Assembly (NCBI GenBank): GCA_024653775.1
Contig: JANLHZ010000028.1
Location: 1 to 36,573 of the forward strand
Length of the DNA: 36,573 bases
From: Planctomycetota bacterium
GTDB lineage: Bacteria > Planctomycetota > UBA8742 > JACQVU01 > JANLHZ01
Direction of reading: 5' to 3'
Position numbers and translations under genes: made by a program. A model generated the notes under the pieces. The model saw nothing but the letters and a program-made list of their open reading frames with translations. It did not search any database and had not been told where the DNA came from. Positions 1 through 36,573 of the stretch are shown here, piece by piece (the first letter of the stretch is position 1; every line of letters starts with the position of its first letter).

Positions 1-60
1 TCAGAATTATACGAAGTGCTCAGTGCGGCATAACGATTCGGTCAACCACATCCGTCAGGA

Positions 61-146
61 ACGTCCCCGGCACTTTCCTGGCCGTCCGAGAAGTAATTCA
101 GAGCGAAAAGGTGACTTCCGAAGAAGTAGGTAAGTGCCGGGGACGT
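61..146. repeat. Long-armed hairpin repeat (GTCCCCGGCACTT type)
   Basis: Two perfect 15-bp inverted arms, ACGTCCCCGGCACTT at 61-75 and its complement at 132-146, enclose about 56 bp that contain a second short inverted pair (GAAGT...ACTTC). The arrangement looks like a REP/RAYT-type or MITE-like palindromic element. No transposase is next to it. A smaller palindrome with a related core follows at 176-206. Confidence 0.6.
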
Positions 147-175
147 GGTTCATCGCCACTCACGAGTAATCTTCA

Positions 176-206
176 TGTGCCGGGCACTCTGGAAGTGACC
201 GGCACA
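176..206. repeat. Short palindrome TGTGCCGG...CCGGCACA
   Basis: TGTGCCGG at 176-183 pairs perfectly with CCGGCACA at 199-206 across a 15-base loop. The GTGCCGG core is shared with the larger hairpin at 61-146, so both probably belong to the same palindromic repeat family. It has no U-tract, so it is not called a terminator. Confidence 0.5.
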
Positions 207-271
207 TCCTCGTCCGCGCGAGCGCGTCATAAACGCTGGCGAAGATGTGTAGTATGATGAGACGCGGCGCT

Positions 272-415
272 CGTAGTGTGCCCGTAAGGGCATATAAACA
301 CCTTACGGCGTCACTACGAACCGGAAGCGCCAGGCACGTCTCGCTTGCCGCCGGGACGGACACGCTACCCGCGACAGCTCGCTGGGCTCACAGTCGCACT
401 CCGAGCACCGCGCGG
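272..415 (+). repeat. Dispersed ~145-bp double-hairpin repeat, copy 1
   Basis: The stretch beginning CGTAGTGTGCCCGTAAGGGC and ending near GAGCACCGCGCGG is matched, with scattered differences, by the reverse complement of 26968-27115. It contains two stem-loops with GTAA or TTAC loops (GCCC-GTAA-GGGC and an ACGCC/GGCGT-type stem), then a long arm GCGAC...GTCGC. That is the two-hairpin plan of REP/BIME-like elements. A 20-bp piece of the same family is at 1635-1654. The rest of 1-487 shows no convincing gene. Confidence 0.75.
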
Positions 416-487
416 GCGTTCTCCTCATTCGCTGCGCTATCGCCGAACGAGCATAAATCGTTGCCGATTACCAACCCGGATATTTCG

Positions 488-559
488 AGCGGGTGAAGGG
501 ATTTGAACCCTCGACCGTCGCGTTGGCAACGCGGCGCTCTACCACTGAGCTACACCCGC
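488..559 (-). tRNA. tRNA-Gly (anticodon GCC)
   Basis: Read on the minus strand the sequence starts GCGGGTGTAGCTCAG and ends TTCAAATCCCTTCACCCGCT. The 7-bp acceptor stem GCGGGTG/CACCCGC, D-stem GCTC/GAGC, anticodon loop TTGCCAA and T-loop TTCAAAT are all present. The anticodon GCC lies at 525-527 (GGC on the plus strand). There is one possible mismatch at the first anticodon-stem pair. The 3' CCA is not encoded, so it would have to be added by the CCA enzyme. A plausible promoter lies just upstream at 575-602. Confidence 0.95.
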
Positions 560-574
560 TAAGTAGAGTTTCGG

Positions 575-602
575 ATTTTAATTTTTTATCGGGACAATAC
601 AA
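575..602 (-). promoter_or_regulatory. Putative sigma70-type promoter of tRNA-Gly
   Basis: On the minus strand there is TTGTAT (-35, 597-602), a 16-bp spacer and TAAAAT (-10, 575-580), ending 15 bp before the tRNA 5' end. Spacing and sequence fit a housekeeping promoter, although AT-rich sequence can mimic this by chance. Confidence 0.4.
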
Positions 603-746
603 GCCTCCAAGATCATGTTTATTTGGAACCGGGAAATGCCGAAACGGTTCGGCTAATTCAGGATGGCCTCCGCCGGAGCTTCGGGCCGCGTTCGTCCAGA
701 ATACAACGAACTCGACCTGAAACCGAAGGTCCTCGTTAATACCCAG

Positions 747-1340
747 ATGGCTCTTGACGTTCAAAAAACAAAGAAGTGGATGCGGCGGGCGGTGCTCGCG
801 GGATCGATGCTTTTCCTGCTATACGCGGTTTATCGCTTCAAGATCGAGACGATTCCCGACGACTGGACCGTGATAAGCACGCTGCCGCCGGGGACGCGGA
901 TCGTCACCGATTCGCAGCCGACGATCTATCGCGAGAACGTAATCTTCTTCGAGCCTCCTGCGAGTACGAAGTACAGGTTCGGATTCGCCCGCGTCGTTGG
1001 AATTCCGGGAGACGTGGTCTCGTCGCTTGTCGAATTGCGGCCTGACATCGACCTGAACGATCCGGGATTCATGATAGGCGTCGCGCCGGGCGGCGACGAA
1101 TCGAAACTCCAGACATTCCGAGACTTCGAGTTCACCGACGCGCTCGATACGAGCCTTCGGTTCGCGGTGAGCGGAACGAACGTCGCCTCGGCGGGTCAAG
1201 CAGGCTACAAAATTCCAGACGGCTTCTACCTTGTTCTGATAGACGAAAGGGAAAACGAAATCTTCCCGGACTCTCGCCACGTCGGGCTGATCGAAGAAGG
1301 CTGGATCAAATGGCGCGTGCTTTTCGTGATGCCGAGGTGA
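747..1340 (+). CDS. Signal peptidase I-like (S26 fold) membrane protein, probably inactive
   Basis: The 197-residue protein has a basic N-terminus (KTKKWMRR), one membrane segment (about residues 14-30) and a domain with two S26 signal-peptidase signatures: ARVVGIPGDV (81-90, box D) and IDEREN-EIFPDSRHVG (165-180, box E; compare GDNR..S.DSR..G). Both catalytic positions look lost. The lysine before RVVG is Ala81, and the SxSMxPT serine box has become TDSQPT (54-59), without a serine three residues before the proline. I infer a non-proteolytic relative. The start was chosen at 747 because the basic stretch then directly precedes the membrane helix; an in-frame ATG at 663 would add 28 residues. 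Neither start has a clear Shine-Dalgarno. The gene stands alone between the tRNA and the small antitoxin gene. Confidence 0.7.
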   Translation: MALDVQKTKKWMRRAVLAGSMLFLLYAVYRFKIETIPDDWTVISTLPPGTRIVTDSQPTIYRENVIFFEPPASTKYRFGFARVVGIPGDVVSSLVELRPDIDLNDPGFMIGVAPGGDESKLQTFRDFEFTDALDTSLRFAVSGTNVASAGQAGYKIPDGFYLVLIDERENEIFPDSRHVGLIEEGWIKWRVLFVMPR

Positions 1341-1355
1341 TGCTCGAAAAACGTG

Positions 1356-1384
1356 CAGACATCGGTTTTGTTTTGAGATAAAAT
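1356..1384 (+). promoter_or_regulatory. Possible promoter of the small antitoxin gene
   Basis: CAGACA (1356-1361, four of six matches to TTGACA), a 17-bp spacer and TAAAAT (1379-1384) lie about 36 bp before the ATG at 1420. The match is weak and is offered only because the following gene has a clean ribosome site. Confidence 0.25.
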
Positions 1385-1419
1385 TATCGAAACAAGGCGG
1401 GCAGCCGAGGAAGACCCAA

Positions 1420-1605
1420 ATGAGCACCGTAAAAAAAGACGTGGCCAAATTACTGGATAAGCTTCCCGAAGACGTTACTTACGATGACATCCATTATAAC
1501 TTGTACGTATTGGAGAAGATCAAAAAAGGTCTGAAGGACGTCGAGGAAGAAAATCTGCTTACAACCTCTCAGGTTAGGGACAGGCTAGAGAAGTGGCTAA
1601 AGTAG
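1420..1605 (+). CDS. Small antitoxin-like protein (RelB/ParD-type orphan)
   Basis: The 61-residue protein begins MSTVKKDVAKLLDKLPEDVT and ends VRDRLEKWLK. The pattern of LPDD-T-DDI-Y-LYVLEKI-GL-DVE followed by an EEV-RL-KWL tail is what I know from antitoxins encoded just before RelE/ParE toxins. GAGGAAG at 1407-1413 is a good ribosome site six bases from the ATG. In intact pairs the toxin begins at or overlapping the antitoxin stop with a sequence like MAKV(V/I)W. Here a GTG at 1593 reads VAKVVVLG and then stops, and a fragment of a dispersed repeat follows. The antitoxin therefore seems to be left without a partner. The family assignment rests on memory of sequence patterns only. Confidence 0.65.
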   Translation: MSTVKKDVAKLLDKLPEDVTYDDIHYNLYVLEKIKKGLKDVEEENLLTTSQVRDRLEKWLK

Positions 1606-1619
1606 TAGTTTTGGGATAG
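1593..1619 (+). pseudogene. Possible remnant of the cognate ParE/RelE toxin start
   Basis: GTG at 1593 overlaps the end of the antitoxin gene in another frame and reads VAKVVVLG before TAG at 1617-1619. RelE/ParE toxins of this arrangement commonly begin MAKVVW or similar. GAGAAG sits just upstream as a possible ribosome site. The reading ends about 15 bp before a repeat fragment (1635-1654), which suggests that the toxin was deleted or interrupted. Eight codons are too few to be certain. Confidence 0.3.
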
Positions 1620-1634
1620 CGGTGGTTCAAAGAA

Positions 1635-1654
1635 ACGCCTTACGGCGCCACTAC
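1635..1654 (+). repeat. Fragment of the dispersed double-hairpin repeat
   Basis: ACGCCTTACGGCGCCACTAC matches the central hairpin of the copies at 272-415 and 26968-27115, where the same stem with a TTAC/GTAA loop precedes CACTAC. Only this hairpin is recognisable here. Confidence 0.5.
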
Positions 1655-2337
1655 AGAACGCGTCCTAACGCATTCTGAAACCTGAATTTTCCCGCGCTCG
1701 GATCGAATCTCAAAGCCCGAAGTTGCCGGCGTGAATCTATTGTGGTGAATCGCTGCCCAGGCAACTACCTTCGGCATTTCTTCAAGGGTGCGAACACAAT
1801 TTCATGTAGTCGAATTGTCAGATGATACGCATGCGTTCGTCAGAGGATGTCTCACCTTGCTGGATGCGAGGCGAGTAGTTGGACAATCGCAGCGTCAGCT
1901 TTACGGCTTTGCACCTTGGCGGCTTTGCGAGAAACGAATTTAATGAGAATTCGAGAACGATCGACAACGAGTCTTTCGCCATGACTTCGATAAACTGCAA
2001 AAGAACACCCGCCAATTACATCTGGCGCGAATCCCGCGCCGATCCGGAGAAGACGATGAAAGAAGAATATTTCGCGCAAAGACGCTATGCAGCAAAGGCG
2101 CCAGGAATAATGATTTCTGAACAAGGTGGCTTCGTGGATACGCTCGATAGAGCGATGCGCTTTACCGGTTATTTCCCTACGATGACGAACTTGACAGGTC
2201 AGGAACGTCGAATCAAACAAGGCGTCCGCCTAAATCCGCGTGCGCACCCCCGGCAGCGAATGTCAATAAATTAGCCGTGACGAATTGCGCTGGAATCCAA
2301 TAAACTCTGTGAATCTCACGTAACAAAGGGACGCAAA
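1655..2337. other. Gene-poor, repeat-scarred intergenic stretch
   Basis: I see no convincing gene in about 700 bp. Open frames of about 120-130 codons exist on both strands around 1852-2274, but they lack a ribosome site and recognisable protein character. GGCGGCTTTGCGAGAAACGA near 1918 and GCGCAAAGACGC near 2074 are of the (GC)AAAG / CTTTGC intergenic palindrome type common in such genomes. The final bases (AAAGGGA near 2327) are the ribosome site of the next gene. Confidence 0.5.
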
Positions 2338-4581
2338 ATGAAATATCTCACTTGGATTGGCCTTTCCCTATCGATTTTACTTGTCTGTGAGCTTCGTTTG
2401 GAAACAGAGGAATTCTGTAATCCCGCGGCGATTCAATTTCTTTCCGGACTCACGTCCATCGACGAGAGCATCTTCGGCGAATATGAAGTCAATGTTTATA
2501 TCGATGGCGGATTCATAGGCACGGCAAGCTCGAAAATAAGTCGCTCGATGCGTCTTTCCGGCACAGATCTCGTTCCGTGCTACATATTAAGCCAGTCGTT
2601 GAATTGGAAACTGGAGGAAGTCTCGACAGAGGCGACCCTCGAGTTGGCGCTGACGTCGAACCTGAAACTGGTGTCGTACAGATCGGTAATCAAGATGACC
2701 GCCCGCGAACGGACCGTCCAACGGAGGAGTTCGATCCAGGCGAGGGGGGATCGTTTCCGCCTCGAAATTAGAGGCGATCCCACAGGAGAGAATTCCGATA
2801 CGGACATTGACATGGAGCTGGGAATAATGCCGGGCGACGCTCTATACATCCTTTCTCTGCTTCTAGACAAGAAAGGCGAGGAAGGAAAGGAATACAAGTT
2901 CGGAATCCAGTTGACTGACAGCGCTCGGCGGCGCGCGTCCGTTGTCAGCATCAAGCGCGATCAGCAGGTTCCTGGATCGAGCGACCACGCGACGATGGTG
3001 GCTTCGGAACCTGTGCCGATAGGAGATGGCGGGGAGGAAGGCGATCTCGACGTCTACTATATCGAAGACGGTAAGGTCGTCCGGGTGGAGGATGGCACCG
3101 ATGTTGTCCAGATTCTGTCGGATGGGAGACCGCCGCCGGAACGACTGCCTGAGGTTCAAATCGGGCAGGCGGATTCCGGATCGACAGAGGAGCAGAATTC
3201 GACGCCAACGGTCAATGCCGAAGACTGCTTCAACGACGCTTCGAGAGATTTTCTCGCGGGATTGACGGAAATCGACGAAAGCGCCTTAGGTGAGGCGACT
3301 TACCGGATCATATACGACGGCAAACACATCGGCAGCGAATCCGACAGAATCAGCAAGTCGTCAAGACTCGTGGATGGCGAGCTTGCAATGTGCTATGCTC
3401 TCGAAATAGTCTCGGAAACAGACGATGGAACGGCGAAATTCAACAACGTAAGAAATATCGCTGTCACGCCGGGACTTCGACTCGTCAATTATAGCGAGCA
3501 AGATCTGCATCGTCAGGCGGGACGGGTCTTGTTCCATAGTTCGAGCATATGGCTGCAGGAACGGGGATATCGTCTCCAGTTTCGAGACGACCTTCATCGC
3601 CAGAATTTCGTGGAGGATATCGCCGTGGCTCCGGGAAGCATGGTGATGGGGGAATATTATCTTCTTGCCCTGCTGCTCGCGGAGAAAGGCAGACCCTGGA
3701 CCGAGTATAAGTTCGCAAATCAGAGCACGGAAAGCAGCGAAGTTTTCGGGACGATGGTCAGACTCGAAGCCGACATCGCGATTCCCGAGGCCGAGGTGAC
3801 TGGATTCAAAATAGAGGTGCTGAGAATTCGAGATCCACGCGAACCGGCCGAAGGCAACAATTGCGCGCTTCAGTCGACATTTTACGTGTCGGACGGGAAA
3901 GTGCTTCGTTTCGAGCATCTGAATAGCCTTGTCCTTGTGTACGACCCGGACGTTACGCCTCCAACGGCAGGGTCTTCGGGTCCGAGCGACACAGTACCCG
4001 CGGATTCCGCCGGCTCGTCTTCCACATCCGCAAACAACAACGAAAATAATGCGACGGCTCGCCCCGCGCCAGGCGTTCATCGCGAGCCGTCTACAGGACA
4101 AAGGCGAAATTTCGACATCAGCGACCACGGCGAGCTAGATGAGGCAGACCTGAAAACATTCGATTATCCGTCGAAGACTGTCGTTTATTATTTTCTCTCC
4201 TGTACAAGACACGACCAGATCGGAGTTTCAGACACTATGGATTTCGATGGAGAGGTGGACAGGATGTTCGAGGAGAATGCGCAGCTTAGCCGTTTGCCGG
4301 AAGCGAGGCAGCGCGGAATGAGACCGCAGCTCATCGCACAGCAAAGAACCGCACGCAGAATCGAATTGAACAGGTCACTCCCGCCTAGGAACGTGAGACT
4401 CGAGCTTCAGGTCGCGGAATTGAAACTGAGCGATTTCCGCGTTGAGGAAACGGACGTGGAAAACGAGGTCATCATTCGCCTCCATTCAAATGCGCCGTCC
4501 GCATTAGCCACTTATGGCAGGGAGTTTCGTCTCGTTGAACGCGAGGGCAAGTGGCTCATCCTCGAAATCGTGAAGGACTGA
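2338..4581 (+). CDS. Secreted protein with tandemly duplicated unknown domain and NTF2-like C-terminus
   Basis: The 747-residue protein has a hydrophobic N-terminus (residues 3-17) acting as a signal or anchor; the LLVC sequence is a poor lipobox. A domain at about 27-261 recurs at about 297-537. QFLSGLTSIDES(I)FGE aligns with DFLAGLTEIDES(A)LGE, IDGGFIGTASSKISRS with YDGKHIGSESDRISKS, and the copies end in (I)EDGKVVRVE and VSDGKVLRFE. Each copy keeps a cysteine pair (C27/C81 and C297/C352), which may form disulphides. A low-complexity Ser/Thr/Asn/Ala/Pro linker (about 540-620) leads to a C-terminal domain of about 125 residues whose FRLVEREGKWLILEI ending is typical of NTF2/SnoaL-like folds. 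I do not recognise the duplicated family. AAAGGGA gives a good ribosome site; no partner genes are adjacent. Confidence 0.85.
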   Translation: MKYLTWIGLSLSILLVCELRLETEEFCNPAAIQFLSGLTSIDESIFGEYEVNVYIDGGFIGTASSKISRSMRLSGTDLVPCYILSQSLNWKLEEVSTEATLELALTSNLKLVSYRSVIKMTARERTVQRRSSIQARGDRFRLEIRGDPTGENSDTDIDMELGIMPGDALYILSLLLDKKGEEGKEYKFGIQLTDSARRRASVVSIKRDQQVPGSSDHATMVASEPVPIGDGGEEGDLDVYYIEDGKVVRVEDGTDVVQILSDGRPPPERLPEVQIGQADSGSTEEQNSTPTVNAEDCFNDASRDFLAGLTEIDESALGEATYRIIYDGKHIGSESDRISKSSRLVDGELAMCYALEIVSETDDGTAKFNNVRNIAVTPGLRLVNYSEQDLHRQAGRVLFHSSSIWLQERGYRLQFRDDLHRQNFVEDIAVAPGSMVMGEYYLLALLLAEKGRPWTEYKFANQSTESSEVFGTMVRLEADIAIPEAEVTGFKIEVLRIRDPREPAEGNNCALQSTFYVSDGKVLRFEHLNSLVLVYDPDVTPPTAGSSGPSDTVPADSAGSSSTSANNNENNATARPAPGVHREPSTGQRRNFDISDHGELDEADLKTFDYPSKTVVYYFLSCTRHDQIGVSDTMDFDGEVDRMFEENAQLSRLPEARQRGMRPQLIAQQRTARRIELNRSLPPRNVRLELQVAELKLSDFRVEETDVENEVIIRLHSNAPSALATYGREFRLVEREGKWLILEIVKD

Positions 4582-4720
4582 ACCGCTGCGCGAGTAGACG
4601 GATTCGCTCCAGATTTCCTGCCGACACTTTTCCATTTCGCGATTGAAAATTCGAAGCGGTCTATGTTAGAGTTTTATCAACCTTCAATAAATCACACATA
4701 GGGATATTCACGGATCGAAA

Positions 4721-5752
4721 ATGGCCGAACAAACAACCGGCGAAGTTCTCCTTGACGTCAACAATCTCAAAACCTCGTTTTTCACCGAGGAAGGCGAGGT
4801 GAAGGCGGTCGGCGGAGTAAGCTATTGCGTACTCAGAGGCAAGACGCTGGGCCTTGTCGGAGAGTCCGGCTGCGGCAAGTCCGTCACCGCTATGTCGATC
4901 ATGCGACTGATACCGATGCCGCCCGGGAAGATCGTCGACGGAAGCATCAAGTTCGAGGGCAAGGACCTCGTGAAGCTCCCGGAAGGCGAGATGCGAAAGA
5001 TTCGTGGCAACCGAATCGGTATGATCTTCCAGGAGCCGATGACGAGCCTGAACCCCGTCTTCACGGTCGGCGATCAGATAATGGAGAGCATTCAGCTTCA
5101 CCAGAAACTCGGAAGGCGTAACGCGAAGGAGAAAGCCATCGAGATGCTGAAGCTCGTCGGCATTCCGGACCCAGTTTCCCGTATCGACGATTACCCGCAC
5201 CAGATGTCGGGCGGTATGAAGCAGCGCGTTATGATCGCGATGGCTCTTAGTTGCAATCCGGCTCTTCTCATCGCGGACGAACCGACGACGGCGCTAGACG
5301 TCACGATCCAGGCGCAGATTCTCGACCTGATGCGTGGTCTGCAGAAGGACATCGGAATGAGCATCCTGCTCATCACCCACGATCTCGCGGTTGTCGCGGA
5401 GATGTGTCACCATGTCGCGGTGATGTACGCGGGTAGGGTTGTCGAATACGCCGACGCGGAGACTTTGTATAGAAGCCCGACGCATCCGTACACCCTCGGG
5501 CTGTTCCGCAGCATCCCTAAGCTCGGCGTGAAGGTCGACAAGCTCTACGCCATCAAGGGAATGGTCCCTAAGCCGACGGAGTTCCCAAGCGGCTGCAAGT
5601 TCAACACACGTTGCGACTACGCGCACGACCGCTGCCGGGTGGAAGAACCCGAAGAAAAGGACATAGGCGAAGGGCACCTCGTCGCGTGTCACATGACGGA
5701 GGACGAATCGTATATGGACGAAATCCGCGGCCTCGTCAAAGCGGAGCGCTGA
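4721..5752 (+). CDS. Peptide/nickel-type ABC transporter ATPase (OppD/DppD family)
   Basis: The 343-residue cytoplasmic ATPase has Walker A GESGCGKS (47-54), the Q-loop [10 protein letters not shown], the ABC signature MSGGMKQR, Walker [13 protein letters not shown] and the H-loop [10 protein letters not shown]. Its C-terminal oligo_HPY region begins at [15 protein letters not shown] and ends with cysteines spaced C-x5-C-x6-C plus one later Cys; in DppD proteins these can ligand an iron-sulphur cluster. These features are specific to the D subunit of Opp/Dpp importers. It is followed after 57 bp by the F-type ATPase. The binding protein and the B/C permeases are not in this window, so the pair must serve a transporter encoded elsewhere. 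Substrate cannot be read from the sequence. Confidence 0.93.
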
Positions 5753-5809
5753 AAATCCGATCGTCTAAAAAGAAGCCTTGTTATCATACGCCTCCCTGGA
5801 TCGAAAACC

Positions 5810-6853
5810 ATGACAGATCACTCATCAGCAGCCACGCTCGAAAGAGCACATTCCGCCGCGGATCGAAAGTCGGATCGTCCGATTCTCTCGGTCGACGATC
5901 TGAAGGTATACTTCCCCGTCAAGCGCGGATTGCTTTCGAAAGTCGTCGCCCACGTTAAAGCCGTCGATGGCGTCAGCTTCGACCTCCACCGCGGGGAAAC
6001 GCTCGGACTCGTCGGCGAGTCCGGCTGCGGCAAGACGACGGTGGGAAGAAGCATCCTCCGTCTGATCGAGCCGACTTCGGGGGACGTCTACTTCGAAGGC
6101 GAAAAGCTGCAAGATCTTTCCCCCGCGGAACTCCGCGAGCGAAGGCGTCGGATGCAGATCATTTTCCAGGACCCGTATTCTTCGCTCAACCCGAGGATGA
6201 CCGTCGAAGGAATTATAGGCGAGGCGTTCACAGTCCACGGCATCGCGAAGGGCGACGAGCGACGAGCACGCGTTCGCGATCTGCTTTCGAAGGTCGGCCT
6301 CCAGCCGGATTACATCAACCGTTACCCGCACGAGTTTTCCGGAGGTCAGCGCCAGCGCGTCGGCATCGCGCGGGCGATAGCGCTGAATCCTTCGTTCATC
6401 GTTTGCGACGAGGCGGTGAGCGCGCTCGACGTCAGCATCCAGGCGCAGGTGATAAACCTCCTCGAGGAATTGCAGCAGGAGATGGGACTTTCGTACCTCT
6501 TCATCGCGCACAACCTCGCGGTGGTCGAGCACATTTCGGATCGCGTCGCGGTTATGTATCTCGGCAAGATCGTCGAAACCGCAAGCAGCATCGACCTCTA
6601 CAAGAACCCGACGCATCCGTACACCCGCGCGCTCCTTTCCGCGGTCCCGCATCCGGACCCGACGCGGCAGATAGATCGCGTCGTGCTTCAAGGGGACGTG
6701 CCGACGCCGCTGAACCCGCCTTCCGGATGCAGGTTCCATCCTCGCTGTCCGATCGCGGAATCCATATGCTCGGAAGAGATCCCGCGGATGACCGACCTCG
6801 GAAACGGCCACCAGTTCGCGTGCCACGTTGAAGCGCGGAAGCTCGGAAAATAA
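5810..6853 (+). CDS. Peptide/nickel-type ABC transporter ATPase (OppF/DppF family)
   Basis: The 347-residue partner of the preceding gene has Walker A GESGCGKT (69-76), the Q-loop [14 protein letters not shown], signature [17 protein letters not shown], Walker [17 protein letters not shown] and the C-terminal oligo_HPY motif [19 protein letters not shown]. The [10 protein letters not shown] wording and the SSLNPRMTV loop are diagnostic of the F subunit. The 25-residue N-terminal extension (Ser/Ala-rich) is longer than usual and may be partly non-structural. The two genes form a D-F pair and were probably one operon with permease genes in an ancestor. No terminator-like hairpin with a U-tract is visible after the stop. 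Confidence 0.93.
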
Positions 6854-6920
6854 GACTCTGTTCAATAGAAGTTCGTGGAACGATAACCGAAACTGCAAAT
6901 ACGTTCGATTTTCCCGTCGC

Positions 6921-7130
6921 TTCAGCGCGGAGACGCTGAGAGCGCAGAGACTCGCCGAGAACCTATAACCCGAGCGCCCCGCCGGCGATACAAAAGCAAA
7001 GCAGGCAATGGATAATCCCGTTCAGGTTTTTCGAGCTTTACTTTACGGACACAAAAATCGACGCCTGACGGTGGAATGAATTCTCTGCGTTACTCCGCGT
7101 CCTCTGCGGCTCTGCGCTGAGGATTTTAGA
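6921..7130. repeat. Inverted pair of GCGGAGACGC / CTCTGCG intergenic repeat
   Basis: The left arm (6921-6962, CGCGGAGACGCTGAGAGCGC...) and right arm (about 7079-7130, ...CTCTGCGGCTCTGCGCTGAGG) are imperfect inverted copies separated by about 115 bp. The same family recurs at 23016-23131. This repeat fills most of the 326-bp gap between the OppF-type gene and the PPC gene, where I see no gene. Confidence 0.55.
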
Positions 7131-7179
7131 CTTCGGTGACGTTTTGTTGCAAACTTCCAGTGAACAGTGTCGAAAATGA

Positions 7180-7608
7180 TCACCGGCACTCTTCGATCAG
7201 ATTCAGGTCGAAGTCGTCGCTGTGATTTCTGATCAGCGCGCCGTCGAGACGATCGAGGCGCATCTCCACCGTAACCGCGACCGTTCCCTCGAACAGATGC
7301 CCGCCGAGGGTTTGGAAGTCGTCCTTCCCGAGCACCGCGTGGCAATGCACGAAAGGTTTGCGATCCGGGCCGAGGCTTACGTTTCCGACGAGGCTCAACA
7401 GTTCGTGTTCGTCTTTCAGAATCTTTTTGTCATAGGATTTCGTTCTCGTGTGGAAGAATCCGAGCGTCACGTTTTCAAGCGCGCCGATCGCGGAAATCGT
7501 CCCCGCGCTGATGTTTTCCTGTTCGCAGAACCGCGTAAGACGCTCGATGAGCTTCTCGCCTTTTTCGAAAATGATGATGAGGGTTTTGTCGTCGATGAAC
7601 GCGTGCAT
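7180..7608 (-). CDS. PPC (DUF296) domain protein
   Basis: The 142-residue protein is a single PPC/DUF296 domain. It shows the typical GTISAIGALENVTLGFF start, the LLSLVGNVSL core strand, a VHCHAVLG histidine motif and the (L)GGHLFEGTVAVTVEM glycine-rich turn. The family includes plant AT-hook proteins (where the domain trimerises) and small bacterial proteins of unclear function, often called DNA-binding by inheritance; no DNA-binding segment is visible here. Start: an in-frame TTG at 7614 would add two residues, and ATG at 7606-7608 is preferred. A heptamer tandem array directly abuts the start and leaves no normal ribosome site. It is on the same strand as the DUF58 gene upstream (99 bp) and could be the last gene of that transcript. 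Confidence 0.88.
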   Translation of the reverse strand: MHAFIDDKTLIIIFEKGEKLIERLTRFCEQENISAGTISAIGALENVTLGFFHTRTKSYDKKILKDEHELLSLVGNVSLGPDRKPFVHCHAVLGKDDFQTLGGHLFEGTVAVTVEMRLDRLDGALIRNHSDDFDLNLIEECR

Positions 7609-7613
7609 AAACA

Positions 7614-7641
7614 ATTACGAATGACGAGTGACGAGTGACGA
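7614..7641. repeat. Heptamer tandem array (ATTACGA/ATGACGA/GTGACGA x2)
   Basis: Four consecutive 7-bp units, ATTACGA, ATGACGA, GTGACGA and GTGACGA, begin five bases beyond the start codon of the PPC gene. They are one of several arrays in the window that share period 7 but not sequence. Confidence 0.6.
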
Positions 7642-7670
7642 TCTAACGCAGGGTCCATACATTGCGCGAT

Positions 7671-7705
7671 AAATCAAAAATCGGCAAACAAAAATCAAAA
7701 ATCGC
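7671..7705. repeat. Heptamer tandem array (AAATCAA/AAATCGG type)
   Basis: Five 7-bp units (AAATCAA, AAATCGG, CAAACAA, AAATCAA, AAATCGC) end two bases before the DUF58 stop codon at 7708-7710. It has the same period as the arrays at 7614, 13772, 16463, 28804 and 30875. Confidence 0.6.
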
Positions 7706-7707
7706 GA

Positions 7708-8646
7708 TCAGATGCGTTCGCCTCTTCGGAGCGCGATCAGCCGGCGGATGACGGACGCGATACTTTCGCCCACGCGGACGGAGAGGAAGTCGACGCCTAT
7801 GCCGAAGCACTCGCGCGCGAGCATCTGGTTATGCTCCTCTAGCAGCGCGCGGTAGCGTTTCGCGATGCCCGCGGTATCGACGCTCAGTTTGCCGTCCGCT
7901 TCAAGCCCGGTGAAGTTAGTCAGGTCCTTGTACGGAAATTCCGTTTCTTCCTTCGTCAGAACCTGGATCAGCACGCACTCGTGGTTCTCGCGCACGGTTC
8001 GAAGGGATTTCGCGATCTTCTCCGGCTCGTCCACTGCGTCGCTGACGACTATCACGAGTCCCTTGCCCTTCATCGTTCGTGCGCTGTTCTCTGCAATTTC
8101 AAACACGCGCGTCTCGCCTTCGGGAGTCACCGCGTCGAGCGCCTGGCAGGTCTGGATGAGCTGGTTCTTGCTGCCAGAGAGCGCGGTCGCCTTCTGGACC
8201 TTCGCGCCCGCGATCACGCAGCCCGCGCTGTCGTGGGCGCCGAGGACTACGCTCATCATCCCCGCGACAAGCCCCGCGGCGTAGCGGAATTTCGAAACGC
8301 TTTTAAGCGCGTTCGCGTCAGCCTTTCGCGCGCGGAGTTCTTCCTCGCTGACTTTCGTGCTCATCTTCATCGAGCCGGACGCGTCCACGACGAACATAAC
8401 GCGCAGAGTCGTTTCCTCCTCGTATTCGCGGATGAAGAATTTGTCCGTTCGCGCGTATACCTTCCAGTCGAGCCTGCGGATGTCGTCGCCCGGAATGTAC
8501 TCTCGGTGCTCCGCGAACTCCGTGCTCGAACCCTTGTGGCGAGACTTGTGCGCGCCCGAGAGGAAGCCTTCCACGGCGTTCCGCGCCGCGATCTCGAGCC
8601 GCGAGACGCTCTGGAAAATATCAGGATCGAATGAGGTTGTGATCAT
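7708..8646 (-). CDS. DUF58 (VWA-like) protein
   Basis: The 312-residue cytosolic protein has the DUF58 hallmark EHREYIPGDDIRRLDWKVYA followed by RTDKFFIREYEEET and a von Willebrand A-like strand with the MIDAS sequence VVDASGSM. The second half carries the VIVVSDAVDEPEKI strand and DFLSVRVGES near the end. In other bacteria DUF58 proteins act with MoxR AAA+ ATPases and membrane VWA proteins in Bat-type loci. Here it is the last gene of a minus-strand block with a DUF4175-like protein. No MoxR is present. Start: the frame stays open 39 codons upstream, but that part is only the translation of a palindromic repeat (8652-8735), so ATG at 8644-8646 is used. No Shine-Dalgarno is visible. Confidence 0.92.
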   Translation of the reverse strand: MITTSFDPDIFQSVSRLEIAARNAVEGFLSGAHKSRHKGSSTEFAEHREYIPGDDIRRLDWKVYARTDKFFIREYEEETTLRVMFVVDASGSMKMSTKVSEEELRARKADANALKSVSKFRYAAGLVAGMMSVVLGAHDSAGCVIAGAKVQKATALSGSKNQLIQTCQALDAVTPEGETRVFEIAENSARTMKGKGLVIVVSDAVDEPEKIAKSLRTVRENHECVLIQVLTKEETEFPYKDLTNFTGLEADGKLSVDTAGIAKRYRALLEEHNQMLARECFGIGVDFLSVRVGESIASVIRRLIALRRGERI

Positions 8647-8651
8647 AATTT

Positions 8652-8735
8652 GTAGCACGGACGTCTCGCCCGTGGATTTTCGGGACCGCGGATGTCCTCG
8701 TCCGCATCGATTCACGGGCGAGACGCCCGTGCCAC
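8652..8735. repeat. HGRDARAT-type palindromic repeat, copy 1
   Basis: GTAGCACGGACGTCTCGCCC at the left and ACGGGCGAGACGCCCGTGCCAC at the right are inverted arms. The middle CGGATGTCCTCGTCCGC is a further small palindrome. Translated, the arms give GTGVSPV and HGRDARAT. It lies in the 146-bp gap upstream of the DUF58 start. Confidence 0.8.
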
Positions 8736-8792
8736 TTTTCATTGCAGCGCTCGCGCACTGCACTCCAAAGGGCGCATGCAGTGCGCCCCTAT

Positions 8793-11700
8793 TCAGTTTC
8801 CTCCGTTCTGCCGCGCGCGCTCTCTCTCCCGTCGCTGCTCTTCTGTCTCGTTCGAGTCTTCCTCCTGCGCGAGCTGGCGGAAATACTCTTCGGAAAGATC
8901 GCGGTAGCGCTCCGGGAAGTCGGCGTCCTGCGTCGCCTCGAAGGCGCTGTCTTGCAGTTCCCGCGGGAGCGACGCGAAAGGATTCTCTTCCTGTGGAGCT
9001 TCGGTCTGCGGCTCGTCGAAGAACCCATCCGGCAGCACTCCCTCCCTGGCTTGCGCGTCGACGTTGTCGAGGTTCTGGTTTATCTGGTCCTGAAGCTGCT
9101 GGAGCGTGCCGTTTTCCTCAAGCTGACGCTGCACCTCGTCTAGAAGTTGCCGGCGATCGCCCTGTGTCCAGCGGTCGGCCTGCATCTGCGCGAACTCCTC
9201 GAGTCGCTGCATATCCTCCTGCGTCATCTGCGAACGCCACTGCTCGTACGCCTGCTGCGCGCGCTGAATGTCCTCGGGCGAAAGCTGCTGTCCGTCGATC
9301 TTCGCGAGTTCCTCCTGAATCCTCTGCGTCATCTCCTCCGGAGTCATTTGACTCTGGTACTGCTGTTCGAACGCGCGCAGCATCGCGTCCATCTGCTCCG
9401 GCGTGAGATTCGGAATGTCCGTCGGCACGTTGTATTGCTGGAGCAGGTTCTCCTGATTCTGCATCACCTGCCGCTCAAGCGCGCTCCTGACATCGGGAGA
9501 AAGCTGACGATCGATCCGCTCCTGCAGCGAACGACGGTCGGCTTCCGACATCTGGCTATCGAACTGCTCGCGAAGCTGCGCGTACTCCTCCTGCGACATC
9601 TGCGATTCGAGTCGCTGCTGAAGCTGCGCGCGGGACTCCGGGTCGATCACCTCGCCGCGCTCGAGCCGCTCGCGGGCCTCTGCCTGCTGCTCCGGGGTCA
9701 TCTGATTCTGCAATTGCGATTCGATCTGCTGGCGCTGCTCCGCGGACATCTGATTCGCGAGCGTATCCGAAAGCTGCTGGATCTGCTCCGGAGACAGCGG
9801 CGGGTTTTCCATCAGCCGCTGGATCGCTTCCTGCTGCTCCGGGCTAAGCTGCGGACTCTGCTGCGCGTCTTGAAGCGTCTGCCGATCCTGCTGAGAAAGC
9901 TGCTGCTGCGGGTTTTGCTGCATTTCCATCAGACGCTGGAGCGCCTGCACCTGCTCGTCCGAAAGCTGCTCCGGAAGCTGCTGGCGGATAGCATCGAGCA
10001 TCTCCGGCGAAATCTGATCCGCGAGTTGCTGCTGAAGCTGCGCCTGCTGGTCCTGCGGGAGCTGGTTCTGCATCTGCTGCTCGAGCTGCTGCATTTCCTG
10101 CTGGTTGATCTGATCCTGCGGAACCTGCGACTGCTCGAGCGCGTCGACGATCTGATTCCAGTCCGCGTTCCCGATGGCGCCCGCGATCCCCGCGGCGAGG
10201 CGCGCCTTCTCTTCGTCCGAAAGCGAGTTGGCGTTCTCGAGCAGGCGGTTCATGATGTCGTTCGCCTGATCGGGGGACATCTGGTTCTGAAGCTGCTCCT
10301 GAAGCTGATCTCGCACCGTCTGATCCTGCGGCTGGTTCTGCCCGTTCGCCTCGGGATTGTTCGCCGCCTGCGGATCCTGCGCATTCCGCTGATCCTGCGC
10401 GGGCTGGTTCATCTCCATTTGACGCTGGATGAGATCCTGAATGCCACGGACGTCCTCCTGCGAAAGATTCTCGAGTCCCGTCGAAAGCGCGTCCGCGAGC
10501 GCCTGCGTCGTCTCCGGCGTGAGCTGGTTCATAAGCTGCTCCTGCAATGCGGCGCGGGTCTCGTCGCTAAGCTGCTGCGGCATTACGTCGCGAAGGCGCT
10601 GCATCGTCTCCGCATCGGTCTGATTCTGCAGACGATCGAGCAACTCGCTTTGCTGCTGCTGATCGAGGCGACCGTTCAGAGCGTCGATTGTGCGCTGGAG
10701 GTCTTCGGGGTTAATCTGGTCCTTCAGCGATTCGATTAGCGCATGCCGGTCCTGCTCGGTCAACTGGTTCCCAAGCTGATCCACGATCTGCGCGCGCTGC
10801 TCGTCGGTAAGCTGCTGGCCTACGAGGTCCTGCAGCGCCTCCTGATTCAGCCGGGGGGCGTTTTCGAGCGCCTGCGCAAGCGAATCGCGCATTGCCTGCG
10901 CCTCTTCGGGAGTAAGCTGGCTGGCGAGTTGATCGCGGATGCGCTGCGCCTCCTCCGGTGAAAGCTGCCCGGCGAGTTGGTCCCGAAGTCGCTGCGCTTC
11001 CTCCGGAGGAAGCTGATTCTGAAGCTGCTGAATAAGCTGCTCCCTTTGCTCCGGAGTCATCGCGCTGGCGAGGCGATCCGCTAGCGCCGCGCGCTCTTCC
11101 TGCGTCATCTGGTTCTGCAGGGTCTGCCGCATACGCTCGACCTCTTCCGCGGAAAGCTGGTCTGCGAGCATCTCGCGCAGGCGAACGATCTCCTCCGGAC
11201 TCGCCTGATTTCGAAGCTCCTGCCGGAGAAGGTCGCGCTGCTCGTCCGTGAGGTTGTTCCCGAGCACTTCCGCGAGGGATTGAATATCGTCCGGCGACAT
11301 CTGTCGCTCGAGCATCTGCTGGATCTCCGCTAGACGCTGAGGCGTGGTGCCCCCGTCGACCTCCTGCTGGATCGCGTCGAGTTCGTCCGGGCGAAGCTGC
11401 ATGCGAAGAAGCTCGTCGATGCTCTCCGCCGCGGTTTCCCGGCTGCGGGTGTCGATTTCGTCGATGAGGCGCTGGCGCTCTTCGCCCTGCGCACGGGAGA
11501 GGCGGTCGAGCCACGCCTCGCGCTGCTCCGGACCGAAAAACGGCCCGAGGTTTTCGATGATGCCTTCGAGTTCCTGCTGCGACTGCGCGCCTTCAAGCTG
11601 ACTGCGCAGGTTGTCGAGCAAAAGGAAATCCCGCGGGCTGAACTGCGTCGGGTCGATGTCCACCTGAGGCGGCGCGGTGTTCGTGTAACGCTCGTCCCAG

Positions 11701-11963
11701 TACTCCGGATTCGCAAGCTCCTCGAGGCCGCGGTCTATGCGCGACTCCCGTCCTGGAGCCGATTCCTCTGGTTGCGGTCCACGCGCGCGATTCCACATAT
11801 CCTCCTGCGCCTGACGAAGCCACCTTCGAAGCCTTCGAACCTGCGTCTGGAAGTCGCCTTCGCCCTGCTGCGCTTCGCCTCCCGGCGCCGCGGCGGGTTC
11901 CTCCGCGCGGATTTCCGCTGCGAAAATCGAAAGCGCGATGAGCGTGATTATCGTGTGTTTCAT
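8793..11963 (-). CDS. Periplasmic Gln-rich protein made of a 16-residue repeat, with DUF4175-associated C-terminus
   Basis: The 1056-residue protein has an N-terminal signal peptide (MKHTIITLIALSIFAAEIRA, cleavage before EE). After an N-terminal region of about 160 residues comes a long run of units of the form Q[LM]-[ST]-x-[ED]-[EQ]-x3-[LI]-x3-[LM]-x2, for example QLSPEEAQRIRDQLAS and QMTPEQREQ-type variants. I count roughly 35-40 by eye, most exactly 16 residues apart, in two blocks split by an Asn/Gln-rich spacer near 525-555. Each unit looks like a short helix capped by S/T-P-E-E. The C-terminus (FPERYRDLSEEYFRQLAQEE) resembles the ending of DUF4175-linked proteins. ACGAGGCAAA gives a ribosome site. 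The gene sits 41 bp after the coiled-coil gene and before DUF58. I infer an elongated periplasmic scaffold; function is unknown. Confidence 0.88.
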   Translation of the reverse strand: MKHTIITLIALSIFAAEIRAEEPAAAPGGEAQQGEGDFQTQVRRLRRWLRQAQEDMWNRARGPQPEESAPGRESRIDRGLEELANPEYWDERYTNTAPPQVDIDPTQFSPRDFLLLDNLRSQLEGAQSQQELEGIIENLGPFFGPEQREAWLDRLSRAQGEERQRLIDEIDTRSRETAAESIDELLRMQLRPDELDAIQQEVDGGTTPQRLAEIQQMLERQMSPDDIQSLAEVLGNNLTDEQRDLLRQELRNQASPEEIVRLREMLADQLSAEEVERMRQTLQNQMTQEERAALADRLASAMTPEQREQLIQQLQNQLPPEEAQRLRDQLAGQLSPEEAQRIRDQLASQLTPEEAQAMRDSLAQALENAPRLNQEALQDLVGQQLTDEQRAQIVDQLGNQLTEQDRHALIESLKDQINPEDLQRTIDALNGRLDQQQQSELLDRLQNQTDAETMQRLRDVMPQQLSDETRAALQEQLMNQLTPETTQALADALSTGLENLSQEDVRGIQDLIQRQMEMNQPAQDQRNAQDPQAANNPEANGQNQPQDQTVRDQLQEQLQNQMSPDQANDIMNRLLENANSLSDEEKARLAAGIAGAIGNADWNQIVDALEQSQVPQDQINQQEMQQLEQQMQNQLPQDQQAQLQQQLADQISPEMLDAIRQQLPEQLSDEQVQALQRLMEMQQNPQQQLSQQDRQTLQDAQQSPQLSPEQQEAIQRLMENPPLSPEQIQQLSDTLANQMSAEQRQQIESQLQNQMTPEQQAEARERLERGEVIDPESRAQLQQRLESQMSQEEYAQLREQFDSQMSEADRRSLQERIDRQLSPDVRSALERQVMQNQENLLQQYNVPTDIPNLTPEQMDAMLRAFEQQYQSQMTPEEMTQRIQEELAKIDGQQLSPEDIQRAQQAYEQWRSQMTQEDMQRLEEFAQMQADRWTQGDRRQLLDEVQRQLEENGTLQQLQDQINQNLDNVDAQAREGVLPDGFFDEPQTEAPQEENPFASLPRELQDSAFEATQDADFPERYRDLSEEYFRQLAQEEDSNETEEQRRERERARQNGGN

Positions 11964-12004
11964 TTTTGCCTCGTTTCAATTACTCACTCCAGGAGAGGGA
12001 AATT

Positions 12005-13750
12005 TCATTCCTCTTCCTGCATTCTCGTCGCCAGAACTTCGTTTAGCGTATCTATGATTATCTGCTCCTCCTCGCGGAGCGTGAGCAGCACGTCGTCCAT
12101 GTGCACGATAACCGGAGCGTTCGGATTAGTCGACGCCATTTCTTCGCGGAGTTTGTCCATCCCGCCTTTGTGTTCCCGGAACCCGCTTCGCCAGTGAAGC
12201 ACCATCGAAAGCTCTATCCACGGCGGGACGAAGCCGGAGTCGATTCCCCACGTGTATTCGAGATAGAACCACGAGCCGGGGAAGTTCACGTATGCGTCCG
12301 GAGATTCCCGCACCGCTATCAGGGTATACTCGCACTCGCGCTTCCAGCGGCTGAACCCGTGGATTGCCGCGTCGAGCTTGTTCGCGGCGCTTTCGACCAG
12401 CAGCAGCGCGACGATCTTCTGCGACGAGAACGAATAGCGGAACGCCTGACGGAGATCATCCTGCGAAAGATCTAGCAGGGTCTTCAGAACCTTGCCCGCG
12501 CTATCGCCGCGCGCGAGAAGGTAATCCATAATCTCGCCCGCGATGTCGTAGAGCAGCACCGCGTCCTGACCCTGCGCCTCCATGAAAGCGACCAGCCGCG
12601 AGAGCCAGTCCGCGAAGATGGCGAGGGACGTCTCGATCCATTCACGCGCCGCGGTGAGACGAACCGTGATAAGCTGCTCGCCCGCGTTCCCGGCGCGGCC
12701 CTGAATCGTATCCCGCGTGCTCTGCAGGCTGTCCCAGGTATTTATGACGCCCTCTTCATTCACGGTGCGCACGCTCTCCGCGAAGGACTCGCTCATCTGC
12801 GTGAGACGCTGGTTCTCCTCCGCGTTTTCGTACTGACGGACGAATGGCATTATCTCCCCGAGCTGGCTCTGATCCTCCGCAAGCTCCCCCCGAAGCTGAT
12901 TCTGGTACTGCTGTCCGTTCTGAGTGAAGTTCTGCGAGACGCGGTTCGAAAGCGCCTGCATATACTCGTCCCGTCGCTGCTGGAGCGTTTCGAAACTCTG
13001 CCTCGCTGCGTCCTGATTTCCAGACGCCATCGACTCCGCCATCTGACGGTACGCCTCCGCGACGCGCTGCGCCTCGTTCGTGCCCGAGTTCTCGTAAAGC
13101 GGCGCGAGTCTCTCCGCCGCCTCCTGGTATCGCTGCATCTGCCGCTCGCTTAGGGACTCCGGACTCTGGAGGTCGCTCTGCAAGCGATCCATGAAGTTCC
13201 TGTCCTGACGAAGCAGGCTAAGGGCATCCTGCGAGGTCTGGTCGGAGGCTTCCTGAAGCATCTCGTCCAGCTTTCCGATCCGCGCGTCCAGATTGCTTTC
13301 GATGTGCCGTAGCTCCCGATACCACTCCGAAGGCAGTTCCGCGGGCGCAGGCACCGGAGGCGTGCCCTCCAGAATCTCCGTTAGTTCCGAGAGCGCGGAT
13401 TCGATTCGATCATGCTGCTCGCGCACCTCGAAGAGCTTCTCCTGGCGCAGCGATTCGCTCGCGGTTTCGATCATCTCCGCAAGCGGCGTCCTCCGGAGAA
13501 GCGAAAGCGCAGCGCTGATCCGGCCCTCCTGCTCGAGCCGATTTTCGGATTCGGACTCGCGGAGTTCCGCCTGCACTTCGTGAAGCCTCCGCATTATGTC
13601 GCCCACTTCCTCCGCGAGCTGATCGTGCCTCGAACGAAGGCGCTCGATCTGAGTCTCGCGGGTGTCCTCTGCAAAGACGATCGCCGGGAATAGCGCAAGA
13701 AGAAGCGCGGCGAACATCCACGAATTTCCCCGAACGGCTTTCGGGCGCAC
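12005..13750 (-). CDS. Periplasmic coiled-coil protein of the DUF4175-like locus
   Basis: The 581-residue protein has a signal peptide (n-region MRPKAVRGNSW, hydrophobic FAALLLALFPAIVFA, cleavage before EDTRE). Nearly the entire mature chain is predicted helical: a heptad-rich segment about 30-190 (IERLRSRHDQLAEEVGDIMR), then Gln/Glu-rich helices, then a more globular last 170 residues with aromatic patches (FPGSWFYLEYTWGIDSG). No family is recognised. Its position between the DUF4175-like protein and the 16-residue-repeat protein suggests a partner of both in the periplasm. The start is GTG at 13748-13750 with AGGG upstream; an ATG at 13717 would remove the positively charged n-region and is less likely. 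The gap to the upstream gene is filled with a heptamer repeat. Confidence 0.85.
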   Translation of the reverse strand: MRPKAVRGNSWMFAALLLALFPAIVFAEDTRETQIERLRSRHDQLAEEVGDIMRRLHEVQAELRESESENRLEQEGRISAALSLLRRTPLAEMIETASESLRQEKLFEVREQHDRIESALSELTEILEGTPPVPAPAELPSEWYRELRHIESNLDARIGKLDEMLQEASDQTSQDALSLLRQDRNFMDRLQSDLQSPESLSERQMQRYQEAAERLAPLYENSGTNEAQRVAEAYRQMAESMASGNQDAARQSFETLQQRRDEYMQALSNRVSQNFTQNGQQYQNQLRGELAEDQSQLGEIMPFVRQYENAEENQRLTQMSESFAESVRTVNEEGVINTWDSLQSTRDTIQGRAGNAGEQLITVRLTAAREWIETSLAIFADWLSRLVAFMEAQGQDAVLLYDIAGEIMDYLLARGDSAGKVLKTLLDLSQDDLRQAFRYSFSSQKIVALLLVESAANKLDAAIHGFSRWKRECEYTLIAVRESPDAYVNFPGSWFYLEYTWGIDSGFVPPWIELSMVLHWRSGFREHKGGMDKLREEMASTNPNAPVIVHMDDVLLTLREEEQIIIDTLNEVLATRMQEEE

Positions 13751-13771
13751 TCGCCCTGCCGCTGCGTTTTC

Positions 13772-13799
13772 ATTCGTAATTCGTAATTCGTAATTCGTA
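13772..13799. repeat. Heptamer tandem array (ATTCGTA x4)
   Basis: Four perfect copies of ATTCGTA fill most of the 52-bp gap between the stop of the DUF4175-like gene (13803-13805) and the start of the next gene (13750). Confidence 0.8.
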
Positions 13800-13802
13800 A
13801 TT

Positions 13803-16418
13803 TCAGTCCCCTCCCGAAAGCGATTCTCCCTGAAGTTCTTCCTCGAGCAGCCTCTGCAGATCGTCGCTGATGGAATCCTGAAGCGTCCGGAGCCTCCTCG
13901 CGCGTCCGCGGAGGAGTTCGTAACTCTCGAACGCCTGAAGCTGGGCCTGCATTGCGCGAAACACGGTTTCGATCTTCTTCGTAAGCTTTTGCGCGTGTTC
14001 GAGAGTCCTGAAGAATCCCGTGCCCTGAGTTTCCGCCGGGTGAAGATACCACTCCTTGAAGAGCGAAAGCGTCACGTTCGAAAGCCCGACCTGCTCGACG
14101 CCCGCACGCCAGATCACTTCGCGAAGAACGTCCGTCGGCAGTTCCCGCGGGTCGACCAGCCTCTCTGGAACGAACAGTCTCCGCCAGTCCTTTTTCGCCA
14201 CAAGATTTATGAATCTGTTCACGACCCCGTCCGAAAGCGCGTTCTGTCGATCTTCCTCCTCCCTGCCAGTGTAATCCTTCGCGGGAATCAGGATTCTTCG
14301 CGCCTCGGCTTCGAGGTCCGCCGCTTCCCGCGTGTCGCCTCGGAAGAGAAGGGTCCGCGCGAGCACGTTCAGCGCGATAAGGCTCTTTTCGTGGGACGGG
14401 CCGAGAATCGATCCTTCGCTGCGGTTTACGACCATCGAACGGTAAACGCGATCCGTGCGGTCCTCGAAGGTTCCGAGCAGACGGTTCAGCGCCTCCTGCT
14501 CACGCACAAGCGCAAGGAGAACGTCCCTCGTCGGCGTGACCCGCGCGGACTCGTCGGAGAACGAATCGAGCGTCTTCTCGATCTCCGCGAGCGCCGCCTT
14601 CGCGCGGCGAAGCGAGTCCCGCGCTTCGAGGACGATCTCGCGGTGCCTGCGTTCAAGCTCGACGTTCGAAACCACCATTATCTGGAGCGCTTCGCTTTCC
14701 CCAAACCTCATCTCCGCGGGAGGATGGGAATCCGTCGCGCGCAGAACGAGCACGCTCGATGCGAGTCCTTCGAAGTCGGCAAGGAAGTGCGATTCGAACG
14801 ACTCTGAACGGTGCTCGTAATCCTGGAGCGGAAGCACCCGGCTGATTTCGCCTGCTTCCGCGTCAGTCAGATACGCGAAGGCCCCGGTAACGAGAATATC
14901 GTCGCTGGCGATGGCTGTGAGCGGAAGTCTTGGAACCGTCAGCGCGAGCACGTTCGACGTCCCGCCAGCGAGCGGAAGCAGCGAAGTCGTCAGGCTGACT
15001 TCCGGTGGACGGTCCGGATACGCGGAGACGTTCAGCCGAAGCGGCGGCGACACGCTGATCCCGGTGGTCGCGGTGAACGCGATCTTCAGGTTTCCTTCCG
15101 CGCGGACGTCCGTCAGCGCAACTTCGAAAACGAACTCGCTTTCCCTTTGCAGCGTTACTCCCTCGAATTTCGAGCCGTCGCGGTGCCTCAGTTCCGCGGA
15201 CAGCCGCGAGCCGAGTTTCTGGTCGGAGGTGATTTTTATCGTGGTGACGCCGCCAGGCACGAACGCGGCCTCGGAGCCGTGTCCTTCGAACTCGCGCGTC
15301 GCGACTTTCCATGATTCCGGAAACGCGACGGTGGTTTCGACCTTGCGCACCCTCGGCGCGCTAACGAGGCGGATGTCGAACCATTCGCTGAACGCGTCGA
15401 GCGCGCGGACGCGGAGTTTCGAAACCCCGCTTGCTGGCGGAAGGGTCCACGAGAATCTGAGGCCATCGTCCGCGCGGGGTTCGCGGAGCATCCGAACGGA
15501 GGTCACGCCTTCTATCGCGGTGTCGAATTCGACGAACGCGTCTTCGGGCATGACCTCGCTTTCATCTGGAACGAACGCCTCGAAAGTGAGCGCGGAATCG
15601 CTTGCGAGGACGATGCTGCGCTTCTCTGCGTCGATGCTCGCGTTCGCGGGACTTCCGTCTGGAAGAGCATCGCGCGCGCGCGCGATGAGCGTCACCCGCG
15701 TCGGCCACGCTACGTCGGAAACGAGCCGCTGGAAAAAGACCGAGGTGGTCTCGTCGTCGAACGCTGCGAAAGTCGTGATCGTGAAAATCAGCGTAATTGC
15801 AAAAGGAAGCAAGGCGAGTCCGACGGCTTTCCGGTTGACGAAACTTCGAGCGGAGTCTTTTTCGAGGGCGGAATCGACCTTCGACAGAACTTCCGAGAGC
15901 GCGCACTTCCTGCGGTCCGCGAACGCGGTTGTCGAAAGCGCGGCCTTGAGCGTTTCCGGCATCGTGGCACGGGCATCTTGCCCGTGAATGCTCGTTTGCT
16001 CGTGAACGTCCACGGGCGGGACGCCCGTGCCACCCGCAAGATCGTGCAGCACGTAGAGGTGCGATTTCAGCTCCGGCCTGCGGGTCGCGAGCCACGAAAG
16101 GGCCTGGCTTTTGACAAAAACCCGCGCGATTTCGCGGTAGACGAACAGATAGAAAACGTACCCGAGTCCTCCGAGCGCTGAGAGAAAGACCGTCACGCGC
16201 ATCGAAAACGGAAGTTGCTCGCCCCAGAATCTGTAGCTGAAAACGTCGGCGTAGAATCCGAACAGAAACGCGCCATAAAGAACCGCGAGAAAGATCGCGA
16301 TTCCCCGCGCGATAAGGATGCCGCGGACCAATTTGTGAAGCGACGAAACCCGCGACTCGATCCGGGCGAGACCCTGATTGCTTTTGAAGTCGAATTCGTT
16401 ATTTTTGATTTCAACCAC
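13803..16418 (-). CDS. DUF4175-like membrane protein
   Basis: The 871-residue protein has three N-terminal membrane helices (about 33-57, 72-97 and 199-220) and a large domain outside the membrane with beta-rich segments (about 240-560) followed by helices (about 600-871). The plan of paired N-terminal helices, a third helix after a soluble loop, a long periplasmic part and a helical C-terminus matches DUF4175-type proteins, which occur with DUF58 genes. Residues about 129-152 (GTGVPPV...HGQDARAT) are the in-frame translation of a palindromic repeat in the loop between helices 2 and 3. The start is GTG at 16416-16418 without a clear ribosome site. It is the second gene after the propeller gene in the minus-strand block; I infer that it anchors the complex in the inner membrane. 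Confidence 0.82.
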   Translation of the reverse strand: MVEIKNNEFDFKSNQGLARIESRVSSLHKLVRGILIARGIAIFLAVLYGAFLFGFYADVFSYRFWGEQLPFSMRVTVFLSALGGLGYVFYLFVYREIARVFVKSQALSWLATRRPELKSHLYVLHDLAGGTGVPPVDVHEQTSIHGQDARATMPETLKAALSTTAFADRRKCALSEVLSKVDSALEKDSARSFVNRKAVGLALLPFAITLIFTITTFAAFDDETTSVFFQRLVSDVAWPTRVTLIARARDALPDGSPANASIDAEKRSIVLASDSALTFEAFVPDESEVMPEDAFVEFDTAIEGVTSVRMLREPRADDGLRFSWTLPPASGVSKLRVRALDAFSEWFDIRLVSAPRVRKVETTVAFPESWKVATREFEGHGSEAAFVPGGVTTIKITSDQKLGSRLSAELRHRDGSKFEGVTLQRESEFVFEVALTDVRAEGNLKIAFTATTGISVSPPLRLNVSAYPDRPPEVSLTTSLLPLAGGTSNVLALTVPRLPLTAIASDDILVTGAFAYLTDAEAGEISRVLPLQDYEHRSESFESHFLADFEGLASSVLVLRATDSHPPAEMRFGESEALQIMVVSNVELERRHREIVLEARDSLRRAKAALAEIEKTLDSFSDESARVTPTRDVLLALVREQEALNRLLGTFEDRTDRVYRSMVVNRSEGSILGPSHEKSLIALNVLARTLLFRGDTREAADLEAEARRILIPAKDYTGREEEDRQNALSDGVVNRFINLVAKKDWRRLFVPERLVDPRELPTDVLREVIWRAGVEQVGLSNVTLSLFKEWYLHPAETQGTGFFRTLEHAQKLTKKIETVFRAMQAQLQAFESYELLRGRARRLRTLQDSISDDLQRLLEEELQGESLSGGD
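15964..16033. repeat. HGRDARAT-type palindromic repeat inside a coding sequence
   Basis: GTGGCACGGGCATCTTGCCC opens and CGGGACGCCCGTGCCAC closes an inverted repeat of about 70 bp, the same family as at 8652, 24694 and 32384. Here it lies entirely within the DUF4175-like gene and keeps the frame, adding about 24 residues to the loop between membrane helices 2 and 3. Confidence 0.85.
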
Positions 16419-16462
16419 GCTGGTTCTTTTCGTCTTCCGGAGGAAGAAGGAAACTCACTCCT

Positions 16463-16497
16463 CAATTCTCAACTCTTAATTCTTAATTCTTAACTAT
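16463..16497. repeat. Heptamer tandem array (TAATTCT type)
   Basis: Five 7-bp units (CAATTCT, CAACTCT, TAATTCT, TAATTCT, TAACTAT) run directly into the stop codon of the propeller gene (16494-16496). Confidence 0.7.
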
Positions 16498-18794
16498 TCC
16501 GCGCTTTCCGCGCTGTAAATCGTCGTGCGCTTGTCGTTAGTCAAAACGAGCCGGAGATTCCCGTCCTGGGTGAACCAGCTCACGTCGCCGCCATAGACGT
16601 TGCGATTCAAGAAATTCCTTCGCGGCTCGATTTCCCAGGTGTAGATCACCTCGAAGGACGACGCCTCGATGAGGTAGAGCCTCTCGTCGCTGCACATGCT
16701 GATAAGGCCGTCCTTATAGCAGCCCCTGTAGGTCGGATGCTGGCTGAGTGGTTCCGAAACCCGCGTTATCTGTCCGTTTGCGAGGCTCACCGCCGCGACG
16801 CGAGCGTCTCCGCGCTGATAGAAGACCTCGGTGTCGCTGAACCCGAGGACGAACCGTCCGCGGCTTGCGTCGTGACTCTGCCAGCGGAGCGCGCCCGACT
16901 CCGGCTCGATGCACCAGCAGCGATCCGAGTCCATCGGAGTGACGATCAGCGCGCCGCCCGCGAAATTGACTGTGCCGTCGAACCATCCAAGTCCGCGGCT
17001 GGTTTCGAGTCGTCTCCTCGCGAGGCTTTCGAGGAAACTGTACCGCTCGCCGCGACCTCTGCCGATGCTTCCATACTTGATCGACCATACGAGGCTGCCG
17101 TCGCGTATGTCGATGGACGCGACTATGCCGCGGTTCGTGCAGAGCACCGCGAGATTGTCGAGGATCAGAATCGGCGAAGCCTCGGTAATAGTGTCGCCCG
17201 CGGAAACAAGGTTCATGGGGTTGTCGCTAGAAAGCTGGAACGTTGTCCCGACGCGGGTCCTCCACCTCGGGAGGCCTGTGTTCTTGTCGAAAGAAACCAT
17301 CCAGAACTCGAGATCCTTCGCGAGCGGGATCGTGACTCCAGTGATGATCTGGTCGCCCACGATCGCGGGCTGAGACGCGAACTGCACCTGATGGTAGAAC
17401 GCGCGCTCGGTTTCGCCGAACGCGTCGACCGCGCCCGGCTCCGGCTTGTCCGCGGGCACGCGCCAGACGACTTCCCCGGTCTGGCGGTTCCACTTGACGA
17501 GGTCGGTTCCGCGGAACTGATTCGACATCCTGCCGCGGGGATACGCGACGGTGTACACGGATTCGCCCTCCATCGTCTCGCGCAGATTCCGCACGGGCGT
17601 CGGCGCGAGGAACTCGTCCGACGAGAAACGAAACGAGAACGCATTGCCCTGCATCTCGCCGAACTGACCGCCCTGCACCTCCTCGATGCGTTCCGAAATC
17701 TGCTGGCTTGCTTCGATGGCGCCGGTCATCAGGTTCACCCTGCGGAAGTCCCGCGCGCCCGCCTGATAAATCCAGCCGTCCCCGAAAACCGGCGTGACGC
17801 GGGAATTCAGCACGTCCGGCGAAGGCTCGCTTCCGAAAAGCCTTCGCAGCGGATCGAGAATGTTTCCGAGGTTCCCGCCGTATGCGAACAGCGCGGTGTT
17901 GTCGATGCTCGCGATCGCGCTTACGGGGATTCCAGGCTTCGAAATCGACTCGATCCGGCTGGTTCCGGAATCGAACGGGGCGATTTGAAGCGCGCCGATC
18001 ACGTCCGCGAGGGAAGTCGGGATTCCATCGAACTCGATCCGCATGCCGACGTTTTCGTTCACGAGCGCATTCGCCTCGTGAGCGCGACCTATGCTTTTAA
18101 GGCTCATGATCTTCGCGACGAAAACGTCCGGATACTTCGTTTTCCAGTCCGGGACGTAGCGCTCGATCGTCAGAATCGCCATCAGCGCCGCGAACGGCTC
18201 GTTCTCCTCGAAACACAGACGCGCCTCGAGAACCGCCGCGTCTATCGCGGAAGGCGAAGGCGCGAATTCCTTTCGAATCTGTGCGAGACTCCGGATGACG
18301 CTCTCCCGATCCGATTCGGTCTGAAGGGTCGTCATCTGGGCGCGGAGTCGCATTCTCGCGGTCATCTCGAACCTTTCGAGCGCGGCTCTTTTTACCTCCA
18401 GCGGGAACTTCCCGAAGACGTCCGCGATGACTGTGCGCTGCTTGATGTACCGCGCGTAAATGTTCGGCGCGCGGTTATGCGATGCGTCCGGAAGCAGATG
18501 CCCGCTGAACCTCTCCGCCATTTCGTACAGACCATTCGCGGCGTCGCCGAACTCTCCCCTTTCGAGCGCGTCGTTAACGCGGCTTACAAGGGTGCGGTAT
18601 GCGTCGCGATCGAAATCCGGCTCCGCGAGAATGCACGTCGGATTTATGTCCGCGGGTTCATCGGGCAGCCTCAGTGCTGAATCCTCCGCCCGTGAAGTCG
18701 CGGGAAGCGCGAGCACCAACGTGGCGATCCCAAACGCGACGATCCCAAACGCGACGATCCTTGTGCTCCTGATAGATTTCGCTGGGCGTCTCAT
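16494..18794 (-). CDS. PQQ-type beta-propeller periplasmic protein
   Basis: The 766-residue protein has a signal peptide (MRRPAKSIRSTR then a hydrophobic stretch, cleavage near ATSRA/EDS). A helical N-terminal half (about 35-250) is followed by propeller blades of the PQQ-like type: NRQTGEVVWRVPA, FDKNTGLPRWRTRVG, SIDIRDGSLVWSIKYG and IEPESGALRWQSHD each carry the (S/T)G...W blade ending. BamB and many planctomycete scaffold proteins have the same fold, so the sequence does not show enzymatic PQQ use. The hydrophobic part is lengthened by a 15-bp tandem duplication (18729-18758). ATG at 18794 is preferred over an in-frame TTG at 18800. It is the first gene after RNase E/G (93-bp gap) and precedes the DUF4175-like gene; a binding or scaffold role in that system is inferred. 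Confidence 0.88.
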   Translation of the reverse strand: MRRPAKSIRSTRIVAFGIVAFGIATLVLALPATSRAEDSALRLPDEPADINPTCILAEPDFDRDAYRTLVSRVNDALERGEFGDAANGLYEMAERFSGHLLPDASHNRAPNIYARYIKQRTVIADVFGKFPLEVKRAALERFEMTARMRLRAQMTTLQTESDRESVIRSLAQIRKEFAPSPSAIDAAVLEARLCFEENEPFAALMAILTIERYVPDWKTKYPDVFVAKIMSLKSIGRAHEANALVNENVGMRIEFDGIPTSLADVIGALQIAPFDSGTSRIESISKPGIPVSAIASIDNTALFAYGGNLGNILDPLRRLFGSEPSPDVLNSRVTPVFGDGWIYQAGARDFRRVNLMTGAIEASQQISERIEEVQGGQFGEMQGNAFSFRFSSDEFLAPTPVRNLRETMEGESVYTVAYPRGRMSNQFRGTDLVKWNRQTGEVVWRVPADKPEPGAVDAFGETERAFYHQVQFASQPAIVGDQIITGVTIPLAKDLEFWMVSFDKNTGLPRWRTRVGTTFQLSSDNPMNLVSAGDTITEASPILILDNLAVLCTNRGIVASIDIRDGSLVWSIKYGSIGRGRGERYSFLESLARRRLETSRGLGWFDGTVNFAGGALIVTPMDSDRCWCIEPESGALRWQSHDASRGRFVLGFSDTEVFYQRGDARVAAVSLANGQITRVSEPLSQHPTYRGCYKDGLISMCSDERLYLIEASSFEVIYTWEIEPRRNFLNRNVYGGDVSWFTQDGNLRLVLTNDKRTTIYSAESAE
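18729..18758. repeat. 15-bp tandem duplication in a signal-peptide coding region
   Basis: CCCAAACGCGACGAT occurs twice in a row (and partly a third time). On the coding strand it encodes IVAFG IVAFG IAT, extending the hydrophobic core of the propeller protein's signal peptide by five residues per unit. Confidence 0.85.
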
Positions 18795-18887
18795 CGGCAA
18801 TCACGCTAACAATTATCTATAGTTAAATCAACAAAGCCGGTCTCGTCTATACTTCTACTGACAAGATCGGGTTTTGTTTGATTATTG

Positions 18888-21800
18888 TTACTGAGGTCTT
18901 CCTCCTCCGCCGCGTCCGCCGCGCTGGCTGCGCTGGCCGCCGCGTCTTCCTCGTCCGCCGCGTCCGCCGCGATTTCCGCCTCGTCTTGCGCGGGACTCTT
19001 CGCCCTCGCCGCCAACGGAATCGTCACCTTCATCGTCGTCGTCGTACGAGGGCGATCTGGAGCTATGGCCGTCCGCGTCGTCGTAATAATCGACCGACCG
19101 GCTTTTCTCATACGCGTTCGATTCGTCCCCTTCGCTTCCCGCGGGTTCGCGGTCGTAATCGGTGTCCTTCCCGCGGCTTCCGCGTTTGTAGACGAACTTT
19201 AGCGTGCTGTCTTCGCTTTCGGTGCGCGAAAGCTGAAGCGTGATCTTCTTGTCGTACTGCTGCTCGAGCTGGTTCAGCTCCTTTCGCTTTTCGTTCACGA
19301 GGTAGTAGAACAGCCTCGAAGGCGAGTACACGATCAGTTCCGACACTTCCGGACGCAGCAGTCCGGCGCTCATTCTGCGGAACAGGTTCAGCTTGTCCGT
19401 GTCGAGGCTGCGGACCCTGCCCGTGCCATAGCAGGCGTGGCAGCGCTCGTGGGTGATCTTCGTGACGCCTTCGCGGACCCTCTGCCTCGTGATTTCGATG
19501 ATCCCGAACGGGGACAGCCGCGTCATCTTGAACCGCGCGCGTCCGTTCGAAAGCTCCCGCTTGAGCGCGCTTTCGACGGTGCGTTTGTTCCGCGGGTCGC
19601 GCATGTCGATGAAGTCGATCAGCACGAGCCCGCCTATGTCGCGGATTCTGATCTGCCGGCTGATCTCCGGAATCGCTTCCAGATTGACGTTCATCGCAAG
19701 GTTCTCCGGATCCTGGTCGGCCATGTACTTGCCGCTGTTGACGTCGATCGCGACGAGGGCTTCCGTCTGGTCGATCACGATGCTCGCGCCGCTTCGAAGC
19801 ACGATGCGTCGGGACTCGAAGGAGTCGATCTGATCCTCGATACGAAACGCGTGAAACAGCGGAATGTCGTTCGACCAAAGCGCGAGCTTGTCCACGAACT
19901 CTGGCGCGAGTCTTTGCAGGAACTCCCACACCCGATCGTAGACCTGCGCGTCGTCGACGATGACGTCCTGGATGCTCGAATCGAAAAGATCGCGGATAGT
20001 GCGGATCACAAGGTCGCTTTCGCGGTACACCGTCGAAGGCGAGTTGCCCCTGCCCGTGCGGTCCATTATGGCGTCCCAAAGCTTCAGCAGGTAGTCGAGA
20101 TCCCTTCTGATTTCCTCTTCGGTACGCTCCGAGCCCGCGGTGCGTACGATGAATCCCATCTTTCCGGGCGGGGTGATGTTGTCGAGAATCTTCTTCAGGT
20201 GCCTGCGGTCCTTGTCGTCCTCGATCTTCTTCGAGACGCCCTTGCGCGAAAGCCCGGGCATAAGGACGAGATACCGTCCCGGAAGCGAAATGTACGTCGA
20301 AAGGGTCGGTCCTTTCTTGCCGATTTCGTCCTTGGTGATCTGTACGAGGACTTCGTCGCCTTTCGAGAGCATCTTTTCGATCCTTCGCTCCGCGCGGAAG
20401 TTTCCTTCGTAGTTGTGGGTCGTCACTTTCATCACGTCCTTGCACTCCTCGTACGAGGGCATGAGGTCGCTTACGTGAAGGAAGCCGTTCTTACCTGTGC
20501 CGATGTCGACGAAGGCCGCCTGTATCGGAGCCTCGACGTTCACCACCCGGCCTTTGATAATGTTGTGGAGGTTGTCGGTGCGCTCCTGACGTTCGACGTA
20601 GTACTCCTGCACCGTTCCCGCCTCGAGGATCGCGACGCGGCTTTCCTCTTCCTGCGCACAGTTGATCAGCATTATGCGTTTCGCGCCGACGTCGTTCGTA
20701 AAGCGAATCTGCCTGCGCTGGTACGGTTTCAGCGCCTGCGGCTTTCTGCGGTCGCCTCCCGCGGACGGCGCTCCGGAGTCGATTTCGCGGAAGAGCGCGA
20801 TTTCCTCGCTACGTTCCCGCGCCTCGCTTTCGATCGACTCTCTGCGAGCCGTCAGTTCCTTGACGACGTTTTCGTGATCGGGGAAATTCGGGCTCGAATC
20901 GACCTTCGGCGCGTCGAGCAGCACCATTTCCCGCTGGGTGCGACCTCGATCGCGACGATCGCGACCTCTGCGCCCGCCTCTGTGATCGTTCTCGGAGCGA
21001 TCGTCGTCGTGGGATCGCCTTTCCCTGCCTCTTCGTTCCTTCCCCTCCGGCGCGCCGGACGGAGCGCCTTCGTGAAGTCTTTTGCCTCGTCCTTCTTCGT
21101 CTGTATGCGACTCTGGCGCCTCGGGGACTTCCTCCCTGATCTTCGCCACGGGAGCCTCCAGCCTCGTATGGGCGTCGGACCTGAATTGAGGTTGCGCGCT
21201 ACGGTTCGGAGTATCGAGCTGTCCGCGCATCTTCACCGGAATCCTTCTCCCGCGCTTTTTGGGAGATTCGTCCGAAGGTTCGACCTCGCCTCTAGAGACT
21301 TCCCGATGAACTTCGGGAACTTCGTTTTTCCGCAAATCCAGTGGTGGCCGGCCTTGGAGAGACGCGTGGGAAGATGCCTGAACAGCGGGTCTCTCTTCCT
21401 GCGCGGGCCTCACCGGCTCTTCACGACGGTGAGCGCTTCTCGCGGGAATGCTCTTCGCGGGGAGATCCTCGTCCGGAACCACCGCGGGACGTTTGTTTTT
21501 CGGGAGCGCCCAGTAAGGCACCGGCCCGGTTCTCGGCTTGTCGTCCGCGCTGACCTTCATTTCGAAGAACGAGTCCTTCGCCTTCTCGTAAACGTTCTCT
21601 GACGGATTTTCGAGTGCCGCGGGTCCGGTCGCGGGCTTTTTGAGTTTCGCCTCCTCGGCCTTCACCTTGTTTTCCCGCGCTCTAACCCAGGGCGCGACGT
21701 CCGAAGCGTTCGGCTCGCCGCCGTTCCCGTTTTCTGTCGACTGGTGCTCCCTAAGATTTGTCGTATCCGTGTCCACTCTTTTCTCGCTTTCTTTTTGCGT

Positions 21801-22103
21801 CTTGGTCTGCTGCGCGCCGGATTTTCTTGCGGGTCCCGAAATCTTCGGGGCGGCCGCTTTCCGGGTGGGACGCTTCGCGGGGACCTTGGTGATCCCGGTC
21901 TCCTCGGACGCGCTACGAATGGAAGGTCTTCCGCGCTTTTTCGGCCCGTCCGACTTTGCGGAACTTTGGCCTTCCGATTTTTTCGGTCTTCCCGCTTTTT
22001 TCGGACCCTCGCCAACGCCAGTCGCGTTATGTTGTTTCGCGTCCTGCTCTGAAGCTACGCTTTCAGACTTCGACTTTGTCCTTGAATCTGATTTCTTGTC
22101 CAC
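18888..22103 (-). CDS. rne: Rne/Rng family ribonuclease with long disordered N-terminal extension
   Basis: The 1071-residue protein has, in order: a disordered charged region (1 to about 450), an S1 RNA-binding domain (KGRVVNVEAPIQAAFVDIG, about 510-590), and the RNase E/G catalytic core with the metal-binding aspartates in VAIDVNSGKY (about 785) and LVLIDFIDM (about 830). These are followed by the Zn-link CHACYGTGRVRS (about 888) and an RGG-rich tail at the C-terminus. The family cleaves single-stranded RNA for rRNA and mRNA processing. E. coli RNase E has its scaffold at the C-terminus; here the long arm is N-terminal and carries two KRGRP-like motifs (37-40, 57-60). The start is GTG at 22101-22103, supported by AGAGGA four bases upstream. 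It overlaps the end of the DUF2344 gene by 41 bp, implying coupled translation. Confidence 0.95.
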   Translation of the reverse strand: MDKKSDSRTKSKSESVASEQDAKQHNATGVGEGPKKAGRPKKSEGQSSAKSDGPKKRGRPSIRSASEETGITKVPAKRPTRKAAAPKISGPARKSGAQQTKTQKESEKRVDTDTTNLREHQSTENGNGGEPNASDVAPWVRARENKVKAEEAKLKKPATGPAALENPSENVYEKAKDSFFEMKVSADDKPRTGPVPYWALPKNKRPAVVPDEDLPAKSIPARSAHRREEPVRPAQEERPAVQASSHASLQGRPPLDLRKNEVPEVHREVSRGEVEPSDESPKKRGRRIPVKMRGQLDTPNRSAQPQFRSDAHTRLEAPVAKIREEVPEAPESHTDEEGRGKRLHEGAPSGAPEGKERRGRERRSHDDDRSENDHRGGRRGRDRRDRGRTQREMVLLDAPKVDSSPNFPDHENVVKELTARRESIESEARERSEEIALFREIDSGAPSAGGDRRKPQALKPYQRRQIRFTNDVGAKRIMLINCAQEEESRVAILEAGTVQEYYVERQERTDNLHNIIKGRVVNVEAPIQAAFVDIGTGKNGFLHVSDLMPSYEECKDVMKVTTHNYEGNFRAERRIEKMLSKGDEVLVQITKDEIGKKGPTLSTYISLPGRYLVLMPGLSRKGVSKKIEDDKDRRHLKKILDNITPPGKMGFIVRTAGSERTEEEIRRDLDYLLKLWDAIMDRTGRGNSPSTVYRESDLVIRTIRDLFDSSIQDVIVDDAQVYDRVWEFLQRLAPEFVDKLALWSNDIPLFHAFRIEDQIDSFESRRIVLRSGASIVIDQTEALVAIDVNSGKYMADQDPENLAMNVNLEAIPEISRQIRIRDIGGLVLIDFIDMRDPRNKRTVESALKRELSNGRARFKMTRLSPFGIIEITRQRVREGVTKITHERCHACYGTGRVRSLDTDKLNLFRRMSAGLLRPEVSELIVYSPSRLFYYLVNEKRKELNQLEQQYDKKITLQLSRTESEDSTLKFVYKRGSRGKDTDYDREPAGSEGDESNAYEKSRSVDYYDDADGHSSRSPSYDDDDEGDDSVGGEGEESRARRGGNRGGRGGRGRRGGQRSQRGGRGGGGRPQ

Positions 22104-22812
22104 CTCGTCCTCTTTCTGTTTTCCACGAGGTGATTTTCTCCGTCAGGGATGGACCTTCTTCCTCATCCGCGAGTCCGACGTCGAGCCTTGCGAGATCGAC
22201 GTCGCCTTTGCCTTCCTCGAGCCCGAGCGCGCGAAAGAGTTCGTCCGGTCTTGCGAAATGGCCGCTCACGTCCAGAACTCTGAAATAAAGCTCGTCGTCC
22301 TCGAATCCGAGTTCGCTTACCGATCTTCGGATGTCGTTCGTCTTCGTTCCGCTTTTGCGGACGGACGTCACGGGAACGGATTCGCTTGCGAGAAACCCGC
22401 GGACGTTCGTCCGCATGTTTTCAGCGTTCCATCCTGCTCCCCGCGCCGAGTAATCGAAGAAAGTCGGCCTTCCCTTGCTTTTCAGCGGAATGCAAGACGC
22501 CGATAGCGTCCTTACTCCCGCGGGCAGACCGAGATTGACCTTCTCTGTAATTCCGTCGACGTCGATCCTGTCTTCGAATTCAACTTCAAATACTTCCCGA
22601 AGACATTCCATACTCGTCGACGCCGCGCTTACAAAGGAAAGGCAAATTCTCGGATTGAACCCGCTCGTGTATGAAGTCGGAAGACCCGTTCTTCTCAGCG
22701 CCTTTTCGAATACAGCCGCCAAATCGAGGTGCGACATGTGCTTTGCGTCACCTCTTTTTGAAAAACGAAACCGAACGCGTATTCTCTCCCTGTTGAAAAA
22801 ATCCCTTGTCAT
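22063..22812 (-). CDS. DUF2344 (TIGR03936-type) radical SAM-associated protein
   Basis: The 249-residue protein has the family signature in its first 70 residues: RVRFRFSKRGDAKHMSHLDL, then FEKALRRTGLPTSYTSGFNP and FVSAASTSMECLREVFEVEF. In many genomes this domain is fused to, or next to, a B12-binding radical SAM protein and lies beside RNase G/E. Here it is a separate gene with a C-terminal extension of about 120 residues rich in charged residues. It ends inside the start of the Rne/Rng gene, so the two are translationally coupled. No radical SAM partner is adjacent; two such enzymes occur 5-10 kb away, but nothing links them specifically. The start ATG at 22810-22812 has no Shine-Dalgarno; a short stem-loop sits there instead. 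The biochemical role of DUF2344 is not settled. Confidence 0.9.
   Translation of the reverse strand: MTRDFFNRERIRVRFRFSKRGDAKHMSHLDLAAVFEKALRRTGLPTSYTSGFNPRICLSFVSAASTSMECLREVFEVEFEDRIDVDGITEKVNLGLPAGVRTLSASCIPLKSKGRPTFFDYSARGAGWNAENMRTNVRGFLASESVPVTSVRKSGTKTNDIRRSVSELGFEDDELYFRVLDVSGHFARPDELFRALGLEEGKGDVDLARLDVGLADEEEGPSLTEKITSWKTERGRGGQEIRFKDKVEV
22108..22113 (-). promoter_or_regulatory. Ribosome site fixing the GTG start of rne
   Basis: AGAGGA on the minus strand, four bases before GTG at 22103, inside the 3' end of the DUF2344 gene. It decides for a GTG start and a 41-bp gene overlap. Confidence 0.6.
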
Positions 22813-22834
22813 TAAAAGAGCCTGTCATCGGCTC
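22813..22834 (-). promoter_or_regulatory. Stem-loop abutting the DUF2344 start codon
   Basis: On the minus strand GAGCC-GATGACA-GGCTC is followed by TTTTA and then the ATG at 22812. The structure occupies the place of the missing Shine-Dalgarno. It could be a weak terminator or attenuator, or a translational control element for the DUF2344-rne pair. The 5-bp stem is short, so chance cannot be excluded. Confidence 0.3.
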
Positions 22835-23015
22835 AAAACTAAAAATATTACCTGTTAAGGCTACTCCCGCGTTTACTCGCGGGATATTTGAACCAGACGA
22901 CGATTCTACAAATTGACGACCGGCTATACAAGAGTTCTTTTCGATTTGCATGTTTTCAGATATTAGTTCGGTTAACCATATATGGTGCAATTATAAAACC
23001 GGCATTCTCGCGGTT

Positions 23016-23131
23016 CTTCACCGCGGAGGCGCGGAGAACGCAGAGACTCGCAGAGAATTTTTGAATCTTTCCCACCCGAAAAACAACAACTCTCCGCGAA
23101 GCTCCGCGCCCTCTGCGCCATCGCGCTTAAG
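23016..23131. repeat. GCGGAG / CTCCGC intergenic inverted repeat
   Basis: The arm CACCGCGGAGGCGCGGAGAACG...CTCGCAGAGAA (about 23020-23056) and the opposing arm TCTCCGCGAAGCTCCGCGCCCTCTGCGCC (about 23091-23119) form an imperfect inverted repeat. It belongs to the family at 6921-7130. It lies in the 389-bp gap 22813-23201, which holds no recognisable gene. Confidence 0.6.
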
Positions 23132-23201
23132 ATATGCGTTAATCGGATTTTTTTGATTCCCGCGGAGGATGTGGTTCGATGAACCGATACGTCTTTCCGC
23201 T

Positions 23202-23621
23202 TCAAGTCTGAAAAATCTGCCTGAAAGCCACCAGCCCGAAGATTATCGCCAATCCGATCGACGCGGAGATGACGATCCGCTGGATTATCACAATCCTTCT
23301 AAGTTTCGCCATTTCGTCCATCAGTTGCTCTCTGCGGATTTCGAACCAGCGAATCTGGTCGCGAAGCCGGAGCGCCAGCGCGATCTGCGCCCGGAGATCG
23401 TTTCGCGAGGACGATGCGTTCAGCCAGCTTTCGAACCATTGCATCAGACGTTCGTCGATGTCCTCCTTGCTTTCTGAAGTCAGGTCGATGTGTTCCGGCT
23501 CTATCTCTTCGATAATCTCGCGAATGAGTCTCCGCGTGTCGAGATGCCGGTGAAGTTCCACGCCGTTACCTTCGGAACGCTGTCCGTCTTCCAGTTTCTT
23601 CGCGGCTTGGTCCTGGTTCAC
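23202..23621 (-). CDS. Small C-terminally anchored membrane protein
   Basis: The 139-residue protein has a charged helical N-terminal region (LIREIIEEIEPEHID...), an Arg/Glu-rich coiled-coil-like segment (about 75-108) and one C-terminal membrane helix (about 112-135, IVIIQRIVISASIGLAIIFG). This is a tail-anchored layout; I do not recognise a family. The start is GTG at 23619-23621, supported by GAGGA about five bases upstream. It begins 15 bp after the stop of the lipoprotein gene, so the two are very likely one operon, and the products may act together at the envelope. The TM and start are clear; the function is unknown. Confidence 0.75.
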   Translation of the reverse strand: MNQDQAAKKLEDGQRSEGNGVELHRHLDTRRLIREIIEEIEPEHIDLTSESKEDIDERLMQWFESWLNASSSRNDLRAQIALALRLRDQIRWFEIRREQLMDEMAKLRRIVIIQRIVISASIGLAIIFGLVAFRQIFQT

Positions 23622-23636
23622 GTAGTCCTCGCAAGA

Positions 23637-24587
23637 TCATTCCTCGGCGGAATCCTGCTCCGTCCGTTCTTCGGCTGCGGGTTCATCCTCGTCCTTCTTT
23701 TCGATTTCGTTCTTCAATTCGAGGCAGCGTTCGAGAAGCGAATGCATCATAGCGTTGAAGCTGTCGTCCTCGCTCTGACCTCTGACGTCGTCGATGTCTC
23801 CGATGGCGTAGGGACGATAGGCCTTTATGTGCGCCATTCCCTCACTGATCCTGATCACCGCGCCGTTACGGGTGTCGAAAAGTCCGCCCTGGGTAATCGA
23901 GTAGCTTTCGTACGTCGTCGCGGGCACTATCCAGAAGCCGACGATCGTCAGATACAGCGGCCACGCGGCATTTGCGTGCTCATCGCAGGAATTTCCGGTT
24001 TCGACCACGAGCACCGTGTCGCAGTGCATCCGAGCCGCGGCGTAGCGATAGTCGTAAAGGTTGTTCCAGTCGTTCGTTCGAAGCATATCGGGGATGACCT
24101 GCACGCTCGTCGCGACGCCTTCATCGATGAACTTGTCCTCCCAGGGATCGACGATTTCCTGCGTGATCTGACGGTTTCTGTAGCCGCGCTGCGTGACGGC
24201 GATCGTAAGCGGAAACGCCGCTATGTGGACGGACCCGAGTTCCCGCTCGATTTCGCCCGCGCCCCGGCATTCCCGTCTTCGAAAGCTTCCGGTGCCCGGC
24301 TCCGTGCCCATCATCTCCCCCGCGTACTGCGGCGAGTCGATGTAGTCGTCCGCGCCGCCCGAATATTCGGAAGTGAGATGGCGCGCCTCTGAATTCACCG
24401 AATCCTCCGTGCCGACGATTCCATTGGCTTCCATGCTCCCGGACGATTCCAGGTCGATGTATCCGCCTGAATCCTGTATAGGCTGGATGTCGCTTCTTGC
24501 GCCAGAAAGCGACGCATTTGACGCGCAGCCAAGCGACGCGGTGACGAAAACTAAAAACAGACCAACCGTGTGGCGGGCGAAATTCAT
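23637..24587 (-). CDS. Lipoprotein of unknown function
   Basis: The 316-residue protein has a lipoprotein signal (hydrophobic GLFLVFVTASLGC, lipobox SLGC, Cys21). Residues 22-110 are Ser/Gly/Glu-rich and probably flexible. The central domain (about 115-280) includes HIAAFPLTIAV, VIPDMLRTNDWN, YAAARMHCDTVLVVETG and GGLFDTRNGAVIRISEGM. This order (peptide near an LRYAAARxxCD(T/L)(L/V)LV motif, then a strand describing a gene product of a tGxv type) reminds me of envelope lipoproteins that sense or scaffold, but I cannot name the family. The C-terminus is very acidic (EKKDEDEPAAEERTEQDSAEE). GGAG upstream gives a ribosome site. It forms an operon with the small membrane protein that follows. Confidence 0.8.
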   Translation of the reverse strand: MNFARHTVGLFLVFVTASLGCASNASLSGARSDIQPIQDSGGYIDLESSGSMEANGIVGTEDSVNSEARHLTSEYSGGADDYIDSPQYAGEMMGTEPGTGSFRRRECRGAGEIERELGSVHIAAFPLTIAVTQRGYRNRQITQEIVDPWEDKFIDEGVATSVQVIPDMLRTNDWNNLYDYRYAAARMHCDTVLVVETGNSCDEHANAAWPLYLTIVGFWIVPATTYESYSITQGGLFDTRNGAVIRISEGMAHIKAYRPYAIGDIDDVRGQSEDDSFNAMMHSLLERCLELKNEIEKKDEDEPAAEERTEQDSAEE

Positions 24588-24693
24588 GATTTACTCCATT
24601 GTTTCAAGGTTGAAGGTTATACCGGATTCGTAAGCGGATTTGAATTCCGGAAGTTCAAAACGAAATACTCGCGGCAAACGATCGGTGAACCAC

Positions 24694-24743
24694 GTGGCAC
24701 GGGCATCTTGCCCGTGTTTTCACGGACGAGACGTCCGTGCCAC
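24694..24743. repeat. HGRDARAT-type palindromic repeat, copy 3
   Basis: GTGGCACGGGCATCTTGCCC and GGACGAGACGTCCGTGCCAC are inverted arms of a 50-bp palindrome in the divergent gap between the lipoprotein gene and the YchF-like gene. Confidence 0.85.
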
Positions 24744-24851
24744 GTTTGGATTGCACGGGTCTGGATCAAAATATGCCTCCGCGTCTTCACCAGCCGCGCC
24801 CGGCGGACTATAATGAAGTCAGGAACCATAACAGCAGAAATCGAGGCGAAA

Positions 24852-25922
24852 ATGGAACTTGGAATCGTCGGACTCCCGCGCGTGGGAAAATCGCTTACGT
24901 TCAGGCTGATCTCTGGCATTCCGCAGGAGAAGCTGAAACATGACGCAAGGCCGCAGATGGAGATGGTGACGCTTCCGGACGATCGCTTGCAGTTCCTCTC
25001 GGATCGCTACCAGCCGAAGAAGACGACCTTCGCGCAGTTCAAGGCGATCGACTTCCCCGCCATCGATCTGACTAGCCGTCACCGCGGCGAAATCCTCGGC
25101 GAGATTCGTTCGTCGACGGATTCGCTGCTTATAGTGCTGCAAGGGTCCGAGACGATGGGCTGGCCCCATCCGTCAGGAAAGGTCGATCCAGCTCGGGACC
25201 TTAGCGAACTTCTCGTGGAGTTCCAGGTTTCCGACCTCGGCATAATCGAGAACCGGATCGAGAAGCTGAAGGTGCAGGTGTTGAAGCCGACGAAGCACGT
25301 AGGGGACGACAAGGCGGAACTCGCGCTGCTCGAAGGAATTCACAAACGCATAGTCGAGAATAACGAGCTGCTTTCGGAAATGGAGTTCAGCGACAAGGAA
25401 ACCGAGGTCCTTCGCGGCTATCGTTTTCTGTCGCAGAAGCCGGTGGTCGCGCTCGTCAACGTTGCGGACATGAAGGACGCGGAAGGCGTGCGAGAAAAGA
25501 TCGCTCTGAAGATCGGGGAAGCGAACGTGCTCGCGGTCAACGTTCAGGGCGAGGTGGACATTCTCGAACTCGCAGAGGATGAACGGGAGATGTTCATCGA
25601 GGAACTCGGAATAGGCGAGCTTCACGGGGACAAGGTGAAAAAGACCGCGTACCGCGCGCTCGGGCTGATTTCGTTCTTCACTTCGGGAAAGGACGAATGC
25701 CGGGCGTGGACGATCCGCGAAGGCGACGACGCAGTCACCGCGGCGGGGAAAATCCACCAGGACCTCGCGCGCGGATTCATCAGCGCTGAGGTCACGCACT
25801 TCGAGGACTTCCACCGTCTGCAAGACGAAAAGCTCATCAAGGCGGAAGGCAAGCTCAAGATCGTCGGCAAGGAATTCAAGCTCGGCGACGGCGACATCAT
25901 CGTCATCCGGCATAACGGATGA
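24852..25922 (+). CDS. Divergent YchF/OLA1-like P-loop protein (DUF933/TGS C-terminus)
   Basis: The 356-residue protein has the length of YchF. It starts MELGIVGLPRVGKSLTF, a Walker A close to YchF's GLPNVGKST. The C-terminal DUF933/TGS domain is well kept: LISFFTSGKDECRAWTI, AAGKIHQDLARGFISAEV, and an ending GDGDIIVIRHNG like YchF's. Between them the G-domain is altered: the switch II region that in YchF reads DIAGLVKGAS is AIDFPAIDLTS, so the G3 DxxG is missing, and the NxxE/NKxD position reads NVADM. It is therefore probably a paralogue with changed or lost NTPase activity rather than the housekeeping YchF. ATG at 24852 is chosen because GAGG lies five bases upstream and the P-loop starts at once; an in-frame ATG lies 13 codons upstream. 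Confidence 0.85.
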   Translation: MELGIVGLPRVGKSLTFRLISGIPQEKLKHDARPQMEMVTLPDDRLQFLSDRYQPKKTTFAQFKAIDFPAIDLTSRHRGEILGEIRSSTDSLLIVLQGSETMGWPHPSGKVDPARDLSELLVEFQVSDLGIIENRIEKLKVQVLKPTKHVGDDKAELALLEGIHKRIVENNELLSEMEFSDKETEVLRGYRFLSQKPVVALVNVADMKDAEGVREKIALKIGEANVLAVNVQGEVDILELAEDEREMFIEELGIGELHGDKVKKTAYRALGLISFFTSGKDECRAWTIREGDDAVTAAGKIHQDLARGFISAEVTHFEDFHRLQDEKLIKAEGKLKIVGKEFKLGDGDIIVIRHNG

Positions 25923-26004
25923 CGTGGCGCAGCCGCGAGGAGGTGACATCGCGTCATTCTCGGGCGGAGGTTGAATCCCGTCCGGCGGATGATAGAATGC
26001 CTGT

Positions 26005-26964
26005 ATGGACGAAACTCCGAATAATGGAAACCCGCAGATAATCAAGCTCGACGGGGTGTCGAAGTGGTACGGCGAGGTGCTGGGGCTTTCGCTCGTGTCG
26101 ATCGAGATCGAACCCGGCATCACCGCGCTCCTCGGGCCGAACGGAGCCGGAAAATCGACTTTCCTGAAGATCATCACCGGACAGATAAGGCAGAACCGCG
26201 GCTCAGTGCGCGTCCTGGGCGAAAAACCGTGGAACAACGCCGGGCTGCTGACTCGCGTCGGTTTCTGTCCCGAAACCGACAACTTCTACGAATTCATGAC
26301 AGGCTTCGAGTGGCTGAAATACCTCGCAAGACTTTCCGGATACACCGAGGCGGGCGCAGCCGAGCGCGCGAACGAACTTCTGCGCGCGGTCAGCATGCAG
26401 CAGCAGAGCGACAAACCGATCGGCAAGTATTCTAAGGGAATGCGTCAGCGGATCAAGCTCGCGCAGGCGTTGATCAGCGATCCGGAGCTTCTCGTTCTCG
26501 ACGAGCCGATGACGGGCGCGGATCCGCTCGCGCGGGAGGAAATCTACGGCATCATCCGGAAGGCGCGCGACGACGGTAAAAGCGTTCTGGTATCCAGCCA
26601 CGTGCTTTACGAGGTCGAGGACCTTACGGAGAACATCGTCCTTATAAATCAGGGCAGAATTCGCGCGCAGGGCAGTTTCGGCGACATTCGCAGGATGCTG
26701 AGCCATCTGCCGCACAAGGTGATCATTGTGACAAGCGAGAAGCGCAGGATCGCGCGGGACCTTTTAGAGTTCGAGCACGTCGTTTCCGTAGACTTCAATT
26801 TCCACGACAGGCTGTGCGTGTTCACGAGCAACGCGGACGAGTTCTTTCGCGACTTCACCGCGCTCCAGTGCCGGGAAAAGTATCGCGTCGAAAAGCTGTG
26901 GACTCCGGACGATCGCCTCGAGAGCGTGTTCCACTACCTCGTCGGCTCGTCTTCCGGCGCCTGA
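26005..26964 (+). CDS. ABC-2-type transporter ATP-binding protein
   Basis: The 319-residue ATPase has Walker A GPNGAGKS (44-51), the Q-loop CPETDNFYEFMTG, signature YSKGMRQRIKLAQALI, Walker B LLVLDEPMTGADP and the H-loop VLVSSHVLYEVEDLTENIVL. A C-terminal region of about 100 residues follows, as in exporters of the ABC-2 class (NodI/CcmA-like). Such ATPases need a multi-spanning permease, usually encoded directly downstream. Here the stop is followed by only three bases before a ~145-bp dispersed repeat, and the next gene is on the other strand. The partner must lie elsewhere or was lost. The 82-bp gap to the YchF-like gene contains no clear promoter. Substrate is unknown. Confidence 0.9.
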   Translation: MDETPNNGNPQIIKLDGVSKWYGEVLGLSLVSIEIEPGITALLGPNGAGKSTFLKIITGQIRQNRGSVRVLGEKPWNNAGLLTRVGFCPETDNFYEFMTGFEWLKYLARLSGYTEAGAAERANELLRAVSMQQQSDKPIGKYSKGMRQRIKLAQALISDPELLVLDEPMTGADPLAREEIYGIIRKARDDGKSVLVSSHVLYEVEDLTENIVLINQGRIRAQGSFGDIRRMLSHLPHKVIIVTSEKRRIARDLLEFEHVVSVDFNFHDRLCVFTSNADEFFRDFTALQCREKYRVEKLWTPDDRLESVFHYLVGSSSGA

Positions 26965-26967
26965 TGA

Positions 26968-27115
26968 ACCGCGCGGTGCTAGGAGTGCGACTGTGAGCGC
27001 AACGAGCTGTCGCGATGTAGCGCTGGCCTCCCGGCGGCAAGCGAGACGTGCCAGGCGCTTCCGGTTCGTAGTGACGCCGTAAGGCGTTCAGATGCCCTCA
27101 CGGGCACACTACTAA
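26968..27115 (-). repeat. Dispersed ~145-bp double-hairpin repeat, copy 2 (inverted)
   Basis: The reverse complement of this segment matches 272-415 almost throughout, including CCTTACGGCGTCACTACGAA and GGCACGTCTCGCTTGCCGCC. Stem-loops ACGCC-GTAA-GGCGT and TGCCC-TCAC-GGGCA are intact. It starts directly after the stop of the ABC-2 ATPase gene. Confidence 0.8.
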
Positions 27116-27150
27116 CATCCCGTGTGCGTCTATCCTGCCCGTGAGCGGCT

Positions 27151-28707
27151 CTAAGGAGTCGCGGCAAAAATCGCCTCGTCGGCAAGAGCCGGGTTCAGCG
27201 GCTGCACTCCGGGAGGAAGGTAGGTTACTATCAACTCGTTCATTTCCTTCACGAAGTTGTGGTTGTCGCAGTGGTTGCACCACTCCCGAAAGAACGGCGT
27301 GTTCAGATCGTCCTGAATATCCTCGTAGCCCTTATACACCTGCGCGGCGTAGCGATAGCCATTGTAATGCTCGCCAAACCATTCGTCCTTGAGTCGTTTT
27401 TCGCGCACGTTCCCGACGGCCATCGCGCCGCAGCAGAAGCCGAGGACGCGCTCGTGGCTGATCGCGCTGAAGAAGTAGCCGACGGGACAGCCTCCAGTGT
27501 TCAGAATTCCGTAGCTCCACTTGCTCGGATCGATGCTCCAGATGAGCTGATTTTCGAAATACGGATCGATCGTGACGCCGAGGTCATCCGCAAGCTGATG
27601 CGCCTCGGGCATCAGATCGAGAAGCTGCTGCATCTCCGAGGCGTCGGGCTTGAAGGACGCGTTGAAATCGTGAACGTGCAGGAACTGATACCAGACGCGG
27701 TCCGCCCCGACCCTCGCGGCTTCGCGGATGCAGTCCAGGAACTCGGGAACAACGGGCTTCGTCACCGCCACAAGGTACAGAAGTTGCGGAACGTCTTTCT
27801 TAAGCTCCATTCTTCGCAGACGCGCGTGGCGGATGTTGTCGAGCACCTTCCAGTATCGCTTGCCGTATCCGGGGTGAGTGATTTCGTAGGTCTCTTCCGA
27901 CGCGGCGCTGACGCTGAATGTGATCGTAGTGACTCCCGCCTCGACGAGCGCCTCGATCTTCTCCTTCGTGAGCGAAAGGCCGTTCGTGCTGATGTTGAAC
28001 CACATTCCTTTCTCGACCGCGTACCTCCCCATTTCAAGAAGGTCCGGATGCAGGGACGGCTCGCCGCCACCGCAGACGTCGATCTGCTCGACGCGCATCT
28101 CCGCGGCGTCGTCGATCATTCGTTTGTAGTCTGCGAGCGGGAACACGTCGCGAAGGCGCGGGCTGTCCTCGCGCTTCATATCGCTTATCGGGCTGAAGTT
28201 TTTGCAGTAGATGCAGTTCAGGTCGCAGATCTTTAGCGGGTCGATCAGAAGGTGTTTCGGGCCGACGAACGCGCGGGCGGAAAAGTACCCGAGCGCGCGG
28301 AGCGTTCCCGATTCGTGTCCTCTCACGTGGTTCTTCTCGATGTGCGCGAGAGTTTTCAGAAGGTCCGGATCGGCGTCCTTGACGATCTGCACCGCGCCGC
28401 CGGTTTTGCGGGTGGCGGTTTCCATTTCGCTTAAATGTTTCCGGAAACGCGTGTGTATCGAATCGAGCGGTTCGACCGCGAATTCGTCCAGCGAATCGAA
28501 AAGATGCCTGCGTTCGCCGAACACCTTCGCGGCGACAGAGGACAGGAGTTTCCGCAGCATCGTGAAGTTGTATCTGTGCACGGGGATGTACACCGTCGCA
28601 AGCCCGACGTCCGAATCCGCGAAGAATTCCTCGAACTGTGAAACGTCGTAGCCGGACTTGGCGTAGTCCTCTCTCGTTTCAGCGGCGATGATGAATTGTC
28701 TTGTCAT
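27151..28707 (-). CDS. Radical SAM protein with SPASM-like C-terminus
   Basis: The 518-residue protein has an N-terminal region of about 145 residues not typical of the superfamily, then the radical SAM cluster motif CDLNCIYC (C161, C165, C168). The VCGGGEPSLHPDLLEM strand binds S-adenosylmethionine, and NISTNGLSLTKEKIEALVEA and TITFSVSAASEETYE complete the barrel. The last 120 residues contain Cys-rich SPASM-like elements (GGCPVGYF, LGFCCGAM, REWCNHCDN), which hold extra iron-sulphur clusters in peptide- or RNA-modifying enzymes. AAGGAA gives a ribosome site before ATG at 28707. No precursor-peptide gene is visible next to it. The upstream gap 28708-29012 contains heptamer arrays and no gene. 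Substrate unknown. Confidence 0.9.
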   Translation of the reverse strand: MTRQFIIAAETREDYAKSGYDVSQFEEFFADSDVGLATVYIPVHRYNFTMLRKLLSSVAAKVFGERRHLFDSLDEFAVEPLDSIHTRFRKHLSEMETATRKTGGAVQIVKDADPDLLKTLAHIEKNHVRGHESGTLRALGYFSARAFVGPKHLLIDPLKICDLNCIYCKNFSPISDMKREDSPRLRDVFPLADYKRMIDDAAEMRVEQIDVCGGGEPSLHPDLLEMGRYAVEKGMWFNISTNGLSLTKEKIEALVEAGVTTITFSVSAASEETYEITHPGYGKRYWKVLDNIRHARLRRMELKKDVPQLLYLVAVTKPVVPEFLDCIREAARVGADRVWYQFLHVHDFNASFKPDASEMQQLLDLMPEAHQLADDLGVTIDPYFENQLIWSIDPSKWSYGILNTGGCPVGYFFSAISHERVLGFCCGAMAVGNVREKRLKDEWFGEHYNGYRYAAQVYKGYEDIQDDLNTPFFREWCNHCDNHNFVKEMNELIVTYLPPGVQPLNPALADEAIFAATP

Positions 28708-28803
28708 CTGTTCCTTTACTGGGTACTGGATTTAAACCGGAGCGGGGTTTTATTTCAAGTATCGCCGCCCACGCGAAAATCCGGACGCAGTCGAAATCGC
28801 CTC

Positions 28804-28888
28804 AGCAGGGAGCAGGGAGCAGGGAGCAGGAAGCAGGGAGCAGGGGTTACGAATTAGGAATTAATTCAATCTGAAATCTGCAATTCGC
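28804..28888. repeat. Composite heptamer tandem array (AGCAGGG x6 plus degenerate units)
   Basis: AGCAGGG occurs six times in a row at 28804-28845 (one copy AGCAGGA). After one G come TTACGAA, TTAGGAA, TTAATTC, AATCTGA, AATCTGC and AATTCGC, so period 7 continues while the sequence changes. It lies in the 305-bp divergent gap between a radical SAM gene and the MCE gene, where I see no gene. Confidence 0.8.
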
Positions 28889-29012
28889 TTTGCAGTTGAA
28901 TCGCACGCATTCAGCGTTTACGATTTTTCTTCCAGGGTTTCGATCCTTCGGCGAACGCTATCGTACGATCCAAATCCGCATTTCCCAGGTCCTGAATCCC
29001 GAATCTCAAAAA

Positions 29013-30446
29013 ATGCATTCATCAAAATACCTTTTGCTGGGCGTGTTCTTCATCGCCGTCGTGACCACCGCCGCGTTCGTGATCATAAAGCTAGGCGTAT
29101 CGATTTCCCAGTCGAAGTACTCGGACAGGATCGACGTTCTGTTCGAGCGCGTCGAAGGCCTTCGCGACGGCGACAAAGTGCTTCTCGCGGGCTATCAGGT
29201 GGGCATAGTCGACACGATTGGCGTGGCGGACGAAAGCGAAGTCCTGAGCGGCGGACGGGACATCGTTGGCGGCGATCAGGCCCCGGTTCCCGACGCGAAC
29301 GGCGATGGCCTCGAAGCGATCCGCGTGACGCTTGCGATGATGCCGGATATCATCAAAAGCGCGGATGCGGATGTCAGGCGCAAGTGGAAAATGAAGCATC
29401 AGTTCGTGATCAGAAACGAAAACCTCTTCGGCGTGAAGTACATCGACATCTCGCCGATCGTGCCTTACGACGAGACGAAGGAGGCGAATCGCTACGAGAT
29501 CGTCATGAACGAGGAGACCGGCAAACAGCAGACAATGAAACTCTGGTTTGGTAATGACGTCGAACTGAAGGAGGACGGCAAGCTCGAATTCCACGGGAAC
29601 CTTTACGGCGAGTGCGTCTCGTACAAGATCGAAGGTAGTCAGTACGTTGCTGAATTCCGGATGATTCAGAATCTCGAGGTCAGAAGTCAGTACAAGTTCG
29701 TCGCGCAGACCGACGGCCTTTACGGAACGGATATGAAGGTAAGCGTGTTAACGCCGATCGACATAAACAGCATGCCAGATCCGAATCGCAAGACGGTGCT
29801 CAGCTTTTCGGAGCCGAACATTGGAATGGTGCTCGAGGAAGTGCAGCTCGCGTTCCACGAGTTCCGCGTCCTCGGCGCGAGGCTGAACGATCCCGCTGCC
29901 GGGTTCCTGCCGACGCTTCTCAGCGATCCGAACCTGACGGACGACGCGAACGACATCGTCGAGAGTCTGCGCACCACGATAGACAACATCGAAGCTGCGT
30001 CGGACAACCTGACGCAGATCGTCGAGGACGTGAAGAACGCGACGAGCGAAGAATCCGGCGCGCTCCTCGGACGCGTCATGCACGACGACGAGTGGGGCAC
30101 TGAAATCGGCGACGTCATCGACAACGTGAAGACCTTCAGCGACGACATGGTCAATTCGCTCGAACTCACGGAGAACGAAGACGGAACCGTGGAAGGCAGC
30201 ATCGTCGCGCGTCTTCTGAAGGACGACAAGCTAGGCGAGCAGTTCCAGGAGATCGCGAACGATGTCTCGAAGGTGATGGACGAACTCGCGAGCGAACGCA
30301 GCACCCTCGGCCTTCTGATCAACGACGACCTCATCTACAACGAACTCCGCAACCTGCTGAAAAACATGAACGCGTCCATCGAGGACGTCCGCGAACTCGC
30401 GCCGATAACGACGTTCACCGGGATTCTGTTCCAGGCGTTCCAGTGA
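29013..30446 (+). CDS. MCE/MlaD family membrane-anchored protein
   Basis: The 477-residue protein has an N-terminal membrane helix (about 6-28, LLLGVFFIAVVTTAAFVIIK) and then the MCE domain: VLFERVEGLRDGDKVLLAGYQVGIVDTI and, after an insertion of about 30 residues, IRVTLAMM... and NLFGVKYIDISP. The second half is helical and acidic (IEAASDNLTQIVEDVKNATS and repeated D/E-V-V-D helices) and ends LAPITTFTGILFQAFQ, typical of long MlaD proteins. The family forms hexameric rings or needles that carry lipid between membranes. MlaE- and MlaF-type genes are not adjacent. ATG at 29013 is chosen because the helix follows directly; the frame opens 41 codons earlier, but that part has no protein character. 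The gene lies alone between two opposite-strand genes. Confidence 0.9.
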   Translation: MHSSKYLLLGVFFIAVVTTAAFVIIKLGVSISQSKYSDRIDVLFERVEGLRDGDKVLLAGYQVGIVDTIGVADESEVLSGGRDIVGGDQAPVPDANGDGLEAIRVTLAMMPDIIKSADADVRRKWKMKHQFVIRNENLFGVKYIDISPIVPYDETKEANRYEIVMNEETGKQQTMKLWFGNDVELKEDGKLEFHGNLYGECVSYKIEGSQYVAEFRMIQNLEVRSQYKFVAQTDGLYGTDMKVSVLTPIDINSMPDPNRKTVLSFSEPNIGMVLEEVQLAFHEFRVLGARLNDPAAGFLPTLLSDPNLTDDANDIVESLRTTIDNIEAASDNLTQIVEDVKNATSEESGALLGRVMHDDEWGTEIGDVIDNVKTFSDDMVNSLELTENEDGTVEGSIVARLLKDDKLGEQFQEIANDVSKVMDELASERSTLGLLINDDLIYNELRNLLKNMNASIEDVRELAPITTFTGILFQAFQ

Positions 30447-30482
30447 AGATCCGCGGCGAGTCCTTGCGGATACATCGCCGAC

Positions 30483-30773
30483 TCAAAGATCAACCTCTTC
30501 CTCGGCGAGAACTTCATCTCTGAAGCTTTCCGGCAGTCCGGCTATCGTGTGGATTTCCGCCTTTCGCCCAAGTATTTCGCTTAACTCGATCTCCAATCCA
30601 GCGAGTTTGATTAGCCCCACCCGGGCGTTCGGTTCAAAAACGACGAGCACGTCGATGTCGCTTTCGTCCGTGAAGTCGTCGCGGAGAACAGAGCCAAAAA
30701 GCGAAAGTTTCCGTATACCTTTCTGCTTGCAGAAGCTAGCGATCTCAATTTGTGGTATTGCTATTCTTGGCAT
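30483..30773 (-). CDS. MNT-type minimal nucleotidyltransferase (orphan)
   Basis: The 96-residue protein has the minimal nucleotidyltransferase signature LFGSVLRDDFTDESDIDVLV (GS at 27-28, D39 and D41 as metal ligands). The usual third aspartate is in KAEIHT and appears as Glu. Such proteins normally pair with a HEPN (DUF86-like) toxin, where they act as AMPylating antitoxins. No HEPN gene is within reach: the left neighbour is the MCE gene (37 bp, opposite strand), and 30789-30899 is too short. The start is ATG at 30771-30773 with a strong GGAGG eight bases upstream; an in-frame GTG at 30788 would add five residues. Catalytic residues look sufficient for activity; the substrate is unknown. 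Confidence 0.88.
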   Translation of the reverse strand: MPRIAIPQIEIASFCKQKGIRKLSLFGSVLRDDFTDESDIDVLVVFEPNARVGLIKLAGLEIELSEILGRKAEIHTIAGLPESFRDEVLAEEEVDL

Positions 30774-30874
30774 CGAATCCGCCTCCACGACAATTGTAAC
30801 GCATTAGTGCAAAGGTGCAACTGTCTGCATGGCTTGCGGTAACAAATCATCGGTCCCAGGTCAGACTCGCCCCT

Positions 30875-30902
30875 AAATCCTCGATCCTCGATCCTGCCCC
30901 TA
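30875..30902. repeat. Heptamer tandem array running into a stop codon
   Basis: AAATCCT, CGATCCT, CGATCCT, GCCCCTA: four 7-bp units, the last containing the stop codon (CTA, read TAG on the minus strand, 30900-30902) of the following radical SAM gene. Confidence 0.55.
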
Positions 30903-32354
30903 CTTCATATGCAGCAGGAACTTGACGAACATCTTCGACTTGTGCCCGAAGTCGCGAAGGGACCGCACCTTCAAAAAGTGTCGCCAGATGGCTTTAGGGC
31001 GGAGGTACTGTCGGCGGATGGCTTTGTGGCTGATCTCGTACATCTCCTCGCCCGACAGGCCCGGCAGGTCGATCTGCGGCTTCATAATCATATCTGCGGG
31101 GCTGTAGTCGCCGGATTTGAGCCAGCCGTTTTTCTTCGCGAGGTCGTAATACTCGGTGTTCGGGAAGGGAGTGAACGCGCCGATGTGCATGAACCGCGTG
31201 TTCAGTTTAAGCGCTTCCTCGACGCTCTTTTCCGCGGTTTCGCGGGTCTCCTCGTGGCTCGCGCCGACGAGGACGCTTATCTCCGGCTCGATGCCGACCG
31301 CGTTCAGATTGTCGACCGCGTCCTTGATCGACCCCACGGGCTGACGTTTGTCCGCCGCGTCGAGGATGCCCTGGTCGAAACTCTCGGTGCCCATATAAAC
31401 GAGTTTGCAGCCCGCGTCCTTCATCGCCTGCAAGACCTCCATATCCTGCATCTGCGGCGAGCGGTTCAGGCACAGCCATTCGAGTCCAAGCGGTTTGATT
31501 CCTTCGCAGATTTCGAGCGTGCGTTTCTTGTTCCAGTTGAAGACGTTGTCCGCGACCTCGACGCCTTTGTAGCCGAGCTTCGCGATGTGCTCGAACTCAG
31601 CGATGACCTGCCGCGCGGTGCGAAGCCTTAGCGGCGGGCGCTTGTCGTACCAACTCTGCTCCTTTTTGTATTCGAGTTCGATCGCCTGATCGAGCGCCAT
31701 CGGCGCGCAGAACTTGCACGAGTACGCGCACCCCCGGCTGAACACCGCCGCGGTGACGGGGTGGACGTTCAGTCGGTTGACCTGATAGAAACCATTCAGC
31801 AGCGAACGATCGGGGTACGGGAGCGCTTCGATATCGAGGAACTCGCCGCGGTCCGTGGAGCGAAGTTCGCCGCGGTCCATAAACGTCACGCCCTGCATCG
31901 AGGCGTAGTCGACGTCGAGGCGATTCTCCGCAAGCGATTTCATCGACGCCTCGAACTCGCCGCGGAGAACGACGTCGCGCTCCGACTCGATGAATTCTTC
32001 GGGTTTCCACGTCGGCGCGGCGCCCATGAAAATCATCATCGGATCGTTACCGTACTTCGCGCGGAGTTCCGCTTTTAGTTTGAGGTCGCCGACCTGCGCG
32101 ACGTACGGCGTGAAGAAGCAGTACGCGCCCACCGGCTGGTGGTCCGCGATCATTTCGTGAAGTTCCGCTGAATCGAGCTTTTCCGCGATGCTGTCGATCA
32201 GCGCGACTTCGATTCCTGCGTCCCGCGCGATCGTCGCGGCGAGCAGCAGATGCACGGGAGGTTTGTAATCGTAGCTGTAGCTGCACCCGTAGAGGCGGTC
32301 GGGATACCGCTGCGGGAAGTAATTTTCGGGAGGTATGAGAAAAAGAAATTTCAT
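30900..32354 (-). CDS. B12-binding-type radical SAM protein
   Basis: The 484-residue protein starts MKFLFLIPPENYFPQRYPDR and has an N-terminal Rossmann-like region (1-150, HLLLAATIARDAGIEVALID, FMGAAPTW) of the B12-binding radical SAM class. The DxHxxG cobalamin motif is not visible, so true cobalamin use is uncertain. The cluster motif is CAYSCKFC (C209, C213, C216), followed by VEVADNVFNWNKKRTLEI, CLNRSPQMQDMEVLQAMKDA, and MGTESFDQGILDAADK in the barrel. Related enzymes modify lipids, cofactors and natural products. The frame is open far upstream, but that part is repeat and noncoding; ATG at 32352-32354 fits the family. No Shine-Dalgarno is visible and a palindromic repeat lies just upstream. 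No clear operon partner. Confidence 0.88.
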   Translation of the reverse strand: MKFLFLIPPENYFPQRYPDRLYGCSYSYDYKPPVHLLLAATIARDAGIEVALIDSIAEKLDSAELHEMIADHQPVGAYCFFTPYVAQVGDLKLKAELRAKYGNDPMMIFMGAAPTWKPEEFIESERDVVLRGEFEASMKSLAENRLDVDYASMQGVTFMDRGELRSTDRGEFLDIEALPYPDRSLLNGFYQVNRLNVHPVTAAVFSRGCAYSCKFCAPMALDQAIELEYKKEQSWYDKRPPLRLRTARQVIAEFEHIAKLGYKGVEVADNVFNWNKKRTLEICEGIKPLGLEWLCLNRSPQMQDMEVLQAMKDAGCKLVYMGTESFDQGILDAADKRQPVGSIKDAVDNLNAVGIEPEISVLVGASHEETRETAEKSVEEALKLNTRFMHIGAFTPFPNTEYYDLAKKNGWLKSGDYSPADMIMKPQIDLPGLSGEEMYEISHKAIRRQYLRPKAIWRHFLKVRSLRDFGHKSKMFVKFLLHMK

Positions 32355-32383
32355 TTCAAGTGGCGAGTCGGATTCTCCTAAAT

Positions 32384-32431
32384 GTAGCACTAGCATCTTG
32401 CCCGTGTCCACGGACGAGACGTCCGTGCCAC
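32384..32431. repeat. HGRDARAT-type palindromic repeat, copy 4
   Basis: GTAGCACTAGCATCTTGCCC and GGACGAGACGTCCGTGCCAC are the two arms of a 48-bp imperfect palindrome located 30 bp from the radical SAM start codon. Confidence 0.8.
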
Positions 32432-32508
32432 GATACAGTAACACCGCGAGCAAACGCAATGTTCCGCGGAAACGTGTGAAGCGTCTTACTTTTGAACGAA
32501 GCGCAGTT

Positions 32509-32583
32509 CGGAGGGTTAAATATTTTGTCCCTCCGCAATTCCGGAGGGGTTCATTACCTATGCCTTTGATAATCGGAGGTGAT
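32509..32583 (+). promoter_or_regulatory. Possible anti-Shine-Dalgarno translational switch
   Basis: CCCTCCG at 32529-32535 can pair with three downstream or upstream partners: CGGAGGG at 32509-32515, CGGAGGG at 32542-32548 (loop CAATTC), and the ribosome site CGGAGGT at 32574-32580 of the lipoprotein gene at 32587. The structures exclude one another. Such an arrangement can switch ribosome access. If the promoter is TTGAAC...TTAAAT near 32493-32521, the transcript may begin too late to include the first partner. It could also be a repeat remnant. Confidence 0.35.
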
Positions 32584-32586
32584 ATT

Positions 32587-33171
32587 ATGAGAACTAAATA
32601 CTGCATTCATATCTTTGCGATTGCGGCCATCATCGTTTTTGCAGTACTGGTCTCTGGTTGCGAGAACGTCAGGCCGATAACGAGCTACACAGGTCTCGGG
32701 ATGGACAATATGAGCCTCGAAGAACTCCAGCAATTCGAGAACCTCAACAAGACCGTGTCTAGCACGCCAGGAATGATGGACTACGAAAACGACGAGTTCG
32801 AGAGATCCGTGGCGATCGGGATTCTTCGCGAGACTCATCCGGAATGGTCGGAAATGAGCGATGACGAAGTTCTCGCATCCGGCGCGAAATATTTAACGCC
32901 CGAAGCGAGAGAGGCCTACGCGAAAGTTTACTGGATCGCGGTCCACAGGATATGGCATCGTGAGATCGAAAACCTCGGTCTTAACGAGGAGTTCGAATCG
33001 TTCATAGACGAGGCGAACGGGATAGTGCACGAAGAAGCGGAGCCGGAGGAAGAGGTCGTGCCGGAAGACGAGGGACAACCGGAACCGGAGGAAGAAGTCG
33101 AGCCGGAGGACGAAGGACAGCCTGAGCCTGGAACCGCGCCCGGCGGAGGCATCGAACCGTTAGCCCGGTAA
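32587..33171 (+). CDS. Small acidic lipoprotein
   Basis: The 194-residue protein starts MRTKYCIHIFAIAAIIVFAV, then LVSGC (lipobox, Cys25), so it is a lipoprotein. The middle part (about 45-150) is helical with no recognisable domain (ESFIDEANGIVHEE). The tail (about 155-182) contains two 14-residue units, EEEVVPEDEGQPEP and EEEVEPEDEGQPEP, i.e. a Pro-Glu-rich stalk that is likely to be extended. GGAGGTGAT at 32575-32583 is an excellent ribosome site and fixes the start at 32587; earlier in-frame codons have none. The two repeat copies differ at synonymous positions, so the duplication is not recent. It ends only six bases from the stop of the convergent TPR gene. Function unknown. Confidence 0.85.
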   Translation: MRTKYCIHIFAIAAIIVFAVLVSGCENVRPITSYTGLGMDNMSLEELQQFENLNKTVSSTPGMMDYENDEFERSVAIGILRETHPEWSEMSDDEVLASGAKYLTPEAREAYAKVYWIAVHRIWHREIENLGLNEEFESFIDEANGIVHEEAEPEEEVVPEDEGQPEPEEEVEPEDEGQPEPGTAPGGGIEPLAR

Positions 33172-33177
33172 CGTCGT

Positions 33178-33702
33178 CTACGGCGGAGCTACGTCTCGCA
33201 AGTTTGCGGTTTGCCCTAAGCCGCGGAGTTCAGCGAGAAAAGCGTACTCATCGGCGCGGTCCGGGAATTTGGTTTTCAATTCTTCGCGGACCGCGTCGCC
33301 TTTTTCGATCTCGTGGCGCTGGTAGTACAGGCTTGCGAGCTGGGTGAGCGTCTCACAGGTCGCCTGTTTGCTCCTTGAAGCCTCGAGGTTTTCGGTCGCC
33401 TTTTCGAAGTTGCCGAGGGCGAGGTACGCTATCCCGAGGTAATATTGAACCATCGCGTTGTCCTTCGCAAGCTCCGCGGCTTTCTGGAAGTGTTCGAGCG
33501 CAAGCGCGTAATGCTCGCCGCCGGAGGTTCCTTCCGCGCTATCCGCCAGCTTAAGTTCCGCGAGCCCTTTTTCGACCAGAGGCTGCGCCGCGTCCGGAAT
33601 GAACCCCGGCGAGTCCTCGCTCGGATAGCGATTCAGGATCGTGAACACCGCGCCGCCAAGAATGGCGATCACCAGCAGAACAATCACAACGTTTTTAGCC
33701 AT
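33178..33702 (-). CDS. Membrane-anchored TPR protein
   Basis: The 174-residue protein has an N-terminal membrane helix (about 5-22, VVIVLLVIAILGGAVFTIL) and then TPR-type helical pairs: ALEHFQKAAELAKDNAMVQY, YLGIAYLALGNFEKATENLE and a third partial pair to about residue 145. This places a small TPR scaffold at the envelope, probably on the periplasmic side, where it may hold partner proteins. The start ATG at 33700-33702 has no Shine-Dalgarno. It is convergent with the lipoprotein gene at 32587-33171. The upstream side (33703-33762) leads into an AT-rich mobile-like element. No specific pathway can be inferred. Confidence 0.82.
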   Translation of the reverse strand: MAKNVVIVLLVIAILGGAVFTILNRYPSEDSPGFIPDAAQPLVEKGLAELKLADSAEGTSGGEHYALALEHFQKAAELAKDNAMVQYYLGIAYLALGNFEKATENLEASRSKQATCETLTQLASLYYQRHEIEKGDAVREELKTKFPDRADEYAFLAELRGLGQTANLRDVAPP

Positions 33703-33762
33703 GTGGATTTAAATAGCGACTGGACTCGAAAGTTTCAACCATCCGACGCGGAAGTTCGCCTT

Positions 33763-33895
33763 GATAAATAGGGACGGACCAATTTATTTTGTAATATATT
33801 TCAGATTACAGCACTTATAGCTAAGTGTTTATAGGACTTGTTTGTTATTTGCTGTTATATGACAAAATAAATGAATGGGTCCGTCCCTATTTATC
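33763..33895. mobile_element. AT-rich hairpin MITE-like element (GGGACGGACC family)
   Basis: The terminal arms GATAAATAGGGACGGACC (33763-33780) and its complement (33878-33895) are perfect for 18 bp and continue imperfectly (AATTTATTTTG / CAAAATAAATG). Inside are two further small stem-loops, GTAAT...ATTAC and CACTTA-TAGC-TAAGTG (near 33812). The AT content is far above the flanking genes. The size and terminal palindromes suit a MITE or RAYT-type element; no transposase is present. One arm carries the stop codon of the TPR lipoprotein gene (33891-33893). Confidence 0.65.
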
Positions 33896-35210
33896 TGATG
33901 GACCCCTGCTCGCCCCTGGTCCTGCCGAGGCGTTGTTCGAGTTCCGCGAGGTTGACTTCGAGCACGTCGTCCCGGGCGCCGGGTTTCATCGTGCGCCAGG
34001 CATGGTCGAGATCATCGAACGCAGGTGCATACTTCCCGAACGCCTGGTACAGCCGAAGGCCGCGGTTGACTCGCGCCATGTAATGATCCGGATTCAGCTC
34101 AATAGTCTTGTCGAAGTACGGCATAGCTTCGCCTTCCCTGCCGAGCGCGACGAACAGCATCGCGAGGACGTACGTGGCGCCGTAGTTCGCGTCGTCGAGG
34201 TCGATAGCCTTGCGGGCGTCTTCGAGCGCGAAGCCGAGTTCCGCGTTCGCGCCGTGATCCCACATGTGCAGCCGGCAGTTTGCGCGATCGACGTACGCCT
34301 TGCATCTCTCCGAGTCGTCGAACTCGCCCAAGAAGACGAGCTTCGTATACAGCGAAAGCGCCTCCTGGAATTTTTCGAGGAACTCCTTCGACTTCGCGAG
34401 CTTGCGGATCACGTCGGGATCGTTCGACTTGTAGGCGAGCGCGTCCTGCAGAAGGCGTTCCGCCCGGCGCATATGCGTCGGCTCCTGAAGCCCGATGTAC
34501 GCCTCCGCGAGCAGAACCCACGCGTCGACTTCGTCCGGGCTGTCCGCGAGAAACGCTTCGAATTCCCGCACCGCTAGGGAGTATTCGTTCACCGCGAGAT
34601 AAATCTGCCCGAGGTGCCACGAAGGTTCCGGGTTAAACGGATCGATCTCCGCGGCGAGCCTAAAGTCCTCGACGATATTGTCGAATATCTCGGACGGATA
34701 CGGATAATTTTTCGCCTGCCAGTAGCCGGTCTTGTAGTTGGCGCGTCTCACGTAGAGATGCGCGACGAACTCGCGGTCGCGGTTCGTTCCGCGTTCGACG
34801 GCGTCGCGTCTTTCAAGATCGATCGCCTCGCTCGCGCGCATCACCGCGGCCTCGGCGAGATAATCCTCCCTGCGGATCTCGAATGCGGTAAACGCGACGT
34901 CCGCGCGAAGCATTTCCCACTTGCAGTCGATCTCGATTTTCTCCGGGAGCGGCATTCCCTGCTGCGTGTGCTGATCGCGGTACTTCCGATCGAATTCCTC
35001 CTTCGAAATCGCAGGCTCCGGAATCCAACGTTCTTCCGGAGTCACCGCAGGAGCGACCTGGGCGTCGCGGCTGTTTGCCTCCGATTCGTTCGTCTGCGCG
35101 GTTTCTTCGCCAGAATTTTCTGGTGCGGAATTCAGCTCCTCCGGGACTGCCGGAGTCGACGTGCAGGCACCGAGCGCAAGCGCGGTTAAAACGAATGCGA
35201 GCGACTTCAT
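33891..35210 (-). CDS. TPR lipoprotein with its stop codon inside a mobile-like element
   Basis: The 439-residue protein has a lipoprotein signal (MKSLAFVLTALALGAC, Cys16) and a Ser/Glu/Asn-rich linker (17-60). TPR repeats follow at about 180-430: EIDPFNPEPSWHLGQIYLAV, NEYSLAVREFEAFLADSPDE, DEVDAWVLLAEAYIGLQEP, later DLDDANYGATYVLAMLFVAL and ELNPDHYMARVNRGLRLYQA. TPR arrays bind partner proteins; the N-terminal half (65-180) is not recognised. The last residues GSIR and the stop derive from the terminal arm of the hairpin element at 33763-33895, so the original C-terminus may have been cut. Start ATG at 35208-35210, no clear ribosome site; it lies 13 bp from the HDOD gene stop, suggesting an operon. 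Confidence 0.85.
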   Translation of the reverse strand: MKSLAFVLTALALGACTSTPAVPEELNSAPENSGEETAQTNESEANSRDAQVAPAVTPEERWIPEPAISKEEFDRKYRDQHTQQGMPLPEKIEIDCKWEMLRADVAFTAFEIRREDYLAEAAVMRASEAIDLERRDAVERGTNRDREFVAHLYVRRANYKTGYWQAKNYPYPSEIFDNIVEDFRLAAEIDPFNPEPSWHLGQIYLAVNEYSLAVREFEAFLADSPDEVDAWVLLAEAYIGLQEPTHMRRAERLLQDALAYKSNDPDVIRKLAKSKEFLEKFQEALSLYTKLVFLGEFDDSERCKAYVDRANCRLHMWDHGANAELGFALEDARKAIDLDDANYGATYVLAMLFVALGREGEAMPYFDKTIELNPDHYMARVNRGLRLYQAFGKYAPAFDDLDHAWRTMKPGARDDVLEVNLAELEQRLGRTRGEQGSIR

Positions 35211-35223
35211 ATCGAGAAGGGTA

Positions 35224-36201
35224 TCAGAGCTTCTTCAGTTCGTCATTCATTTTTTCCCGCTCGAGCCGCGCTTCCGCAAGCCACGGAACCCCCTTCCGGT
35301 CGAAGCCCAGCCGCGCGAGCGCGTGCTTCGCCGCCTTATCGTGAACTTCATCGACCTCGTCTGCCGCGGGTTCCGAGACGAGCAATTCCGCGAGATGCGC
35401 CGCAAGCTGAACCAGCGCCGACGCGATCGGCATAGCTTCCTCGCAGTAGTTCCCGCGCCTTCCGTGATGACTCTCCACAAGCGCCCGCACGTTCCGGACG
35501 AACCTCGGCTGACGATCTTCCGCGAAAGCCGAAGCGTCCGCCCACTCAGAGATGAGTTCCGCGCCGATCTCTTCGTGCAGCGGAAAACCGCGCTCTTCCG
35601 CCGCGAAGAATTCGAAATCGTGGTAGCACACCCGACGCGCAGCCGCGGCTTTCTCGCGCACTTCCGAAACGAAGCCGGAGACGTCGTCATTCGACATCAT
35701 CAGAAGCACTCCGACGTCCGCGAAGAGTCCCGCGAGGTACAGATCGCTCCCATGAACGTTCTCGCCTTCGAGCGCGCCTTCGAACCCCGCGGCGAACTTC
35801 GTCGCGAGCCTGCCCGCAAGAATGCTCCTGCGGATATCGACGACGAGATACCGCCACATCGACTTTCCGAGCCTGCCCTTCAGATTCTGGGAGTGCTGAT
35901 AATAAAGCATTTCGAGAACGCTCACGGTTCCGAGTCTTGCGAGTTTGTATTCGAGCTGTTTGTCGTACCTGCCCTCGTCCTGCGAACGCCTCTGGAACAG
36001 ATTCATCAACGCGCGGTCCATCTCTACGACGCGGGCGAGTGACTTCCAGACGTCTTCGTTCTCGTCCTCGACGATCTCCATCGCCTGAAGCAGCGCTCGC
36101 GGAAACGCGAACAGACGATCTCCGCCACCGGCGAAATGCCTGCTCAGAAACTCCCGTGCCGGCGCGCAGCGCCGAGGGTATGAGGGTTCGCTGTTTTCCA
36201 T
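35224..36201 (-). CDS. HDOD-domain protein
   Basis: The 325-residue protein has the HDOD pattern: an FAFPRALLQAMEIVEDENED start (about 31 residues from the ATG), VEMDRALMNLFQRRSQ, LAGLFADVGVLLMM in place of the HD-domain's LLHDIG, and EERGFPLHEEIGAELISEWA. HD catalytic residues are replaced (AD instead of HD), as is typical of this family, so it is presumably a binding or regulatory module. ATG at 36199-36201 is my choice; an in-frame GTG at 36279 would add 26 residues, and neither has a visible ribosome site. It precedes the TPR lipoprotein by 13 bp and is probably co-transcribed. The region 36280-36477 upstream holds no gene that I can recognise. Confidence 0.8.
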   Translation of the reverse strand: MENSEPSYPRRCAPAREFLSRHFAGGGDRLFAFPRALLQAMEIVEDENEDVWKSLARVVEMDRALMNLFQRRSQDEGRYDKQLEYKLARLGTVSVLEMLYYQHSQNLKGRLGKSMWRYLVVDIRRSILAGRLATKFAAGFEGALEGENVHGSDLYLAGLFADVGVLLMMSNDDVSGFVSEVREKAAAARRVCYHDFEFFAAEERGFPLHEEIGAELISEWADASAFAEDRQPRFVRNVRALVESHHGRRGNYCEEAMPIASALVQLAAHLAELLVSEPAADEVDEVHDKAAKHALARLGFDRKGVPWLAEARLEREKMNDELKKL

Positions 36202-36477
36202 CGGAGGAATGTTCTCATCCGCAGGGAAGTCTACCACGAAATCCGCGGACGTCGAATTTGGGTGCGCACAACTATTCACGGGTGCGAACGCTGTTCGGCG
36301 TGGTCAAGGCACGCGCGCAAGAACCTCGCAGCCAGGCGGCTTTGCACAAGATTGCGCTTTCGCTATGGATAACCTGACCGTAATAGCTGTCGGACGTTTC
36401 ATATAATGGTTCCGGGATTACACAATTCCGTGGCTTAGGATTGTTGCTATATGCGCTCCCCTACTATGGAAGCCATC

Positions 36478-36573
36478 GGCTTTGTTGCATAAATCCTCTT
36501 GGCGGAAATCCCTATTACATAGGGATAATCAGGTGCAGAGAGCTAGGCGACAGGTATGAGAAATCTGGCATTT
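36478..36573. mobile_element. Putative insertion-sequence end (IS5/IS903-like terminus), cut by the window edge
   Basis: GGCTTTGTTGCATAAATCC begins at 36478. It closely resembles the terminal inverted repeats of IS903/IS5-type elements (GGCTTTGTTGAATAAATC) as I remember them. A perfect small hairpin, TCCCTAT-TAC-ATAGGGA, follows at 36509-36525. The transposase, if present, lies beyond the window; ATGAGAAATCTGGC near 36556 may be its start. Both family and orientation are uncertain. Confidence 0.45.

Follow-up and report, generated by a model that had tools for sequence, protein, structure and literature searches.

In Spy/CpxP proteins (LTXXQ, PF07813), two motifs lie in a small cradle. Bacterial ice-nucleation proteins carry tandem arrays of 16-residue repeats in dozens of copies (PMC9418140). 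MoxR ATPases pair with VWA proteins as remodelling chaperones, with NorQ/NorD, RavA/ViaA and CbbQ/CbbO as described cases (PMC9976466). A search of the open literature retrieved no study of planctomycete clusters with DUF4175-like proteins or of their client or structure, and no papers on DUF3106, HeliScrew or DUF4175 in planctomycetes. Here, we analyze a 36,573-nucleotide (nt) stretch of DNA (the window) from a Planctomycetota bacterium, in which one gene encodes 39 tandem 16-residue units, as opposed to the two motifs of Spy/CpxP, followed by a tail that is also found in proteins of DUF4175-type clusters.

The repeat gene (8793..11963, minus strand) is an open reading frame (ORF) of 1056 codons with an ATG start. 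The protein begins with MKHTIITLIALSIFAAEIRA-EEP, which resembles a signal peptide when judged by eye (residues 1-20; 11904..11963, minus strand), and we infer that it is secreted. A non-repeat N-terminal region (residues 21-185; 11409..11903, minus strand) contains no units. Autocorrelation with BLOSUM62 and 200 shuffles revealed a 16-residue period (z = 11.1 at lag 16 and 9.3 at lag 32; z ≤ 5.1 at all other lags). With an iterated 16-column score matrix, 39 non-overlapping units were detected in residues 190-1038, compared with a mean of 0.8 and a maximum of 3 in 50 shuffled controls. The steps between units were exactly 16 residues in 25 of 38 cases. A sequence-only reading of this DNA had proposed about 35 to 40 copies of a 16-residue repeat, mostly at exact 16-residue steps, and a 16-residue period in a self-alignment had been set beforehand as the test; all of this was borne out.

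Autocorrelation and the score matrix delimit a first array block of 19 units (residues 190-519; 10407..11396, minus strand), in which eleven units follow one another at exact 16-residue steps without a break (residues 190-365). An Asn/Gln-rich spacer (about residues 518-545; 10329..10412, minus strand), with a gap of 46 between units, precedes a less regular second block of 19 units with several spacers (residues 546-928; 9180..10328, minus strand). Overall, the second half of the array is more degenerate than the first. The single Asn/Gln-rich spacer described earlier proved to be merely the most obvious of several irregular stretches, located at about residues 366-384, 517-545, 597-618, 683-705, 837-852 and 929-1022. 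Apart from residues 21-185, the last 50 or so residues are also devoid of units. A long antisense ORF (9147-10739, plus strand) was attributed to the composition of the repeat.

The unit can be written as [LM][ST]PE[EQ]xxxLxxxLxxQ, with L/M at position 1, S/T at 2, P at 3, E at 4, Q/E at 5, L/I at 9, L at 13 and Q at 16. In terms of helix caps, position 2 is the N-cap, positions 2 and 5 form the capping box, and position 1 is the outer half of the hydrophobic staple. This grammar suggests that each 16-residue unit starts a helix and continues it for about three and a half turns. Consistently, AlphaFold2 modelled ten units as ten helices of 14 residues each. Most of these helices occupy unit positions 3-16, with two residues between them, which fits a cap at position 2. 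We therefore regard one helix per unit as predicted by the model. The confidence was low for the ten units (pLDDT 54, pTM 0.24) and for the full-length protein (pLDDT 41.6, pTM 0.24), likely because of the shallow alignment, and a Foldseek search of the PDB with the low-confidence model returned nothing below E 2.4. Thus, of the regular helical rod or solenoid suggested from sequence alone, the regular 14-residue helices stood, but a reliable overall fold was not obtained. The broader description of dozens of LTxxQ-like helical units, each of 16 residues, in a secreted protein remains valid with the signal peptide assigned by eye. The mature chain contains no Cys and one His, and it is strongly acidic (net charge about -110, pI 4.2). 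This composition speaks against a role in metal binding or catalysis.

At the DNA level, the array is old. The units within the protein are on average alike at 27% of residues and 47% of bases, and third codon positions are identical between units at 40.5%, compared with 37.2% expected from composition. The near-random third positions indicate that the pattern was kept by selection on the protein and does not stem from recent duplication. A tandem DNA repeat is still visible only at 10884-11015 (about three units, period 48 bp, 78%). This stretch would fit an array that arose by recent tandem duplication or as an assembly artefact, but we consider such an origin highly improbable. For most of the array it is rejected by the divergence of the units and by a homologue in a second, independent genome. 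This genome belongs to the same order but to another family, and the homologue excludes an assembly artefact.

This homologue is encoded in G001 (record JACQVU010000214.1, Planctomycetota isolate NC_groundwater_1471_Ag_S-0.65um_69_23; exact match). It has 28 units in 712 residues, the protein being cut by the contig edge, and its register in the score matrix is even cleaner. When 392 genomes of the phylum were searched with a four-unit profile, strong matches were obtained only in the host genome and in G001, and no comparable array was present in the other 390. Ten of these genomes gave weak matches. The four clearest (L022, L023, L025 and L027) are short proteins of the DUF3106 type, in which the step is 18 residues, and the remaining ones did not include a comparable array. 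Scanning 84,980 species genomes with a seed-based method yielded, beyond G001, only one DUF3106 protein, from Nitrospinota; in the contig scans, a first round gave no match and a second round found these two. The unit alignment is too variable for the seed method, which relies on exact peptide matches and would not detect diverged arrays, so that absence outside the phylum is weakly tested. A phage or plasmid origin was dismissed, as no relatives were detected among viral contigs or plasmids.

The repeat protein ends in a tail of about 37 residues, LPRELQDSAFEATQDADFPERYRDLSEEYFRQLA (8862..8969, minus strand), which is homologous to the C-terminal ends of proteins in DUF4175-type clusters and conforms to the motif LPxxLRxxxxxAxxxxxPxxYxxxxxEYyxxLA. 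A tail HMM built from five other loci only scored 20.8 bits with the repeat protein (1.9e-8 for one sequence) and 15.7 bits with the G001 protein. Among 2000 shuffled control proteins, the best domain of the top-ranked ones reached 8.4 bits. In a search of its own genome, the tail of the repeat protein was recovered with E 8.3e-5. Tails were present in 105 of 199 genomes of the phylum, and the tail was C-terminal in all 28 matches for which its position was determined. Nearby DUF4175-like, DUF58, MoxR, VWA or squalene-cyclase-like genes were seen at 17 of 20 sampled tail loci. The sequence-only reading missed this tail, which links the repeat protein to a phylum-wide gene cluster, and also missed that other lineages have a different repeat ahead of the tail.

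The same genome also carries a fused paralogue, in which a DUF4175-like part and the tail form one chain of 1074 residues (contig C42; L018:4036-7260). A PF03364 (polyketide-cyclase-like family) gene is located on the same contig. In G042, the DUF4175-like parts and the tail are distributed over three genes (800, 637 and 347 aa) with the tail on the last, a split that parallels the genes of the window (871, 581 and 1056 aa).

In the window, a PQQ/BamB-like beta-propeller protein (16494..18800; PF13360, 1.5e-12), an 871-aa DUF4175-like membrane protein (13803..16418), a 581-aa secreted coiled-coil-like protein (12005..13750), the repeat protein and a DUF58 (VWA-type) protein (7708..8646; PF01882, 3.1e-34) are encoded in this order on the minus strand. 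The first three gaps are 75, 52 and 41 bp. The DUF58 gene likely starts at 8646 and not at 8763, and if so it lies about 146 bp beyond the repeat gene. We infer that the repeat gene forms an apparent operon with the DUF4175-like and DUF58 genes. The 871-aa protein has a hydrophobic N-terminus, then an extracytoplasmic part, and lacks the tail; the 581-aa ORF matched no Pfam family above the cut-off. The earlier assignment of a DUF4175-like neighbour agrees with this gene arrangement, but PF13779 (DUF4175) itself matched neither the 871-aa protein nor anything else in the genome. A homologue of this neighbour in another planctomycete, G058, reaches the 27.3-bit cut-off of PF13779. MoxR is not adjacent in the window, and nine copies above the cut-off are located elsewhere in the genome.

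Linkage of the array to the cluster is seen in both families. After the repeat gene, the same strand of G001 encodes a squalene-cyclase-like secreted protein, a MoxR AAA+ ATPase (PF07726, 9e-57), DUF58 and BatA/VWA. A PQQ propeller protein and a DUF4175-like protein are encoded at the end of another contig. The gene order is therefore likely the same as in the window, with the DUF4175-like adjacency deduced across two contigs.

Several other elements were noted. Beyond the propeller gene, an RNase E/G family protein (18888-22103, minus strand) has an N-terminal extension of about 480 residues ahead of its S1 and catalytic parts. An interspersed palindrome, TGGCACGGGCATCTTGCCCGTG, is located at 8713-8734, 15965-16032 and 24695-24716, as part of an element translating as HGQDARAT. 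It has 384 sites in the genome (≤3 mismatches), compared with 8 for the reversed control; one pair is in frame within the DUF4175-like gene, and one copy immediately precedes the likely start of the DUF58 gene. A second interspersed element, CGCGGAGACGCTGAGAGCGCAGAGACTCGC, was detected at 6908-6961 and 23004-23057 (81% alike), and a dispersed repeat of about 150 bp in inverted orientation at 262-415 and 26969-27123 (86-93% alike).

The segment preceding the tail differs in kind and length between lineages. In the repeat protein and its G001 homologue, this place is occupied by the 16-residue helical units. In L070 and L072, which are tail proteins of other planctomycetes, Gln/Ala heptads (34-35% Gln) extend over several hundred residues, and in L074 to L077 the segment is poly-Gln. 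In L088, which is fused to a DUF4175-like protein, Gln/Ala is followed by collagen-like APGEAG repeats. This swapping is the strongest argument that the length and general character of the segment matter more than its exact sequence, and the 16-residue repeat probably represents the form that a changeable spacer arm has taken in this lineage. As a counterpoint, the strict spacing in the first block calls for packing, or at the least for regularity, in the structure.

Based on these data, we put at about even the chance that the repeat protein is a secreted component of a MoxR-DUF58-BatA/VWA-DUF4175 cluster, with the tail docking and the array serving as an acidic extracytoplasmic spacer or scaffold arm. 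The cluster would build or drive an envelope complex, the membrane part of which may be the DUF4175-like protein, and the tail proteins would provide its extracytoplasmic arm. We hypothesize that the tail is the docking element, likely to the membrane-anchored DUF4175-like partner or to another cluster member, and that the variable segment before it spans or scaffolds. The repeat protein would be one lineage's form of this arm: each unit would fold into a single short helix with a cap, and the whole array would be a long acidic extracytoplasmic spacer or scaffold, replacing the Gln-rich low-complexity segment of other lineages.

A somewhat unlikely alternative is that the array folds into an alpha-solenoid whose surface binds a partner (an unfolded envelope protein, a polysaccharide or a cluster protein), as an extended analogue of a Spy/CpxP-type chaperone. 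The LTxxQ-like capping-box grammar, the strict spacing of 16 in the first block, the hydrophobic positions 1, 9 and 13, as packing needs, the retention of the protein pattern despite diverged DNA and the single modelled helix per unit all favor such a fold. Against it stand the missing PF07813 match, the lack of a confident tertiary model or Foldseek fold match, the strong acidity of the array and its irregular second half. The near-exact spacing over 11 units, in turn, speaks against the spacer reading, as it represents more order than a mere spacer needs. The low-confidence models, the absence of MoxR next to the repeat gene in the window, the position of the G001 DUF4175-like gene on another contig and the fact that only the tail is common to the short tail proteins and the repeat protein also count against that reading. 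We consider it unlikely, but worth stating, that the units form an undescribed solenoid or screw with one helix per 16 residues, tens of nm long, as the length-setting extracytoplasmic arm of an envelope machine driven by MoxR AAA+ and VWA proteins in Planctomycetota. Conversely, the array could be a weakly constrained helical linker of low complexity, rich in Gln/Glu and merely filling the segment before the tail. The unrelated low-complexity repeats in the same place in other lineages, the different lengths of the homologues (1056 vs. 712 residues or more) and the degenerate second half point in this direction. However, L/M-S/T-P-E and the Leu positions were kept over 39 and 28 units in two families while third positions became near random, and we judge such a linker quite unlikely.

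The tail offers a sequence handle on the extracytoplasmic partner of DUF4175-type clusters in roughly half the genomes sampled. It also reveals the swapping of quite different repeats in the segment before it. The array itself is a natural, simple and long helical repeat whose fold has no recognized family match, making it a useful test for structure prediction.

Both the type of cluster and the LTxxQ-like grammar of the helix are already known. No description was found in open papers of a 16-residue array at this position, nor of a common tail with swapped repeat segments. With Spy/CpxP, the unit has in common the LTxxQ-like helix start. The sequence-only reading had noted this resemblance, but family membership was rejected: PF07813 was not listed for the repeat protein at E ≤ 10 (the filters drop most matches above 0.1), nor did it appear in the families displayed for ten blocks of 64 residues. 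Similarly to the repeat protein, DUF3106 (PF11304) proteins are secreted and have contiguous [LM][SP]PE[EQ]xxxL units. However, they are basic, with an 18-residue period, about three to seven units, another gene context and no tail seen. Three from planctomycetes (L022, L025 and L027) represent an apparent analogue of the 16-residue array. Membership of the repeat protein in this family was rejected because the PF11304 profile gave 21.6 bits, below the 24.3 cut-off, and autocorrelation showed no peak at lag 18. The best PDB sequence match of the unit profile was HeliScrew4 (PDB 9zem, 1.2e-6), for which no publication was found in the open literature; it also has short LTPEQ-type units in tandem, but they are of about 8 residues in a 120-residue protein. 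Models of ice-nucleation repeats show a beta-solenoid that bears arrays of Thr/Tyr, whereas the units here are predicted to be helical and are rich in Pro, Glu, Gln and Leu; a repeat of that type was ruled out by composition and predicted helix. The tail proteins (unnamed; e.g., G042, 347 aa, and G058, 1210 aa) also carry the homologous tail of about 37 residues, are extracytoplasmic and have the same neighborhood of DUF4175-like, DUF58, MoxR and VWA genes. They differ in having poly-Gln, Q/A heptads, collagen-like repeats or a coiled coil before the tail, and no 16-residue unit. The short ones have a 44-residue N-terminal motif, which is absent from the repeat protein (no score above shuffles), so that these proteins and the repeat protein have only the tail in common.
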